NCBI GenBank assembly: GCA_030604405.1
Contig: JAUVVY010000007.1
Span: forward strand, 62,001-126,000
DNA: 64,000 nt
Direction of reading: 5' to 3'
DNA from: a bacterium
GTDB lineage: Bacteria > Armatimonadota > Zipacnadia > Zipacnadales > UBA11051
Each line of letters begins with the position of its first letter. Within the stretch, counting starts at the first letter, position 1. The notes beneath the pieces are model-generated. The model was given only the letters and a program-made list of their open reading frames with translations, ran no database searches and was not told where the DNA came from. A program made the translations under genes and the position numbers. Positions 1 to 64,000 of this stretch are shown here, one piece after another.

Positions 1-1715
1 ATCCACACAAGTGCCGCAGTCTCATCGGGCAGTTGCCCCTTCTCCGCCTGCTCTTGCAGATACTCTGTCAGCCGTTCAGCCAGGCGCCGGGTTATCGCCT
101 CTGCGTCGGCCCAACTCGTGTTGGGCATCACTATAAGGAATTCATCACCGCCGAAGCGGATCGGTATATCGGCTCCTCGCGCATGCTGCCGTACCACCTC
201 AGCCACCGCCTGCAGCACCTGGTCGCCCACTGCGTGCCCAAAGGCGTCGTTGACCGCCTTGAAGTTGTCAACATCCAGCATCAGCAGCGTCAGTGAAGTG
301 CCATAGCGATCCGAGTGCTTGACCTCACGCCCAAACACATCATTGAAGTAGCGGCGGTTGTACAGGCCGGTGAGGCTGTCATGCAGCCTTTCCGCGTCGA
401 GTTCCTCCATCAGCAGCTTGATCTCGGTTATATCCTGGCTGTCGGCCAGGACTGCGGGGCGACCCTCGTATTCTATCCGGCCAAGTTGCACATCATGCCA
501 GCGCACTTCCCCGGGCAGCGGAGTGAATCTTATGGCCATACGTTCGCCCTGGCTCTTTCCGCTTAGCAGCAGGCGGAGCCTCGTCTCAACCTCTGCCCAG
601 CTCTCGGCTTCAACGATCTCGTTAAGCTTCATGCCTTGCGCCTGTTCCGGGCTGTCAGCCCCGATGTACATAGACAGCGCAGAGTTACAATACACGATAC
701 GGCCGTCTTGAATCACCCAGATGGGGTGCAGCGACTGCTCGGTAAAGGTGCGGAACTTCTTCTCCGAAGCCTGCAGTTGCCGCTCGGCTTCCTTGCGCTC
801 GCTGAGGTCCACAAACCGGCCTTGAAGCAGCCGTCGGCCGGCGATCTCGATGAGAGCCGCACTAATATAGATCGGAACGCTGCTGCCATCCTTGCGCCTT
901 AGCTCGGCCTCAAAGCCCACGGCGGACCCCTGCTCTACGTGTTGAGCGAACATCCGTCTATAGCGTTCGGCCTCGTCAGGGGGATGTACTTGGCTCTGGT
1001 GCATGTGCAACAGCTCGGCGCGACTATAGCCCGTGAGGGCCTCGGCCGCCTCGTTAGCTTCTACCAACATGCCGGTGTCGGGGTCGGCAAGGAAGATGGC
1101 GTCAACAGAGCCATCGAAGAGGGTTCGGAACCGTTCCTCGCTCTCCCGCAGTGCCTCCTCCGCCCGCTTGCGCTCGGTGATGTCAACTACATTCACCAGG
1201 ATGCCCTGGTCGGCGCCGCCGGCGATGGGCCGGGCCCATACATCAGCCCAACCACTTTCGCCGCTTTTCGTGAGGAATCGCAATTGGTATGTGTCAGCGA
1301 CATTTTCCCCGGCCTCTCGCGTGCGCATTCTTTGGGCGACCATGTCGCGGTGGTCAGGGTGGACCGTTTCCAGTACGCTTGTCTCTGCCAGCTCTTCGGG
1401 CTCGTATCCCAGCATCTCGGCAAAGCGCTTGTTGACGAACTGAAACTTGCCGTCCTTGTGGACGAATATGCCCACCAGGGCATTATCAATCAGCCCACGG
1501 CTGCGTTCTTCCGAAGCCGCTAGTAACTGACCATTGCGCACCACCAGCCAGCCGCTGAGCGTCAACAGGAAGGCCGTAGCGCCGATAACCATGAACGACG
1601 ACGCGTAGATGCCTTTGGTACAACTGATAACACAAAGTGACATTACGGAAATGGCCGCAAAAGCGGCCACATAGCCCGTTAGAGATGCGGTTTGTGCCGA
1701 TTGGCGTTGCGACAT
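1..1715 (-). CDS. PAS-PAS-PAS-GGDEF diguanylate cyclase, C-terminus cut by window edge
   Basis: Predicted membrane sensor that makes cyclic di-GMP from two GTP. The minus-strand frame opens at ATG 1715 with GGAGTGG just upstream and runs off the left edge. Two hydrophobic helices lie at about residues 12-32 and 39-59, followed by three PAS-like blocks (roughly 75-190, 195-315, 320-435) and a GGDEF domain. The active-site motif reads RFGGDEF near residue 520, and RGAD, a canonical RxxD inhibitory site, stands five residues before GGDEF, so both catalysis and product feedback look intact. The HD-GYP gene lies 69 bp upstream on the same strand, so the pair probably forms one operon. The signal sensed by the PAS domains is unknown. 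Confidence 0.9.
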   Translation of the reverse strand, partial: MSQRQSAQTASLTGYVAAFAAISVMSLCVISCTKGIYASSFMVIGATAFLLTLSGWLVVRNGQLLAASEERSRGLIDNALVGIFVHKDGKFQFVNKRFAEMLGYEPEELAETSVLETVHPDHRDMVAQRMRTREAGENVADTYQLRFLTKSGESGWADVWARPIAGGADQGILVNVVDITERKRAEEALRESEERFRTLFDGSVDAIFLADPDTGMLVEANEAAEALTGYSRAELLHMHQSQVHPPDEAERYRRMFAQHVEQGSAVGFEAELRRKDGSSVPIYISAALIEIAGRRLLQGRFVDLSERKEAERQLQASEKKFRTFTEQSLHPIWVIQDGRIVYCNSALSMYIGADSPEQAQGMKLNEIVEAESWAEVETRLRLLLSGKSQGERMAIRFTPLPGEVRWHDVQLGRIEYEGRPAVLADSQDITEIKLLMEELDAERLHDSLTGLYNRRYFNDVFGREVKHSDRYGTSLTLLMLDVDNFKAVNDAFGHAVGDQVLQAVAEVVRQHARGADIPIRFGGDEFLIVMPNTSWADAEAITRRLAERLTEYLQEQAEKGQLPDETAALVW

Positions 1716-1784
1716 GCTGTCCACTCCAGTTCGCTAGGTGCGATGCCAAATCACGAACATACCACGGTACTGCGTCCCGTCTGA

Positions 1785-2429
1785 CTATGCGGCCTTGTGC
1801 AATTGGTCTGTTATTGTCAGGAGGGCTTCGGCGGCTTCTGGTTCAAATTCGGCGCCGATGCCATTGACGATCATCTCGATAGCCTCGGAGTGGGCATATG
1901 CCGGCCGGTAGGGCCGCTCGCTGACGAGAGCGTCATAGACATCACAGACCCGCAGTATGCGGGCCTCAGGTAGGATCTCTTCTTCCGTCAGGCTCATCGG
2001 GTAACCGCTGCCGTCCCAGGATTCGTGGTGTTGCTGGATTACCAGAGCCGCTCTCTGCACGCTCAGAAAGCTCTCGAGCAGTTCACGACCAATGGTAGGA
2101 TGGGCAGTAATGCTGTGCCACTCAGAGGCGGTGAGTTGGCCGGGTTTGGTAAGCACAGAGTTAACGATACCCAGTTTGCCGATATCGTGATAGAATGCGG
2201 CCAGCATCGCCGTGCGCAGCTCCAGCGGCTCCAGGCCCATTCTGGGCCCTGCCAGCCGCGTCAGGCTGCTCACCCGCCGACAGTGCGAGGCCGTGTACCC
2301 GTCCTTCGCATGTAATACCTGCATCAGCGCATCCAGGGCGGGAATGCCATCCCCAGGCGCGAAAGATTGCCTCTGCCACGTATTCGACGCATTCCTCACC
2401 GGTCGTCCCGGGTAGGCTTCAGATTCCAT
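1785..2429 (-). CDS. HD-GYP domain cyclic di-GMP phosphodiesterase
   Basis: Stand-alone HD-GYP protein of 214 residues, expected to hydrolyse c-di-GMP. The metal-binding HDIGK motif is at about residues 81-85 and the HHE plus DGSGYP signature at about 134-144. Only about 30 residues precede the domain and no sensor or membrane segment is visible. The ATG at 2429 is chosen because GGAG lies about eight bases upstream; a GTG at 2432 is equally possible. It precedes the GGDEF gene on the same strand, so synthesis and breakdown of c-di-GMP may be co-expressed. Confidence 0.9.
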   Translation of the reverse strand: MESEAYPGRPVRNASNTWQRQSFAPGDGIPALDALMQVLHAKDGYTASHCRRVSSLTRLAGPRMGLEPLELRTAMLAAFYHDIGKLGIVNSVLTKPGQLTASEWHSITAHPTIGRELLESFLSVQRAALVIQQHHESWDGSGYPMSLTEEEILPEARILRVCDVYDALVSERPYRPAYAHSEAIEMIVNGIGAEFEPEAAEALLTITDQLHKAA

Positions 2430-2627
2430 CACTTGCTTCTCCCCAGCGGGCCTCAGAAGCTCGATCTCCTGCTGCTTACCTCGACATATATCGGCGACCG
2501 TAACCGGCCCCTTGAGAACACTTCTGAATCATCTCTGCAACCTACCCAAGCGACTATCTCACTAAAGTTGCCCGACATGATTTCCGATATGTTATGTGAT
2601 GATCCGAGATTCAGTCAGGGGAGCGCG

Positions 2628-3149
2628 ATGCACGAGCATATAGAAGCAGCCAGTGACCAATCCTCTCAGCCCCAGTGGTGCGAAACCTACTGGCTCGCCA
2701 ATGGCCTGAGGCCGGAAGTATGCGCAGGCTGTCTGGCCAAGGAAAGCCACAGCTACTGCTGGCAGGTCACTGCCTCGCCCTGCTGCAAACGCGATCGCAG
2801 TGTGTGCAGACACTGCGACGTGTATATCAGCTACCAGACTCAGTGCGGCAAGACGCAAACCGTTGAGCTGCAACTGACGGACGGCAGCGTCTTGGTCGGG
2901 GAAGTACACGTGCCCAGCGATAGCAGACTCAGCCAGGTTGTAAATGACGCCAACCGTGCTTTTCTGGCGATTACGAATGTCACCGAGGACCCGTCGCACC
3001 CATCGGATGCCGGGCCGGTGCGCGTGCTACTGGTAAACAAACAGGCAATAGCGATTCTGAAGCCAATTGGAGAGGCCGAGCTTGCCACCCAGCCTGAGAT
3101 CTATCGGCCGGGCGCTCTGGCTACACACCGCTCACAAGAGGTCGCTTAG
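2628..3149 (+). CDS. Cysteine-rich small protein with C-terminal beta domain
   Basis: Product of 173 residues, divergent from the HD-GYP gene. The open frame reaches back to 2367, but ATG 2628 has AGGGGAG six bases upstream and is taken as the start. The N-terminal half holds nine cysteines, including CAGC, CC and CRHC, and a CWQ, suggesting one or two zinc-ribbon-like knuckles similar to what is called a two-CW domain. The C-terminal half (from about residue 85) is a beta-rich region whose DGSVLVGEV and FLAITNV stretches resemble small DUF6812-type domains. No signal peptide is seen, so it is probably cytoplasmic. A role with the adjacent c-di-GMP enzymes is only guilt by association. Confidence 0.7.
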   Translation: MHEHIEAASDQSSQPQWCETYWLANGLRPEVCAGCLAKESHSYCWQVTASPCCKRDRSVCRHCDVYISYQTQCGKTQTVELQLTDGSVLVGEVHVPSDSRLSQVVNDANRAFLAITNVTEDPSHPSDAGPVRVLLVNKQAIAILKPIGEAELATQPEIYRPGALATHRSQEVA

Positions 3150-3250
3150 GGAAAACCAGACGGCACCTGCCAGACAATGCTGGGGGTTGTAGAGATCGTC
3201 GGTAGATGGTACGCGGGCCCCTATGAAACGGCCACGACGACGGCGACAGG

Positions 3251-4678
3251 CTATACGGTGCGGAAGGAATAAAGCTTTGCTCGCGTCAGCTTGAAATGCA
3301 GCCGCACGGGTCGGCCCCGCAACTCGGCGAGGTCGCTGCGGCCCTGAAAACTCACCTGTTCGAAGAGGCAATCGCCGGACAGTGGCACGACTTCACCCAG
3401 TGAGTAGCCTTCGATGGGCTTGCCGTCCTCGTCGCAGACCTCAACGAGAACTTTGCCCCCGAAATGAGTCCACGCGTTGACCTCCAGGCGATCGCCTTCG
3501 AGTTCGAGCGGCACGGTCCAGAATTCGCCTTCGGCCTCCGCCTCCACCGCCATGAAGCCGTCCTCACGGATCGTCACGTACGACAGCGACTTGTGTTGTG
3601 GCATGTCCTTGTCGTAAAAGCACTGGTTATGCGTCGTCACTCGCGGGGATACCAGCATCGCCCAGACACCCTTCTCAGGAGAGATGATGCCCTGGCCGAG
3701 GACCATGCCGCCGTAATGATCCATGTCTGGCTGGCCGGCGCCGAGGTAGGGCTCGCGCACGGGACGATACCAGATGCGGCCATCGCGGCTGACGGCGAAA
3801 TGGGTCTCCATGGTGTCCGGAGTGCGCGGGTAAAAGCACGGGAACATCAGGTAGGCGTCCAATGCGTCCGGCCAGGGAGTGAAGGAGTTGGTGTAGATGT
3901 CAGTGCCGGGCGGGTCGTTGGCATCAGTAGTCAGACACTGCTGAGGTCGCGGCCAATTGTAGAAGTCCTCGGTTGTCGCGTGATCAACAGTGCGCCGGGC
4001 TCCGGGAAGAGTATCCGTCTCCCAGCCACGGAAATAGCCCTTGTAATGGCCGCGGGCTGCGTCCCAGATTATCACCGTCTGCGTGTCAGCCCACCAGCGC
4101 AGTACCATTTTCTCAAGCGCGTTCCATGCGATGCCGTCGGCAGAGACCGCGCCAGATACAAAATGGCCGCCCTCTTCGTGTGGGGCGCAGTGGACCAGCT
4201 TGTAGCGCTCATCCGCCGGCGCCAGAGGGTCTATGAAAACATGACCACCGTGCGGGCCGCGCCCGAAATTGTTCTCCGCTGCAAGGACCAGGTTGTTGTC
4301 GGTCGAGCCATCAAACGCCACCAGACCCAGCTTCGGCTTGGTCCAGTTGTAGCCATCATCTGACTCGGCGTAGGCCATCCTGGCGCTGAAATCGCCCTTG
4401 ACGAGGTCGGTGTAGGGCTCGTAGTAGAGACGGAACTTGCCGGCATCTTCGAACCAGGTGGCGTAGGCGTTGATAGAGTGGCTTTCCCAGGGCCGGTCAG
4501 AGGTGATGACGAGTTGCTCGGGCGCATAGTGGGGCCTGAAGACCCTTATCTCCACCCCCGAGGGCATCATCTGGGGAAACGGCTTCGGTTCATTCGTCCA
4601 GGCCACGCCGTAGCCCGCGGCCACGAACGACCAGTCAATGAACACAATCTTCTTGCCCCGTGGCAGCTTGACAGCCAT
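3251..4678 (-). CDS. Five-bladed beta-propeller glycosidase-like protein
   Basis: Protein of 475 residues with clear GGAGGAGA ahead of ATG 4678. Repeated blade-like stretches such as YAESDDGYNWTKP, SADGIAW and VSRDGRIWYRP are typical of GH32/GH43/sialidase-like five-bladed propellers, and a beta-sandwich-like tail follows from about residue 385. No signal peptide is apparent, so it may act inside the cell on imported oligosaccharides. It is the last gene of a leftward series with the heparinase-like, aldolase and oxidoreductase genes. The substrate cannot be told from sequence, and catalytic acidic residues were not assigned with confidence. Confidence 0.65.
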   Translation of the reverse strand: MAVKLPRGKKIVFIDWSFVAAGYGVAWTNEPKPFPQMMPSGVEIRVFRPHYAPEQLVITSDRPWESHSINAYATWFEDAGKFRLYYEPYTDLVKGDFSARMAYAESDDGYNWTKPKLGLVAFDGSTDNNLVLAAENNFGRGPHGGHVFIDPLAPADERYKLVHCAPHEEGGHFVSGAVSADGIAWNALEKMVLRWWADTQTVIIWDAARGHYKGYFRGWETDTLPGARRTVDHATTEDFYNWPRPQQCLTTDANDPPGTDIYTNSFTPWPDALDAYLMFPCFYPRTPDTMETHFAVSRDGRIWYRPVREPYLGAGQPDMDHYGGMVLGQGIISPEKGVWAMLVSPRVTTHNQCFYDKDMPQHKSLSYVTIREDGFMAVEAEAEGEFWTVPLELEGDRLEVNAWTHFGGKVLVEVCDEDGKPIEGYSLGEVVPLSGDCLFEQVSFQGRSDLAELRGRPVRLHFKLTRAKLYSFRTV

Positions 4679-4747
4679 CGCAGTCTCCTCCAGGCGGCAG
4701 TTATCCAGATCCTAAGCAATTCCAGAAGCGCTGATTCAGCACATCAT

Positions 4748-7700
4748 TCAGCGGGGCTGCCACCTGAAGGCGCTCAGGGTCGGGCCATCAGTTGCTACGA
4801 TCACTTCCAGCCGCTTGTCCCCATCCAGGTCCTTGGCAGTGACAAACGCGATAAGCCCTGGTGCCTGGGCCTGAGCCTGGATGACACCGTCCGCGGACAG
4901 AACGAATACCTGGCCCGCATCATTGCCGGCGAGGATTTCAGGCTTGCCGTCGGCGTCGAGGTCGGCGACTTCCATCGCGCGGATGCAGTCGCCCAGCGCC
5001 CGGCTCCAGAGAATGGTGCCATCAGCATTGAACGCGTAAAGGATGCTGTTGCGCGAGCAAGCGACTATCTTCGTCGTGCCATCGCCCAGCAGATCTGCCA
5101 GCCGCACTACATCCACGTTGGCGCCGGTATCAAAAAGCCACTCCCGATCCGGCGCCCAGATACCGGGCAGCGTATGGGTCATGTCGGTGAACTGAAGCTC
5201 AGGATCGAACCTGGTCACTGAGATTGGGCCTTTACACGATCCGCAGACGAATTCCACAACGCCGTCTGCGTCAATATCAGCCACCTGCAGGCCCGGGCCG
5301 GGGCTCTTCACGCGAAAGACGCGCTCCCCCGCCAGATCATAGACGTTAGTCTCCCAGTAGTTGGTGGCGCAGATTATCTCCGGGATGCCGTCGCCGTTGA
5401 CATCGCGGAATTGCAGATTGTTGGGCCTGTGGGCGTAGTTGAGCCGCTCCCAGACCTGCTCGCCGTTGGGACGCAGGGCGTACATGTGAAAGTTGGCGGA
5501 GCCGGCGATGATCTCGTTGGCGCCGTCGCCATCCACGTCAATGACGCCGACAACCGCGATGGCGCCAGGCCTTGTGCCCCACGACTCATTAGGGGTGCCC
5601 GGCGAGGTCGGGGACTCGATTCGCCCCACTTCCTCACCTGCAGCGTCGAGGATGACCACGTCGCCGCCCGGCCTGCCGTAGCCGGTGCCAACAACCAATT
5701 CACTTGCGCCGTCGCCGATCACGTCGCCGGCGGAGACTGCGCAGACATAAGTCCCGGCGTCAAATTCCCACAGCACCTGCCCCCTATCATCGAAGCAGCG
5801 GAGATAATTGTCTTCCCCGCCCACCAGCAACTCATTGCGGCCATCGCCGGTGACATCCGCCTGGTAGAGCAGTTGGGTCTTGGCCGGCATTTCAGCCGTG
5901 CCGTCCCAGCTCCAGGCCTGAGCCATCTGCGGCACATCTGAAACCAGTCCGGGAGCGACTGGTGGCGGGACCTCGCCGCCTTCCCAGGCCTGGTCAAGCG
6001 CCTGCCTGACCAGCGCCAGGCGGCTTTCATCAGGCGGCGGGAACTTGATCTCGTGGCTGCCAGAGGCCAAAGCTATCGCAACGCAGCCATCGCTCCAGGT
6101 GACCTCATCCACGCGGCGGCCGTCCACTCGCACGGCGTCTCGCGCGCCGGCGGCAAATGTCACCACGCAGGCAGCGTCGAGTTCTACGGCAGCGCGTCCA
6201 CGCTCCAGGTCGCAGTCGGCGGTGATCGGCTGGTCGCTGGCGAGGAGTTTGATGCCACAATGCAGCAAATCTCCCTGAACGACGCTGAAGGTGTCCGGAC
6301 CTATTGTGTAAAGCTGGGCCGATACACTCAGATCATCTCCCCCATCGAGCGGGCGGCTGCCTAGCAACTCCACGTCGCCCTGTGGGCCCCAGATGACCGC
6401 TGCCGTGTTGGCAAGCCTGCGGGCGACGAATGCCTCGTCGTGCGGGGGGCGGGTGCACTGCAGCAGGTTCGTGAAGACGCGTGATTCTCCGGGCTGCAGT
6501 TCGGCGGTATGAACCGCCTGCTGCTGGTGCTTTTTGTGCATTGATACTCTCTGAGCCAGCGCTGCATCGTCAAGGCCGGAGATGCGGAGCTGCACCTGCT
6601 CATTGCCGCTTGTCATCGTGCGGCCATCGAGCGTGGCGGCACCGGTGAAACACTTCCACCAATCCTGCAGGACGTACTCGCCCGGGTCCTGAGCGATGAC
6701 CTCATCAATCACCATGAAGTAGCGTTCTTTGGACCAGATGATGTTGCGAGTCCAGTCCACGCCGTTGTAATTGTGCAGCGTGCTGCGTACGAAGCCGACG
6801 TCGCGCAGATCCGCCTGCAGTTCCAGGTCAGCGAGGATCGGTACTGTCTGGGTGCCGCCCTGGCCGTTGCGGAAGACCACCAGCATGTTGTGCTCCTGCT
6901 GCTGCTTGACCATGTAACCGCCAGTGTACAAAGCCCACAAGCCCTTGCCGGTGTAGTTGATAATCTGGTTGGCATCGGCATGGCCGTGGGTGAAACCGGA
7001 CAGGCCGTCGAGCAGCAGGTAATCGGCGTCTCTGGCGAGCCGTGAGCGGAATACGACCTTGTCATAGGCTCTCTCCCGGGGTGGCGCGCCGGGCTGATCG
7101 GCTCCCGCTTCGTAGCACCATCCCTCGGCCGGGATTACCGTAATACCATAGATGTCTGTCGGCTCGACGGGCGTGATGCCAACGCTGTAGGCGTGGTAGA
7201 GGTTCCAGTCCAGGCCACTCCAGCGCGCGAAGTCATTGAACCACTGGTAGCGCCCGTCCTGGTAGTACCACGCGCCTACGCGCAGCAGGCTTGCCACCTT
7301 GGGTCCCAGGTTGCCGCCGGAATCTCCAAAGCACGTATTGTATGGGACATTTGAGATTATGGCGTTCATCAGATACTCGCACTGCTTGGCGAAATTGCCC
7401 CGCTCCATGTAGCGGAAGTCACCGTTGGTCAAGCACCAGATGACGATTTCGGCCGCATAGCTGGTCTGATAGCCGTTTGCCTCATTGGCCGGCTTCCAGA
7501 AATGTGTCTGCATCTGGTAGAAGTGGCGCAGGCGTCTGAGCGCCTCCTCGGCGGCAGGCTGACCCGGACAGAAACGGTGCAAGTAGAGGCTTGCGAGGTT
7601 GCCGGCCTTCTCCGCGAAGCCGTAGTGCACAGGCCGGTCCCTGGGTGCGTCGATTGTCTGTAACCTGCGGCAAATCTTTATGCAGCCAAGTAGGAACCCG

Positions 7701-8527
7701 TTCACCGCCGCGCGGTCATCGTCGTCGAAGACAGGCGCTTCCTCAATCTGATCCCACACGGGCGCGAGGTAAGTAATCGGGTAGAGGTTGGACAGGTATG
7801 TTTCGTCCTTCAGCGCACTCAAGAGCGTCGGTATCGCCTGCTTGCATGCCTGCAGGTATGCGGGGTCGCCGCTGCGGTAGTAGTTCAGCCCCTGGCTGAC
7901 GATTAACTCACAAGCGCCGTAGGGCGGCTTGGCCTCGGCAAGTTTGGCGGCCAGCTCTTCTTCAGTAAGCGGAGCCTTCAGCTTCCCGACATCCATCTCG
8001 ACCAAGTGCGGCAGTGCAAGATTGCGCCGGGGTGTGATGTGGGCCAGCAGCCGCTCGACACTGGCCGACATTCCGGCCGCGTCACTGCCACCACAGAAGA
8101 CCACGCCGATTCCCAGCGCCTCAGGGTCGTGGACGGTACGGAATTCGTATCGTCCCGGGCCGGGCTGGGCGGCATCTGAAGCGACATAGTAGTTGTGGTA
8201 GAGCCGCTCGGCCACCTGGTTGGTCATCAGGTTGCCAATGACCACGAGGTTGCGCTCACCAATACGGGCTGCGGCCTCGCCATCGCTGACAATCGGCAAC
8301 TGAGCGCCAGTCGCCTGCCTGATGGCGTCCTGGACCCGCACCGCCAGGCTGCGATGCTCCTCGTCGTCCGGCACTGCAATGGCTGCAACGGGCTGACCGG
8401 CCTTCACCAACACGACTTTGCTCATTATCGGCTGGCCGCGTGGGACCGGGGACTGCTCCAAAGCATATCCCGCTACGGTTAACAACAGTACTGCCGCTGA
8501 TGATATCCAGAGCTTGCGTGTCAACAT
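4748..8527 (-). CDS. Secreted heparinase II/III-like protein fused to FG-GAP/VCBS-like propeller
   Basis: Very large secreted protein of 1259 residues. The start is put at ATG 8527, which has GAGGTG six bases upstream; an in-frame GTG lies three codons earlier. A signal peptide covers about the first 22 residues. Residues 150-480 look alpha-helical, as in the toroid of polysaccharide lyases, and HGHADANQ near 511 opens a heparinase II/III-like beta-sandwich. From about 860 to the end there are roughly seven repeats carrying calcium-loop motifs such as DVTGDGRNE, DVDGDGANE and DLDADGKPE, forming an FG-GAP/VCBS-like propeller. Likely role: extracellular cleavage of uronic-acid polysaccharides with a binding propeller. 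The exact substrate is unknown. Confidence 0.75.
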   Translation of the reverse strand: MLTRKLWISSAAVLLLTVAGYALEQSPVPRGQPIMSKVVLVKAGQPVAAIAVPDDEEHRSLAVRVQDAIRQATGAQLPIVSDGEAAARIGERNLVVIGNLMTNQVAERLYHNYYVASDAAQPGPGRYEFRTVHDPEALGIGVVFCGGSDAAGMSASVERLLAHITPRRNLALPHLVEMDVGKLKAPLTEEELAAKLAEAKPPYGACELIVSQGLNYYRSGDPAYLQACKQAIPTLLSALKDETYLSNLYPITYLAPVWDQIEEAPVFDDDDRAAVNGFLLGCIKICRRLQTIDAPRDRPVHYGFAEKAGNLASLYLHRFCPGQPAAEEALRRLRHFYQMQTHFWKPANEANGYQTSYAAEIVIWCLTNGDFRYMERGNFAKQCEYLMNAIISNVPYNTCFGDSGGNLGPKVASLLRVGAWYYQDGRYQWFNDFARWSGLDWNLYHAYSVGITPVEPTDIYGITVIPAEGWCYEAGADQPGAPPRERAYDKVVFRSRLARDADYLLLDGLSGFTHGHADANQIINYTGKGLWALYTGGYMVKQQQEHNMLVVFRNGQGGTQTVPILADLELQADLRDVGFVRSTLHNYNGVDWTRNIIWSKERYFMVIDEVIAQDPGEYVLQDWWKCFTGAATLDGRTMTSGNEQVQLRISGLDDAALAQRVSMHKKHQQQAVHTAELQPGESRVFTNLLQCTRPPHDEAFVARRLANTAAVIWGPQGDVELLGSRPLDGGDDLSVSAQLYTIGPDTFSVVQGDLLHCGIKLLASDQPITADCDLERGRAAVELDAACVVTFAAGARDAVRVDGRRVDEVTWSDGCVAIALASGSHEIKFPPPDESRLALVRQALDQAWEGGEVPPPVAPGLVSDVPQMAQAWSWDGTAEMPAKTQLLYQADVTGDGRNELLVGGEDNYLRCFDDRGQVLWEFDAGTYVCAVSAGDVIGDGASELVVGTGYGRPGGDVVILDAAGEEVGRIESPTSPGTPNESWGTRPGAIAVVGVIDVDGDGANEIIAGSANFHMYALRPNGEQVWERLNYAHRPNNLQFRDVNGDGIPEIICATNYWETNVYDLAGERVFRVKSPGPGLQVADIDADGVVEFVCGSCKGPISVTRFDPELQFTDMTHTLPGIWAPDREWLFDTGANVDVVRLADLLGDGTTKIVACSRNSILYAFNADGTILWSRALGDCIRAMEVADLDADGKPEILAGNDAGQVFVLSADGVIQAQAQAPGLIAFVTAKDLDGDKRLEVIVATDGPTLSAFRWQPR

Positions 8528-8649
8528 GTTCTGCACCTCACAGATCGGAGTAGGAATACTAGAAAGTCAGTTCTCGTCTCAGGCAGACATTCCTTCCGCC
8601 TTGGTAACACCAAGTGAGCCACTGCGCCCAAATCAGGCATTGCGCACGT

Positions 8650-9579
8650 CTATGTCATGATCCTGTCCTTGAGAATGCGCGAGAGTGTCACGCGCTGTTC
8701 GTCGGTCATCGGAATATAACGAGTCGGCGGTCGGGAAGGACCGCCCGCAAGCCCCACCAGCTCCATGATCTTCTTGATGGCATGGCCCTCGCCGCCGGTC
8801 TGGGCCTCCATCTGGGCCCGAAACCCCCGGAAAGCCGCGTTGAACTCGTTGATCTTGTCCTGAGCCTGCTTGTAACGCCCCGCATCCATCAGTTCCAAAA
8901 TCTGCCAGTCGTGCTGAGGCCAGAAGTTGGAGACGTGACTGATCCAGCCCACGCCGCCCTGCATGTGGCAATATACGTGGTGCACGCCATTGTCAATGAT
9001 GACAAGTTCTTCCGCAAAGCGGTCGAAGCCCATCATGTACTCGGTCTCCGAGGGTGCGGACCATTTGACGCTGATCAGGTTGTCGAGCGTCGCCAGGCGC
9101 TCCAAGCCTTCGAGACCGACATTCGGAGCCGTCCACCAGGTATTGTAGATCACGATGCCGATGTCCACTGAGTCGGAAATCACCTCGAAATGGTGGAAGA
9201 TGTCGTCATGGGAGGGCGTGTAGTAGTAAGGTGGGCAGACCTGGATGGCGTCCGCGCCGATCTCGACGGCATGCTCGGCAAGTTCGACAACGGTGAGCGT
9301 GCTGGTGTGCTCGGCGCCGACGATAATCGGCACACGGCCGGCGACCTCATCGGCTACAGTTTCCGCCACCTGCTTGCGGTCGTCAGTGGTGAGAACGGGG
9401 AAGTCGCCTCCGGCCCCGCAAACCAGCAGCACCATGTTGCCCACCCGGGCGCCCGCATCCAGCAGATAACGGATGTTGCCTCGCAGGCCGGCCAAATCCA
9501 GGCTCAAATCGTCATTGAAAATGGTGAGGACGGGGACGACCGCGCCTCGCCAGCGGCGTTTGGCTTCTTCGACAGTCAC
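8650..9579 (-). CDS. DHDPS/N-acetylneuraminate lyase-family aldolase
   Basis: Class I aldolase of the dihydrodipicolinate synthase family, 309 residues. GTG 9579 is preferred because AAAGGAGGG stands directly upstream; the frame also extends to 9636, inside the next gene. The TIM-barrel family pattern is visible: GAGGDFPVLTTDDRKQ at the usual G-T-T-G-E position, YNTWW holding the conserved tyrosine, and VKWSAPS with the Schiff-base lysine. In this carbohydrate neighbourhood a role in splitting a keto-deoxy sugar acid is more likely than lysine synthesis, but the family is too diverse to name a substrate. Confidence 0.8.
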   Translation of the reverse strand: MTVEEAKRRWRGAVVPVLTIFNDDLSLDLAGLRGNIRYLLDAGARVGNMVLLVCGAGGDFPVLTTDDRKQVAETVADEVAGRVPIIVGAEHTSTLTVVELAEHAVEIGADAIQVCPPYYYTPSHDDIFHHFEVISDSVDIGIVIYNTWWTAPNVGLEGLERLATLDNLISVKWSAPSETEYMMGFDRFAEELVIIDNGVHHVYCHMQGGVGWISHVSNFWPQHDWQILELMDAGRYKQAQDKINEFNAAFRGFRAQMEAQTGGEGHAIKKIMELVGLAGGPSRPPTRYIPMTDEQRVTLSRILKDRIMT

Positions 9580-9620
9580 GAAACCCTCCTTTACAGATTG
9601 GGCTGGTGTTAGGCCTCCGC

Positions 9621-10550
9621 CTAGGCGCCGGCCCATTCGCGGGCCTCGCTGACTGCCCGCAGTATTCTCAAGTCCAGTTCCAAATCCGGCCGGAAATCAC
9701 GCGCACCACGGATTTCATCCACGAACGCTTCGTTCTCTGCGAGTACCACGTCCAAGTCGCGCCGCTCCGGAAGCTCGATGACCTCTTCACCTTTGGCAAG
9801 CTGCTTGGGCAGATCCGTCCCCCACCGCACCACCCCCTCGGCACCAATAACCAGACCGGCATCCAAGCTCGGAATGCCTTCTCCCGTGCCGTATGTCAGC
9901 TTCGCCTGCCCGCCGTCCGCGAACACCACCCACATTGTGGCGATGTCCAGCCTGTCTATTCTCACATGCTTGCCATCAACCTCCCGCACCTCGCCGAAGG
10001 CTTGAAAGAAATCTACAGCCGCATACGGGAGAAACGAAAAGGCGCCTCCGCTGAGCGAGAAATCCCGGTACCAGGGGCGCTGAGGTCCGCCCTCGAATGT
10101 GGACGTCTGTTCGGCATAGACCAGCCGGCCGGCACTGCGCAGGTGCTCAAGCTCCTGCGGGTGGTCGGGATGATAGCGCCACTTTGCGCCGTGATGAATG
10201 ACCAGGTCCCGACCCTCGGCCACCTCGACCAACTCCAGCGCCTCAGAGTAATCCAGGCACAGCGGCGTCTCGACCAGGACGTGCTTGCCGGCGGCCAGCG
10301 CCGCCCGCGCCTGCTCGAAGTGGAAAATATGCGGCGTGCATACCACCACGGCGTCCACCTGCTCACTGTCGCACACTGCGTGCCAATCTTCAACCGCCGG
10401 TACGCCGATCTCGCTACCGAATCTTTCGCGCGAGCTTTCGGAGCGCGACCAGCCCAGCACCACCCGACAGCCCTCGATACTATTGAACCGCTGGGCTCTG
10501 CCGATGGCCCAGTTGCCCGCGCCGATCATGCCGATAGTGATGTCTTGCAT
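9621..10550 (-). CDS. Gfo/Idh/MocA-family oxidoreductase
   Basis: NAD(P)-dependent sugar or cyclitol dehydrogenase of 309 residues. The N-terminal Rossmann fold opens with GMIGAGNWAIGRA, and the family lysine-proline motif region reads VETPLCL, so the usual EKP lysine is replaced by threonine. A substrate-binding alpha/beta domain follows. SD-like GGGAGG is about 12 bases before ATG 10550. The gene lies 41 bp upstream of the aldolase on the same strand and is probably co-transcribed with it. The EKP to ETP change may lower or alter oxidoreductase activity, because that lysine normally assists catalysis or cofactor binding. Confidence 0.8.
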   Translation of the reverse strand: MQDITIGMIGAGNWAIGRAQRFNSIEGCRVVLGWSRSESSRERFGSEIGVPAVEDWHAVCDSEQVDAVVVCTPHIFHFEQARAALAAGKHVLVETPLCLDYSEALELVEVAEGRDLVIHHGAKWRYHPDHPQELEHLRSAGRLVYAEQTSTFEGGPQRPWYRDFSLSGGAFSFLPYAAVDFFQAFGEVREVDGKHVRIDRLDIATMWVVFADGGQAKLTYGTGEGIPSLDAGLVIGAEGVVRWGTDLPKQLAKGEEVIELPERRDLDVVLAENEAFVDEIRGARDFRPDLELDLRILRAVSEAREWAGA

Positions 10551-10647
10551 TAGAGATGTAACCTCCCAAGGAAAGCAAGTTGTGCTGGCGGTTCATTTCG
10601 GCTTCGGCGAGTGTTTGACCTGCTAGCGAGGCGACGGGACGGGGCTA

Positions 10648-11433
10648 CTAATCGTTAACCTTCAGGGCAAGGCCGAGAATGATGATCTTGCTGATGCGAC
10701 TGGCGCGCTTGGCCCATTTCGCGTCCGGATGCTTGTAACGATATGCGTCAAGCAGGGCGGGTACGAGGATGAGCGCGCCGATGCTGTCCTCACTCCAACC
10801 CAGGGTGTCGGCCATGCCCTTGGTGTCGCGCTCGTCGGGACCATAACCTGCAAAGGCCGTGGCCGAATAGCCAACCGTCAGCCAGAAGTTGAAGGTCGCC
10901 AGGCCCTTGAGAAAAGGCTCGTCCTCGTTACGTAGATTCGGGTGCTTTTCAAGCAGCCACTCGTTAATGATATGCTGAGCGTTGAAGCCGGCAGATGCAG
11001 TGATGTAGTGTTCGCGGCCCGAGAGCTTTCGTCCCGGCTCGATCGTGAAAAAGGGTACTATGCTGAATTCCACGCCTTTGAGGTCAGGGTTTGAGCCGAC
11101 AGCGAGGTTGGCGATCAGGTGTCCGGCTTCATGGCCCAGGAAAGCGACGAATGCACCCTTGAAGAACCCCGAGGAATCCCCGGCCCACTTCTTGTGAGAT
11201 CTTGGCGGATCCGCTTCCGAAGCCAATGTCGCCTCGTGCAGGCCAGTCGCGTCGGCCGCCTCGGCGATCAGCCATAGCTCATGGCCCTGGGAGAGACGCT
11301 GCTGCACCAACGCCGCCAGACGATCCCTTTGTCCGACTCGTAACAGCAGCAACTCAGTAGGCGACGCTAATACCACACTGCTGACCAGCAGCGGCATCAC
11401 CAGGGCAACACCAAGCGCCAGCTTTCCGCTCAC
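10648..11433 (-). CDS. Exported or membrane protein with HEAGH metalloprotease-like motif
   Basis: Product of 261 residues starting at GTG 11433. It has an N-terminal signal-like segment and a second hydrophobic stretch that contains FLGHEAGHLIANL, an HExxH zinc-site motif near residue 100. A later segment, SAGFNAQHIINEWL, could offer another ligand, and two hydrophobic helices follow (about 180-200 and 215-230). The arrangement recalls membrane-embedded M48/M50-type peptidases, but I do not recognise the family. It may be a membrane protease or a degenerate zinc protein. It is the first leftward gene of the cluster that diverges from the CocE-type hydrolase. Confidence 0.6.
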   Translation of the reverse strand: MSGKLALGVALVMPLLVSSVVLASPTELLLLRVGQRDRLAALVQQRLSQGHELWLIAEAADATGLHEATLASEADPPRSHKKWAGDSSGFFKGAFVAFLGHEAGHLIANLAVGSNPDLKGVEFSIVPFFTIEPGRKLSGREHYITASAGFNAQHIINEWLLEKHPNLRNEDEPFLKGLATFNFWLTVGYSATAFAGYGPDERDTKGMADTLGWSEDSIGALILVPALLDAYRYKHPDAKWAKRASRISKIIILGLALKVND

Positions 11434-11622
11434 CTGTTCACACCCGCACTAATGAATTGACAGGCCGTGTTATATAGCAGCTTCGCCGCCAAGCCGTGCC
11501 TCTCCTTGTTTCGCCGGCCTTTGCAGAGGTTGCAGCAAACGAACTGGCGAAATGCCCACCCGTACTGATCCGAGAAAAAGAGAAAAATGCGACAGACCCT
11601 TTTTGCGTGAGGTGAAGAGACG

Positions 11623-13593
11623 ATGTCCGAAGCCAAATATGAGGTGGAGCATATTCGTGGCGTGCGAATAGCTATGCGAGACGGCGTAGAACTCGCTGCG
11701 GCAATCACGCGCCCGGACGCCGAGGGCGAATTCCCCGCCATCATGAGCTACCACCCGTACCGGGGCACCAGTGCAACCGAGCCGCCCGAATCATATCGCC
11801 AGCTTGCACAGCGGGGATACGTGATGATCCACTTCGATGTTAGAGGCACCGGCAATTCCGGCGGTTCGACCTCAGACATCTACTCCGAGCAGGAGATTCA
11901 GGACGGGTGCGAGATGGTCGAGTGGATTGCCGCCCAGCCCTGGTGTGACGGAAATGTCGGCATGTGGGGGATCTCATACCCGGCAGTAGTGTGCTGGCAG
12001 GTGGCGATGCATAATCCGCCACACCTCAAATGCATCATCGTGCGCTCAGGCTGCGATGATGTGTACTCGGAATGGACCAACCCCGGCGGCTGCCCGCGGC
12101 CGTTCATGTACGAGACGTACTCCCCGCTGATGACCACGAGCAATTCTGCGCCGCCGGATATTGATGTGTGCGGCGAGCAATGGGCTGACATCTGGAACCA
12201 ACACCTTGAGCATAACGCGCCGTGGGGCATCGGATTCATCACCCATCGGCTGAACGGTCCGTACTGGCGATCGCGGTCGGTGCGTCCCGACTACGACCGC
12301 GTCAAGTGCCCGGTATTCGTCATCGGAGGTTGGGCGGACTGGTATGCGACCGCGCTGCTGAGAGCATTCTCACACCTCCAGGTCCCGAAGCGAGCGCTGG
12401 TCGGCCCGTGGTCGCATTTCTGGCCTGAGGACGGCATTCCAGGGCCACGAATTGACGGCCTGCGCGAGTGCCAGAGATGGTTCGACCATTGGCTCAAGGG
12501 CACTGACACGGGCCTACTTGACGAGCCGCCAGTTACCGTGTTCGTCAGAGAATACTCGCCGCCGGCCAGCCTGATTCTGCAAGACAAAGGGGCCTGGCGA
12601 TGCGAAAAAGACTGGCCGTTGCTGCGCACTCAGCACACCCCAATGTACCTGCACCCGGAAGCGCAACTGACATCCGAGCCCTACGCCGAAGATGCGTGTG
12701 ACGAGTATGTTTACAATCCGGCAGTAGGGGTTGCCGCAGGCCAGCACGGTGGCGGCGCCAGCCCCGGCTGGCATCTCCCCACGGACCAGCGACCCGATGA
12801 AGCCCATTCTCTGACCTACACGACCGCGCCGCTGGAAGAGGACCTGGAGATAACCGGCAATCCCGTCGCCCACCTCTACGTATCGTCTTCGGCAGAGATA
12901 GCCTATTTCAGCGTGAAGCTGTGCGATGTAGCGCCGGATGGTACTTCGCTACTGGTCAATAAAGGCAGCCTCAATGCCACTCGACGTGACTCTCACGAGC
13001 AGCCGGAGGCCTTGGAGCCTGGCAAGGTTTACGAACTGACGATTGACATGCTCTCAGTTGCGTACAAATTCCAGGCCGGACACCGCATCCGCGTGGACAT
13101 CGCCTGTGCGGATTTCCAGAACGCCTGGCCGACACCCAGCCCAGCAACCAATACAATCTACTATGGCACCAGGCACCCTTCCCGCATTGTCCTGCCAGTT
13201 GCGCCGGAGCAGCAGCCCAAGCTGCCTGAGCCTAACCTGAAGCCGTCGCCCAAGCCGCTTCCGGCACTTGAAGATATCGCAAGGCCACAACACAGCGTTA
13301 CCCACGATTCAATCAATGAGACAACAACCGCCAGCTTCGAAGCCAACGGAGCCAGCGGAGCCCTACGGGGCAGCTTCACAGTCTCGACCAGGAGCCCTGC
13401 CGTGGCAGTCACCAAAGCCTCTTGCCACAGGGACTATTCCACACCCGCCGTGCAGGTCGAGGTGGAGACCCAGTGCATCACGACCAGCGATGAGACGACC
13501 TTCCGCCATTTGGTACAGGTTCAGGTGACCGTCAATGGCAAGTGTCACTTCGAGAAAAGCTGGTCGGTGTCTGTGCCCAGGGAGTTCGATTGA
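11623..13593 (+). CDS. CocE/NonD-family alpha/beta hydrolase (S15-like)
   Basis: Hydrolase of 656 residues in the X-Pro dipeptidyl-peptidase/cocaine-esterase class. The nucleophile elbow GMWGISYP places serine at 118, WADWY gives the likely acid D239, and GPWSHF the histidine H265, so the triad is complete. A C-terminal jelly-roll (from about residue 390) is the usual XPDP-C domain. SD-like GAGGTGAAGAG precedes ATG 11623. No signal peptide is seen, which suggests a cytoplasmic acyl-ester or amide hydrolase. It heads the rightward arm of the carbohydrate region, so de-esterification of sugar derivatives is plausible, though inferred from context only. Confidence 0.85.
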   Translation: MSEAKYEVEHIRGVRIAMRDGVELAAAITRPDAEGEFPAIMSYHPYRGTSATEPPESYRQLAQRGYVMIHFDVRGTGNSGGSTSDIYSEQEIQDGCEMVEWIAAQPWCDGNVGMWGISYPAVVCWQVAMHNPPHLKCIIVRSGCDDVYSEWTNPGGCPRPFMYETYSPLMTTSNSAPPDIDVCGEQWADIWNQHLEHNAPWGIGFITHRLNGPYWRSRSVRPDYDRVKCPVFVIGGWADWYATALLRAFSHLQVPKRALVGPWSHFWPEDGIPGPRIDGLRECQRWFDHWLKGTDTGLLDEPPVTVFVREYSPPASLILQDKGAWRCEKDWPLLRTQHTPMYLHPEAQLTSEPYAEDACDEYVYNPAVGVAAGQHGGGASPGWHLPTDQRPDEAHSLTYTTAPLEEDLEITGNPVAHLYVSSSAEIAYFSVKLCDVAPDGTSLLVNKGSLNATRRDSHEQPEALEPGKVYELTIDMLSVAYKFQAGHRIRVDIACADFQNAWPTPSPATNTIYYGTRHPSRIVLPVAPEQQPKLPEPNLKPSPKPLPALEDIARPQHSVTHDSINETTTASFEANGASGALRGSFTVSTRSPAVAVTKASCHRDYSTPAVQVEVETQCITTSDETTFRHLVQVQVTVNGKCHFEKSWSVSVPREFD

Positions 13594-13622
13594 GCCGGCC
13601 AATGAGAACGGAGATGCTGCAG

Positions 13623-15971
13623 ATGAATGACCACAAAGATGCGTGGAGCGTCGTCCGATTTGACCCCGAAGCCCGTCTGTTCGTCCTGCGCTCATCCGAC
13701 GGCACAACGGAACTAAGTTTCGGGGCATCCTTCGAAATCAACGGCAAGCGCCTGACGCTGCAGGATGCCTGCGAAGTGACGGGCAGCGCCGAACTGAGGT
13801 CAGGAGAAGAGGGCCGGATAAGTATCTCGTTTGACGAGCCGACGCTTGCCTGTAGCCTCACGATTTCTCTCAGCGATGACGGGCAGACCGTGCTGCTCGA
13901 CTGCGAGATAACGAACCGGGGCGAGACTGCGCTGGCGCTAGGGCGGTGCTCGCCGCTGTGCATTACCCCCCAGCTTGGAAGGGTGGAGCTGCATGGCGAC
14001 GACGGGCAGGCGGTGTACCTGCAGTCATCGGGCACCACTGCACTGAGCAAAGTCTATCTGGCCGCTGACCCCGAAGCGGAGACAGAGTCCAACATCTTCC
14101 TGCAGATCGTCAGCAACAGTGCCGGCCGGGCGCTGCATCTGGGCTTCGTCACCTTCGACCGGATGGGCGCGTATCATGAATTTGCATACGACGGTGAGGC
14201 AGGCTTTACGGAGCTGCACGCAATCTGCGACCTCTACGGCTGGGAACTCGCCCCGCAACAGTCCTTGAAGCTCGAAACGCTGATGATCGAGGCGCGCGAT
14301 GATTACCACGCCTCGCTGCACAACTGGGCGCAGCGCGCGGCCGACTGCTACCAGCCGATTATCTGGCCTAAAATTCCGGCTGGCTGGCTGGGCTGGGCAT
14401 GGGTTGACGTTTCCAATGTCGAGCTTTACGAGGATGTTATCATCCGCAATGCCGAGGCGGTGCGGCGGCGCCTGGCCGGCTTCGACATCGAATACATCTG
14501 GGAAAGCCTCGGCAACCTGCCGGGGGGCTGCCCGGGCGACTGGCTGGGCTGGAACGAAAACTGCTTCCCTCAGGGGCACCAGTGGCTGGTGGATAAATTG
14601 GCCGAACTCGACTTCAAGCTCGGCTTCTGGGTCGGCCCCTTTTACGTGGCCAGCTCACTGGAAGAATTCGTCGATGAAATGGAAGATGCGCTGCTGAAGA
14701 AAGACGGCGAGCTGGCTATCGCGTCCCGGGCATGGCGGTTCGGAGACGCCGGCAAGCTGCCCCACAATCAAAGGCCGAACATGTATGCGCTCGATCCGAC
14801 CCACCCAAAGGGCGAGGAGTTTCTGCGGCATGTGTTTCGCACGCTGCGGGAATGGGGCATCCGCTACTACATGCTCGATTTTCTGGGCGCAGCATCCGGC
14901 ACCGACCACTACAACCAACACCACGACAAATCAGTGGTCCGCGGTGTACCGGTAATGCGCAAAGGGCTGGAAATAATTGCTGAGGCGGCCGGGCCTGACA
15001 CCTACACGCTTTCCAGCAGCGGCCCCACCTTTACCTGCGTCGGGCATGTTACGGCCGCTCGTATGGGCAACGACTACGGCGAGGGGCGGCCGATGGATGC
15101 AGAGACCTACCACTATCCGGCGACCTTTCTCATCAACAGGGCGGGGGCCGCCACCTCACACCTGCACGCATCAACCAACATGGCCGCCGCCTACTTCACC
15201 CATCGCAAACTATTCATAAATGACGCCGGCAACGTAATGACGGTTGACCAGCCGCTTGCCGTCTCCGACGCGCAGATAACAGCGACGATATTTGGCATCA
15301 ATGGCGGGCCGGTCATGCTGGGCGACGACATTGACCGCATCTCCGAGGATCGGCTGGCCTTCATCAAGAAGGTCTTCCCGCGTTACCCGGAGATGGCCAG
15401 GCCGATTGATCTGTTCGACTCGCCGTCGCCGGACTACCCAAAGGTATTCCACCTGCATATTGAGGGCGGATGGGACGCATGGGACATTGTGGCGGTGCTC
15501 AACTATGGAGACGAGCCGCTGACACAGCCAATCCCGCTACAGCGGCTTGACATGGCCCCGGACGCTAGTTACCTGTTGTGGGAGTTCTGGGACCAGCGGT
15601 ACGTCGGAACCATCAGCGGAGAGCTCAACGCCGTGGTGCCGCCGGCTTCAGCGCGTCTCTATCGGCTGACACGGCGGCGCGAGCACCCCTGGGTTCTGTC
15701 CACCGACATGCATGTGATGCAGGGGAACTCCGAACTGGCGGAGGTGGTGTGGAACGCCGAGACGATGACCCTGTCCGGGACCGCAACTCGCCCTGCCGGC
15801 GAGACCGGCAGCCTCTTTGTCTGCGCGCCTGAGGGCATCTGCGTCACCAATCCGCAAGGGCTCTGGATCGCGAAAGATGATAACGACAAGACGCTCATCA
15901 TCCGCCGGCAGTTCCATTTCGGCGACGGCCCGGAGCAGTGGGAGATACGCTTCGCACCAATTGCAACTTGA
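13623..15971 (+). CDS. GH36-like alpha-galactosidase family protein
   Basis: Glycoside hydrolase-like protein of 782 residues. ATG 13623 has GGAG nine bases upstream; longer in-frame starts overlap the preceding hydrolase gene. The architecture is an N-terminal beta-supersandwich (about 1-240), a TIM barrel (about 250-600) and a C-terminal beta domain. YYMLDF places a candidate nucleophile at D419, as in clan GH-D enzymes, and RMGNDYGEG lies where the acid/base aspartate would be expected. There is no signal peptide. The gene is 29 bp after the CocE-type gene, so they likely share a transcript. Alpha-galactosidase activity is a family-level guess; related specificities are possible. Confidence 0.75.
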   Translation: MNDHKDAWSVVRFDPEARLFVLRSSDGTTELSFGASFEINGKRLTLQDACEVTGSAELRSGEEGRISISFDEPTLACSLTISLSDDGQTVLLDCEITNRGETALALGRCSPLCITPQLGRVELHGDDGQAVYLQSSGTTALSKVYLAADPEAETESNIFLQIVSNSAGRALHLGFVTFDRMGAYHEFAYDGEAGFTELHAICDLYGWELAPQQSLKLETLMIEARDDYHASLHNWAQRAADCYQPIIWPKIPAGWLGWAWVDVSNVELYEDVIIRNAEAVRRRLAGFDIEYIWESLGNLPGGCPGDWLGWNENCFPQGHQWLVDKLAELDFKLGFWVGPFYVASSLEEFVDEMEDALLKKDGELAIASRAWRFGDAGKLPHNQRPNMYALDPTHPKGEEFLRHVFRTLREWGIRYYMLDFLGAASGTDHYNQHHDKSVVRGVPVMRKGLEIIAEAAGPDTYTLSSSGPTFTCVGHVTAARMGNDYGEGRPMDAETYHYPATFLINRAGAATSHLHASTNMAAAYFTHRKLFINDAGNVMTVDQPLAVSDAQITATIFGINGGPVMLGDDIDRISEDRLAFIKKVFPRYPEMARPIDLFDSPSPDYPKVFHLHIEGGWDAWDIVAVLNYGDEPLTQPIPLQRLDMAPDASYLLWEFWDQRYVGTISGELNAVVPPASARLYRLTRRREHPWVLSTDMHVMQGNSELAEVVWNAETMTLSGTATRPAGETGSLFVCAPEGICVTNPQGLWIAKDDNDKTLIIRRQFHFGDGPEQWEIRFAPIAT

Positions 15972-16083
15972 TTCCAGGGACAGTCACCCGATTTCCTGGA
16001 GAGGTCTTTGCTCGTCTGCGGTGGAATATCAATGCAATGCCTGTCACATCAGCACCCACCTGAGCGATGAGAAGGTGAGAGTC

Positions 16084-19000
16084 GTGCAAAGTCAGATTGT
16101 CAGTTGCAGTGCAATGTCTTTTGCAGTCGTCGTCATGGTTCTGCTCGCCCTGGGCATTAGCCCCGCGGCCGGCGCTGTCCGCGACTACGGAGGCTGGTAC
16201 ACCCAGGAGCGTATCGCCAACCTACGCGCCAATTGTGAAAAGTACGACTGGGCGAAAGGGCAGCGTAATGGGGCGGCGGGTGCGGCAGACCGATACATGG
16301 AGCTGAGCGACGAATTTCTCTGGAAGCTCATTCCGGGACAGAAGCTGCCGCGGGCCATTGATGTGAGCATGAACAAGATTGACGGCGTGCAAGTGCGGCC
16401 CGGATGCCTGCATTGCGGCCACGACATTGACAAGTATGGCGGCTACCCCTACAACCCCGACATTCTGGGGAAGCCCTGGAAGCTGACCTGTCCCTCCTGC
16501 GGCGAGATCTTCCCGACCAATGACTTCGCCAAGTATTACGAGAGCGGCATTGACGAGAGCGGAGTTCTCGACCCAGAAAAGGCCGACCGCAGCCTGCTTT
16601 TCAACGAAGAGCACCCCGACCCCAAGGACCCGCTGCACAAGTATGGCGTGGACGATGGCTACGGATATTTCGACGAGGACGGCAACCGCTTTCTGTTCAT
16701 CGCCTACTATAACTGGAAGCAATGGGGCTTCATTCGAAATCTGGTGTCCACATTCGCCAATGCCTATCTCTACACCGGCGAGCAGAAGTACGCCCGCAAG
16801 GCGCTGGTGATGCTGGACCGCATCGCCGACGTGTATCCGGACTACGACATCCGGCCATACACCAAACTCTACTATTACCACTCCGGCGGCCATGCCGGCA
16901 AGGTCGAGGCCAATATCTGGGAGTGCGGCGTGGTGACCAGCCTGGCGCGGTCGGTGGGCATGGTCCTTTCCGGCACCAGAGACGACCCGGAACTCTACAC
17001 ATTCCTCGCCGAAAAGGCCACGCAGTACAAGATCGGCGAGAAGGGGACCAGGGAGCTTCTGGTGCAGAGCCTCGACGACGGCATCCTGCGCGAAGGCGCC
17101 AAGGCGGTCATAGCCGGCGATGCGCGTGGCAACCAGGGCATGCACCAGCGCGCCATCACCGCCTGTGCGATGGCGTTGGATCAAAACCCGGAGACAGAGC
17201 AGTGGCTGGACTGGATCTTTGAGCCAGGCGGCGGCGGCATACCCGGCGTCATCGTCGGCGGAATTGACCGCGACGGCGTCGGTGCCGAGGCGGCGCCCGG
17301 CTACTCGATGTCATGGGGCGGCAACATCGGCACTGTGGCCGACTGGCTGGCCGACTACGATGGCTATATCAAGACTGACATCTATCGCGACTTCCCACAG
17401 TTCAATGCCACTTTCAATGGCGGCTGGAACATAGTGGTGATGGGCTATGCGACGCCGAATATCGGCGACGCAGGGTCCTGCGGCAGCCTGGGCAAGACGG
17501 CAGCTTCGCCGGCGTACATCTCGCGCGGCTACAAGTACCTTAAGGACCCGATGATCGGCCTGGCGGCCTACTATGCCAACTCACAGCGTGCCGAACTCAT
17601 AGGCCGCGACATTTTCCACGCCGATCCCGACTGGGTTGCTAAAGACATCGCCGAGATCGCCGCCAAAGTTGACAGGAACCCGTTCGAGGGCGGCCACAAT
17701 ATGACAGGCTACGGGCTGGCCTCGCTTGAGTATGGCTGGGGCAAGCCCGGCATCGGCCTTTGGCTCTACTACGGGCGCAATGGCGGCCACGGCCACCAGG
17801 ACCGGCTCAACATCGGCATGTATTACTGCGGCATCTCGATGATGCCCGAACTCGGATATCCCGAGTTTTGCAGCAATTGGCCCAAGCGCATGTATTCCAA
17901 CCGCAACACCATCTCTCATAACACCGTAATGGTCAACGAAATCCAACAAAGCTTCAACTGGGTGGGGCACCCGGAACTGTTCTGCCAGTTCGAGGACTTC
18001 GGCGCCGTCCGAGTGGACAGCCCCGAGGTCTATGAGGGCGTAGAGAAATACCAGCGCACTCTTGCCTTCGTGAACCTGGGCGAAGACCAGGCCTATGCCT
18101 TCGACGTGTTCCGGGTCAGAGGCGGCAATGACCACATCTACTCATTCCACGGGCCGCCCGGTGAGGTCACAACCGACGGCCTTTCTCTCGTCAAACAGGA
18201 GACCGGCAGCTACTACGGGCCGGATGTCCCCTTCAAAGAGCAGACTTCGGGAAAGCCAAAGCACGGCTTCTCGTGGATCGCCAACGTCGAGCGCGACGCG
18301 GCTCCTGCAGCCAGCTTCACGGTGGATTGGAAGGCCGAGGCCGGCTGGCGAGGCGTTACTGAGAGGGACGATATCCACCTCCGCTACCACTGCCTGACCG
18401 CGACCGATGACGTGGCGCTTGGGGATGTCGAGCCGCCACAGAATAAGAGCGGCAATCCCAGGTGGCTGCGCTACCTGCTGGCTCACCGCGCAGGCGAGGA
18501 CCTGGTCAGTACCTTCAGCGGCGTCATCGAGCCTTATAGCGACCGGCCCGCCATCAAGTCGGTGCAGCGGCTGCAGATCGCCGAGGCTCCCGCAGGCTCC
18601 GAGCCAGTCGCCGTCAGGATCACGCTGGCCGACGGAACCGTTGACTACCTCGCAGCCAGCGACGACGACCAGGCCGTCATCAATATCGAGGGAGGGCTAG
18701 AGTTCGCCGGTGCCATTGGCTGGCTACGGATTCGCGATGGTCAGGTGGAAAGAGCAGCGCTCTGTCGCGGGACGAAGCTGGCCCTGGACGGTTTCGCTAT
18801 CGAGCTTGCTGCGGCCGGCCACACCGGCACCATTGCCCGGATGGACAAGGACATGGAAGGCAAGGGATACGTGTGGGTGGACTGCGCGCTGCCTACCGAC
18901 GACGCCCTGGTCGGACAGCAGATGATAATCGAGAACGACCGGGCCCGCAACGCCTGCTACACCATCGAGAGTGTGGCGCAGGAGGGCAACCTTTACAAAG

Positions 19001-19197
19001 TCTGCCTGGGCGATGTCAGCTTTGTTCGCGGCTACCTGGACAACAAGGACTATAGCAAGGGCTTCGTTTACAACTTCGAAGCAGGCGCGGCTTTCATAAT
19101 CCCTCACGTGGTGGGCGTAACTCGCAAGGGCGACTACGCCTACGCGGTACGCGCAACAGGCGATGTGGAGCTGACGGTGCCAAAGCCCGAGAACTAG
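16084..19197 (+). CDS. Secreted heparinase II/III-like protein with N-terminal zinc ribbon
   Basis: Secreted protein of 1037 residues. GTG 16084 follows AAGGTGAGA and yields a good signal peptide ending near GISPAAGA; the open frame extends further upstream but without a start signal. A zinc-ribbon-like pair, CLHC near residue 109 and CPSC near 137, sits just before an alpha-helical lyase-like toroid. A heparinase II/III-like sandwich begins at HGHQDRLN near residue 568. It is a second, differently built lyase-like protein in the same region, so two enzymes may attack different linkages. It follows the GH36-like gene by 112 bp on the same strand. The substrate is unknown. Confidence 0.75.
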   Translation: MQSQIVSCSAMSFAVVVMVLLALGISPAAGAVRDYGGWYTQERIANLRANCEKYDWAKGQRNGAAGAADRYMELSDEFLWKLIPGQKLPRAIDVSMNKIDGVQVRPGCLHCGHDIDKYGGYPYNPDILGKPWKLTCPSCGEIFPTNDFAKYYESGIDESGVLDPEKADRSLLFNEEHPDPKDPLHKYGVDDGYGYFDEDGNRFLFIAYYNWKQWGFIRNLVSTFANAYLYTGEQKYARKALVMLDRIADVYPDYDIRPYTKLYYYHSGGHAGKVEANIWECGVVTSLARSVGMVLSGTRDDPELYTFLAEKATQYKIGEKGTRELLVQSLDDGILREGAKAVIAGDARGNQGMHQRAITACAMALDQNPETEQWLDWIFEPGGGGIPGVIVGGIDRDGVGAEAAPGYSMSWGGNIGTVADWLADYDGYIKTDIYRDFPQFNATFNGGWNIVVMGYATPNIGDAGSCGSLGKTAASPAYISRGYKYLKDPMIGLAAYYANSQRAELIGRDIFHADPDWVAKDIAEIAAKVDRNPFEGGHNMTGYGLASLEYGWGKPGIGLWLYYGRNGGHGHQDRLNIGMYYCGISMMPELGYPEFCSNWPKRMYSNRNTISHNTVMVNEIQQSFNWVGHPELFCQFEDFGAVRVDSPEVYEGVEKYQRTLAFVNLGEDQAYAFDVFRVRGGNDHIYSFHGPPGEVTTDGLSLVKQETGSYYGPDVPFKEQTSGKPKHGFSWIANVERDAAPAASFTVDWKAEAGWRGVTERDDIHLRYHCLTATDDVALGDVEPPQNKSGNPRWLRYLLAHRAGEDLVSTFSGVIEPYSDRPAIKSVQRLQIAEAPAGSEPVAVRITLADGTVDYLAASDDDQAVINIEGGLEFAGAIGWLRIRDGQVERAALCRGTKLALDGFAIELAAAGHTGTIARMDKDMEGKGYVWVDCALPTDDALVGQQMIIENDRARNACYTIESVAQEGNLYKVCLGDVSFVRGYLDNKDYSKGFVYNFEAGAAFIIPHVVGVTRKGDYAYAVRATGDVELTVPKPEN

Positions 19198-19315
19198 GGA
19201 AATTGGGGACAGTCACCCATTCCCCCCTGTTGTAGGGCGCGGGCTTGTACCGCGCCGGTTGTATCATGTTTTCGGCGGGGCACAAGTCCCCGCCCTACAG
19301 AACGCCGGCTCTAGC
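19198..19315. repeat. Repeat patch: half TIR and rRNA-unrelated GC palindromes
   Basis: Directly behind the stop codon, 19198-19225 is half of the 90-bp inverted-repeat element seen whole at 19496 and 40138. Positions 19225-19256 are identical, inverted, to 35388-35419 over 32 bases. Next to it, about 19274-19300 is a sister palindrome with the same ACAAG centre and CCCTACA end but a different GC stem. No gene is visible here. Confidence 0.75.
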
Positions 19316-19495
19316 TCATTCCGCTGGCTGAGCCGGAGCCGCTTTACTCAGCGCGGCGCTGGCCGCCTGCGCCGTCTCGTTGTCCCCCTGCAGCGCCCCG
19401 GCCAGCACGTTTACCGCACCGGCATCGCCGATGACACCGACCGCCCACGCACTACCGTACACGACACCCGCCTCTTCGCTGTTGAGATTGGTCTG
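19316..19495 (-). pseudogene. Duplicated 3' end of the adjacent HEAT-repeat gene
   Basis: The last stretch of the HEAT gene at 19590 is repeated here: SEEAGVVYGSAWAVG and the ending SKAAPAQPAE both recur. The copy lacks about 13 codons (those around KDVLVWLDTPG) and stops at exactly the point where the palindromic element at 19496 begins. It has no start signal of its own and is read as a fragment, not a gene. Confidence 0.8.
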
Positions 19496-19585
19496 GGAAA
19501 TTGGGGGACTGTCACCTATTTCTTCGCATTTCTTCAAGTCCCAGTCCTATTCCCACAGAGAAATAGGTGACTGTCCCCAATTTCC
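19496..19585. repeat. 90-bp element with ~27-bp inverted ends
   Basis: The left end reads GGAAATTGGGGG then ACTGTCACC and TATTTCT; the right end is its near-perfect inverse, finishing CCCCAATTTCC. A short spacer of about 35 bases lies between. A close copy is at 40138-40226 and a half copy at 19198. Structure and size fit a non-autonomous REP/MITE-like element; linkage to an IS200/RAYT-type transposase is an inference, as none is in the window. Confidence 0.8.
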
Positions 19586-19589
19586 TAAC

Positions 19590-20483
19590 TCATTCCGCTG
19601 GCTGAGCCGGAGCCGCTTTACTCAGCGCGGCGCTGGCCCCCGGCGTATCTAGCCACACCAGCACGTCTTTACTGGCCGCCTGCGCCGTCTCGTTGTCTCC
19701 CTGCAGCGCCGCGGCCAGCACGTTTACCGCACCGGCATCGCCGATGACACCGACCGCCCACGCACTACCGTACACGACACCCGCCTCTTCGCTCTTGAGA
19801 TTGGTCTGGAAGCCGCTGAAGTCGGGCTGGCCGCTGAGCGTCCCAAACGCCCATAGAACGGACGCAGCGACCACCACGTCTGTGTCGGTGCGCAGTGCCG
19901 AAAGGACCTCTACGGCCGCCTTATCGCCGATCTGTCCGAGCGCGAGCGCGGCGCGCCAGCGCACCTCCCAGTTCTCCGACTGCAGCAGGCCTGTCAGCGG
20001 CTGCACTGCCGCCTTGGCCTTCATCCATCCGAGGCCGACCGCGGCACCGCGCACATCTGCCTCATCCTCTTTGCCGAGTTGGGCCAGCAGCGGCTGGACC
20101 GCTCTCGGGTCGGCGATCTTGCCCAGCGCCTCCGCAACCGCGCCGCGCACGCTGGGCTCGGCATCCTGCAGCATTGTTATGAGCGGCTCAACCGCGCCAG
20201 TTGCCTTCATCCTGCCCAGCGCCATCGCCACATTCGCGCGCACATACTTATTCTGGTGGTTCAGCACTGACAGCAGCGGCGCCACCGCGCCCTCCCCGAT
20301 TTCGACCAGACTGTGGATGGCCGCCATCTGCGCCTCCATACCCGGTCCGTTCTCGCCCTGGGCGAATACCGCGATATAGTCCCAGGCCGTTTTCTCCTGA
20401 GCGCACGTCGGCACGCTCACGCCCACCATCAGCACGCACACCACTAAGCCGACCGTCAAACACTTACACCATTGTCCTCGCAT
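19590..20483 (-). CDS. Secreted HEAT-repeat protein
   Basis: Protein of 297 residues starting at ATG 20483, which has GGGAG nine bases upstream. A signal peptide runs to about ...VSVPTCAQ; a cysteine near its end leaves a lipoprotein possible. The body is a row of about six PBS/HEAT-type helical repeats with signatures such as VRANVAMALG, VRGAVAEALG, VRGAAVGLG and VRWRAALALG. Such scaffolds bind other proteins. The C-terminal tail (APAQPAE) is low-complexity and is duplicated downstream with a palindromic element at the boundary. The binding partner is unknown. Confidence 0.85.
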   Translation of the reverse strand: MRGQWCKCLTVGLVVCVLMVGVSVPTCAQEKTAWDYIAVFAQGENGPGMEAQMAAIHSLVEIGEGAVAPLLSVLNHQNKYVRANVAMALGRMKATGAVEPLITMLQDAEPSVRGAVAEALGKIADPRAVQPLLAQLGKEDEADVRGAAVGLGWMKAKAAVQPLTGLLQSENWEVRWRAALALGQIGDKAAVEVLSALRTDTDVVVAASVLWAFGTLSGQPDFSGFQTNLKSEEAGVVYGSAWAVGVIGDAGAVNVLAAALQGDNETAQAASKDVLVWLDTPGASAALSKAAPAQPAE

Positions 20484-20676
20484 CCTGATCACTCCCTGCA
20501 TATTTGTAGTACCCAAACTCCCTCGCTACACGTTTCCCTGAGATGTGACACACACGGGCTTGCTGTATATAGTATTCTCCGCCGGTTGCGAGAATCCCTT
20601 GCAACTCGGGCAACAGCCAATTATTCGGCACAAATGCCTATTCTCACGTCAGGTGCCGTCCTGGCGAGACTGTAGC

Positions 20677-20934
20677 TTACTCCCATCCCATAGCCGACCC
20701 GCTGAACCTGAACAGGGCGCCACCGATGACGCCGCTGCCCAGCCACACGGCAATCATGTACCATTTGTACTCGTGTTCGTATTCCGCTGCTACCCAGTAC
20801 AGCAAATAGACCCCGCAGAAAAGCGCCAGAACCCCCTTCCAGACCTCGTCCATGAAAGCTGCTATCAGAAAAACGATCCCGCAGGCTGCGTTGATCAATA
20901 TCAAAAGTCCGCCGAGAACTGCAAAGACAATCAT
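20677..20934 (-). CDS. Small membrane protein, unknown function
   Basis: An 85-residue product with strong SD-like GGGAGG upstream of ATG 20934. Hydrophobic segments cover about residues 2-27, 34-50 and 60-75, so two or three membrane spans are likely, with a charged EYEHEYK stretch between. No family is recognised. Coding status rests on the ribosome-binding site and membrane-like composition. It ends 193 bp upstream of the HEAT gene start on the same strand. Confidence 0.6.
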   Translation of the reverse strand: MIVFAVLGGLLILINAACGIVFLIAAFMDEVWKGVLALFCGVYLLYWVAAEYEHEYKWYMIAVWLGSGVIGGALFRFSGSAMGWE

Positions 20935-20955
20935 GATAACGCCTCCCTTTCAGAT

Positions 20956-21135
20956 TCAGCGCCCCGGTAGCATTCGCGTTCTATTCTCCAGCCGCCGCCT
21001 TGATGAGCATGGATCATCTGCCTTGCCGTCGAGCACCGGCGGCCGGGAGATGGTCTTTGCCTCGTAGCTGCGAGTCTGACCGACCGCGGCGGTGCAGATT
21101 GTCGCCATTGTCAGTGCTGCCAGGCATAAGCTGAG
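20956..21135 (-). pseudogene. Relic of a secreted CBM9-like protein N-terminus
   Basis: The minus-strand frame between stops at 21138 and 20956 translates to a signal-peptide-like run LSLCLAALTMATICTAAV followed by KTISRPPVLDGKADDP. The latter strongly resembles the opening of CBM9/DOMON-like sugar-binding proteins (compare SKAPNIDGLLEPGEW at 48613). The frame stops after about 50 codons and no good start survives, so this is probably a decayed fragment. The rest of 20935-21502 shows nothing else coding. Confidence 0.35.
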
Positions 21136-21353
21136 CTATCTCAAGCCGGTCTTTCCCTGGTCGGAGTTTCTCACGCGTACCATCACTACTTAACAAGTTC
21201 TCTGCATCAGCGGCAACTTCCTTCATCGCAGCTTCATTGCGCGACACGCCTGGGCTTGTGTGGCGGTATCTACGGTCGAGGCAGGTAGTGCTCCGGGACA
21301 CGGAGTTCGCCTGCCACGGCATGGTGCCGCTAAATGCAAAAGCCTGCATAGAT

Positions 21354-21384
21354 GAAGCCCTCCCGCACCATGCGGGAGGGCTTC
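21354..21384. terminator. Strong 14-bp hairpin downstream of the kelch gene
   Basis: GAAGCCCTCCCGCA pairs perfectly with TGCGGGAGGGCTTC across a three-base loop. It lies about 120 bp downstream of the leftward kelch gene and may end that transcript, though no U-tract follows on either strand. Confidence 0.5.
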
Positions 21385-21502
21385 AATATTCTCGCGGGGC
21401 ATACGTTACGACTTCTTAAACTTCGTTCGCAGCCAAGAGTGTCGCGAGATGGCTAGAACGGCAGGCTGAGACGCGGCCTGCAGAAGCAATATCCCCACGG
21501 CT

Positions 21503-22489
21503 TCACTCATCCCCAACCCAATCTTCTGGGAGTTCCAGGCTCCACACCTCGCTGTTCAGCACGTCGGCATATCCGCCGTAAACCCAGATCTTGTCCTTGA
21601 AGACAACCGCCGAAAGCTCGTGGCGATTCTTCCAGATCACATCCGACTTCAGCTCCGTCCAGTTCTTGCCGTCCTTGGAGTACCAGACGTCACCGAAGTT
21701 GCCGTTAAACCTGTTCCATCCGCCGAGGACCCACAGCCGGTCACGGTAAGCGACGGTCGAGAACCACATCCGCGGCTTCCAAGGTGCGGCGTCGAGGACC
21801 TGGGTCCACTCCACGCCGTCCTCCGTGCACCAGACATCGTTCATTGGGATCGTCTCCGGAGTCCAGCGTCCCCCACCCATGATCCACATCTTGTTGTCGA
21901 AGACGATGGCCTGAGCGTTCGTTCGTCTCGGCCACGCGGCGTGCTCTACTTCCAGCCTCCATTCTTTCCCGTCGGCCGAGGACCACACGTCGTTCTTCAG
22001 GTTCTGATCGCTGTCCTCGTAGAAGTTCTCCGTGCCTCCGAACAGCCACATCCTGTCCTTGAACACGACGAAGCAGGGAGACACCCGCGGGCACCAGCCG
22101 GGGTCGTCGGTCTCCAGTGTCCACTCGGCTCCGTCGGTGGACGACCAGACCTTGTTGCTGTTATCGGCACCAGGCAGCTTGCGTCCGCCCATGAACCACA
22201 TTTTGCCCTTGAATACCATCGCCGCCGACAGATCACTGTGCTCCCACGGCGCGACCTCCACGGTGCGAGTCCACTGCTTGCCGTCCGGCGACTTCCATAC
22301 ATCGCGCGGATTGGGAGTATCCGGGGTGTACCAGCCACCGAGAATCCACATCTGATCCTCATAGATGAACTCGCCCTGCGAATCGCGGGCCTGCCAATCC
22401 GCTTTCTCGTGCTCCAACACCCAGTTGGGCCCTTGCTCTGCTCCGGCCATAGCGCAACTCAGTCCAATCAGAAGCAGTCCAAAGATCAC
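21503..22489 (-). CDS. Secreted kelch-type beta-propeller protein
   Basis: Product of 328 residues. GTG 22489 is chosen because AAAGGAG lies upstream and the translation begins directly with a signal peptide (VIFGLLLIGLSCAMAGA). Six kelch-like blades follow, each with a WILGG, WFMGG, WLFGG or WVLGG strand and a VWxSxDGxxW turn. Such propellers bind ligands or form galactose-oxidase-like scaffolds; no extra catalytic domain is present. It sits alone between the gene relic and tRNA-Asp. The function beyond an extracytoplasmic propeller is unknown. Confidence 0.85.
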   Translation of the reverse strand: MIFGLLLIGLSCAMAGAEQGPNWVLEHEKADWQARDSQGEFIYEDQMWILGGWYTPDTPNPRDVWKSPDGKQWTRTVEVAPWEHSDLSAAMVFKGKMWFMGGRKLPGADNSNKVWSSTDGAEWTLETDDPGWCPRVSPCFVVFKDRMWLFGGTENFYEDSDQNLKNDVWSSADGKEWRLEVEHAAWPRRTNAQAIVFDNKMWIMGGGRWTPETIPMNDVWCTEDGVEWTQVLDAAPWKPRMWFSTVAYRDRLWVLGGWNRFNGNFGDVWYSKDGKNWTELKSDVIWKNRHELSAVVFKDKIWVYGGYADVLNSEVWSLELPEDWVGDE

Positions 22490-22665
22490 GCGCGCGTGCT
22501 CCTTTCCCGATCTTGCCGACCTCAGACCGAGGCGTGGCCTGCGGCACAATCGTCCTTCGCCTCAGACATCAGGCATGCACCGACGGCCAGGCTCAGAACG
22601 AGGCAGCGAAACTGAACGACCAGGCGCCGCCACCGGCAATGAAGAGCAGCTTGCTTGGTGATATG

Positions 22666-22743
22666 GCGGGGCTGACGGGACTTGAACCCGCGACTTCCAC
22701 CTTGACAGGGTGGCACTCTAAACCAACTGAGCTACAGCCCCGC
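22666..22743 (-). tRNA. tRNA-Asp (anticodon GTC)
   Basis: The minus strand folds into a full cloverleaf of 78 nt. The acceptor stem is GCGGGGC with GCCCCGC, the D-arm contains TAGCTCAGTTGG, the anticodon stem CCACC/GGTGG surrounds CTGTCAA with anticodon GTC, and the T-arm is GCGGGTTCAAGTCCCGT. The CCA end is not encoded in the shown trailer. Confidence 0.95.
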
Positions 22744-22853
22744 AACTGCCGAGATAAAAACACTTCCCCGGAGCATATCCGCGCCCGTGCGGAAGTGCCT
22801 CAGTCTAACATCTGGCCAAGCTGTTGTCAATGTGCAGCCGACTTCAGGTGCTC

Positions 22854-24209
22854 TCAATTGCCGAGCAGCCTGGCATTGAGGTCGTGGACTTCCGCTCCGG
22901 TAATCTCCACTTCAGAAAAGCCGCCAATGCGGGGCTGACAGCCGTCCCCGGCCGTCTCGACTTTCACTTCACAGTCAATTTCCGGCGCATCGCGGTACGA
23001 GCGCGCGACCCACAACTCGCCTTCCGGCGCCTTGCGCTCCACCAGCACCCGCATACGTTTGCCGACCAAAGCCGAGTTGTTCTGCAGTGATACGCCCTCC
23101 TGGCAGCGCATGAGTGCCTCCATGCGGTCGAGAGCCTCCCGGAGCTCCACCTGATCCGGCATTTCCGCTGCAACTGTGCCTGCCTCCGGAGAATAGGCAA
23201 AGGCAGACAGACGGTCGAAGCGCGCCTGCGCAGCGAAATCAAGCAGGAGCTGGAAATCCTCGTCGGTTTCTCCCGGAAAGCCGACGATGAAGGTGGTGCG
23301 AATGGCTATGTCGGGCATGATGCGGCGTGTGGTCTCCAGCAGACGAAGGTACTCTTCGGCGTTCCCCGGTCTTCCCATGGCTCGCAGTATCCGAGTCGAA
23401 GCGTGCTGCAGCGGGAGGTCCAGATAGGGCACCATTGCCGGGAAATCGGCCATTGCATTCAGAAGGTCCTCGTCAACGCCGCCCGGATGTGTGTACATGA
23501 GGCGCACCCAGCCGTCGAAAGCCACAGGTGCAAGCACTCGCAGCAAGCCGGCGAGACTCTTGCGTGGGGCCAGATCGTGGCCGTAGGCGGTGGTATCCTG
23601 GGCGATGACGATTATCTCCCGCAGACCCTCGGCGACCATCTGCTCGTATTCCCTGAGAATGTCCGGCGGCTCGCGGGACAGATACGTGCCGCGAATCGCG
23701 GGGACAGTGCAGAAGGTGCAGCGGTGGTCGCAGCCCTCGGCGATGCGCAGGTAGGAAAGCCACTGTGGAGCGCTGCGCCAGCGGGGAAGGTCACAGGTCA
23801 GCGCATAACCCGTGCTGGATTCGAAGAATCCGTGGCGGCCTGCGCTGGCAGCTTCCACGACCTCGACGATGCGCGGCTCGGCGCCGACCTGGACGAATAC
23901 GTCAATCTCGGCAAACTCATCGGCCAGCTCGCGCCCATAGCGCTGGGGCAGGCAACCGGCGCAAATGACGGCCCGCAAATCCCCCGCCGATTTCATCTCC
24001 GCCAGGTCCAGCAGCGCCTCGATCGCCTCTTCCTGGGCCGGTTCGATGAATGCGCAGGTGTTGAGTATGGCGATGTCGGCGTCGGACACGTCCTCGACGA
24101 TCGGATAGCCGGCCTGATCCAGCAGGCCGAGCATGACCTCGGAATCGACCAGATTCTTTGGGCAGCCCAGCGAAATCAGCGCGATTGTCGGCTTATGGGG
24201 ATTGCGCAT
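22854..24209 (-). CDS. rimO: Ribosomal protein S12 methylthiotransferase
   Basis: Radical-SAM enzyme of 451 residues that adds a methylthio group to an aspartate of ribosomal protein S12. ATG 24209 begins MRNPHKPTIALISLGCPKN, the standard N-terminus. The UPF0004 cluster cysteines are seen in SLGCPKN, NTCAF and CAGCLP, and the radical-SAM site is CDHRCTFC. A C-terminal TRAM-like domain ends the protein. Presence of the SLGCPKN signature and the length favour RimO over MiaB. It lies just downstream of tRNA-Asp in the direction of neither gene's control. Confidence 0.93.
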   Translation of the reverse strand: MRNPHKPTIALISLGCPKNLVDSEVMLGLLDQAGYPIVEDVSDADIAILNTCAFIEPAQEEAIEALLDLAEMKSAGDLRAVICAGCLPQRYGRELADEFAEIDVFVQVGAEPRIVEVVEAASAGRHGFFESSTGYALTCDLPRWRSAPQWLSYLRIAEGCDHRCTFCTVPAIRGTYLSREPPDILREYEQMVAEGLREIIVIAQDTTAYGHDLAPRKSLAGLLRVLAPVAFDGWVRLMYTHPGGVDEDLLNAMADFPAMVPYLDLPLQHASTRILRAMGRPGNAEEYLRLLETTRRIMPDIAIRTTFIVGFPGETDEDFQLLLDFAAQARFDRLSAFAYSPEAGTVAAEMPDQVELREALDRMEALMRCQEGVSLQNNSALVGKRMRVLVERKAPEGELWVARSYRDAPEIDCEVKVETAGDGCQPRIGGFSEVEITGAEVHDLNARLLGN

Positions 24210-24292
24210 GGCATCAGGATAGCAAATTCCATACAGTAAGCTCGTGGTAGCCGAGAAGGCAGAACAGAAGAGGACGCCTACCACTTGGTGGC

Positions 24293-24556
24293 ACAAATTC
24301 GCATAACATTATTCGCTCGTTTTCCCACTCATCCGACGCGTAGCGCGGCCTGGCCTTTGCGGCGTTCGCAAAGGTCAGGTGAGAACGCGCTAGCGTTCTC
24401 AGCTTCCAGCCCGCGAATTGCTCGTACAAATTCGCGTAACACCATTGCCTCTTCTTTCCACTCGCACGACGCGTAACGCGGCCTGGCCTTTGCGTCGTTT
24501 GCAAAGGTCAGGTGAGAACGCGCCAGCGTTCTCAGCTTCCAGCCCGCGAATTGCTC
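24293..24556. repeat. 133-bp tandem repeat with two hairpins per unit
   Basis: Two units with a 133-bp period, starting with ACAAATTCG at 24293 and 24426. Each contains an 80-bp core (24334-24413 and 24467-24546) with hairpins CCTTTGC/GCAAAGG and GAGAACG/CGTTCTC. A third, inverted core at 61734-61819 keeps the flanks but has a different first stem. The repeat fills the gap between rimO and the methyltransferase and overlaps the latter's 3' end. Confidence 0.85.
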
Positions 24557-25467
24557 TTCTTCTGAAAGACAAGGCAATAATGGTGGTGGTAATTCGGCAC
24601 AAATACGGTCGGATAGCCCCAGATACCGAGCTTCTTGGAGTCCTGGCACCAGATGCGCTCGCCCTGGAAGCTGAGCGTCTGCGAGATGCGCCGCTGCAGG
24701 TCCCAGGCCAGAGGACGGACCTCGCCTTCCGGTACGCGAACATTCTGCGCCACGACCACCATGTAGCCCTTGTCCCGCAATACGCCAGCGCAGCGGTCGA
24801 ATATGCCGCCCAGAGCCTCGATAAAGTCCTCGTAGTCGGTGATATTGCCCAGGTCTTCGCACTCGTCGGAATAGAACGTGTCAAGGCCCTTTTTGGCGCG
24901 TTCTTTATGCGTGGATTCGACTCCGCCGCGGCTGTTGCGCAGCATATTCCAGTAGGGCGGCGAGGTCATAATGAAGTCGAAGATAGGCAAGCCCTCGTGA
25001 GTGCGGGCGATGTCCGTTAGTTCGCCGTTCGTGCTAGCGGTCCAGAATTCCGGATCATCAATACGGGCCGCATCGCCTGTCACTACGCAGCAGCCGTCCG
25101 CACCGAGCTCCGCGAGGCGTTGGCCGGACATTTCGGCATACTTGCGGCTGATCTCAATGCCCACAGCCCTGCGGCCGGTCTCGTGGGATGCCACCAGCGT
25201 AGCGCCGGAGCCGACGAAGGGATCGAGGACCCACTGGCCTCGCTTGGTGAAGAATTCGACGAACTCGATGACCAGCTCTTCCGGATACCTGGCCGGATGC
25301 AGCTCAGTGTTGCGGTTCTGGTGGTATCTTTTGGAATCGCAGACCAGCCACGATTTGGTGCGCTTGATCCACTGCTTACCGGTCAGATCGTTGAGGGTGT
25401 TACGCGGCCTGCTACGGGGACGACGACGCCTACTGCCGACAGCCTGCTTTTGCGTCTGAACAGCCAT
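24532..25467 (-). CDS. Orphan DNA (cytosine-N4/adenine-N6) methyltransferase
   Basis: Methyltransferase of 311 residues. SAM-binding motif I is DPFVGSGAT near residue 82, and the catalytic motif IV is TSPPYWN near 160; the SPPY form is common in N4-cytosine and some N6-adenine enzymes. A basic, arginine-rich N-terminus precedes the fold. No restriction endonuclease or specificity gene is adjacent, so it may be a regulatory or solitary modification enzyme. The last seven residues (SNSRAGS) and the stop codon are encoded inside the tandem repeat at 24426-24556, so the original C-terminus may have been replaced. Confidence 0.85.
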   Translation of the reverse strand: MAVQTQKQAVGSRRRRPRSRPRNTLNDLTGKQWIKRTKSWLVCDSKRYHQNRNTELHPARYPEELVIEFVEFFTKRGQWVLDPFVGSGATLVASHETGRRAVGIEISRKYAEMSGQRLAELGADGCCVVTGDAARIDDPEFWTASTNGELTDIARTHEGLPIFDFIMTSPPYWNMLRNSRGGVESTHKERAKKGLDTFYSDECEDLGNITDYEDFIEALGGIFDRCAGVLRDKGYMVVVAQNVRVPEGEVRPLAWDLQRRISQTLSFQGERIWCQDSKKLGIWGYPTVFVPNYHHHYCLVFQKKSNSRAGS

Positions 25468-25570
25468 CGTGGCTCATTCCCTTGTGCGAACCTTGCTGTG
25501 ATTTATGCTGTGAATGTGTGAGTAACTGTTGCTTCAGGTTGTGCTGGAGCCGACGCCTCGCGGTGGCGTC

Positions 25571-28117
25571 TTACTCGCCTTCGGCCTCCTTGGCAAAATC
25601 ATGTTCCCGGTCGGCGGCTTCGTCGCGCGGCTTAGCGCCATCGTCACCCGGTGGCTGCGGGTCGGGCCTCAAGCCCTGCAGTGCTGCGTCGGCCATGCCG
25701 GGGCCGATCAGCACCAGGCGCGACTTCGGTCCCTCGTGAGGCCCGACCACGCCGCGTTGCTCCATAGTATCTATCAGCCTGCCGGCGCGCGCGTATCCAA
25801 CCTTGAGCCGCCGCTGCAGCATTGACACGGAGGCCTCCTGCTCGCCCACTACATACTGAACCGCAGTGGCATAGAGTTCGTCGGAGACAGCCAGTTCTGA
25901 GGCGAAGTCTTCATCGTCCCCTTCCTGCTTTTCCTGGGGGATGATGGTAAAGCTGGGCTCGCCTTGCTCGCGCAGGAATTCAGTGACGCGCTCGATCTCC
26001 TCGCGGCTGACAAAAGAGCCCTGCAGACGCCGTGGCTTGGGCGCATCCAGCGGGCCAAACAGCATATCCCCGCGGCCAATCAGCCGCTCGGCCCCTTGCT
26101 CGTCGAGGATCACACGCGAATCGATCTGCGAGGCCACCGCCAGCGCGATACGCGACGGGATGTTGGCCTTGATGTTACCGGTGACCACCTTGACCGAGGG
26201 CCGCTGAGTCGCGATGACTAAGTGAATGCCGGTTGCCCGCGCAAGTTGCGCTATGCGACAGATGGAGAATTCGAATTCGGAACGGGCCTGCATCATCAGG
26301 TCGGCCAGTTCGTCAATCACGATGATGACGCGGGGCATCGGCAGGCAGCGTTCGTCTTCGCGGTTGATAAGTACCCGGCAGTCGTCGCCGATGACATCCG
26401 TCTCCTCCACGACATCGCCGTATTCGAGCATATCCATGAGATGGCGCGCGCGACGCTCGCTTATTCCCATCTTTTCCTGCAGGAATTCCCGCGAGATGGT
26501 TTTCTGGTCCGCGACCACCCGGGCGCCGGTGGTAAAGAAGTTGTACTCGGCGATACTTGCCGCACTCACCTGCGCGAATTTGTCGTACCGCTTTTCCATC
26601 TCCCGAATCGCTTTGCGCATCACATCACACGCCGCCGACACGCTATGGACAACCGGCGCCATCAGATGCGGGATGCCCTCATAGCGGCTCAGCTCGACCC
26701 GCTTGGGGTCCATCATGATGAACCTGACCTCGTGCGGCTTGGCCCGCATCAGGAAGCTGACGATAATGCTATGTAGGCACACGCTCTTGCCCGCGTTGGT
26801 CGCACCGGCCACCAACAGATGCGGCATCTCCACCAGGTCGGCGATCACCGGCTGTCCGGATACGCCGCGTCCCAGAGCAATGGCCAGCAGAGACGGGTGC
26901 TCGCTGAATTCCGGCGACTCCACCATGCCCCGCAAGCCGACGATAGCAGACCGCTGGTTAGGCACCTCGATGCCGATGGCAGATTTTCCGGGAATCGGGG
27001 CCTCTATGCGCACATCAGTAGTCGCCATCGCCATAGCAATGTTGTCGGCGAGGCGAGTGACCTGATTGACCCGGATGCCGCGCTCCAGTTCCACCTCGTA
27101 GCGCGTAATCACCGGCCCGCGTTCGTAATGCGTAACGGTCGCTTCAATGCCGAAGCTTCTCAGCGTATCCTCCAGCGTCACCAGGCGCTCGCCGGCCTCA
27201 TCGCGCTGCTCTCTGGTTTCAGCCTCCTCCGGAACATCGGTCAGCAGCGATATCGGCGGCAGCTTGAACCGCACTTCATCGCTGACCATAGACATCTGCG
27301 CACGCTGAGAACTATCGGAGGCCAGCGCTGGGTTCGCCTCAGCGGTGCTCGAGCAGTTACCGCCCTGATGCTCCGCCACATCGGCGGAATATGTCTCGGA
27401 TTCAGCTTCCGGCGCGGGTTCGACAGTAGCCTGTGCACTGCCTCGCCGCCCCTCCTCCGGGTTGTGCAGGTCAACGCCCGGGCCACTGCGCTCGCGGCTC
27501 GCCCGGCGCTTCTTTCGCGGCCGGGCAGCAGCAGCGCGGCCAGGCCGCTTCTGTATCGCCGAGCTCACCCCGGCCTTGGCCACACGCAGTCCGTTCGTCG
27601 CCGCCTCTCCAGTGCGTCTGAAAATATGGGCCAGCCGCGACTGCGTCAACAGCACCGCCGCAACCGCAACGACGCCGACCAATAGCACGTAAGAGGGGTA
27701 CAGGCCCAACACAACGCGAAGGCCATAGGAGCCGCCCGCGCCAACGTAACCGCCATACGCCTGCAGCGTCTCTGGCTCGAACACCGCCTCCGGTGCGACG
27801 CCCAGGTGAATGCCGATCAGCACGGCGAGGAACAGCAGAACACTGCCCACCAGCAGCCGCGGTGCGGTCACCGGAGCGCGGTCAACCCCATAGACAATAG
27901 CCAGGAGAAAGGCGATTACCGGGATGCCGTAGGCGCCGATGCCAAGCGCGTAGAGTAGAGCCCTGGCCAGGGCCGTGGTCAAAACGCCCTGGGAGCCGTA
28001 GGCGTAGGAGATGAGGGCAGCAAGCACAAGCGCCCCAAAGGTGGTCAGAGCGACCGCGATGAGGTCATTGCGCAGTGCGTCCACGTCTTTTGCTGTGACT
28101 CGTTTCTGCGATGCCAA
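25571..28117 (-). CDS. ftsK: DNA translocase FtsK/SpoIIIE
   Basis: Septal DNA pump of 848 residues that clears chromosome from the division site. The N-terminus has four membrane spans (about residues 20-160), then a linker rich in Ala, Arg and Glu, then the motor with Walker A GATNAGKS near residue 440 and Walker B VIIVIDELADL. The C-terminal gamma winged helix (from about 745) should read polar KOPS-like sites. TTG 28117 is preferred since GGAGG lies nine bases upstream; a GTG at 28126 abuts the SD. A consensus-like promoter stands about 90 bp upstream. Confidence 0.93.
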   Translation of the reverse strand: MASQKRVTAKDVDALRNDLIAVALTTFGALVLAALISYAYGSQGVLTTALARALLYALGIGAYGIPVIAFLLAIVYGVDRAPVTAPRLLVGSVLLFLAVLIGIHLGVAPEAVFEPETLQAYGGYVGAGGSYGLRVVLGLYPSYVLLVGVVAVAAVLLTQSRLAHIFRRTGEAATNGLRVAKAGVSSAIQKRPGRAAAARPRKKRRASRERSGPGVDLHNPEEGRRGSAQATVEPAPEAESETYSADVAEHQGGNCSSTAEANPALASDSSQRAQMSMVSDEVRFKLPPISLLTDVPEEAETREQRDEAGERLVTLEDTLRSFGIEATVTHYERGPVITRYEVELERGIRVNQVTRLADNIAMAMATTDVRIEAPIPGKSAIGIEVPNQRSAIVGLRGMVESPEFSEHPSLLAIALGRGVSGQPVIADLVEMPHLLVAGATNAGKSVCLHSIIVSFLMRAKPHEVRFIMMDPKRVELSRYEGIPHLMAPVVHSVSAACDVMRKAIREMEKRYDKFAQVSAASIAEYNFFTTGARVVADQKTISREFLQEKMGISERRARHLMDMLEYGDVVEETDVIGDDCRVLINREDERCLPMPRVIIVIDELADLMMQARSEFEFSICRIAQLARATGIHLVIATQRPSVKVVTGNIKANIPSRIALAVASQIDSRVILDEQGAERLIGRGDMLFGPLDAPKPRRLQGSFVSREEIERVTEFLREQGEPSFTIIPQEKQEGDDEDFASELAVSDELYATAVQYVVGEQEASVSMLQRRLKVGYARAGRLIDTMEQRGVVGPHEGPKSRLVLIGPGMADAALQGLRPDPQPPGDDGAKPRDEAADREHDFAKEAEGE

Positions 28118-28213
28118 GTGGCTCACCCTCCGGACCGTGACATGAGCTGTAATATGGCGGGTGAAAGCAACAGTAGCCGTTTTTTCTGCCTGCGCTCACA
28201 CTGCTGTGCTTCA

Positions 28214-28242
28214 ATTGTAGAACAAATGCAGAACAATTTCAA
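28214..28242 (-). promoter_or_regulatory. Sigma70-type promoter of ftsK
   Basis: On the minus strand TTGAAA (28242-28237) and TACAAT (28219-28214) are separated by exactly 17 bases, in an AT-rich island between 28200 and 28320. Transcription should start near 28207, about 90 bases before the ftsK start. Confidence 0.65.
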
Positions 28243-28357
28243 CAGTACGATAGGCTAAATTGCACAATATACGGCAAATATATATCAGATTCCTGTAATC
28301 GCGTAGGTCAGCCTTCTTAATAGTAATCGCGTGGGTCAGGCTTTCCAGCCTGACAGC

Positions 28358-28532
28358 CGTTAGTCGTAATGGAGGGGCCTGTCGCAGTGAGCTTTGCTGT
28401 GCAAAGCTCACAAGCCTGGCCCAGCCGTTGTCGTTGGCCGTTTGGGTGTGCAAACCTCGCGAGGATAGTGTTCTGCGTGGGCCGGTCTCCCAGCGCACGA
28501 AACGACTGTGCGCTGCTCGGCACGACCCCTCC
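28358..28532. repeat. Composite hairpin repeat, 175 bp, copy 1
   Basis: Two modules, GGAGGGGCC...GGCCCA (28371-28423) and GTGGGCC...CCCCTCC (28477-28532), joined by a conserved spacer of about 53 bases. The first module has the stem GTGAGCTTTGC/GCAAAGCTCAC, the second AGCGCAC/GTGCGCT. Inverted copies of exactly the same length are at 34546-34720 and 55458-55632. A palindrome GTCAGGCTTTCCAGCCTGAC precedes it. The element ends 14 bp from the stop of the YqgF-like gene. Confidence 0.85.
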
Positions 28533-28545
28533 AAAAGGCAACGTC

Positions 28546-28974
28546 TCAACTCTTGATGCTCTTGTTGTCGTCAGGAGTGGCCAGGAACCGTTCAGCAATG
28601 AGCACGGCCGCGTAGTCATCTATCGGACGCGGCGGGATACGCATACCGGCGGGCAGCAATGACAGCAGGCAGCCGGGGGGATTATCCTGCCAGTAACGCC
28701 CGCGAGCCTGCAGCGTCGTGTGCGCTTCGGATACTTCCGTGATGTCCGAACCATCGCGGAAGACCAGGATGCTCTCCATGACAGCCCCGCAGGCGGTGCC
28801 GCTGCCGACAGCAATGTGTGTCGCTTCATGGGTCTCAGCGATGACATCCACGGCTTCACCGATCGTTTCGGCAGCAACGATGTCGCGGTGCAGAACTTGA
28901 CCATCAGCAGCAAGGACAGCAATTCCGCATTTGGCGCTGCCCGGGTCAACTGCGACTACGGGGCCGCTATTCAT
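28546..28974 (-). CDS. YqgF/RuvX-like RNase H-fold protein
   Basis: A 142-residue protein opening with VVAVDPGSAKCGIAVL, the beta1-turn-beta2 of RuvC/YqgF RNase H folds with its first catalytic aspartate. A later IDDYAAVLIAER carries further acidic residues at the expected C-terminal position. The length matches YqgF (pre-16S rRNA nuclease or Holliday-junction-resolvase-like). Its start overlaps the end of the DUF3084 gene by eight bases, implying translational coupling. The molecular substrate is uncertain, and it may be a lineage-specific relative and not the housekeeping RuvX. Confidence 0.7.
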   Translation of the reverse strand: MNSGPVVAVDPGSAKCGIAVLAADGQVLHRDIVAAETIGEAVDVIAETHEATHIAVGSGTACGAVMESILVFRDGSDITEVSEAHTTLQARGRYWQDNPPGCLLSLLPAGMRIPPRPIDDYAAVLIAERFLATPDDNKSIKS

Positions 28975-30529
28975 CAGACTTGGTGGGGCTTTCGCGGTGG
29001 ATTACGAACTTGATTCTCAACTGGTCAGCCGTGTATATGTCCTCGATAGGCATGACCTGGACTTTGACGTCACAATCGTATTCTTCGATTTCCTCAATGA
29101 GCTTGAACAGTTCACCGGCATCAATGGCACCGTACTGGCCGGTCTCGGGGTTGGCAAGCAGGCCCTCCTGCTGGGCGCGCTGGCGCACCTTGTAGCGCAG
29201 CAGAACCATGATATTCTTGAAAATGTCCACAGGTTTGCTGTCCGCCTCGACCACCGTTTCAGCAATGACCTCATCCTGGACGAATACGCGCACATTCGGC
29301 CTGGGCCACATGGCCACATGTAGCTGATCTTGTTCGGCCACCGTCAGGCGCCGGAAGGCCACGACTGAAACCACGAACTTGTCGATCGCGGATAGCTTCT
29401 TCATCTCGCGGGCCCAGTACTCGACAATGTCGTACTCCGTGGGCTCACGGTCGGTAATCTCCGGCGGCCAGGGGGCCACCAGCAGCGTCGCCCGGCCGTT
29501 CTCACCACGGACTGCCCCTTTGCGCGCCGCCGCCAGACTCGCAAAGGGCAGCATCTCGAAGAGGGTATTGGCAAGCTGTTCCTCGGTCTGCTCGGTCGAG
29601 ACGATGGCTCTGAGCAACACATCCCCGGCGTCGTAGATAACCGGGCTTTCGGCGATCCCGGCTTGACGCTTCCGGTAGCGCTCGTACTCCCGCTCCAGGA
29701 GCCCCAACTGCTCCAGTCGGACATCCCGTGCCCGACGCACTTCCTCCAACTCCTGCTTGGTTCCCGATAGCTGCTCATTGGTGCTGGCGACCTCATCACG
29801 CAGCTCTGCAACCTGTTGCTGCAGCGTTGGAATTTGCTGTCTGAGGCCATCTATGTCGGCTTTGAGCTTGGTTGCCTCCGCTTGCAGTTCCTTGTTGCTG
29901 GTCTCAAGCTCGGCGACTTCGCTCTCGGCGCTTTCCAGCTCCTGCTGCGCATCGGCAAGTTTGCTCTGAGCGGCGGCCAACTCCTGCTGCGCGGCCACAA
30001 GTTCGGATTCTGCGGCAGCAAGCTGCTCCCGGGCCTTCCGGTATTGTTTCTCAATGCGGCTGACCTTCGCCTGAAGATCGTTGCGCGTCTTGGTGAGGGA
30101 GGACACATCCTGCTTCAGCCGGGAGCTCTCGCCCTTGAGCTTGTCCACAAGCCCTCGCAGCAACCGGCTGTCGTCCTGGGCCTTCTCGGCCTCGGCGCGG
30201 AATCGAGCGGCCTGCGCACGCGCCTTTCGAGCCGACGCCTCCTGCCTGTCAATGGTCTGCTTGAGAGTCTGCTGTTCCTGGGTGAGCTGGTCGAGTTCCA
30301 GAAGCGCGGTGCGTGCCATCGGACTGAGGGCCATGGCGACGACGAGGCCGATAAGGGGCAACAAAGCGCCGGCGATTGCGCCCACCAGGCGCGCGGTGGT
30401 CCGCGGTCGCAAGCCGAAGATGCTGGCGCGCTGCTTGCCCAGCCGGTAGCCGATAACATCCCCGGCCCAGGCGATCAAAGCGCCCAGCACGACCAAACCG
30501 ATCAGGACGACAATTGTGTAGGCCGGCAT
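28967..30529 (-). CDS. DUF3084 membrane-anchored coiled-coil protein
   Basis: Protein of 520 residues; ATG 30529 gives MPAYTIVVLIGLVVLGALIAW, the first of two membrane spans (second about residues 45-68). A long heptad-rich coiled coil follows (about 75-260, rich in QEL, AEL and EVAE repeats), then a globular C-terminal domain with a second-half beta/alpha pattern. This layout is the DUF3084 family, best known from cyanobacteria. The position between lptF and the YqgF-like gene suggests an envelope or division-related role, but no function is established from the sequence. Confidence 0.75.
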   Translation of the reverse strand: MPAYTIVVLIGLVVLGALIAWAGDVIGYRLGKQRASIFGLRPRTTARLVGAIAGALLPLIGLVVAMALSPMARTALLELDQLTQEQQTLKQTIDRQEASARKARAQAARFRAEAEKAQDDSRLLRGLVDKLKGESSRLKQDVSSLTKTRNDLQAKVSRIEKQYRKAREQLAAAESELVAAQQELAAAQSKLADAQQELESAESEVAELETSNKELQAEATKLKADIDGLRQQIPTLQQQVAELRDEVASTNEQLSGTKQELEEVRRARDVRLEQLGLLEREYERYRKRQAGIAESPVIYDAGDVLLRAIVSTEQTEEQLANTLFEMLPFASLAAARKGAVRGENGRATLLVAPWPPEITDREPTEYDIVEYWAREMKKLSAIDKFVVSVVAFRRLTVAEQDQLHVAMWPRPNVRVFVQDEVIAETVVEADSKPVDIFKNIMVLLRYKVRQRAQQEGLLANPETGQYGAIDAGELFKLIEEIEEYDCDVKVQVMPIEDIYTADQLRIKFVIHRESPTKSDE

Positions 30530-30579
30530 CTGGCGACACCACACTGCGCTTAACCGCACACACAGTCAGCCGAACACAG

Positions 30580-31668
30580 CTAACTATTGCTATTATACAG
30601 CAGATACAGCCCGCTTGCGAAAAGTATTGCATTGGGCGCCCACGCAGTGATCAGCGGCGACAGCACCCCGCGTTCCCCCATCAGTGTCAGGGCATTGAAT
30701 ACCAGATAGTAGAGGAACACCACCACCAGCGACACGCCGAAGCCGACAGCGGCGGAGGCGCGAAGTGGCCGACAGCCCAGAGCCACCCCGAGCATCGCAA
30801 AACCCAGCGCACACCACGGAAGCGCCAGCCGGCTTTGGATGATCTGCAACAGCTCAAGCTGGTGCGGCTTGTAGGCCAGACCAAACGCCTGTCGCTGCCG
30901 CAGTAGCCGCTGCAACTGCGCGATGCTCATTTCATCCAGGTCCTGGTTCATTTCACTCAGTTGCTCGGGTGATTTGCCAACGAAAATCGTTATATCGCCG
31001 GGCCGAGTCTCGAGTCGGCCGCGCTCGGTCCTCTCCACACTGAGAGCATTGTGCAGCACCCACTCCTCGCCCTGCCACTCGGCGTACTCAGCCTCGTAGA
31101 GCTGCGAGTAGTTGCCATTTTCGTCGAAGTAGATTACCAGGATGCCCTCCAGCCGACGGCTCTTCGGGTCGAATGAGGCTATGCGAAAGAACTGCCGAGG
31201 CGTACCGGTGTCGGGAATCCAGAAAGTCATATTCTCCACCGGCTTGCCCTGCTCGCGGTATTCCCTAACTAGCTGGAAGGCTTTCCTGCTGCCGAGCGGG
31301 CTGATCTGTTCATTAAACCCCAGCGTGATCAGCGAAAGGATAAAGCCGGCAACGATCACGGGCGCGGACACGCGCAGGAAGGGAATGCCGCCGGCTTTCA
31401 GAGCCAGCAGCTCCCCGTGTGATGAGAGGCCTGCCACGGTCATCAAGCTTGCAAACATGACCGCCATCGGCAGAGTGAGAGCAATCATCGTTGGCAGCCG
31501 ATAGATGAACACGCGGGCGGCCACCGCTAGCGGGAAACCCTCACGCACCACCATGCGCAAGGCCTTCGGCAGCAGCTCCACGCCGATTAGTATCACCAGG
31601 AACGCGCCTATCCCAAAAAGCAACAGCGGGGCGAATTCCGAGGTTATGTATCTGTCGAGTCGCCGCAT
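30580..31668 (-). CDS. LptF/LptG-family lipopolysaccharide export permease
   Basis: Inner-membrane permease of 362 residues in the YjgP/YjgQ family. It starts MRRLDRYITSEF, has about three N-terminal spans, a periplasmic beta-jellyroll region (about 130-265) and three C-terminal spans. With LptB as motor it should pull lipopolysaccharide out of the inner membrane. The operon contains one such gene where proteobacteria have two (lptF and lptG), so it may act as a homodimer or the partner may lie elsewhere. The gap to lptB is 75 bp. Confidence 0.88.
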   Translation of the reverse strand: MRRLDRYITSEFAPLLLFGIGAFLVILIGVELLPKALRMVVREGFPLAVAARVFIYRLPTMIALTLPMAVMFASLMTVAGLSSHGELLALKAGGIPFLRVSAPVIVAGFILSLITLGFNEQISPLGSRKAFQLVREYREQGKPVENMTFWIPDTGTPRQFFRIASFDPKSRRLEGILVIYFDENGNYSQLYEAEYAEWQGEEWVLHNALSVERTERGRLETRPGDITIFVGKSPEQLSEMNQDLDEMSIAQLQRLLRQRQAFGLAYKPHQLELLQIIQSRLALPWCALGFAMLGVALGCRPLRASAAVGFGVSLVVVFLYYLVFNALTLMGERGVLSPLITAWAPNAILFASGLYLLYNSNS

Positions 31669-31743
31669 CAGACTAACCCCGCCCGGTCGAGCCGGGGGAC
31701 AACTTCTGCGTGCGACAGTCAGGCACGCATGTGGTATTGGGGG

Positions 31744-32463
31744 CTACATCCGGAACTTTTCGCCGAGATAGTACTTGCGGGCATCCGGGTCGCGGATGAT
31801 CTCCTCCGAGGTGCCCTCGACCCGAATTCGGCCTTCGAAGATCACGTAGGCCCGGTCAGTGATGCCCAGAGTTTCGCGCACGTTATGGTCGGTAATAAGG
31901 ACCCCGATGTCATCACTGCGCAGAGCCGTAACGATCGATTGAATCTCCTCGATAGCGATGGGGTCCACGCCGGTGAACGGCTCATCGAGAAGCATAAACG
32001 ACGGCTCGGTGCACAGCGCGCGGGCGATCTCGACACGCCGCCGCTCGCCGCCCGATAAGACCAGGCCCTGGCGGTCGGCAATTTCGCTAATACCGAGCTT
32101 TTGCAGCAGTTCCTCCGCCCTGTCGCGCTGCTGCGCTCGCGACAGCCCCTGCATCTCCAGCACCAGCAGCAGGTTCTCCAGTACCGTCAATTTGCGGAAA
32201 ACCGAGGCCTCCTGGGCCAGATAGCCGATGCCCTTGCGGCAGCGAATGTGCATGGGAGTGCCTGCGAGGTCCTCGTCGTCCATTATCACGCGGCCCGCCT
32301 CGCTCGGGATAGCGCCGATAATCATGTAAAACGAGGTAGTCTTGCCGGCGCCATTGGGGCCCAGTAGGCCAACGATCTCGCCGCGGCGGACCTCCAGGCT
32401 CACTTCATCAACCACGCGCCTGCCGCCATAGCTCTTGACCAGATTCTCTGCAATCAGTGACAT
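31744..32463 (-). CDS. lptB: LPS export ABC transporter ATPase LptB
   Basis: ATPase of 239 residues. Walker A GPNGAGKTT is at about 35-43, the signature is LSGGERRR, Walker B with the catalytic glutamate is FMLLDEP, and the switch histidine is in ITDHN. The VLGPNGAGKTTSFYM-like opening and the overall length are typical of LptB. It energises the LptF-type permease encoded next. Spacing from lptA is 30 bp and the whole set reads leftward. Confidence 0.92.
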   Translation of the reverse strand: MSLIAENLVKSYGGRRVVDEVSLEVRRGEIVGLLGPNGAGKTTSFYMIIGAIPSEAGRVIMDDEDLAGTPMHIRCRKGIGYLAQEASVFRKLTVLENLLLVLEMQGLSRAQQRDRAEELLQKLGISEIADRQGLVLSGGERRRVEIARALCTEPSFMLLDEPFTGVDPIAIEEIQSIVTALRSDDIGVLITDHNVRETLGITDRAYVIFEGRIRVEGTSEEIIRDPDARKYYLGEKFRM

Positions 32464-32493
32464 GACACTTCTCTATTCCATCCCCGACAGACC

Positions 32494-33066
32494 TTAGTCT
32501 TCCAGCGGCGTCTCGATCTTCATATCGGGGTTAACAACAAAGATCTTGCTGGTCTTAAGATTGGCTGTGATCTTGTCCCCGGTAATATGCGCGGCCTCAC
32601 CTTCGCCGCCCACGGTGGAAATGTCGGCTCGTGCGCCGCCGATCAGCTCGACGGTCTGGGGAGGTTCCGAATAAACTGCTTGCTTCTGTGCGCTGGCAGA
32701 AATATCTCGACGCACACCATCGGCATTCGGTTTCGTGACAACGTGAAAGTTGACGACCCCGTAGGCGATGAGTTTCACAATCTGGTCCATCTTCTCGTTG
32801 AACTGTACGGTCATCCGAGGGGCGGTCATCTGGGCCTCGTGTCCAAAACTGACGGTCAACTTGCAGTTGCCGGTGAATTCCCACGCGTCCGTGTCCAGAT
32901 CAATCACAAGATCATCGGCCCTGACCTGTGCAGTTCGGGTAGCTTTTGCCTGTTGGGCGGCAGCAATACCAACACAGTGAGCGACCACACAAGCCGCCAT
33001 CGCCAGAGACACAATCAGGCCCGCTGCTTTTGCTGGTCTGTCTTTTAGAGCCTTGGTATTCTTCAA
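32494..33066 (-). CDS. lptA: LptA/OstA-like periplasmic LPS bridge protein
   Basis: Protein of 190 residues with a signal peptide (about 1-38) and an OstA-type beta-jellyroll: short beta strands such as NCKLTVSFGHEAQMTAPRMT and repeated DG/NG turns. The start is TTG 33066, overlapping the lptC stop codon, with AGGAGG eight bases upstream. It should form part of the periplasmic slide from the inner to the outer membrane. Sequence similarity within LptA is low, so placement relies partly on gene order. Confidence 0.8.
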   Translation of the reverse strand: MKNTKALKDRPAKAAGLIVSLAMAACVVAHCVGIAAAQQAKATRTAQVRADDLVIDLDTDAWEFTGNCKLTVSFGHEAQMTAPRMTVQFNEKMDQIVKLIAYGVVNFHVVTKPNADGVRRDISASAQKQAVYSEPPQTVELIGGARADISTVGGEGEAAHITGDKITANLKTSKIFVVNPDMKIETPLED

Positions 33067-33665
33067 GATTCCTGCCTCCTGGCCAGCAATACGTTTCCGT
33101 GCATCCGTATCTGCCGATTCTTCATGTCCACCACAATTCGGTCGGCGGTGGCGCTGTAGTGCCCGCGGTTGAACTTCGCGCCGCCCCTGCCGACCAGCTT
33201 CTGGGTATTCATCTGGTACTCCAGCTTCTCGACCTGAAAGTCGGCCGAGCCGTCCACCATCGCCCCGCCGACGCCATCGCCGAACTCAATCCGGCGCCCG
33301 GCATAGTCCGCAATAAACCGGGGCGCTTGCACTTTTACGGTCGGCTGGCCTTGCAGATTGACCTCAAATTCGATGTCCGAGCCGCGCAGCACCTTGGCCT
33401 TGTCGTCGTAGGTGATTTCGCCGGCCGCACGAACGCGCCACAGCACCTGGCCCTGCTCGTCCTTCTCGACCACTTCACCGCCCTCGATGCGTACCCCTTG
33501 CTCCGCCGCTTTCTGCGACTGCTCTCCCGCTTCCACCGGCGGCAGGGCGATGTCTCCGGGCGAAGGCGTCCTCGCGCTGGTGTAGTAATACACACCGGCG
33601 CTGACTGCAGCCACGAGAAGAATTATGCCGATGTAGATGCCCCAGGGACTGCCGGCGGTCTTCAT
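33063..33665 (-). CDS. lptC: LptC-like LPS export protein
   Basis: A 200-residue protein with one N-terminal membrane anchor (about residues 8-29, WGIYIGIILLVAAVSAG) and a periplasmic jellyroll with repeated lines such as VLWRVRAAGEITYDDKAKV and VEKLEYQMNTQKLVGRGGA, as in LptC. It overlaps the glycosyltransferase gene by four bases (ATGA) and lptA by four, so translation is coupled across the set. It is expected to dock LptA on the LptBF complex. Confidence 0.8.
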   Translation of the reverse strand: MKTAGSPWGIYIGIILLVAAVSAGVYYYTSARTPSPGDIALPPVEAGEQSQKAAEQGVRIEGGEVVEKDEQGQVLWRVRAAGEITYDDKAKVLRGSDIEFEVNLQGQPTVKVQAPRFIADYAGRRIEFGDGVGGAMVDGSADFQVEKLEYQMNTQKLVGRGGAKFNRGHYSATADRIVVDMKNRQIRMHGNVLLARRQES

Positions 33666-34429
33666 TCACCCGCCCTTCCTGCTGGTTCCGAAGCAACTGT
33701 AGCCAGCGGCTCGGCCAACCGACACCACCACAGCGTGCGCAGTGCGTGCAGGCCGTCCTGCCAGCGGACTTTCTTGCCCTCTCTGACACTGCGCGGGCGG
33801 TACTCTATCGGCACCTCGGCTACCCGCATCCCGCGACGCTTCGCCAGCACAGTCAGCTTCGCAGCCAGCTCGAAATCCAGGTCAAAGCTGTTGCAGCGCA
33901 AATCCAGGCTCTGCAACGTCTCGGTTGCCGCCATCTTGTAGCAGGTGGCGATATCGGTAAGCTTGCTGGCGTAGAGCAGCCGGAAGACCTTGTTTATGAA
34001 CTCGCGTCCCACAGAATACGAGGAGGTGGGCAGTCTTTGCTTGCGCTGGCGAGCACCGGCTATCCGAGACCCCAGCACCGCCAGCACATCGGCCTGCTCA
34101 CACAGCTCCAGCATCGCCACGAAATCCTGCGGATTGTACTCCAAATCCCCGTCCTGGATGACCAGGTATTCGCCCGCCGCGGCAGCGATCCCCTTGCGCA
34201 CCGAATTCCCCTTCATCATATTGCGCTCTTGCAGGATCGTCCGCACCTGCGGGTAGTCGAACTCCCCAATAAGCTCGCGGGTGCCGTCGGTAGAGCAGTT
34301 GTCAACGATAATAAGCTCTTTTTCTATCGGCACGGCCAGGACCCGCTCCACCAGCTCCTGGACCGTCCCTACTTCGTTATAGACTGGAATGATTACCGAA
34401 AGTTTCATGGTGGCAGCAGTAGTGTCCAT
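33662..34429 (-). CDS. Family 2 glycosyltransferase, dolichyl-phosphate-mannose-synthase-like
   Basis: GT-A-fold transferase of 255 residues. SVIIPVYNEVGTV opens the fold, DNCSTDGT and IQDGDLEYN hold the nucleotide-sugar and metal aspartates. The last 25 residues are not membrane-spanning, so it is a soluble DPM1/polyprenyl-glycosyltransferase type. It is the first gene of the lpt operon and may make a polyprenyl-linked sugar used by the membrane glycosyltransferase at 37752. An internal ATG at 34408 is an alternative start; neither has a strong SD. Confidence 0.85.
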   Translation of the reverse strand: MDTTAATMKLSVIIPVYNEVGTVQELVERVLAVPIEKELIIVDNCSTDGTRELIGEFDYPQVRTILQERNMMKGNSVRKGIAAAAGEYLVIQDGDLEYNPQDFVAMLELCEQADVLAVLGSRIAGARQRKQRLPTSSYSVGREFINKVFRLLYASKLTDIATCYKMAATETLQSLDLRCNSFDLDFELAAKLTVLAKRRGMRVAEVPIEYRPRSVREGKKVRWQDGLHALRTLWWCRLAEPLATVASEPAGRAGE

Positions 34430-34545
34430 CTCTTGCAGTTAGCCGTCGCATTGCACGCGCTTTCCACTGTAGTCATGCAGATTTCTAATCGCAAAAGGAA
34501 TTTAGAGCTTTGCAAGCGTCTCCCATCACACGTTGTGCTGCTGTT

Positions 34546-34772
34546 GGAAGGGCCGCGTCGAGCAGCGCCCTGTCGTATCGGGCGCTGCGAGGCCGGCCCA
34601 CGCACGACGCTATCCTGGCGAGGTCTGCACACCCAAACGCCCAACGACAACGGCTGGGCCAGCCTTGTGAGCTTTGCAAAGCAAAGCTCCCTGCGACAGG
34701 CCCTTCCATTACGACTAACGATGCCACAGCATCGCCCTATAGCTTGAATTGCCCAAAGTTTACATAACGACA
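34546..34772. repeat. Composite hairpin repeat, copy 2
   Basis: Core 34546-34720 is the inverted counterpart of 28358-28532, also 175 bp. Module stems are CAGCGCCC/GGGCGCTG and GAGCTTTGC/GCAAAGCTC. Similarity to the copy at 55458 continues to about 34772 (TATAGCTTGAATTGCCCAAA). Between here and the HicB-like gene nothing coding is visible except a weak GTGAGATGT/ACATCTCAC inverted pair. Confidence 0.85.
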
Positions 34773-34878
34773 GTTCCCAGCCCAAGGCCGTTGTCGGCAG
34801 GGCCCAGGCATCCGCGCCGCAGTCACAGGTGAGATGTGAGTCTGCTTGCAGCACCAGAGCCATCCGGCCCAAGACATC

Positions 34879-35154
34879 TCACACCCCCGCTGCCTCCAGC
34901 TCCACGCTCACCTTGTAGCCCAGCAACGTTCCTGTAATATCCTCCGCCGCTATCGTCAGATCTTCGCCTTCGACCGGCGGGGTTTCACTCTCGTCTTGCA
35001 GAACTAGCAGGTAGCATTCGATTGCCTCTTCGGCCATCCGCAGGGCCTCGGGTATATTCTCGCCGTAGCTTATGCACCCCGGCAGGGCAGGGACCAGGAC
35101 GGTAAAGCCGCCCTCCGGTTCTGCCCTCAAGAGCACGGTGTAAGTAAGCTTCAT
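34879..35154 (-). CDS. HicB-like (UPF0150) protein without HicA partner
   Basis: A 91-residue protein from ATG 35154 with GGAGGGAAG just upstream. The motif GGFTVLVPALPGCISYGE followed by EALRMAEEAIECYL is the HicB/UPF0150 partial RNase-H fold. Classic HicB antitoxins pair with a small HicA toxin; none is readable on either side, so this may be a solitary regulator or orphan antitoxin. The last codons (AAGV and stop) lie in a sequence shared with 35341-35367, the end of a repeat module. Confidence 0.8.
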   Translation of the reverse strand: MKLTYTVLLRAEPEGGFTVLVPALPGCISYGENIPEALRMAEEAIECYLLVLQDESETPPVEGEDLTIAAEDITGTLLGYKVSVELEAAGV

Positions 35155-35209
35155 GGTCTTCCCTCCGTTTCGCCTGCCATCCATCTAGCCCAAATAATTC
35201 ACAGAACGC

Positions 35210-35445
35210 GTGGCTCGGGCTTTCCAGGTGTAACATATTTCCGTGGGTCGGGCATCCTGCCCGACTCGCCGTTGCCGTTGAGTCGTTTGGAGGGGCCAAA
35301 TAGGGTGGATTTTGCGAAAGCAAAATTCGGGTTCCCTATCCGGCCCAAGGCATCTCACACCCCCGCCGCCGCACGTACTAGACGACTGGCGCGGTACAAG
35401 CCCGCGCCCTACAACAGGGCTTGTAGGCAATATGGCATGGGTCTC
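35210..35445. repeat. Hairpin module cluster (palindromes plus GGAGGGGCC module)
   Basis: It contains the palindrome TCGGGCATCCTGCCCGA, then the module 35289-35347 with inner stem ATTTTGC/GCAAAAT, then a copy of the hicB-end sequence, then 35388-35419, which is inverted and identical to 19225-19256. No gene is visible in 35155-35456. Confidence 0.8.
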
Positions 35446-35456
35446 AATAATAACGA

Positions 35457-36485
35457 CTAGCCCGACACCGGATTCTCCTCCGAGAGATACTCCCGATACC
35501 ACCTGCACGTCTCGGCAAGCGCATCTTCGACCTGATAGATGGAGCTCCAGCCGAGCTCTTCTTCGGCTTTAGTGCAGTCCAGATACTGGTGCTTGATTTC
35601 GCCCCAGGAGGTGCCTTGCACATCCGGGCGCAGATCGGTCTTGCCCGACGCCTCGATGATCTTTTCGACCATCTCCAGGACGGTAAGTGGCAGCCCGGTG
35701 CCGATATTGTACGCCTGGCCGGCGGCGGGGCCCTCGGCTGTCTTTTCTGCCAGCAGCAGGTACGCCCGCGCGGCGTCCTTCACGTACAGATAATCGCGCT
35801 TGGGGCTGCCGTCGGAGCGGATGATGGGCATCTCATCGGCCAGCACTGCCCGGATGGTGTCGGGGATCAGCCGCGACATATTGAGATCGCCCGGGCCGTA
35901 GAGATTGCTGCAACGGGTCACGGAGCCGGCCAGTCCGTAGGTGTTATGATAGGTGCGAGTCAGCAGGTCCGCGCAGGACTTGGACGCGTCGTAGGGATGC
36001 AGGCCCAGCAGTGGCGCTGACTCCTTATATGGCAGCTCGGGCTGGTCGCCGTAGGCCTTGTCACTGCTGGCGACCACGATGGCCTCGACCAGATTTGGGC
36101 GGTCGGAATCGTTGAGCTGCCGGCACGCCTCCAGAACGCTGCAAGTCCCGATGATATTGGTCTGAAATGTCCCCAGCGGCGAGCGGTTGGCGACGCCGAC
36201 AATCGCCTGGGCCGCAAGCTGAAAGACGACGCTGCAGTCGTGGTCATTGAGCACGCGCACGCAGTCATCGAGGACGGTGATATCGCCGGCGGCCAGCGTG
36301 ATGCGGCTGTCGAGGCCGGAGAGCTGCAGATACGACGCAGCCGGCCGGTCGCGTACCATGCCGATTATCTCAGCTCCGGCCTCAAGCAGCGCCTCGATGA
36401 GGTGACCTGCCATAAAGCCGTACGCGCCAGTCACCAGCACGCGCCGGGCCTGCCAGAATCTAGCGTCCACGCCGACTTGTGCCAT
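35457..36485 (-). CDS. rfbG: CDP-glucose 4,6-dehydratase-like SDR enzyme
   Basis: Extended short-chain dehydrogenase of 342 residues. The NAD-binding motif reads VTGAYGFMAGH, the family line QLAAQAIVGVANRSPLGTF is typical of CDP-glucose dehydratase, and catalysis uses SSDKAYGD and YDASK (YxxxK). It should convert CDP-glucose to CDP-4-keto-6-deoxyglucose, the entry to dideoxy sugars of LPS. The gene is four bases after rfbF in transcription order. Later-pathway genes such as rfbH are not in the window. GDP-mannose dehydratase is the main alternative, but the partner gene argues for CDP-glucose. Confidence 0.85.
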   Translation of the reverse strand: MAQVGVDARFWQARRVLVTGAYGFMAGHLIEALLEAGAEIIGMVRDRPAASYLQLSGLDSRITLAAGDITVLDDCVRVLNDHDCSVVFQLAAQAIVGVANRSPLGTFQTNIIGTCSVLEACRQLNDSDRPNLVEAIVVASSDKAYGDQPELPYKESAPLLGLHPYDASKSCADLLTRTYHNTYGLAGSVTRCSNLYGPGDLNMSRLIPDTIRAVLADEMPIIRSDGSPKRDYLYVKDAARAYLLLAEKTAEGPAAGQAYNIGTGLPLTVLEMVEKIIEASGKTDLRPDVQGTSWGEIKHQYLDCTKAEEELGWSSIYQVEDALAETCRWYREYLSEENPVSG

Positions 36486-36489
36486 CAGC

Positions 36490-37269
36490 TTACCACTTCT
36501 TCCACGCGGCCTGGCCGCTGTTCCACAATTCGTTAAGCCGCAGGGTGTCTTTGTAGGTATCCATGCAGGCCCAGAAGCCCTCGTGGGTGTAGGCCATCAG
36601 CTCGCCCGCCTCGGCCAGCCGCCGCAAAGCGCCGGACTCCAGCGGGTCATCCGGCTCCAGCCAGTCAAATATACGATTGGAAAACACCATGAAGCCGCCG
36701 TTGACCCACTCCGGCAGCATCGGATTCTCGACCATTTCTGTGACTTGCCGATCGCCGGTGATGCTGACGTGGCCGAACTGCGAACGGGCCCGGATGGCGG
36801 CCAGGGTGGCGACTTTGCCGTGCGCCTTGTGGAAGCTGACCAGCTCCTGCAGGTCAATGTCGGCGAGGCCGTCGCCGTAGGTGACCATGAAGTGCTCGTC
36901 GCCCTCGACGTGCTGCCTTACGCGCCGGATTCGCTCGCCCTTCTCTGATTCAACTCCGGTATGGCACAGGGTGATGCGCCATTGTTCGTCTTCGGATATC
37001 TGCTCGACTATCTGGGGGCGTCCGGAGGCGGGGATTTCGACGCTGATGTTGCGGCTCTCGTAGGGCGCGCGATGCAGGACATAGTCAACGATCTGTTCGC
37101 CGCGGTAGCCCAGCAGCAGCAGGAAATCGCGAAAGCCATTGTGGGCATACATTTTCATGATATGCCACAGGATGGGCCGGTCGCCGATTTCATAAAGCGC
37201 TTTGGGGACTGCGGCTTGGGCCGCGAACAGCCGCGTCCCCTTGCCGCCGACAAGAATTGCCGTTTTCAC
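36490..37269 (-). CDS. rfbF: Glucose-1-phosphate cytidylyltransferase
   Basis: Nucleotidyltransferase of 259 residues that makes CDP-glucose. The GTG start at 37269 follows AGGAGA. The signature LVGGKGTRL, the lysine in PKALYEIGDRPILWHIMK and the GDGLAD metal site match RfbF, as do the IMKMYAHNGFRDFLLLLGY and NGGFMVF lines. It is upstream of and close to rfbG, giving a two-gene CDP-sugar unit within an envelope-polysaccharide region. Confidence 0.87.
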   Translation of the reverse strand: MKTAILVGGKGTRLFAAQAAVPKALYEIGDRPILWHIMKMYAHNGFRDFLLLLGYRGEQIVDYVLHRAPYESRNISVEIPASGRPQIVEQISEDEQWRITLCHTGVESEKGERIRRVRQHVEGDEHFMVTYGDGLADIDLQELVSFHKAHGKVATLAAIRARSQFGHVSITGDRQVTEMVENPMLPEWVNGGFMVFSNRIFDWLEPDDPLESGALRRLAEAGELMAYTHEGFWACMDTYKDTLRLNELWNSGQAAWKKW

Positions 37270-37289
37270 AGACCCATCTCCTGTTCAGC

Positions 37290-37684
37290 CCTGCCGTTGC
37301 AGGGACGCGCCGGATACCCACTGCGAAGCAGTCGGGTATCCACGCCCACGCCTTCGGCATGGGTAACTTCCAACCCAACACCATTCCTCAAGCCTCCAGG
37401 AGGACAGGCTTCCGAGCCTGTCCACATTTCTCAACAGGCAACCTTCGACAGGCTCAGGTCAGGCGCATGCCTGTCGTCCTGGGTGGTATTGTGCTTTATT
37501 CTTTCCGCCATTCACCTTCATTCCGTTGCAGCACAGGCTTTCCAAAAAAAATCCCGTGGGTCGGGCATCCTGCCCGACTCCGTTGGCGTTCTCCCCTCTC
37601 CCGTTTCGGGAGAGGGGTCGGGGGTGAAGGTTGCCCTTGCCTTTCGGAGGGGCCGCGCCGAGCGAAGCGAGCCCGGCCCACGCC
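37290..37684. repeat. Hairpin module cluster
   Basis: A patchwork of palindromes: GACAGGCTTCCGAGCCTGTC near 37407-37426, TCGGGCATCCTGCCCGA near 37561, CCCCTCTCCCGTTTCGGGAGAGGGG near 37595 (as two arms), and module GGAGGGGCC...GGCCCA at 37646-37680, whose inner stem is short. The order palindrome, CCGTTG spacer, module matches 35243-35347. No gene is seen. Confidence 0.7.
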
Positions 37685-37751
37685 TTATCACTCCCCCACC
37701 GGCCATTATACTCCAACCTCGCGCACGGTCTCAACCAGCAGCGCCGGCCGA

Positions 37752-39713
37752 CTACCAATCACCATCGCCCTCTGTGGCGTGCGCTATTCGCAGCAGCAGG
37801 TACTGGCGGTGCGAAAAGGGTCCCATTGACCGCAGCAGCCCCTCTTTGATGCTTCCTCGAAGCAGTGTCGCCACCCAGTCGTCGGGCTTTTGCAGGTCAA
37901 CGTGTGCGCGATTGACCAGAACGTGCGTAATGCCCAGCTCCCGATGCCGGGAAATCAACTCCTGCGGCGTCTGCATCGTTTCATAGACGAACAGGCGGCT
38001 GTGACCGGGGTCGGCCCAGATCACCGGCCGCTCGAAATAGTAGTACCGTGGCTCTCCATACGTGGCTACGACTGCATCTTCGGGCAGATAGCGGGCGATG
38101 TAGCGGCTCGGCTCATAGACATCCAGTGTGGCGTTGAGGTACTGCTCCCAGGTGGCCTTACCTGTGATGATCGGCCATGCGATGACAAAATTGAGCAGAA
38201 GTGGCACCAGGGCGCAGACAGCCCATAGCGACGTCACGGTGCCTGCTGCTGCCCGGACCGGCCCGCTGCGCGACAGCAGCTGTGACAAAGAATAACCTGC
38301 CAACGGGCACAATAGCACCAGCGATGGCAGGAAGTAGCGGGTGTATTGCATTGAGAAGAACCACCACAACCACAGCGGCAGAAACACCCACATGACCAGG
38401 CCTACAGCCGGCGGCCGCTTCCACACCAGCAACAGTAGTATCAGCGGCAGGTACAGCGGGCCGATCCAGTGCAGCAGCAGCGACTGGGCTTTCAGGCTGC
38501 GATCCACGGCGAAGTCCCAGGGCCGGATGGTGAGCAGGACGGGCCCGATGAGCCACTTGTACGGCTCCCGCGGCCCGATCAACCGCTTCTGCCAAAACGA
38601 CAGCCACTTGAGCTCCTCAGCGTCGGGAATCTCGCCGTAGCCGAACGCCATCTGGTGATGCTCGTACGAGTCGGCCTGCTCCTGGGTCCACTGCTTGCCG
38701 CCGAAGACCTGATAGCCGAACGGATACAGCGGGTTGCCGGTAATGAGATAGCTTTTTAGATACCACGGGCCGCCGAGGATGACGACAAGCGCGCCGGCGA
38801 GGACCCACTGCCGCCAATTACGCCTTTGCGAGACGGTGACAATTGCCGCTGCGATCATGATGACGCCGGCCAGCGCCACGCCCTGCATCTTTACGGTCAT
38901 CCCGCCGGCCAGCAGCAGCCCGGCCAGCAGCAGGCCATCCGCCGTACGGCTCAGTGCCCAATCGAGGAAAAAGTATAAAGCCCCCAGCGCAAAAAACGCC
39001 GAACCCAGGTCAACATACGCCACTCCTGTGAGCCAGGTGAAAATAGGCGTGGATACCACAATGAAGGCAGTCCACAGGCCCACGCTGCTGCCGCCGCGAC
39101 CCTGGCCCAGGAACCGTTGCGCAATCAGCACAGCCCACACCACGCTCAGCATCCCCATCAGCCAGTGCAGCAGGCGGGCGGTGATGTAGCCGTCAGCCAG
39201 CTCTCCCGCCGTGTAGAGCATCTGCATGGTGCAGGGGAACTGGGAGTGGTGGTCATACCACAGCGGGCGCACCCGGCTCTCGTTGGCGTAGGTCCAGGCC
39301 TGGGCAAGGTGCTGGCTGAGGCCGTCCCAGTCGCCGCTATCGGGAGGCATCAGTGCCGAGCCGAGCGTCATCAGAACCGAGACGGCGATGAAGATCAGGA
39401 CGATACAGTGTGCCGGGCTGCGCCAGGCTGCCGCGAGATAATTGCGGGCCGCACCGGCCGCTCGCACAGCCACCCGCCACTGGCCGATGCCGCACCCGAT
39501 CATTATTGCGAGTATGATGGCGACCCAGACTAGTTTCAGGACGCCGAAGAGGCCGAGCAGCAGAATGGCATAGGCGATCGTAACGATGCCGAGGCCGAAG
39601 CCGGCCAGAGCGTGCGCCCATGCCCCGGCAGGGGCGACGCGGAGCCAATGCAGAAGCTGCGTCCCGAAAAGCAGCGCAGCCGCAGCTATGAGTACTGCCA
39701 TGACCAACCCCAT
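37752..39713 (-). CDS. Polytopic membrane glycosyltransferase-like protein (GT-C type)
   Basis: Membrane protein of 653 residues with about 11-13 spans over the first 530 residues. After the third span comes PPDSGDWDGLSQHLA, an acidic periplasmic loop of the kind used by GT-C enzymes (PMT/ArnT class) on polyprenyl-linked sugars. The C-terminal third is a soluble periplasmic-type region containing WADPGHSRLFVYET. It lies downstream of the GT2 and CDP-sugar genes' neighbourhood and likely glycosylates LPS or protein. No close family was named. Confidence 0.7.
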   Translation of the reverse strand: MGLVMAVLIAAAALLFGTQLLHWLRVAPAGAWAHALAGFGLGIVTIAYAILLLGLFGVLKLVWVAIILAIMIGCGIGQWRVAVRAAGAARNYLAAAWRSPAHCIVLIFIAVSVLMTLGSALMPPDSGDWDGLSQHLAQAWTYANESRVRPLWYDHHSQFPCTMQMLYTAGELADGYITARLLHWLMGMLSVVWAVLIAQRFLGQGRGGSSVGLWTAFIVVSTPIFTWLTGVAYVDLGSAFFALGALYFFLDWALSRTADGLLLAGLLLAGGMTVKMQGVALAGVIMIAAAIVTVSQRRNWRQWVLAGALVVILGGPWYLKSYLITGNPLYPFGYQVFGGKQWTQEQADSYEHHQMAFGYGEIPDAEELKWLSFWQKRLIGPREPYKWLIGPVLLTIRPWDFAVDRSLKAQSLLLHWIGPLYLPLILLLLVWKRPPAVGLVMWVFLPLWLWWFFSMQYTRYFLPSLVLLCPLAGYSLSQLLSRSGPVRAAAGTVTSLWAVCALVPLLLNFVIAWPIITGKATWEQYLNATLDVYEPSRYIARYLPEDAVVATYGEPRYYYFERPVIWADPGHSRLFVYETMQTPQELISRHRELGITHVLVNRAHVDLQKPDDWVATLLRGSIKEGLLRSMGPFSHRQYLLLRIAHATEGDGDW

Positions 39714-39731
39714 AATCGCCTATTCCTATCG

Positions 39732-39930
39732 CGTGGCTCGTGCATCCCAAACAATGCCCCGTGGGTCGGGCTTTCCAGCCCGACAATGCCTCTTACCTCT
39801 CCCGTGGCTCGGGCATCCAAAATATTATTCCGTGGGTCAGGCTTTCCAGCCTGACAATACCTTTTACTTATCCCGTGGGTCAGGCATCCCAAACAATGCC
39901 CCGTGGCTCGGGCATCCCGTAGGCCCTGCC
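39732..39930. repeat. 71-bp tandem array with 28/43 half-steps
   Basis: Units begin CGTGGSTCR at 39732, 39760, 39803, 39831, 39874 and 39902, alternating steps of 28 and 43 bases. The 43-base half holds a palindrome that changes between repeats: TCGGGCTTTCCAGCCCGA then TCAGGCTTTCCAGCCTGA. There is no spacer diversity or Cas gene, so it is not a CRISPR. Confidence 0.8.
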
Positions 39931-40030
39931 GTGTCCGCCCTGAGCTTGCTGAAAGCCCTGAGCCCGCCGAAGGGCCGAAGGGAGCTTGTCGAAGGGCAGC
40001 CCGACTCCGTTGCCGTTCTCGGTGCCTTCC

Positions 40031-40072
40031 GGAGGGGCCAAATGGGGGATGTTTGGGGCCCCATCCGGCCCA
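40031..40072. repeat. GGAGGGGCC hairpin module
   Basis: Short family member with ends GGAGGGGCC and GGCCCA and inner stem ATGGGG/CCCCAT. Palindromic runs with CCTTCGG and GGGAGAG-type arms flank it on both sides (39931-40130). Confidence 0.75.
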
Positions 40073-40137
40073 GCCGTCGCCGTTCTCCCCTCTCCCTGCG
40101 GGAGAGCGGCCGGCGGTGAGGGTGCCGTTGCCTTTTG

Positions 40138-40226
40138 GGAAATTGGGGACTGTCACCCATTTCTTGCCATTTCTGTAAGTTCCACTCCTACGCCTCTGGA
40201 GAAATAGGTGACTGTCCCCAATTTCC
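40138..40226. repeat. 90-bp element with inverted ends, second copy
   Basis: It starts GGAAATTGGGGACTGTCACC and ends with the near-inverse GGTGACTGTCCCCAATTTCC. It matches 19496-19585 closely in the ends and more loosely in the middle. Further palindromes follow to about 40400, and nothing coding is visible up to 40671. Confidence 0.8.
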
Positions 40227-40671
40227 AGGGCGCGGGCTTGGCGCAGGCCCTGCCGTGTGCGCCCTGCCGCACGCGCCCTGAGCCTGCCGAAGGGAGCTTG
40301 CCGAAGGGTACCGCGCCGCCCTCCCCTCTCCCTGTGGCGGGTACCCACTCCTTCGGAGTGGGTGAGGCCGGGGCTGAGGGCTGTCGTTCGCAGAAGAACC
40401 CGCAAAGCATCACAAACATTTCCCATCCTTATCTGGTAAAACGCCTCGCTCGCAGACACTCTACTAGTGAGGGACATTGTTTTCGGTGCAGTCTTTTCCC
40501 TCCCCGCGCCGCGAAATCTATTGGGTTACCCAATAGAAAAACCTCGCGTTGTAGGCTGCAACTTTGCATCCTGGCAACTAAAGTAGATTTACTCCCCCCT
40601 AGTAACAAAGCTCGTAGTATCAGGGCCTCGTAGCGTTGGCGGGGTTTTACTCCCCTGGAGCAAAAGGCCGA

Positions 40672-40711
40672 TTTGACCCCCCTCAGCAAGCGCTTGCTGA
40701 GGGGGGTCAAA
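40672..40711. repeat. Perfect 40-bp palindrome downstream of holA
   Basis: The two 20-base arms, beginning TTTGACCCCCC and ending GGGGGGTCAAA around CAAGC/GCTTG, are exact inverses with no loop. It lies 40 bp beyond the leftward holA stop. It could form a cruciform or terminate transcription, but no U-tract follows. Confidence 0.7.
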
Positions 40712-40751
40712 TCATCTGTCGGCAGACCGCCGACTACCCCGCGCGGCCGGC

Positions 40752-41837
40752 CTACAGTCTGCACAGGGTGATCACCAGAGTCTCCAACAACATGCGGTCA
40801 TCCATTTCCTGCTCGGACTGCCCCTTCAAGGCCATATCGGCATTGAATACTTCGACTATCGCGCGGCCGAGCTGGCCGTCGGTGAAGGTCTTTGCCTGCT
40901 GCGCGAACTTGCGCGCAATCGGTTTCATCCCGCGTGTGGCATCGAATATGTTCTGCTGCTGTGGCAACTGCTCTCGTATCTGCTCGGGGCAGTTTTGGGC
41001 CGAGAGCAAGCCGACATCGTGCTCGAGCAGATGCCTGGTCTGCCACAGCAGGCGCAGATGCCGCGAGATCATGGCTAGCACCCGAATACCTTCGCCGCTT
41101 TTCGCGTGTGCAGGCAGCAGGGCGGGCAGGGCCGCAAGCGCCGCCGCCGCATCGCGCCGGCCGATGGCGTCTGTAAGGCCGAATATATCCTCGTCTTGCG
41201 CAGGCGACGCCGCAGCGCGCACGTCGTCCTGGGTGATCTCCGGGCTCTTGTCCACATATATGGCCAACTTCTCGATCTCGTTTGCCAGCCGGTCGCAGTT
41301 GGCGCCCACAGTGTCAATCAGCAACTGCAGCGCCCCGTCGCTAAAGCGCTTGTTGTGGCGCTCCGCCTCAGCTCTTACCCAGGGCGTGAGCTCGTCCTTC
41401 CAGTCCAGATAGGCCGGAGTGTTGCAGTCAACGATCCGGCCCGACGCTTTGACAAGCTTGACCAGGGGCGCACTGAGATTGGGCTCGGTGGCTCTGCCGC
41501 GAGGCGCAGGCGATGAAGTCATTACCACAGTGAGGCCCGGGCCGATGCCTTCGAGCGCCGGCACCAGCGATTGCTGCTGGGTCTTGGCCATGTCGTCCAG
41601 ATCTCGCAGCACAACCACCTGCTGAGTCGCGAAAAGCGAGCCGGAGGCAAATGAGCCCGTGATCTGCTGCAGATCAACCTCGCGCACGTGTAGCTCGACA
41701 AGCCCGAATTCGCGATCCGCCTCAGGCAGTCGCTGGCCCACAATCGCCTTCACGGCGCGCGACTTGAGCACCTCGGAGTCGCCGTGGGCTATGAAAAGAG
41801 TTTTGTCGGTGATTTGTGCGGCGGTATCTTTGCTCAT
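40752..41837 (-). CDS. holA: DNA polymerase III delta subunit
   Basis: Clamp-loader subunit of 361 residues that opens the sliding clamp. The P-loop-like but inactive AAA+ fold begins ITDKTLFIAHGDSEVL; LRDLDDMAK, IVDCNTP and LTPWVRAEAERHNKRFSDGALQLL lines follow the HolA family, and the helical collar region starts near residue 215. Its ATG overlaps the stop of the transglutaminase gene by one base, so it is translated after that operon. Length fits the family. Confidence 0.88.
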   Translation of the reverse strand: MSKDTAAQITDKTLFIAHGDSEVLKSRAVKAIVGQRLPEADREFGLVELHVREVDLQQITGSFASGSLFATQQVVVLRDLDDMAKTQQQSLVPALEGIGPGLTVVMTSSPAPRGRATEPNLSAPLVKLVKASGRIVDCNTPAYLDWKDELTPWVRAEAERHNKRFSDGALQLLIDTVGANCDRLANEIEKLAIYVDKSPEITQDDVRAAASPAQDEDIFGLTDAIGRRDAAAALAALPALLPAHAKSGEGIRVLAMISRHLRLLWQTRHLLEHDVGLLSAQNCPEQIREQLPQQQNIFDATRGMKPIARKFAQQAKTFTDGQLGRAIVEVFNADMALKGQSEQEMDDRMLLETLVITLCRL

Positions 41838-44017
41838 TAGGCGTTGGTTTCCGGGCGCTCTTGCGCGCGCTGTGGCTTGTGCTTGAATTCACGTATGCGC
41901 TTGCGCATCTTGCCAATCTGCCCGCGCAGGTAGGCCAGGCCCTCTCCTGGCGGATGCGGGGCAAAGCGCACTCTGTAGAATTCCTCGTTGAGCTGGCATA
42001 GCCTCTGTTTGAGAGCCTGTGAGCCGGAAAGATTGGCCAGGGCCGCTTGAATCGCCTCGCGCGGCGTCATCGCATCAACATTGCCGATGCCGGCTCGGCG
42101 GGCAAGCTGTCGGCAGAGGCGCTGGTAGTCGCGGCTGAGGTTCTCCCTCGGCCCTGCCGCACGCCGTCTGCGCCACGACCCCGCCAAACGCCGCAAGTCA
42201 CAGACCCCGGACAAAGCGGCATAGCCGACCAGCAGCAGAAGCAGGACTGGCACCACGAGCCGCAATAGCCTGGCCAGTGCCAGCCGGGCATGGCCGGTCG
42301 TAAACAGAGCAAGCCAGCTCTGTTCATCGTATATCTGCGCCGGCTGCACGTCAAATGGCACCCAGCCGACCCCAGGGAAGAAGACTTCGGCCCAGGCGTG
42401 AGCGTCGCTGTGTCTGACTACAATGGTCTCATCGTCAGCACTGTAGTTGCCGACCTGGAAGCCGACTGCGACGCGCGCGGGTACGCCTGCGAGCCGCGCC
42501 GTGACCGCCATCGCAGTGGCGAACAGGTCACAAGCGCCGCGCTTGCTGCTGAGCAGGAAGTGGGCCGCTGCGTCCTTGCCTCGCGGGACAGCAGGGGCCT
42601 TCAGAGAGTACAGGCAGCGCGTTGAGATCATCTCGCGCAGTGCAGCCACCCGATCGTAGGGGTCTTCGATGCCGGCGACGGTCTTTTCGACCAGATCAGC
42701 CAGATGCGCTCCGGCCGCCACCGGAACCTGCTTGATATAGGTCTCGACCATGTTCGGCGAATAGTCGCCACCTCGCCCACTGAGCGCTTCTGCTCCGGTC
42801 GGGGGCATCACGGACATTACCTCGTAGTGCCTCTCCGGCTCGCTTTCAAGTTGCCCCCAATAGCCCCTCGACGCCCATGTGGGGTTAATACGCAGGCAAC
42901 CGTAGGTGTCAACTTCAACCGGGTACAACCGTGGTCCGCCCTTCTCGAGAGGTGGTGCATCATCAGCCTGGCCGTAAAGCTGGATTTCTACCGGCGCAGT
43001 GGCGGCCGGTAAGAACCCACGCGGCGGCCCGCTGTTGAGGGTGAATTCCTGGAAGTTGCGTGTACCGGAAAGTACTGAGGCACGCGCGACCGAGTATCTG
43101 TACGACTTGAAGCCTCCGTGCTGCATCCGAGTATACTTCTCGGCACGCTTGGTCCAGCCGGTGCCCTGGTAGCGGTTATAGGCCTGAGTACGCCAGAGGG
43201 TCGGATGCTGGGCCGTGACAGTGAATGCGACGGTATGGGGCAGGTCAATCGGGCCAGTGCCGACGCGGAATTCGGCGTCCATGCGGGTGCGAAATGTCAG
43301 GCCCCGGATGCTGGCAGGTATGCGGCGGGCTCGCGCAGACATCTGCTCGAAGATGTTGGGCGAGACTGCATATAGCAACGAGCCGCCGATGGTGGCTACA
43401 ATCATCACTACCACGAGCAGCAGAGCTGATGCGGACAAATGCCAGCCGAGCCATGCTTTCCAGACTTCGGACTCTTCAGGGTGTACGTGCGAGTCTTCGG
43501 CCACCCGCAACAGATGATCGTAGCCCCAGGTGAAGACAACGCCGAAGGTATAAACCCAGAAGCAGACCAGAAGCTCCGTATCAAGGTTGAGAGTAGCAGT
43601 CAGCCCAAGAATGGCCATGCCGATGGCGGTGAGGAACACTACACTATAACGCCTGCCCTGAATGAAGCAGCAGCCGGCCAAAGCCCATGCGGCCAGCACC
43701 GCCACCGTACTCTCCTGCATGGATTGCAGGTCGAGCGGGAAGACCATGTCGGTCCAGGGGCCAAGTTCCTCGCGCAACACCAGCACTACAAAGCCCGTGG
43801 CAATGACGACAAAGCCTGCAACAGTAGTGCGTTTACCAATACTGACGCCGACAAAGCTAACCAGAATGCCGATGATGATGAGTGTGTGAATGAACAGGCC
43901 AAAGGCGAACGACTGCGTTGTCACGCTCAAAGCGGCCGCGGCTCCAGATGCGAGAACCAGGGCCCCAGCAAAGAGCGGCCAATTGCGCGCCATCACGGCT
44001 CGATCAGGTCTGAGCAT
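41837..44017 (-). CDS. Membrane transglutaminase-like protein (TgpA type)
   Basis: Protein of 726 residues. The N-terminal 190 residues carry about six membrane spans (DUF3488-like), then an extracytoplasmic region with a transglutaminase core. The cysteine in GACDLFATAMA (near 493) and the histidine in SDAHAWAEVFFPGVGW form the thiol-protease-like site. One more span (about 575-595) and a cytoplasmic tail (DUF4129-like) end it. It overlaps the DUF58 gene by 14 bases. In this family setting it works with MoxR and DUF58, possibly on envelope proteins; the substrate is unknown. Confidence 0.85.
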   Translation of the reverse strand: MLRPDRAVMARNWPLFAGALVLASGAAAALSVTTQSFAFGLFIHTLIIIGILVSFVGVSIGKRTTVAGFVVIATGFVVLVLREELGPWTDMVFPLDLQSMQESTVAVLAAWALAGCCFIQGRRYSVVFLTAIGMAILGLTATLNLDTELLVCFWVYTFGVVFTWGYDHLLRVAEDSHVHPEESEVWKAWLGWHLSASALLLVVVMIVATIGGSLLYAVSPNIFEQMSARARRIPASIRGLTFRTRMDAEFRVGTGPIDLPHTVAFTVTAQHPTLWRTQAYNRYQGTGWTKRAEKYTRMQHGGFKSYRYSVARASVLSGTRNFQEFTLNSGPPRGFLPAATAPVEIQLYGQADDAPPLEKGGPRLYPVEVDTYGCLRINPTWASRGYWGQLESEPERHYEVMSVMPPTGAEALSGRGGDYSPNMVETYIKQVPVAAGAHLADLVEKTVAGIEDPYDRVAALREMISTRCLYSLKAPAVPRGKDAAAHFLLSSKRGACDLFATAMAVTARLAGVPARVAVGFQVGNYSADDETIVVRHSDAHAWAEVFFPGVGWVPFDVQPAQIYDEQSWLALFTTGHARLALARLLRLVVPVLLLLLVGYAALSGVCDLRRLAGSWRRRRAAGPRENLSRDYQRLCRQLARRAGIGNVDAMTPREAIQAALANLSGSQALKQRLCQLNEEFYRVRFAPHPPGEGLAYLRGQIGKMRKRIREFKHKPQRAQERPETNA

Positions 44018-45212
44018 AAGACCCCTGTCCGATGCCGAATTGAGCCTGCAGCGGCAGGCTACAGTCGATCGTGCGGACGTGACAGCCGAGCGACTGCAGT
44101 TGGGCGACGAATGCTGCCGCGGTGGCCCCCGCCGGCTCCAGTACCATCCACGATACGACCTGATCGCGGGCGAGAAGCTGGCCGGCGACGGTCAGTGCAG
44201 TTTCGTCAGTGCGCGGGCTGATCACCAGCGCCGCACCTCGCGGTGGCCTGCCGGCTATGCGCTCGACGACAGCGTCCGGCCAGTTGTCGGCCGGTGTCGG
44301 TTCGGCGCGGGCCAGCCCCTCCAGAATCGCACGGTACTGGTCCACACTCAGAGCCACGGGGACGCTGTAATCTTCGTCTCCTACAGCGATCAGGCCGACG
44401 TCGCCGGCGAGCACATCGGCCTGGCGAGCGGCAGTTGCGGCCAGCAGCACGCCTTGCTCGAGAGTGCTGAAAAGGCCCTCGCCGGCGTGAGACTTCGCGT
44501 GCAGGTCAAGAATGATGGTGCCCTCTAAGGATTGCTCTTTGGTGAACTGGACCGTCATCAGCTCATCCATGCGGGCGGTGGTCTTCCAGTGTACGCGGCG
44601 TAGATCATCGCCGGGAACGTACTCGCGGATGCCGTAGAAATCGAGCCCGTCATCTCCCACAACGCGCAGCGCTCTGTGCGGCCTGTGCCCGGCAGCATCC
44701 GGCGGCCATAGCGGCGGGAGAGGCACGGGAGTAGGATAGACGATCACCTCGTCGGATCGCTCAAACTGTCTCGAAAAAGTGGAGAGGCCCAGCGTTTCGG
44801 CTGCCTGCAGCAGCAGCGGGCCGAGGCGATACACCCCGCGCAGGCTGGTACGCAGCACGTAGGAGAGCTCAACTTCGGCGCCCGCCTCCAGGTTGGGTAC
44901 GATGAAGCTGGGGTCCACGCCGGCGGCCTTCGCGGGCAGAGCGTCAGTGAGCTGCACAAACAGGCGCTTGGTCCTGGTCGGGTTGATCAGCCGGAGTTTC
45001 ACATCAGCGGCCTCGCCCGCCTGCAGTGCTTTGGGCGCTGAGCGGCTAAGCTCGAGGCCGGCGAGTTTGCGGCGGCCCAGCAGCAGTGAGATCGGCCATA
45101 GCATCGCGGCCGCCGCCGACATGTAAAACATCTGGCGTATATGCAGCATAAATCCCACCAGAAAGAGAAAGAATGCCGCCCACAACAGCGCGTGTCGCTT
45201 GCTTCTCTCCAT
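44004..45212 (-). CDS. DUF58 (vWA-like) membrane protein
   Basis: A 402-residue protein; ATG 45212 follows AGGAAAGG. Two membrane spans near residues 8-45 lead to a beta domain and then the DUF58 hallmark YGIREYVPGDDLRRVHWK, followed by a von-Willebrand-A-like fold with DLHAKSH at the metal-site position. Members are coupled to MoxR ATPases and transglutaminases, as here. It probably anchors or delivers a substrate to the MoxR complex. Confidence 0.88.
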   Translation of the reverse strand: MERSKRHALLWAAFFLFLVGFMLHIRQMFYMSAAAAMLWPISLLLGRRKLAGLELSRSAPKALQAGEAADVKLRLINPTRTKRLFVQLTDALPAKAAGVDPSFIVPNLEAGAEVELSYVLRTSLRGVYRLGPLLLQAAETLGLSTFSRQFERSDEVIVYPTPVPLPPLWPPDAAGHRPHRALRVVGDDGLDFYGIREYVPGDDLRRVHWKTTARMDELMTVQFTKEQSLEGTIILDLHAKSHAGEGLFSTLEQGVLLAATAARQADVLAGDVGLIAVGDEDYSVPVALSVDQYRAILEGLARAEPTPADNWPDAVVERIAGRPPRGAALVISPRTDETALTVAGQLLARDQVVSWMVLEPAGATAAAFVAQLQSLGCHVRTIDCSLPLQAQFGIGQGSYAQT

Positions 45213-45229
45213 TGACAATGCCTTTCCTA

Positions 45230-46165
45230 CTATACCGGCACCGTTACCGACTCCAGTATCTGCCCGATAACCCCCTGCGGACTCACGCCGCGCATGCGAT
45301 GGTCCGGCTTGATGGTGAGGCGGTGTGATAACGCCGACTGGGTGACGCGCTTCACATCATCCGGGATCACATAGTCGCGGCCATCCAAAAACGCCACGCC
45401 CTGGCTGCAGCGCATCATCGCCAGAGAGCCGCGAGGGCTGGCACCGAGAGCGACCGCCTCGTGCGCTCGGCTCTGGTTCACGACATCCACGACATAGTGC
45501 TGTAATGACGGGTCTATGTGAACCTCGCGCAGTGCCTGCTGCATGGCCAGCACCTCCGGAACCGCCAGCACCGGCCTGACCTTTTCAATCGGATGGACGA
45601 GAATCTGGCGCTGAAGAATAGTAACCTCCTGCTCAGGCGTGGGATAGCCGATGCGCACCTTCATCAGAAACCTGTCGAGCTGCGCTTCCGGCAGACGATA
45701 GGTGCCCTCGTGCTCGATGGGGTTTTCAGTGGCGATGACGAAAAACGGCTTGGGCAGCTCGTGCGTGATGCCATCCACGGTGACCTGAAACTCCTCCATG
45801 CTCTCCAGCAGCGCCGACTGTGATTTGGGAGTGGCACGGTTAATCTCATCGGCCAGCACCAGGTTGGCAAAGATCGGCCCGGGACGGAAAGTGAACTTGC
45901 CATCGCCCTTTTCGTAAATGGTCGTGCCGGTGACGTCCGCAGGTAGTAGGTCGGGTGTGAACTGAATGCGCCGAAAGTCGGAATCCACAGCCCTGGCCAG
46001 GGCGCGCGCGAGCATGGTCTTGCCCAAGCCCGGCAGGTCCTCGATCAGGATATGGCCGCGGCACAGAAGGCCGATTATCACAAGCTCGATCGCTTCGCGC
46101 TTGCCAACGATAACCTTCTCCATCTCCGCAATGAGCGCTTCGGTGTGCTGCTTGAAATCTTGCAT
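45230..46165 (-). CDS. MoxR-family AAA+ ATPase
   Basis: ATPase of 311 residues. Walker A EDLPGLGKTMLA is at about 42-53, Walker B VLADEINR is near 108, sensor 1 is IATENPIEHEGTYRLPEAQ, and the arginine region and lid follow. This is the RavA/MoxR clade used as a chaperone for metal-cofactor or vWA proteins. It heads the MoxR-DUF58-transglutaminase-holA transcription unit, 17 bp from the next gene. Confidence 0.92.
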   Translation of the reverse strand: MQDFKQHTEALIAEMEKVIVGKREAIELVIIGLLCRGHILIEDLPGLGKTMLARALARAVDSDFRRIQFTPDLLPADVTGTTIYEKGDGKFTFRPGPIFANLVLADEINRATPKSQSALLESMEEFQVTVDGITHELPKPFFVIATENPIEHEGTYRLPEAQLDRFLMKVRIGYPTPEQEVTILQRQILVHPIEKVRPVLAVPEVLAMQQALREVHIDPSLQHYVVDVVNQSRAHEAVALGASPRGSLAMMRCSQGVAFLDGRDYVIPDDVKRVTQSALSHRLTIKPDHRMRGVSPQGVIGQILESVTVPV

Positions 46166-46179
46166 GTTGCTTTTCAGCC

Positions 46180-47358
46180 TCAGAAAGCCAGATTGTACAA
46201 CTCGATAAGGTCTTGCTTTTCGATGTGACGCGGATTGCAGGCGATGTGTGCGCTGGGCATGGCGTCCTCGGCCATCTGCAAAATAGCGTCTTTGGTGACG
46301 CCGACCTCGGACATGTGCCTGGGCGCGCCGACAATGCGACTGATGTCCTCGACGGCCTCGACCGCGGCCATGGCGGCCTCTTCACGGGGCATTTCCGGGG
46401 TGCCTACACCCATCGCCGCAGCGATCGCGGCAAAGCCGTCTAGGTCAGACATTACATTAAAGCGCATCCCGTAGGGCAGCAGGATCGCATTTGCCACACC
46501 GTGGGGAACCTGAAAGAGCGCCGAAAGCGGCAGGGCCATGGCATGAACGATGCCGAGGCGGCTGTGTGAGAATGCCAGGCCGGCGATCATAGCGCCCAAC
46601 TGCAACTGCCGCTGCGCCTCGATGTCATTCTCGTCGGCGACCACGCGCGGCAGGTGCGGAGCGATGAGCGTTATTGCCTGCAAGGCGCGGCGGCGGGTGC
46701 GATCGGTGGCCTGCTTGCTGACGCATGACTCGACAGCGTGGGTCAGAGCATCCATGCCAGCGGCCACGCGCACCGGCTCGGAGCACGTCAGCAGCATCTC
46801 GGGGTCGAGCAGGGCATAGCGGGCGTAGAGCTTGGGATGACTGAGCACCAGCTTGCGTTTGGCGGCGGCATAGGTGACCACGGAAAACAGCGTGACCTCG
46901 GACGCAGTGCCGGCGGTCGTGGGAGCAAGTATCACCGGCAGTGGGTCAAAATCAATCTGGGTGGGCTCACCCGGGTGATCCTGAGCTTTCGTCCAGCCGG
47001 GTGTGACCGCCTCTGCAGCGATGGCTTTGGCCGCATCCATGCTGCTGCCGCCGCCGATGCCGATGATTGCCTGTGCGTCAAAGTCGCGTGCCGCCGTGCC
47101 GCCCACCTGGCAGGTGACATCCGACGGGTCCGGCTCGACGCGGTCAAATGCCTCTATCTCAAGCCCTGCCGGCGCGCAGCTCGCCAGATCTCTGACGACC
47201 GGCAGCGCACCAACGTTCCGCCCACTGACGATTATAGCGCGGCTGGCACCAAGCTCGCCCAGCAGCCGGTACGTCTCTTCAATGGCGCCGGAGCCTGACA
47301 GCACCACTACCGGATTGTCGTCTTCCGGAAAGCTCATCGTCTCGATGCGTTGTGCCAC
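46180..47358 (-). CDS. Iron-containing alcohol dehydrogenase
   Basis: Group III dehydrogenase of 392 residues. IGGGSSMDAAKA is the nucleotide-binding turn, TTAGTASEVTLF follows, and metal ligands are visible in MDALTHAVES and IVHAMALPLSALFQVPHG. The GTG start at 47358 is preceded by GAGGAA. Substrate could be a primary alcohol, lactaldehyde or a sugar-derived aldehyde; the sequence does not decide. It is on the same strand and 14 bp upstream of moxR, so it may belong to that transcript. Confidence 0.87.
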   Translation of the reverse strand: MAQRIETMSFPEDDNPVVVLSGSGAIEETYRLLGELGASRAIIVSGRNVGALPVVRDLASCAPAGLEIEAFDRVEPDPSDVTCQVGGTAARDFDAQAIIGIGGGSSMDAAKAIAAEAVTPGWTKAQDHPGEPTQIDFDPLPVILAPTTAGTASEVTLFSVVTYAAAKRKLVLSHPKLYARYALLDPEMLLTCSEPVRVAAGMDALTHAVESCVSKQATDRTRRRALQAITLIAPHLPRVVADENDIEAQRQLQLGAMIAGLAFSHSRLGIVHAMALPLSALFQVPHGVANAILLPYGMRFNVMSDLDGFAAIAAAMGVGTPEMPREEAAMAAVEAVEDISRIVGAPRHMSEVGVTKDAILQMAEDAMPSAHIACNPRHIEKQDLIELYNLAF

Positions 47359-47398
47359 GGTTATTCCTCTTTCTGTGAGTAGCTAGTCACCTACCCCC

Positions 47399-47444
47399 GG
47401 CGGATGCTCAGCATCCGCCGCCCCCTTCCGACACGGAAGGGGGC
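47399..47444. terminator. Pair of strong hairpins between adh and mgtC
   Basis: GGCGGATGC/GCATCCGCC and GCCCCCTTCC/GGAAGGGGGC lie back to back. The second resembles the core of the 56-bp palindromic element at 51447 and 63474. Neither is followed by a clean U-tract; since they lie at the 5' side of both neighbours they may be repeat modules and not terminators. Confidence 0.4.
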
Positions 47445-47510
47445 AAGAAGGACAGGCGAGATGCCCGTCGTACCGACCATGCGTACACGCGGCCTCTCGC
47501 CGCGATTCCT

Positions 47511-47539
47511 TTGACAGTAGCAGCATAGCAATATATAAT
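47511..47539 (+). promoter_or_regulatory. Consensus sigma70 promoter of mgtC
   Basis: TTGACA (47511-47516) and TATAAT (47534-47539) match consensus at all twelve positions with a 17-base spacer. The transcript should start near 47546, leaving a leader of about 190 bases before mgtC. A perfect promoter with a long leader suggests control after initiation. Confidence 0.8.
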
Positions 47540-47610
47540 TCGCCAATTATCGAGCAGGGGCCTTCCGGAGAAACGAAGTTGAATCCGGCTACAGACACTC
47601 TACACTAGAA

Positions 47611-47682
47611 ATGAACCATTTTGCAGGGCGATTTGTTCCGGCCCGAGAGAGATATATAACAGTTTCATACACCGGCAGGTAA
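47611..47682 (+). CDS. Possible 23-codon leader ORF ahead of mgtC
   Basis: ATG 47611 to TAA 47680-47682 encodes MNHFAGRFVPARERYITVSY plus TGR. It lies inside the mgtC leader, and its stop touches an ATG at 47683 that is in frame with mgtC. No SD is visible, so translation is uncertain. It is noted because mgt leaders in enterobacteria contain regulatory mini-ORFs. Confidence 0.25.
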   Translation: MNHFAGRFVPARERYITVSYTGR

Positions 47683-47733
47683 ATGAGCGCGGACGGCGAA
47701 AGAGTTGGCAACTGCGAAAGGACAAGGTTGAGC

Positions 47734-48396
47734 ATGGAACTTGCGATGGACTCATACGGTGGGATAGCCTTGCGGCTGGGCGTGGCATTTGTGCTCGCCG
47801 GCCTGGTCGGTCTGGAACGCGAATGGCAGCAGCGGCCGGCCGGACTGCGCACGCACATCCTGGTGGCGGTCGCGTCGGCACTGTTCGCCGTCATCTCGGG
47901 AGCGGCTGCCGAAGGCGGCGGCGACGCATCTCGCGTTGCGGCCGGCGTCGTGACAGGCATCGGCTTCATCGGCGCGGGAACAATCATGCGCCACGGCAAT
48001 GTGGTCAGGGGCCTGACAACAGCGGCTTCGCTGTGGATGGTCGCGGCCATTGGGGTAGCGTGCGGGCTGGCGTGGTACCCGGCTGCCATCCTTGCCACCC
48101 TCATGAGCCTGTTCACCCTGGTGGCAGTTGACTGGCTGGAAGAGGACGTGCTGCGGCGCAGCGGCCGAGTGCAACTGAATCTAGGCACTGACCCTGAGCG
48201 CGACCTGATCGCCGATGTCACGGCACTGATGAACAGGTACGGCGCCGAGGTTGTGAGCCTGAAGTACGGTCCGGTAAGGCGCCATGAGCCGCGTAGGCTC
48301 TCGGTTCGGCTGCAGTTGGCCGACAAGACCGCGCAGGCACAACTGTGCCGGGAACTGGAAGAGCTGGACGGGATCAGCGATGTGCAGATGGAATGA
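47734..48396 (+). CDS. mgtC: MgtC/SapB-family membrane protein
   Basis: Protein of 220 residues from ATG 47734, with AAGG eight bases upstream; the open frame extends to 47683. It contains about five membrane spans with the MgtC signatures [21 protein letters not shown] and [11 protein letters not shown], and a C-terminal ACT-like cytosolic domain from about residue 140. MgtC proteins modulate F-ATPase and magnesium or phosphate stress responses. It is a single gene between a consensus promoter and an unrelated secreted protein. Confidence 0.9.
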
Positions 48397-48612
48397 AACG
48401 TGCAATCAGCGTGCCACCATTAGCGCGAAGCCGAACATCTGCCGCAGGCCGCTCCATGACATGATATTTGCAAATAGTTGCAGATGAGAAGGGACAATAG
48501 AGAAGCGCGGCGAACATAGGATTGTGCGCGGGCCCGTTCGGCGCATATTCGCAGGAGGCGACGGTCGCTGTCCGCAGACAGCGGCTGCGCCTGGACATAG
48601 GAGGTGCCGCAA

Positions 48613-50025
48613 GTGCGTTACAGTTTGATTGTGATCGCAGCACTTGTCTTTGCGGCCGGAGTTGCAAGCTTCGGCTATGCTGATGCGTTGGCGTTCTACA
48701 CTCCGCCGGCGGTCAGCGCCCCCTTGATGAGCAAGGCACCGAACATTGACGGGTTGCTGGAGCCGGGGGAGTGGGCAGATGCCGGCGCTGTGAGCAGGTT
48801 CATCTCGCTTGGCGGACGCTCAGAGCCCGCCGCCCAGACGGAGATGTGGGTCGGCTATGACGCCCACAGCCTGTATGTCGGCGCGATCCTTCACGACCCG
48901 GAACCGGCGGAGATCAAGGCCGAGGCCACCGAGCGAGACGGGCCGGTGTATCACGACGACTGCCTGGAGCTGTTCTTCGACCCTGCGCATCAGGGCGAAA
49001 TGTACATCCATTTTATCGTCAACTCGCTGGGCACGCGCTACGATGCGCTCAACGATGACGAGGCGGTTGATTACCGCTGGGAAGTGCGTGCGGCGATGCT
49101 GGAGTCGGGCTGGTCGGTGGAGATGGCGCTGCCCTTCGAGGGGGACATGCCGCCCTCGCCCGGGTCGGTCTGGGGCTTTGTCGCTGCGCGCTATGTGCCC
49201 CATCTGGGCGAGAGAAGCTGCTCCAGCAGACTGCTCAAGAGCTTCCACGAGGCAGAGAGTTTCGGCAGAATCATCTTCGCCCAAACGCCGGCGGCCATGA
49301 AGCTGGCATCTTTGGGTGATGGTAAACTAGGCGATAACACCGCCGCGGTAGCAGTCACTAACCTGGCTAATGAAGCGATTACCGCCAAGATCAACTGGCG
49401 AGTGATGGCGCGCACAAAGTACGGCAACGCCTACGGTGCCGAGAAGATCAGCGTGGAGCCGGGCAAGACCGATATAGTGATAGTGCCGTACAAGATAAGC
49501 CAGGACGGCCTCAACACCGTCCAATTCTCGCTCACCGACGCGCAGGGCGAAACCGTAAGCCGAACGCCGCCGTACCCGCTGGCGCTGCCGGCGACGGGCG
49601 CTGAGCTCGCCGAGTTGGAAAAGGCACTCACCGCGGCGCTGCGAGTCTGGTCGGTGCTGGATGATTCAGATTACAAGACGCAAGCCGGCCAGGAGCTTGA
49701 CGCGCTGACGCAGCAATGGTGGCAAGTGGCGGAGCAGTACCGCAGAAACAGAAAGACGATGAGCAGCACCGAGCTTATGGTCCTGCAGACAAAGATTGCC
49801 GATCTCACCGCCAGGGCTGAGCTGCTCAAGACCGAACTCGACGCGCACATGCAGACACAGGCCAAGGCCGGCTTTAGCGTTTATCCGGCATCGGCGCTTG
49901 CAGAGATTGACCTGAGCGGCGGGAGCAGAGAATTTGCACTGGCTTACATTGAAGCCGCGCGTAATAGCCGCGCCGGCTTGCAAATGGTGATCGCCCCTTT
50001 TCTGAGAGAGCGCAACGCAGCATAG
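48613..50025 (+). CDS. Secreted CBM9-like sugar-binding domain protein (5' part of split gene)
   Basis: A 470-residue frame starting at GTG 48613, nine bases after AGGAGG. A signal peptide (about 1-24) precedes a CBM9/DOMON-like beta-sandwich (SKAPNIDGLLEPGEW, EMWVGYDAHSLYVGAI, LELFFDP) to about residue 215, a second beta domain, and a helical segment. The C-terminus reads RNSRAGLQMVIAPFLRERNAA and then stops. That line looks like the start of the domain that continues, in another frame, in the next gene. The two are therefore read as one gene broken near 50000-50090. Confidence 0.8.
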   Translation: MRYSLIVIAALVFAAGVASFGYADALAFYTPPAVSAPLMSKAPNIDGLLEPGEWADAGAVSRFISLGGRSEPAAQTEMWVGYDAHSLYVGAILHDPEPAEIKAEATERDGPVYHDDCLELFFDPAHQGEMYIHFIVNSLGTRYDALNDDEAVDYRWEVRAAMLESGWSVEMALPFEGDMPPSPGSVWGFVAARYVPHLGERSCSSRLLKSFHEAESFGRIIFAQTPAAMKLASLGDGKLGDNTAAVAVTNLANEAITAKINWRVMARTKYGNAYGAEKISVEPGKTDIVIVPYKISQDGLNTVQFSLTDAQGETVSRTPPYPLALPATGAELAELEKALTAALRVWSVLDDSDYKTQAGQELDALTQQWWQVAEQYRRNRKTMSSTELMVLQTKIADLTARAELLKTELDAHMQTQAKAGFSVYPASALAEIDLSGGSREFALAYIEAARNSRAGLQMVIAPFLRERNAA

Positions 50026-50090
50026 CAACGGCCGCGGCGTCTGAGCTACAATCCCCTGACGGTCACACCATCGCCCGGCGCCATCTGGAA

Positions 50091-51419
50091 TTGTTCGAGG
50101 TGGTGTCGGTGGTCGTGAACTCCGACCTGCTTGAGACATATCCCGACCTGCTGGTGCCCCTCGATGAGAGCGGCTTTTCGCTCAGTGATGAACGCGACAG
50201 CCTGCTGTGGCTGCGGATTGAGGTGCCTGCCGACGCCGCGCCGGGCATCTACTACGGGCGCGTGGACTTCCGGATAGCAGATGGCCAGAGCGGCTACTGT
50301 CCACTGGCGGTGCGCGTGCATGATGTGGTGCTGCCGGAGCCGCAGGATTACGCGCTGGGCCTGGAGGTCTGGCAGGCATGGTCGCCACTCGCCGAGCAGT
50401 ACGGGGTCGAGCCGTTTTCCGAGCCGTGGTGGGAACTCGTGGAGGCCTACCTGAGGCATCTGGCCGACCTGGGAGCCGGTGTAGCGCAGGTCGGTCGGAC
50501 CTATTTTGACTGGAAAAGGGCCGCGCCCGGGCAGTGGCAATTCGACTTCTCCCGCTTCGACCGCTACCTCAAACTCTGCGAGAAGCTGGGTATCAGCAAC
50601 GGCATCAGCTACCTGGGCATGATTGACAACACCGCGCCGACGCAGGTGCATTACTCCGACGCCGATGGGCAATTTGTCAGCGTCGAGGCCGCGCCGGGTG
50701 ATGAGATCTACGATGAGGCGTGGTCGGCGTTCGCGGAGGCCCTGGCGAAACACTGCCGCGACATGGGATGGTTCGAGAAGCTGTACGTGTGGCCGGCGGA
50801 CAGGCCGGCGACGGATGAGCAGCTAACAGCTTTCAAACATGCAGTGGATTTGCTGCGGAAGGCCGACCCCGACTACCGGGTGGCTGTGAGCATTGATTCG
50901 GCGATAGCCGTGCCGAGTCTGGCCGAGCACGTTAGTCGCTTCATGCTGTCTGGGAATGGCGAATCGGTGCTTCTACCGGCCCGCAGCGATGATCAGGAGA
51001 ACCGGCCTGAGCTGTGCTTCAGTTGTGGTCCTTTGCTGGTACTTGGGCGGCCGCCCGGGTGGCCCTACGGTGCCGGCCTACGGGCGTTAATCGGCAGATT
51101 TGACGGCGTAGCGCCGTGCAGTACGTATCTCGGCTGGTCGGCACAGATCAATATGGATGCCCCACAAGTCGCTGATGGGTTCAGCGGCCTGGTATATCCT
51201 GGCCGAGACGGCCCGTTGGCGTCATTGCGTGCGGAACGGATGCGGCTAGGTCTGCAGGATCTGGAATTGTGGCGAGCGGCAGGAGTCGAAAAGACCTTGG
51301 AGTGGTACTGGGATTGTGGCGCCAAAGGCGAGTCCAAGGCATTGAGCGACTCCGAGTGCGCCGAGCATATGCGACATCGGGCGCTGGAGGCCGCCGCTCG
51401 GGCAGACAATGGCGAATAG
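50091..51419 (+). CDS. DUF4091 glycoside-hydrolase-like protein (3' part of split gene)
   Basis: Frame of 442 residues. The first usable start is TTG 50091 without a good SD, but coding-like sequence in the same frame begins upstream (SELQSPDGHTIARRHLELFE at about 50041-50090), with no start codon. A beta-sandwich (to about 90), a TIM-barrel-like region (about 95-330) and the DUF4091 tail DGFSGLVYPGRDGPLASLR are present. DUF4091 proteins usually carry an N-terminal beta domain on the same chain, which here lies in the preceding frame. A one-base loss or a -1 shift would join them into a protein of about 935 residues. Confidence 0.75.
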   Translation: MFEVVSVVVNSDLLETYPDLLVPLDESGFSLSDERDSLLWLRIEVPADAAPGIYYGRVDFRIADGQSGYCPLAVRVHDVVLPEPQDYALGLEVWQAWSPLAEQYGVEPFSEPWWELVEAYLRHLADLGAGVAQVGRTYFDWKRAAPGQWQFDFSRFDRYLKLCEKLGISNGISYLGMIDNTAPTQVHYSDADGQFVSVEAAPGDEIYDEAWSAFAEALAKHCRDMGWFEKLYVWPADRPATDEQLTAFKHAVDLLRKADPDYRVAVSIDSAIAVPSLAEHVSRFMLSGNGESVLLPARSDDQENRPELCFSCGPLLVLGRPPGWPYGAGLRALIGRFDGVAPCSTYLGWSAQINMDAPQVADGFSGLVYPGRDGPLASLRAERMRLGLQDLELWRAAGVEKTLEWYWDCGAKGESKALSDSECAEHMRHRALEAAARADNGE

Positions 51420-51446
51420 GTAACTGCTCACTTTCGGTTTCGATAC

Positions 51447-51502
51447 ACCTATCCCCCTTTGATTCCCCCTTCCCTGCCAGGGAAGGGGGCTAGGGGGTTA
51501 GG
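51447..51502. repeat. 56-bp palindromic element, copy 1
   Basis: The core CCCCCTTCCCT/AGGGAAGGGGG is flanked by ATCCCCCTTTGATT on one side and AGGGGGTTAGG on the other. An inverted copy of the same length is at 63474-63529, differing at only a few positions. Confidence 0.85.
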
Positions 51503-51535
51503 CCAACCCATGACGTGAGTACTTACAAATGCCGT

Positions 51536-51684
51536 TGTGGATAAGTCGCCCGGATTGTGAGAAACTCTTTCGACATGCTGTGCATAAGTCGAAAACCCAC
51601 AAAGCCCTTCCAGGCAATGGCTCAGGCCGTTTTGCCGCACTGGTGGCAGCAGGTCTATCCACACGAGAATCGGAATTGTCCACA
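51536..51684. other. Cluster of DnaA-box-like sequences upstream of recD2
   Basis: Four nonamers in about 150 bases: a perfect TTATCCACA (inverse, 51536-51544), TTATGCACA (inverse, 51579-51587), CTATCCACA (51655-51663) and TTGTCCACA (51676-51684). No AT-rich unwinding tract is obvious and neither dnaA nor dnaN is in the window, so this may be a DnaA-titration or regulatory site and not oriC. Confidence 0.45.
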
Positions 51685-51746
51685 AGCTCGGGCGAGTGCT
51701 GTGAGGAAATTGTAGAAAACTCTGATGCGGAAACCGACACGAGACT

Positions 51747-53969
51747 ATGCGCCTATTCGATGAAGAAAATGCGCGAAATCAAGCGGTAAGGGGCGAGCGG
51801 CAAACACTCGAAGGTGCGGCCGCAAAGATCGTCTATCACAACCCCGCCAACGGCTACACCGTGATCGGGCTGCAAACAGACGCCGGACAGGTCACCGCAG
51901 TGGGCAATACCCTGGGGCTGGTAGTTGGCGAGAATCTGCGGCTGCACGGATGCTGGGTGGATGACCGCAAGTACGGGCGGCAGTTTCAGTTCGAGCAGTA
52001 TGAGATGGTGCGGCCGGTCACCAAGCAGGCGATTGTGTCGTATCTCGGCTCGGGCCTCGTCGAGGGCATCGGCAAGAAGATGGCGCAGCGGCTGGTGGAC
52101 AGGTTCGGCGAAAAGACACTGGATATCCTCGACAAACATCCCGAGCGGCTGACCGAGGTCGAGGGCATCGGGCGCAAGCGGGCGGCAGCACTTCGTGAGG
52201 CCTGGAAGGCCAGCGAACACGCGCACCGGGTGATGGTTTTCCTGCAGCAGCACGGCCTGGGACCGGCGCTGGCAGCACGCATCTACGAGCGTTTCGAGTC
52301 CCAGTCCATGACCATCATCGAGCAGGAGCCATACCGGCTGGCCGACGAGATCTCCGGCATCGGCTTTCACACCGCCGACAAGATCGCCCGCATCACAGGT
52401 ATCCAGCCCGAGGACCCGGCCCGCATCAGCGCCGGCCTGAAGCACGTGCTGAAGATGGCCTCCAATGAGGGGCACTTCTATCTGCCCAGAGAGGACCTGC
52501 TTGCCGCGGCCCAGCACCTGCTCCAGGTAGATGAGGAGCTCGTCGAGGTCCAGCTCGAGCGGGCTATGAGAGAGGGCGAACTGGAGCTTGAGGATTACGA
52601 CGGCACAGCGGCCTACTATCTGCCCATAATGCTGAAGGCGGAAAAAAGCCTTGCCGAGAGGTTGCTGCGCCTCAATGCGGAAGAGACGGAGCCGGCCCCG
52701 AAACGAGAGTACCTGGAGAAATGGCTGCGGCAACGAACCGCGATGGGTGCCACCGAACTTTCCGCCGAGCAGATCGGAGCGGTGCGCATGGCCCTGGGCG
52801 GCCCGGTCTCGATAATCACCGGCGGCCCGGGCACGGGCAAGACAATGGTGACACGCGCGCTGTGTGATGCCTGTGATGCTTTGCGCTTGCGGGTGGCCTT
52901 GTGTTCACCAACCGGCCGGGCGGCCAAGCGGCTGTCGCAACTCGCCGGCAAACCGGCCAGTACGATCCACCGGCTGCTGGCCTACGATCCACGCACCCAT
53001 GCCTTCTCGTACAACGCCGATGAGCCGCTGCAGATAGACCTGCTGATCGTTGACGAGTCCAGCATGGTGGATGTGCTGCTGGGCAATGAGCTGACAGATG
53101 CCGTTAAGCCCGGCACCAAGATCGTCTTCATCGGCGACGCCGACCAGTTGCCAAGCGTAGGGCCGGGATCGTTCTTCAAAGACATCGTTGCCTCCGACAT
53201 TTTCCCGGTCGCCTGGCTGCAAAAAGTCTTCCGCCAGCGCGAGGGCGGCGATATCGTCTATAACGCCCACCGCATCCGAGAGGGCGAATTCCCCGAGTTC
53301 ACCCCCGGGCGCGACTGGGAAGGCGAGGACACCGTACTGATGGAGCGGGAAAGACCCGACCAGGTCGCGGAGGCGGTGCTGCGAGTGGTGACCTCAGCTT
53401 TGCCCCGGCTCGATTTCACCCAGGATGATATTCAAGTAATCACACCGATGCACCGCGGCCCGGCCGGAGTGACGGAACTCAACCGCGCACTGCAGGAGAA
53501 GCTGAATCCCGCCGCTCCCGGCCGACTGGAACTACTGCGCGGCGAGCAGACCTTCCGCCACGGCGACAGGCTGCTGCAGAATGTCAACAACTATGACAAA
53601 GAGGTCTATAACGGGGACATCGGGCGGCTGGTAGAAATTGACCCGGAGGCCCGCTGCTTCGTCGTGGAGTTCGACCAGGGCCGCGTGGTATATGACTTCA
53701 ACGAGGCCGACCAACTGCAGCTTGCCTACGCGCTGACGGTGCACAAGTCGCAGGGCAGCGAGTACCCGGCGGTGGTGATGGTCTTCCACTCCACACATTA
53801 CATCATGCTGCGGCGCAACCTGCTCTACACGGCGCTGACGCGAGCCGAGAAGATGGCGGTGGTAGTCGGTGACAAGAAGGGCCTGTGGACGGCGGTGCAG
53901 CGCGCTGATGAAATGCGGCGCTACACGCGGCTGCAAGAGCGCCTGCGAGGGGAGCTGACGGGCGGGTGA
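51747..53969 (+). CDS. recD2: ATP-dependent RecD-like DNA helicase RecD2
   Basis: Superfamily 1B 5'-3' helicase of 740 residues. A long N-terminal region with helix-hairpin-helix repeats (LVEGIGKKMAQRLVDRFGE, LTEVEGIGRKRAAALREAW) marks RecD2 and not the RecBCD subunit. Walker A GGPGTGKT is at about 359-366, motif II is LLIVDESSMVD, motif III is FIGDADQLPSVGPGSF, and VTLAYALTVHKSQG-like motif V/VI residues close the motor. Length fits the family. It begins 62 bp after the DnaA-box-like cluster. Confidence 0.93.
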   Translation: MRLFDEENARNQAVRGERQTLEGAAAKIVYHNPANGYTVIGLQTDAGQVTAVGNTLGLVVGENLRLHGCWVDDRKYGRQFQFEQYEMVRPVTKQAIVSYLGSGLVEGIGKKMAQRLVDRFGEKTLDILDKHPERLTEVEGIGRKRAAALREAWKASEHAHRVMVFLQQHGLGPALAARIYERFESQSMTIIEQEPYRLADEISGIGFHTADKIARITGIQPEDPARISAGLKHVLKMASNEGHFYLPREDLLAAAQHLLQVDEELVEVQLERAMREGELELEDYDGTAAYYLPIMLKAEKSLAERLLRLNAEETEPAPKREYLEKWLRQRTAMGATELSAEQIGAVRMALGGPVSIITGGPGTGKTMVTRALCDACDALRLRVALCSPTGRAAKRLSQLAGKPASTIHRLLAYDPRTHAFSYNADEPLQIDLLIVDESSMVDVLLGNELTDAVKPGTKIVFIGDADQLPSVGPGSFFKDIVASDIFPVAWLQKVFRQREGGDIVYNAHRIREGEFPEFTPGRDWEGEDTVLMERERPDQVAEAVLRVVTSALPRLDFTQDDIQVITPMHRGPAGVTELNRALQEKLNPAAPGRLELLRGEQTFRHGDRLLQNVNNYDKEVYNGDIGRLVEIDPEARCFVVEFDQGRVVYDFNEADQLQLAYALTVHKSQGSEYPAVVMVFHSTHYIMLRRNLLYTALTRAEKMAVVVGDKKGLWTAVQRADEMRRYTRLQERLRGELTGG

Positions 53970-54044
53970 CAGCGGCATTGACTGAGGGCACTGCCGAGAG
54001 TACAATGAAGATGTTATTGTTTCTTTGGGACGGGAGGGCGCGCA

Positions 54045-55097
54045 ATGAAGAAACTGAAAGAAGCAGTAGAAGCCGCGAAGGAATTGCTGGCCGAGGGCAA
54101 AGTGGGGAGTGAGCGTGCGCTGGAGCACACGGTGGTATTGCCAATTCTCAATGCTCTCGGGTGGGATTCGCGCAACATCGAGGAGATGTCACCGGAGTAC
54201 TCGGCCGGTTCAGGTCGTGTAGATTGGGCGCTATGTGATAAGGCAGAACCTTGCCTGTTCCTGGAAGAGAAGGCCCCTGACCAAACCCTCTCATCGCACG
54301 AGGAGCAATTACTTCAGTACTCGTTTGCGGAGGGCATCCCGCTTGCCGTCCTGACAAACGGGAGAGAATGGTGGTTCTACCTGTCTCTTGAAGAAGGTCA
54401 GTGGGGCGAAAGAAAGTTCGCTATGGTTGACGTCGAAACCCAGGATACTGAGGACGTCTGTACTCTATTCTCAGAGTTTCTGAAGAAGGAAGCAGTGTGC
54501 ACTGGAAGTGCAAAAACGACGGCCAAGAAGCGATACGACGCGGCAAAAGAAGAAAAGCGCATCAGCACGGAACTGCCTGGGATAATCCACAACCTGCTGG
54601 CCTCGCCTTCAGAATTCATTGTGGAGGTCTTTCAAACCGAGGCGCAGGCAGAACTCGGGGTATTGCCGCCCGCCGCTCTTGTGCGCCAAGCACTCCAAGC
54701 AATAGCCGCAGTCGCCCCTGCCGGGAAAGTGGTAACTCCTGAGCCGCTGCGAGTTCCGGACGCCACGACAGAGATCCCGCCCTCTCATTCAAAACCGACG
54801 TGTTTAGTGATCGGGGACCAAGAGATTCAGATATCTCACTGGTACGAGATGCTTGTCGAGTTGGCGAAGTGGCTTATCCGGCATGGGCATAAGCTTCCGG
54901 TTGGGACAAAAATATTGCACAAGCCTTTAATTGGCCGATCGGCGGATGCCTTTCGTTCCCCGAAGCAACTCGAGAACGGCCTCTTCATAGAGACATGGGG
55001 GCCCGTGGCGACTAAGTACAGGCGGGCCCGGTGGCTGCTGGAGCAAGCCGGGTTGTCCCCTGATCTCCTTGTTGTAACATGGGAAGAGAGCAAATAG
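54045..55097 (+). CDS. HsdR_N-like nuclease domain protein, solitary
   Basis: Protein of 350 residues with GGGAGGGCG before ATG 54045. Residues 20-150 resemble the N-terminal nuclease of type I restriction HsdR: ALEHTVVLPILNALGW, a catalytic aspartate in GRVDWALC and ExK in FLEEKAP, then LTNGREWWFYL. The C-terminal half is a separate domain, with a linker rich in Pro, Thr and Ala at about 220-250. No helicase, methylase or specificity genes accompany it. It could be a defence or repair nuclease or a member of a DNA-binding family that lost catalysis. Confidence 0.65.
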   Translation: MKKLKEAVEAAKELLAEGKVGSERALEHTVVLPILNALGWDSRNIEEMSPEYSAGSGRVDWALCDKAEPCLFLEEKAPDQTLSSHEEQLLQYSFAEGIPLAVLTNGREWWFYLSLEEGQWGERKFAMVDVETQDTEDVCTLFSEFLKKEAVCTGSAKTTAKKRYDAAKEEKRISTELPGIIHNLLASPSEFIVEVFQTEAQAELGVLPPAALVRQALQAIAAVAPAGKVVTPEPLRVPDATTEIPPSHSKPTCLVIGDQEIQISHWYEMLVELAKWLIRHGHKLPVGTKILHKPLIGRSADAFRSPKQLENGLFIETWGPVATKYRRARWLLEQAGLSPDLLVVTWEESK

Positions 55098-55153
55098 AGC
55101 GTTTCTAAGGTAAGATGTGCGCATGTTGCGCTCGTCGCCTTAGACGGCAAAGG

Positions 55154-55182
55154 AAAGCCGCCGGGCGGATGCCTGGCGGTTT
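55154..55182 (+). terminator. Hairpin terminator after the HsdR_N-like gene
   Basis: AAAGCCGCC pairs with GGCGGTTT over a short GC loop, followed by TTTCGCATTTG. It lies 57 bp beyond the stop. A near-identical hairpin ends the opposing TPR operon at 55772. Confidence 0.55.
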
Positions 55183-55194
55183 CGCATTTGCTAT

Positions 55195-55685
55195 TCGCGT
55201 AGGCCAGGCTTTCGAGCCTGGCCGGGTGCGGAAGCGCAACGGCGGCGGGCTAGAAAGCCCGCCCTACGCGGTCGTGAATGATGCCGGCTAGAAAACTAGT
55301 TATGCAGATTCTTGGTTCGTGACCGGCGCACGGCTGATCGCAGGCGATGGCGGAATGACAAGCCGTGGGCCGGATGGCCGTGAGTTTGCAGGCAAACTCC
55401 CGTCCATGCGGCCCCTCCGACAGACAACATCCAGAGCCTTGAGAGTTTTTTTCGTGCGGAGGGGCCGCGTCGAGCAGCGCCCTGTCGTATCGGGCGCTGG
55501 GAGCCCGGCCCACGCAGGACGCTGTCCTGGCCAGATCTGCACACCCAAACACCCAACGACAACGGCTGGGCCAGGCTTGGCTGTTTCGCTTCGCGAAACA
55601 GCCTGCGACAGGCCCCTCCATTACGACTAACGACCCCATGCCGTCACCATATAGCTTGAGTTGCCCAAGATTTGCATAACTACAG
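55195..55685. repeat. Hairpin repeat cluster with composite copy 3
   Basis: It contains palindromes such as CCAGGCTTTCGAGCCTGG, the module GTGGGCC...CCCCTCC at 55365-55418 (stem GAGTTTGC/GCAAACTC, repeated almost unchanged at 59440-59493), and composite copy 3 at 55458-55632, again 175 bp. In copy 3 the second stem is GGCTGTTTCGC/GCGAAACAGCC, unlike copies 1 and 2. Nothing coding is visible in 55183-55766. Confidence 0.85.
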
Positions 55686-55766
55686 TACAAAGCCCGCCCT
55701 ACGCGTTGGTCAATAATTGGGCACAGGTGCCAACCGGACTGCGATTGCCGAGACACAAAAACGCAT

Positions 55767-55799
55767 AGGAAAAGCCGCCGGGCAGGTGCCTGGCGGCTT
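55767..55799 (-). terminator. Rho-independent terminator of the TPR/ABC operon
   Basis: On the minus strand AAGCCGCC (as its inverse GGCGGCTT) forms an eight-pair stem directly followed by a TTTT run. It lies 25 bp beyond the leftward TPR gene stop at 55824. Confidence 0.65.
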
Positions 55800-55823
55800 C
55801 GTATCTCACACTCGTTGTGTTTG

Positions 55824-56873
55824 CTAGCGCGACATCCTGTCTCGGCCCGGTATGGTTACCTTCAGGTCCTTGCCCATCTTCTGCATGTACAAATACTGAG
55901 CGGTGTCCTCGGTCTCGATGCCCAGCTCGTGGGCCAGCTCGACCGCCTTGTTCTGGGCCAGGAAATCCAGAGCCGAGATGTCTCCGGCCAGCTTCCACGT
56001 GTCATAAGCCAGCCGTAACTTGCCGGCCCGCTCGGCAATGTGGCCCTTGACGTGCAGACCCAGACTGCTGCTGGGCTTGGCCAGCAGGTACTCGTTGATG
56101 GCCTCCAACGCCTCGTCATACCTGCCCTGCTCGGCCAGATACCACGGCCACAGATAGCGCTCGCGGATGGTCAGCGTCGCGCCCTTGGCGGTGTGATCCT
56201 GAGGATCGCGCTTGAGACAATAGTCATAGGCGTCGAGGGCTCTGGGCACATCGGGCATGCGCTCATAGGCGTGGCCGACCAGGCGGTCCACATACTCGGG
56301 ATGCGGATAGCGCATCGCCGCTTTGAACCACTTGTTGGCCTCCTCGAAGTCCTCAACCTTGTCGAAATAAGTCCAGCCGAGCTCCATATACAGGTCGTAG
56401 CGGTCCGGGTTCCAGGATACACCTTCCCTGAGACAGTCAACACCCATCTGCAGATACTTGGCGCGCAGTTCGGGATCGTCGGTTTCCACGTACAGGTTGT
56501 AGGCCAGGTGCCAGGCAGTTACGCGCCAGGGCTCCAGCCAGTGCGGATCAAGCAGTGTCACCAGGCGCATCAGCCACAGCGACTTGGCCTGCAGCGCCTC
56601 GCCCTTGTGCCAGTACTCATGCGTCTTCATCCACAGCATCGTCGCGGCAACTTCGCGGAAGCCGCCGAGCGCCGCGCCGACGATGACACCAGTGACGCCG
56701 GTGACGGCAAGTTCGGTATCACCGGCCGCACCACGCGCAGCGATCTGGAACCACGGAGTCGGCTGCTGCAGACCGAGTATGAGGCGGTTGTACTCGACAC
56801 TGCGGTCCAGCGGCTGAATGGCGACTATCAGAGCTATAACTGCGAGCCAGCCGATAATCTTGTATGGCTTCAT
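55824..56873 (-). CDS. Membrane-anchored TPR protein
   Basis: Product of 349 residues from ATG 56873, with GGAGAG ten bases upstream. A single anchor (about 4-22, KIIGWLAVIALIVAI) is followed by TPR-like helical pairs, for example DRYDLYMELGWTYFDKVEDFEEANKWFKAA and ALDAYDYCLKRDP read in parts. It lies 16 bp after an ABC-2 permease on the same strand, so it may assist or regulate that exporter. Partners are unknown. Confidence 0.75.
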   Translation of the reverse strand: MKPYKIIGWLAVIALIVAIQPLDRSVEYNRLILGLQQPTPWFQIAARGAAGDTELAVTGVTGVIVGAALGGFREVAATMLWMKTHEYWHKGEALQAKSLWLMRLVTLLDPHWLEPWRVTAWHLAYNLYVETDDPELRAKYLQMGVDCLREGVSWNPDRYDLYMELGWTYFDKVEDFEEANKWFKAAMRYPHPEYVDRLVGHAYERMPDVPRALDAYDYCLKRDPQDHTAKGATLTIRERYLWPWYLAEQGRYDEALEAINEYLLAKPSSSLGLHVKGHIAERAGKLRLAYDTWKLAGDISALDFLAQNKAVELAHELGIETEDTAQYLYMQKMGKDLKVTIPGRDRMSR

Positions 56874-56889
56874 GCCGGACAGCTCTCCT

Positions 56890-57705
56890 TTAGACCTCGC
56901 GCTCGTTGAATACCAGATACCCAATCAGCAGGACTACGACCAAGTACGCAGCGCCCTGGCCCATAGTCTGCAGCATCGTGCCCCAGGGGGTGTAAGTGCC
57001 CTGCAAGATGGCCTCGCGGATGTCGAATATCTCGAAGTGCGGCAGCACCCGGTACAGAGCGCCAAGGAGGACTTGAGCAATCTGCGATGCGCCGCGGCCG
57101 GGGTCGGAAAGCTGCTGGAAGAAATCGCTCATCTGGCCCACGAAGTAGATGACGAAGGTGAAGATGACCGACAGGACCCACGAGAATAGCGTCGAAGCGA
57201 CCACTGCAATGCCCAGTACCAGCCAGATCTCGAAAAGCGCCAGGACAATAGCCTTGGCGATATTGGAATACATCGCCGCGAAGATAAAGGCGTCTTCGGG
57301 CTTAGCAGCGGCGAACTCCGGGGCCTTGATCGCAAAGACGATGTAGAAGGCGATGCCCATGAGCGCCAGGTTCACCGCGATGGTGGCAGCCCCGCCGAGG
57401 AACTTGCCAAAGACGAACTGTGCGCGGCTGACCGGTTTGGCCAAGATGGTGTGGATAGTGCGGCGCTCGATCTCGTCAGGTATCAGCCGTGTGCCCATGA
57501 AGACAGCAATCAGCATCCCGAAGAAGCGGATGGCCCCCAGGCCGATATCTATGATCATCTGGAGTTCGGCCCCGGGCTGCAGATAAGCGAAGACCCACGA
57601 GGAGCCGATAATGAGAATGGCGAAGAGCAGAATTCCATTGAGGAATCGTCGGCGCCAAGCCTCGTGAAAGGTGGCTCTTGCTACTCGGAGAATGGGACGC
57701 ATCAT
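56890..57705 (-). CDS. ABC-2 type transporter permease
   Basis: Permease of 271 residues with about six membrane spans and the ABC-2 line MGTRLIPDEIERRTIHTILAKPVSR read as GTRLIPDEIE and TILAKPVSR, typical of NosY/YhaP-like permeases with a coupling helix. Its start overlaps the stop of the ATPase gene by four bases, so the two are translated together. Substrate is unknown. Confidence 0.85.
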   Translation of the reverse strand: MMRPILRVARATFHEAWRRRFLNGILLFAILIIGSSWVFAYLQPGAELQMIIDIGLGAIRFFGMLIAVFMGTRLIPDEIERRTIHTILAKPVSRAQFVFGKFLGGAATIAVNLALMGIAFYIVFAIKAPEFAAAKPEDAFIFAAMYSNIAKAIVLALFEIWLVLGIAVVASTLFSWVLSVIFTFVIYFVGQMSDFFQQLSDPGRGASQIAQVLLGALYRVLPHFEIFDIREAILQGTYTPWGTMLQTMGQGAAYLVVVLLIGYLVFNEREV

Positions 57706-58619
57706 TCCTCGCCTCCCACGGCTTCGATGAAGACTTCTTCAAGCGTACGGTGGTGAGCGCCGAGCTGTTCGATCACCGCGCCGGCGGCCGAGGCCTCCTG
57801 GGCCGCGGCCAAAGCGCCACTCTGATCGGCATAGTAGGCTGCAAAGTGGTTGCCTACGGCCTCGGTGTGCTGTGCTGATGTCTGCAACTGCTGCGTCAAC
57901 TCATCGGAGCAATTGGATATCAGCAGTCGGTACTGGTCTTCGACCCGCAGCAGGTCCTCGACGGCGCCGCTCTGACACATCTCGCCCTGGTTGAGAATGC
58001 TAACCCGGTCGCACAGCGGCTCCATATCCTTGAGCAAGTGGCTGCAGAGGAATATGGTTTTGCCGCGGTCGCGCAGCTCCATTATCAGCTCGTGCATCTC
58101 CATGGCCCCGATCGGATCGAGGCCGGAGGTCAGCTCGTCGAGGAAGAGCAGGTCGGGATCGTTGATCATAGCCTGTGCCGCTCCAATGCGCTGGCGCATG
58201 CCGCGGGAGTACTCGCGCACGTGGATGAAGCGCCGGTCCCACATGCCGACTAAGTGCAGCAGCTCCTCGATGCGCGCAGCCAGTCGGCTCCCGCCCATGC
58301 CGAAAAGCGTGCCGTAGAAGCTGAGCAGCTCGATGCCGTTGAGGTGTTCGTAAAAGTACGGCCCCTCAGGGAGGAAGCCGATACGCTCTTTGGTGGCGTT
58401 GCTGCCCAGCGGCAGACCGAAGATCTGTCCGCTGCCACGGGTGGGGAAAATGAGGCCGAGCAGAAGCTTGAGTGTGGTGGTCTTGCCGGAGCCGTTGGGT
58501 CCCAATAAGCCAAAAATCTGCCCCTCTTCAACTTCGAGTGACAGATCAATCAGCCCCACCGGTCGTCCGGTCGCATCCTGCGAGTAGATCTTAGAAAGGT
58601 TCTCGGTCTTGATAGCCAA
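57702..58619 (-). CDS. ABC-2 type transporter ATPase
   Basis: ATPase of 305 residues. Walker A LLGPNGSGKTTTL, signature YSRGMRQRIGAAQAM, Walker B LLFLDELTSGLDP and the switch histidine in FLCSHLL are present. A roughly 90-residue tail follows the motor, as in drug- or copper-type exporters. The start is uncertain: TTG 58619 begins the domain cleanly and has GGAGGTG about 13 bases upstream, while the frame extends to 58673. It is first in the ATPase-permease-TPR operon. Confidence 0.87.
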   Translation of the reverse strand: MAIKTENLSKIYSQDATGRPVGLIDLSLEVEEGQIFGLLGPNGSGKTTTLKLLLGLIFPTRGSGQIFGLPLGSNATKERIGFLPEGPYFYEHLNGIELLSFYGTLFGMGGSRLAARIEELLHLVGMWDRRFIHVREYSRGMRQRIGAAQAMINDPDLLFLDELTSGLDPIGAMEMHELIMELRDRGKTIFLCSHLLKDMEPLCDRVSILNQGEMCQSGAVEDLLRVEDQYRLLISNCSDELTQQLQTSAQHTEAVGNHFAAYYADQSGALAAAQEASAAGAVIEQLGAHHRTLEEVFIEAVGGEE

Positions 58620-58931
58620 GCTTATGGCGAAACACCTCCGGGCGACGCGGGCGAGCTTCCCCGGCCGCTTCACGATTGCCAGTCAACTGCTAGGCTTGCT
58701 GCCATTAACCCAAACGCGAAAGTGCGAGGCAGTAGTTCCCGGCCACGCATTATAGCAGAAAAACCTTTGAGAGGCTACCGTGGTAGTGCAGATGGGTGCG
58801 TGTGCGAATTGTCGGCAGGCTGGGAAGTGCGACCCACGGCGACGCCAACAACAGACCGCGGGCGCACGGCATCAGAGCTACCGGGTTGAGGTTGCCTTTG
58901 TCTCTTTGCGAAGAAAAAAGCAAAATAGTGC

Positions 58932-58960
58932 TTGACATGGCCGGGGGCGTTGTCTATACT
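58932..58960 (+). promoter_or_regulatory. Near-consensus sigma70 promoter of a putative small RNA
   Basis: TTGACA at 58932-58937 and TATACT at 58955-58960 are separated by exactly 17 bases. The predicted start is near 58967. No open reading frame with an SD follows, which points to an RNA gene. Confidence 0.75.
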
Positions 58961-58966
58961 GCGTGC

Positions 58967-59180
58967 AGGGTTGTATAGGAATAGTTGCTGCAGCCTAAAC
59001 AGAGCTTTACTCGCAGCATCCTACCCTAGTCTGCATCTTAGCCCGAAAAAGTCGCCCCCTTGCATTGCGCCCAGGCTAAGAGCAGACATCCGTACCGCCC
59101 GACATCGCAACCAACTACGCAGGCAGGGCGGATGAAGTGCAACCCGCCGGGCTTCTCCCACAGCCCGGCGGGTGCTATTT
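58967..59180 (+). ncRNA. Putative structured small RNA, about 180-215 nt
   Basis: Downstream of the consensus promoter, the transcript would fold with GGGTTGT (58968-58974) closing against GCAACCC (59139-59145) and a long internal helix GTCTGC-CTTAGCC (59029-59043) with GGCTAAG-GCAGAC (59074-59087). A strong terminator hairpin ACCCGCCGGGCT/AGCCCGGCGGGT (59142-59173) and TATTT end it. A closing stem, a large bulged middle and a terminal hairpin of this size are compatible with 6S RNA, but sequence identity was not established; another regulatory RNA is equally possible. Confidence 0.55.
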
Positions 59181-59228
59181 CCTGCCCCTTCAGCCGGTAT
59201 AGCCGGCGCTACTACGGTGAACTCGGCT

Positions 59229-59600
59229 CATGGCAGCGGGCCGGTCGAACGACACCCCTCACCCCCGACCTCACCCACTTGACCCACTTGACCCACTCCT
59301 GCGGAGTGGGTGCCCGAGTGGGTACCCGCCTGTGGGAGAGGGGAGCAAGTCAACGGAGTCGGGCTGGAACTGTACTTATGCAATTTCTGGTTTGTGACCG
59401 ACGTACGGGCAATGGCAGGCGATGGCGGGACGACAAGCCGTGGGCCGGATGGCCGTGAGTTTGCAGGCAAACTCCCGTCCATGCGGCCCCTCCGTAAGTC
59501 TACAACAACGGCAACGGCGAGTCGGGCTGGAAGCCCGACCTCACGGGAATGTATTTGGGAGGCCCTCCGAAAGGCAAGGCGGACTTCGGCTGCCCCTCGA
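59229..59600. repeat. Hairpin repeat cluster
   Basis: It includes GACCCACTTGACCCACTT tandem pieces near 59281, the palindrome CCACTCCTGCGGAGTGGG near 59291, and module 59440-59493 that matches 55365-55418, with longer similarity from about 59377 (55304). TCGGGCTGGAAGCCCGA near 59522 is another palindrome. No gene is seen in 59181-59739. Confidence 0.75.
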
Positions 59601-59739
59601 CTTCGAACACGCATCCCCTGATGCTGCATACTTTGCCCCCGCAGCACATTCTGTGGTACAATTAGACGTTATTCCCATCAGGTACGCGACCGCTTGTTAG
59701 TACAGAAACCTACCGAGTGCACCGGAGGTAGTTTGCCGC

Positions 59740-61623
59740 ATGTTGAATGAGGAAGAGATGGCCAGGCGGTACTTAGCCGATCTGCTGTTCGATATACTGA
59801 TTTACTGCCCTGGGCCTACCAGAAGCAAAGAGCTGTCGGCGCGGCTGCCAGAAGAGCTGGATATTGCTGCGGAATTCGTTGAAACGGTCCTTACAGAGGA
59901 CGCTCGGTTCGCAGCGGCCGGGGGGTCTTACGATATCGCGTACCGGCAGGTACTCGTGCAAAGGCCGCTGGGCGGGGCGTTTGAGGCCGTGCTAAGCGGC
60001 TGTGGCAGACCGATACCAAGGGCGCTGTTGACCAGTGAACTGGTGCGTACCAAGAAGGGGAACCTGGCTTTCTTCCAGGAGCTTGTGACGAGCACGCTGC
60101 AAAGGGGTGAACTGGGCGAGCTTGACGATGAGTTGATATACCTGCCCGACTGGCTTTTCGTGCCGATGCCCGGCACCGACACCGCGCGGCTGATATATCT
60201 CAACGGTCTGACTGAGGATGCGGACCTCGCCGAGGTCATGGATACTTGCACGAATGAGAAGCTGGGCTCGCGCAGCCTGACTGAAACCGCTTACGCCGTC
60301 CTGGATGCCGCAGAGCGCTGCCTATCCAATCGGGCGCTGGGCTTTCTGGTCGGGTGCCACCAGGGCGAGAAATACGATCCGGCCGAGTTGCTGCGCCAGA
60401 TGGTATATGATGAGGAGAAGCGCTTTGTGTGCGTATCCGGCCCGGGCTGGATACTGGGCGAGTGGGTCGCCGATCTGCAAGAGTCGTTGCGCAAGCAGGC
60501 GCCCAAAGCTGAGGAGCAGGAGTACGAGGTTGACATCGAGCAGATGCTTGCCAAGGAGATACCCGCTGACAAGCGCTATGAGCTTTCCGAGGAAGAGACT
60601 GCGGGCGTGATGGCGCTGGTCGAGAATTCCGGGGCACCTTTTACGATCGAGCAGATTCTGGCCGATGTGCTTGGTCTGACGCCTAATCAGCGCAAGTATC
60701 CGCCGGCTGCGCAGGCAGTGGAGCAACTGTTTCTCGGCGTGCAGACCGTGAAGAGCCTGCAACCGGGCCGTTACCTGCGAACTGCCGCGATACCGCTGTG
60801 GGCCAGGGCCGTGCCTGAATCCCTGCTGCCAGACGAATGGATTGCGAGACTGAGCAAAGAAGGCGAACTTGTCTCGGAGGACGTTATTGTGCATCCAGAC
60901 GGCCTGGTGCCGCAAGCTCTGGAAGCAGCCGCCGAGCCATACTATGACGATGTCGGTGAGATCTACGTAGCGCCGGTGGCAGCCGACAGCGCGCAGAAGA
61001 CGCTGACCTATCCCGTACTGTATCACCACTACCTGACCGGCACCATCAAGCTCCGGCTAATGGACAGTGACTTTTTCGCCGAGGAAGAGTCACTGACGAT
61101 GGTCAATTTCGACTGCGAGGACCACGAGCTGCTCGGCTTGTGGCTGAATAAGGACGTCGGGCTCATATACGGCCTGGCAGCCTGGTATCAGACGCATCTG
61201 CCGCCATCCGGGGCGCTGCTGACTATCAAGAAGGCTGACGCCGCCGGCCGCTACGTATTGCAGTATGGTGACGAGACCGACGCACAGACGTATATCGGCA
61301 GGGAGACTATGCAGGAGCTGTTGATCTGGCGCGAGCGCTTCACTCATAGGCCCACCTCGCTGAGAGAGATCGTTGAGGTGCTACTCGCCGGCGACAAGGG
61401 GCTCACGTTTAGCCAGTTGTGGGCCCAGCTCAATGTCGTGCGCCGCACCACGCGAGCACAGCTTGCCTCGGTGCTGAGCTTTTATCACTGCTTCGAATTC
61501 GGCGAGGGCAATCGCTGGTGCCTGCACGCCGACAGGATCGCGGATGGGTATGACCGGGAAAAGCTGCAATATGTCGTGGGGCTTGAAGAGCTGTCAATTG
61601 AAGCCGACGAGGCCGACGAATAG
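59740..61623 (+). CDS. Unknown protein with about five winged-helix-like repeats
   Basis: A 627-residue soluble protein with GGAGGT upstream of ATG 59740. I do not recognise the family. At least five stretches look like winged-helix units: about residues 8-70, 78-140, 185-250, 290-350 and 530-595, several ending in a similar strand (LIYLPDW, WILGEW, YLRTAAIPLW, RWCLHADR). An acidic linker (EEQEYEVDIEQ) divides the protein. The pattern is reminiscent of HARE-HTH-type domains, which would suggest DNA or RNA-polymerase association, but this is only a fold-level guess. The small RNA lies upstream on the same strand. Confidence 0.7.
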   Translation: MLNEEEMARRYLADLLFDILIYCPGPTRSKELSARLPEELDIAAEFVETVLTEDARFAAAGGSYDIAYRQVLVQRPLGGAFEAVLSGCGRPIPRALLTSELVRTKKGNLAFFQELVTSTLQRGELGELDDELIYLPDWLFVPMPGTDTARLIYLNGLTEDADLAEVMDTCTNEKLGSRSLTETAYAVLDAAERCLSNRALGFLVGCHQGEKYDPAELLRQMVYDEEKRFVCVSGPGWILGEWVADLQESLRKQAPKAEEQEYEVDIEQMLAKEIPADKRYELSEEETAGVMALVENSGAPFTIEQILADVLGLTPNQRKYPPAAQAVEQLFLGVQTVKSLQPGRYLRTAAIPLWARAVPESLLPDEWIARLSKEGELVSEDVIVHPDGLVPQALEAAAEPYYDDVGEIYVAPVAADSAQKTLTYPVLYHHYLTGTIKLRLMDSDFFAEEESLTMVNFDCEDHELLGLWLNKDVGLIYGLAAWYQTHLPPSGALLTIKKADAAGRYVLQYGDETDAQTYIGRETMQELLIWRERFTHRPTSLREIVEVLLAGDKGLTFSQLWAQLNVVRRTTRAQLASVLSFYHCFEFGEGNRWCLHADRIADGYDREKLQYVVGLEELSIEADEADE

Positions 61624-61733
61624 CTAGTACAACAATAAGACCGTCGCAATTATTACCCTTACGAACTCACTGCGCGGGCAACATGCTTTTCGCGCAGTGT
61701 CTCGTTTGCATCTAACACGCAGGCCAACGACCT

Positions 61734-61819
61734 CGGGCTGGAAGCTGAGAACGCGATAAATCGCGTTCTCACCTGAGCGTGGTAAAAAGGTGACCACGCT
61801 CAGGCCGAGCTACGCGTCG
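61734..61819. repeat. Third copy of the two-hairpin repeat, stems exchanged
   Basis: Inverted relative to 24334-24413. Stems are GAGAACGCGA/TCGCGTTCTC and GAGCGTGGT/ACCACGCTC. The ends (CGGGCTGGAAGCT and TACGCGTCG) match the earlier copies, while the second stem has no similarity to CCTTTGC/GCAAAGG. Confidence 0.85.
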
Positions 61820-61869
61820 GCAAATAATCGTGGCCAGTAGTGCAGCTACACGACAAGAGAGTACACGCT

Positions 61870-63375
61870 ATGTCAGAGCAGATAAGAACCCGATTCGCGC
61901 CCTCGCCAACCGGCAGCATGCACGTCGGCAACGCTCACACCGCGCTTTTCAACTGGCTGTTCGCGCGCAACAACGGCGGTGCCGTCGTCTTGCGCATCGA
62001 AGATACCGACGAACTGCGCTCTACGCCCGAGGCACTCGATGTCATCTACGGCGGGCTGAAGTGGCTCGGAATTGACTGGGATGAAGGCCCCGACATCGGC
62101 GGCCCCTACGGCCCCTACATTCAGTCACAGCGTCTTGAGCTGTACGAGCAGAAGGTCAATGAGCTAGTCGAGCAGGGCAAGGCCTACCGCTGCTACTGCA
62201 CGCCTGAGGAAGTACAACAGCGCCGCGAGATCATGCGCGCCCAGGGCCTGCCGCCCAAGTACGACAGCAGGTGCAGAACTCTTACGGAAGAGGATTGCGC
62301 AGAGTTGTCCGCCGAAGGCCGGCAGCCTTGCACCCGCTTCAAGATGAAACAGACCGGAAATACGATCGTCAATGACATCATCCAGGGCGAAGTCGTCTAT
62401 GACAACAACCTGTGCGGGGATCCGGTAATTCTCAAGCAATCCGGATTTCCCACCTTCCACCTGGCAGTAGTCGTTGACGACGCGGCCATGAGCATCACTC
62501 ACGTCATCCGCGGGGCGGGACATCTGCCCAACACGCAGATACACCTGCAGCTTCAGGAGGCGCTGGAGCTGCCGCATCCGCGTTACGCGCACCTGCCGCT
62601 GATTCTGGGCGAGGACCGCACTAAGCTGTCCAAGCGCCACGGCGCGGTCAGCGTGATGGAGTACCAGGAGCTGGGGTATTTGCCTGAGGCGATGTTCAAC
62701 TTCCTGGTTCTGCTCGGCTGGTCGCCAGGCGATGAGCAGGAGATAATGCCCCGGGACGAGATCGTCAGCCGTTTCTCACTCGAGGCGTGCAACAAGGCCG
62801 CGTCTGTGTTCGACCTGAAGAAGGCCGAATGGATGAATGGCGAGTACATGAAGCAGATGGAGCCGGCCGAGTTGGCCGAACGGGTTCATCCCTGGCTGGT
62901 CGCGGCCGGGCTGATAGAAGAAGAGCTGTTCGGGAAGCGGTGGCAGTGGCTTATCAAGATCGTCGAACTGATGCAGGAGCGGGCCAAGCTGCTGAAGACG
63001 TACACCACCTGGGCGCGCTATTTTTTCACCGACGACTACGAGTACGAGAACCGCGCCCGCAAGAAGTGGCTCAATAAGGAAGCGACCGTAGATGTGCTGG
63101 AGCGGCTTGGCGACGGCTTCGAAGCACTCGACGAGTGGAATGCGGAGACAGTCGAGAGCGTTATCCGCGGGCTGGCCGAGGAAATGGGGCTATCCGCCGG
63201 CAAGGTGATCCACCCCTGCCGCGCCGCAGTCACCGGCACCACTATCGGCCCCAGCCTGTTCCATCTGCTGGTGCTGCTGGCGCGTGATGATGTCGTGGCG
63301 CGCTTGCGGCGCACGGCCAGGCTGTCGCGCGACGGAGAACTGGCCCCCACAGGCGACGATGCGGACGAAGAGTAG
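61870..63375 (+). CDS. gltX: Glutamyl-tRNA synthetase
   Basis: Class I synthetase of 501 residues that charges tRNA-Glu (and in some lineages tRNA-Gln). ATG 61870 starts MSEQIRTRFAPSPTGSMHVG, with the HIGH-type motif MHVGNAHT and the second signature DRTKLSKRHG. A zinc-site-like CYCTPEE...C and the C-terminal anticodon-binding helical domain are present. AAGAGAG upstream is a modest SD. Length and motifs fit bacterial GltX; whether it is discriminating is not decidable by eye. Confidence 0.95.
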   Translation: MSEQIRTRFAPSPTGSMHVGNAHTALFNWLFARNNGGAVVLRIEDTDELRSTPEALDVIYGGLKWLGIDWDEGPDIGGPYGPYIQSQRLELYEQKVNELVEQGKAYRCYCTPEEVQQRREIMRAQGLPPKYDSRCRTLTEEDCAELSAEGRQPCTRFKMKQTGNTIVNDIIQGEVVYDNNLCGDPVILKQSGFPTFHLAVVVDDAAMSITHVIRGAGHLPNTQIHLQLQEALELPHPRYAHLPLILGEDRTKLSKRHGAVSVMEYQELGYLPEAMFNFLVLLGWSPGDEQEIMPRDEIVSRFSLEACNKAASVFDLKKAEWMNGEYMKQMEPAELAERVHPWLVAAGLIEEELFGKRWQWLIKIVELMQERAKLLKTYTTWARYFFTDDYEYENRARKKWLNKEATVDVLERLGDGFEALDEWNAETVESVIRGLAEEMGLSAGKVIHPCRAAVTGTTIGPSLFHLLVLLARDDVVARLRRTARLSRDGELAPTGDDADEE

Positions 63376-63473
63376 CCGATCGTGGGCGGTTGGGGTCGGT
63401 GTAAGGACTGCCGGTAAGGCAAGTTGGCTGGTGGTGAGATCACAAGGCGCGCGAGGGGCCATGAACCCAACCG

Positions 63474-63529
63474 CCTAACCCCCTACCCCCCTTCCCTGGT
63501 AGGGAAGGGGGAATAGAAGGGGGATAGGT
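63474..63529. repeat. 56-bp palindromic element, copy 2
   Basis: Inverted copy of 51447-51502 with the same length and core palindrome. It sits about 100 bp downstream of gltX. Confidence 0.85.
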
Positions 63530-63592
63530 AGGCGTATGCGGTGCATGCCCACTTACCGACAATTCGCACACGCGCTCGGCGCTTGTGTCAGC

Positions 63593-63621
63593 TTGCAAAC
63601 CAGGCTTGCCAAAGCTATAAT
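63593..63621 (+). promoter_or_regulatory. Sigma70-type promoter of thiC
   Basis: TTGCAA (63593-63598) and TATAAT (63616-63621) have a 17-base spacer. The leader would be about 90 bases. The usual TPP-riboswitch signatures (CTGAGA and the ACCTGATCTGG region) are not visible in it. Confidence 0.7.
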
Positions 63622-63716
63622 TACTCAGACTTTCCCCAGGCGCTGGCCGACACACGCGGCAAGGTTTGTGGCGGCGGCTGAGGCACTACGTGTATATAAG
63701 AAGGCACAAAAGTCCC

Positions 63717-64000
63717 ATGAATACACCCTTGAAGGACTATGACAAGATACCGGCGGCCACTGTTGAGGCGGTGGCGGCAGACGAAAAATGCTGGCCTGAG
63801 ACTATCTACAAGGGCCTGCAGAGCGGCACGATCATCGTCATGGGCTCGCCCGATGGTCCGGCAAAGCCCATCGGCATCGGCGCCGGACTGCGTACCAAGG
63901 TCAACGCCAACATCGGCACCTCACCCGACTTTTCGTCCGTGGAAAACGAGCTGCACAAGCTCGAGGTCGCCGTCGGGGCCGGCGCTGACGCAGTGATGGA
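63717..64000 (+). CDS. thiC: Phosphomethylpyrimidine synthase, 5' part
   Basis: The first 94 codons of ThiC, which converts aminoimidazole ribotide to the pyrimidine of thiamine by radical-SAM chemistry; the cluster cysteines lie beyond the edge. The line IGIGAGLRTKVNANIGTS is diagnostic, and the short N-terminus before it indicates the compact (about 430-residue) form. ATG 63717 follows GAAGG by about a dozen bases. Its own promoter lies about 95 bases upstream. Confidence 0.9.
   Translation, partial: MNTPLKDYDKIPAATVEAVAADEKCWPETIYKGLQSGTIIVMGSPDGPAKPIGIGAGLRTKVNANIGTSPDFSSVENELHKLEVAVGAGADAVM

Follow-up and report, generated by a model that had tools for sequence, protein, structure and literature searches.

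The RsaE/RoxS and FsrA small RNAs of Firmicutes carry an unpaired C-rich motif for which pairing with Shine-Dalgarno (SD) sequences is established or presumed. Most base-pairing small RNAs (sRNAs) are limited to a genus or family and, to our knowledge, almost nothing is known of regulatory RNA in uncultured Armatimonadota. The staphylococcal IsrR is an intergenic C-rich-region sRNA with its own promoter, made up of three structured domains and a Rho-independent terminator, with single-stranded C-rich regions in hairpin loops (PMC9410917, where the C-rich motif of FsrA is also mentioned). The DNA analyzed here (the window) is a 64,000-nucleotide stretch of contig JAUVVY010000007.1 from the class Zipacnadia, which has been described previously (PMC10290634). 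It carries a predicted sRNA gene comparable with that of IsrR in its structured domains, terminator, C-rich loops, own promoter, and intergenic site. No sequence relation to IsrR is claimed, and the sRNA of the window is kept through an order (Zipacnadales), whereas IsrR is kept through a genus. Its host also differs, being an Armatimonadota bacterium of 60% GC, in which C-rich seeds are less selective. The sRNA shares an unpaired C-rich motif with RsaE/RoxS and FsrA but is longer, has another architecture, and reaches the threshold of no Rfam sRNA family; its pairing with SD sequences is only proposed.

The predicted gene (Table 1) is flanked on one side by a divergent ABC-transporter ATPase gene (57702-58673, minus strand; Pfam ABC_tran) and on the other by an open reading frame (ORF) starting at 59740. 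This agrees with the gene-free location given in a first-pass annotation made from the letters alone; short ORFs overlap the stretch. The TTGACA-17-TATACT promoter named in that annotation is present, matches the consensus at 11 of 12 positions, and is conserved in homologues. When 3 kb were scanned, two promoter-like sites were found where 0.8 would be expected, and the second reached a score of just 9/12. The terminator, which had been called strong, consists of a GC-rich 12-pair stem with the loop UCUCCCAC, followed by a U-containing tail, GCTATTTCCT, and its pairing is kept in homologues. A folding energy of −89.1 kcal/mol was predicted for the transcript (z = −4.9), with none of 200 shuffled sequences equally stable, and five homologue RNAs gave z values of −3.7 to −5.4.

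Table 1. Predicted features of the sRNA locus, in positions of the window
Feature	Position	Strand	Basis
A-rich tract 5′ of the −35 box, possible UP element	58911-58926	+	Sequence
−35 box, TTGACA	58932-58937	+	Window sequence and promoter scan; kept in homologues
−10 box, TATACT (spacer of 17)	58955-58960	+	Promoter scan; kept in homologues
Predicted small RNA, about 214 nt	58966-59182	+	Start inferred from the −10 box, end from the terminator
5′ domain, partly single stranded; conserved elements are the box CAGGGTTGTATAG and CTAAACAGAGCTTTACTCGCAGC	58966-59028	+	Alignments
Hairpin P2, GUCUGC-A-UCUUAGCC / GGCUAAGA-GCAGAC	59029-59087	+	Covariation, 12 homologues
Core with the highest conservation, CCCCCUUGCAUUGCGCCCAGGCU, comprising the top of P2, its apical C-rich loop, and a 3′ internal loop	59055-59077	+	Alignment
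Hairpin P3, CCGCCC/GGGCGG	59095-59131	+	Covariation
Terminator hairpin P4, with C-rich loop UCUCCCAC at 59154-59161	59142-59173	+	Fold and covariation, 28 homologues

In a DNA search, homologues were clear within the genus of the window, and other families yielded traces. Modeling hairpin P2 (R1, followed by R2) widened the set to families f4 and f6 and one f3 genome, a P2-to-P4 model (R3) identified single copies also in f2, f3, and f5, and four further f5 genomes were obtained when DNA was searched with one of the f5 members. Overall, covariance models and DNA searches found homologues as single copies in 32 of the 41 examined genomes of the order, covering all six families. Absence from the nine genomes with no match is not firm, because some of these genomes are incomplete. 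The RNA was likewise single copy in the 1.3 Mb of the window's genome examined and in whole-genome model searches. Across 291 genomes of the phylum, no convincing homologue was found outside the order, where a single weak match (G097) had none of the other parts of the RNA, and pattern matches (L031, L032, L033, and L056) had a coding, tRNA, or unstructured context. L077 was recognized as a true homologue; weak model matches L078, L080, L084, L097 to L101, L103, L222, G016:C3, and G006:C55 were discarded, having no matching promoter, P3, and terminator.

The promoter was part of none of the search models and therefore served as an independent check. All 28 model-found homologues carried TTGAC(A/T) with a −10 element 16 to 18 nt downstream, the first 13 having exactly TTGACA and those of f5 TTGACT, and the promoter was also present at the four further homologues from the DNA search. 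From the end of the −10 element to the modelled end of the RNA, the distance was 214 to 234 nt in 27 of 28 homologues. Matches to the −10 element were weaker in f4, and A-tracts recurred upstream of the −35 element in most homologues. On sequence grounds, this pattern looks like that of a strongly expressed stand-alone RNA gene. Its single-copy state, the near-consensus promoter, and its presence in 32 or more of the 41 genomes of the order together suggest that the transcript is abundant and important.

The predicted architecture is a variable 5′ domain, the long hairpin P2, hairpin P3, and the terminator hairpin P4 in a row. The fold of the 5′ domain varies among families, and the alignments supported no helix in it common to all. 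A closing stem had been proposed for the RNA; the pairing concerned (AGGG/CCCU) closes only the 5′ domain rather than the whole RNA and is missing from some relatives. The long internal helix noted at the same time corresponds to P2, with 14 outer pairs. Double-sided, compensatory changes were seen in nine of these across 12 homologues, with 92% of cells paired, a result reached by none of 500 shuffles, and the P2 core contained 19 invariant columns across 10 homologues of f1 and f6. For P3, a hand-made alignment of 13 homologues had 76 of 78 cells paired, with exchanges among CG, GC, and UA (0/2,000 shuffles). In an alignment of 28 homologues, which was fitted to the model and so is biased towards it, 33 of the 36 modelled pairs had compensatory changes and 82% of cells were paired (0/500 shuffles), with a covariation of 0.535 compared to 0.218 in shuffles and at most 0.138 when the partner was slid by one to three columns. 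Double changes affected five of six pairs of P3 in these homologues and 10 of 11 pairs of P4, where 97% of cells were paired while the stem sequence had been almost wholly replaced. A MAFFT alignment of 13 sequences that was not structure fitted still gave double changes in 20 of 36 pairs (covariation, 0.411 versus 0.191 shuffled). With covariation present in homologous loci and the promoter conserved, the proposal of a small RNA gene with its own promoter and terminator survives and is strongly supported. Judged from these comparisons, the gene is almost certainly real and represents a new RNA family; the 28-sequence alignment suffices for a new Rfam entry. RNAalifold suggested a pseudoknot in which the 5′ box GGGUUGUA pairs with the core UUGCGCCC; this was rejected because f4 and f3 lose the 5′ box while the core CGCCC persists.

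C-rich stretches recur in two of the hairpin loops. The P2 loop holds CCCCC in f1, f2, f4, and f6 and CCUCC in several members of f3 and f5, and the terminator loop holds CUCCC in f1 and GCCCC in f2, f3, f4, and f6, remaining C rich in most homologues despite the changes in its stem. Exceptions were f5, whose terminators no longer have a C-rich loop, and part of f3, where the C-run of P2 has disappeared; CCUCCU or CCUCCUC, an anti-SD sequence, is present in several f3 relatives. The C-runs, located near +86 and +188, were mostly predicted to be unpaired with a probability of 0.8 to 1.0. For the apical run of P2 the values were 0.82 to 1.0 in the window and close relatives and only 0.4 to 0.6 in f2 and some f3. 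Cytosine was predicted to be unpaired twice as often as guanine (0.40 versus 0.19), and CCC was found in none of 30 terminator loops of other genes in the window's genome.

These features could be accommodated in a mechanism in which the strong housekeeping-type promoter drives production of a structured non-coding RNA of ~214 nt, ended by the intrinsic terminator. The hairpins would keep the C-rich stretches of the P2 and terminator loops open for pairing with G-rich stretches of target RNA (ribosome-binding sites, for example), and this pairing could change the translation or stability of the target. Target analysis covered 888 ORFs in 1.31 Mb, ~30% of the window's genome. GGGAGA, the complement of UCUCCC in the window's terminator loop, was 9-fold enriched at ribosome-binding positions, with start sites chosen partly by SD score, and the complement of CCCCCU was 4-fold enriched at SD positions. 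In the same genome, complements of the f4 and f6 loops were not enriched, and the GCCCC loops of f2, f4, and f6 had no complementarity to the SD sequences seen there. Duplex energies of the core and loops with the 888 translation-initiation regions were no better than those of shuffled controls, nor did the P2 core pair better at initiation regions than inside genes. By analogy with the C-rich sRNAs described above, our preferred reading, at about even odds, is that the transcript is an abundant trans-acting regulatory RNA working through its C-rich loops.

The first-pass annotation had considered the locus compatible with 6S RNA and suggested a search with Rfam models of 6S and other RNAs. 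In this search, none of 4,227 Rfam 15 families reached its gathering threshold at the RNA of the window. The sRNA does resemble 6S in its size (about 214 nt, 6S being near 200 nt), strong promoter, intergenic position, and wide occurrence in the lineage, and a 6S RNA or second, divergent 6S would bind RNA polymerase by mimicking an open promoter. However, the 6S model (RF00013) had no match in 58850-59260 at E values up to 10, with only chance matches to the terminator hairpin there, and the covarying hairpins P2, P3, and P4 stand in a row without an overall closing stem, unlike a rod with a central bubble. A bona fide 6S gene lies elsewhere in this genome (G000:C76:5517-5697, locus L043:518-698; 73.7 bits against a gathering threshold of 46.4); 6S was found in most genomes of the order and, in most relatives, at another place than the sRNA. 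The tested homologue RNAs of all six families matched no Rfam family either, only tRNA and T-box genes being identified elsewhere in their loci. Identity with 6S RNA is thus very improbable. A cis-acting leader or attenuator of ORF 59740-61623 (627 amino acids, ~89% identical in G001), or a small protein-coding gene, is just as hard to uphold, even with this ORF on the same strand and short ORFs overlapping the stretch. An ORF does lie downstream, where an adjoining winged-helix protein had been annotated, but it starts 566 nt past the terminator and its winged-helix nature was not confirmed, with no Pfam match at E values up to 0.01. Among relatives, only the closest one has this ORF next to the RNA, and it is not downstream in G003, G004, or the other families; with the 566-nt gap also considered, nothing points to a cis link. 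Neighboring genes were common mainly within genera or families and differed between families, which argues against a leader of a neighboring gene. As for coding, gaps between the window and G001 are not multiples of three, and substitutions preserve base pairs rather than frames. A dispersed repeat lies just downstream of the RNA (59388-59550), yet the RNA itself is single copy, and together with its covariation and promoter conservation this leaves a piece of such a repeat, or chance hairpins in GC-rich intergenic DNA, with practically no likelihood. Own promoter, intrinsic terminator, conserved structure, and no fixed neighbor are instead features of a free-standing sRNA gene, and the promoter, the terminator, and the changing neighborhood also favor action in trans.

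For such a gene, a different mode of action deserves weight. The RNA could be a distinct kind of housekeeping RNA that binds protein (a scaffold, a decoy, or a polymerase or ribosome regulator) whose P2 core binds a protein or rRNA, and the constancy of this core within f1 and f6 makes this a serious rival. The core CCCCCUNGACUUGCGCCCAGGCU is nearly unchanged within these families while the stems covary, and the RNA is order-wide and single copy, with a strong promoter and near-constant length. Complementarity to mRNA showed no excess, and an order-wide core of nearly 20 nt is more than most base-pairing sRNAs have, which also counts against pairing as the mode of action. However, the core drifts in f2, f3, and f5, and there is no candidate protein partner. 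The core UUGCGCCCAG can pair with a conserved stretch of 16S rRNA, CUGGGCGUAA, but only over 10 bp; this match ranked fourth among those of the RNA to the 16S-containing contig piece and did not surpass those made by unconserved segments, and the two halves it might comprise are in the wrong order for one duplex. Binding to 16S rRNA was consequently rejected. The RNA is also kept in genomes with no Hfq match. Hfq was identified in the genome of the window and in the majority of carriers, and a match was absent in about a third of carriers, these being draft genomes in which absence is not certain: f2, f4, the genus g10, and a few others (e.g., G007, G012, G017, G009, G014, G013, G024, and G028). 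Lineage-specific losses of Hfq are possible in f2, f4, and g10, most other families having Hfq, and the lack of a match there indicates that Hfq is not a strict requirement, unless it was missed. On this evidence, a protein- or rRNA-binding role is possible, if somewhat unlikely. It is rather doubtful that the RNA forms an undescribed, order-wide class of Armatimonadota housekeeping RNA with its own protein or ribosome partner at the P2 core and a mechanism unlike those of 6S and seed-pairing sRNAs. Under the preferred reading of a trans-acting RNA with C-rich loops, a protein may additionally bind the conserved P2 core. An order-wide RNA of this type, kept also where Hfq seems absent, would test how such RNAs function beyond the Proteobacteria and Firmicutes.

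Other observations were made at and around these loci. The repeat at 59388-59550 is intergenic; one copy, at 55313-55419, is 92% identical to it, and the 1.3 Mb of the genome examined contain over a dozen others that are related. In G003 and G004 the RNA is followed on the same strand by a tRNA gene (L003:1274-1349 and L004:1305-1380) with a promoter-like sequence of its own, and in G005 a T-box leader (RF00230; 104.6 bits) lies near the RNA homologue (L005:2729-2967; L206:2727-2965). At 59062-59066 the window has GCAUU where f1 and f6 relatives have GACUU, breaking two inner pairs of P2; this is either a natural variant or an assembly error. In the f3 relative L217, GGACCCGAA, a 5′ segment, has perfect complementarity to UUCGGGUCC, located immediately 3′ of P2, and the local left arm of P2 is a competitor for this strand. 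Comparable segments were seen in f2, and this complementarity could represent an alternative pairing.
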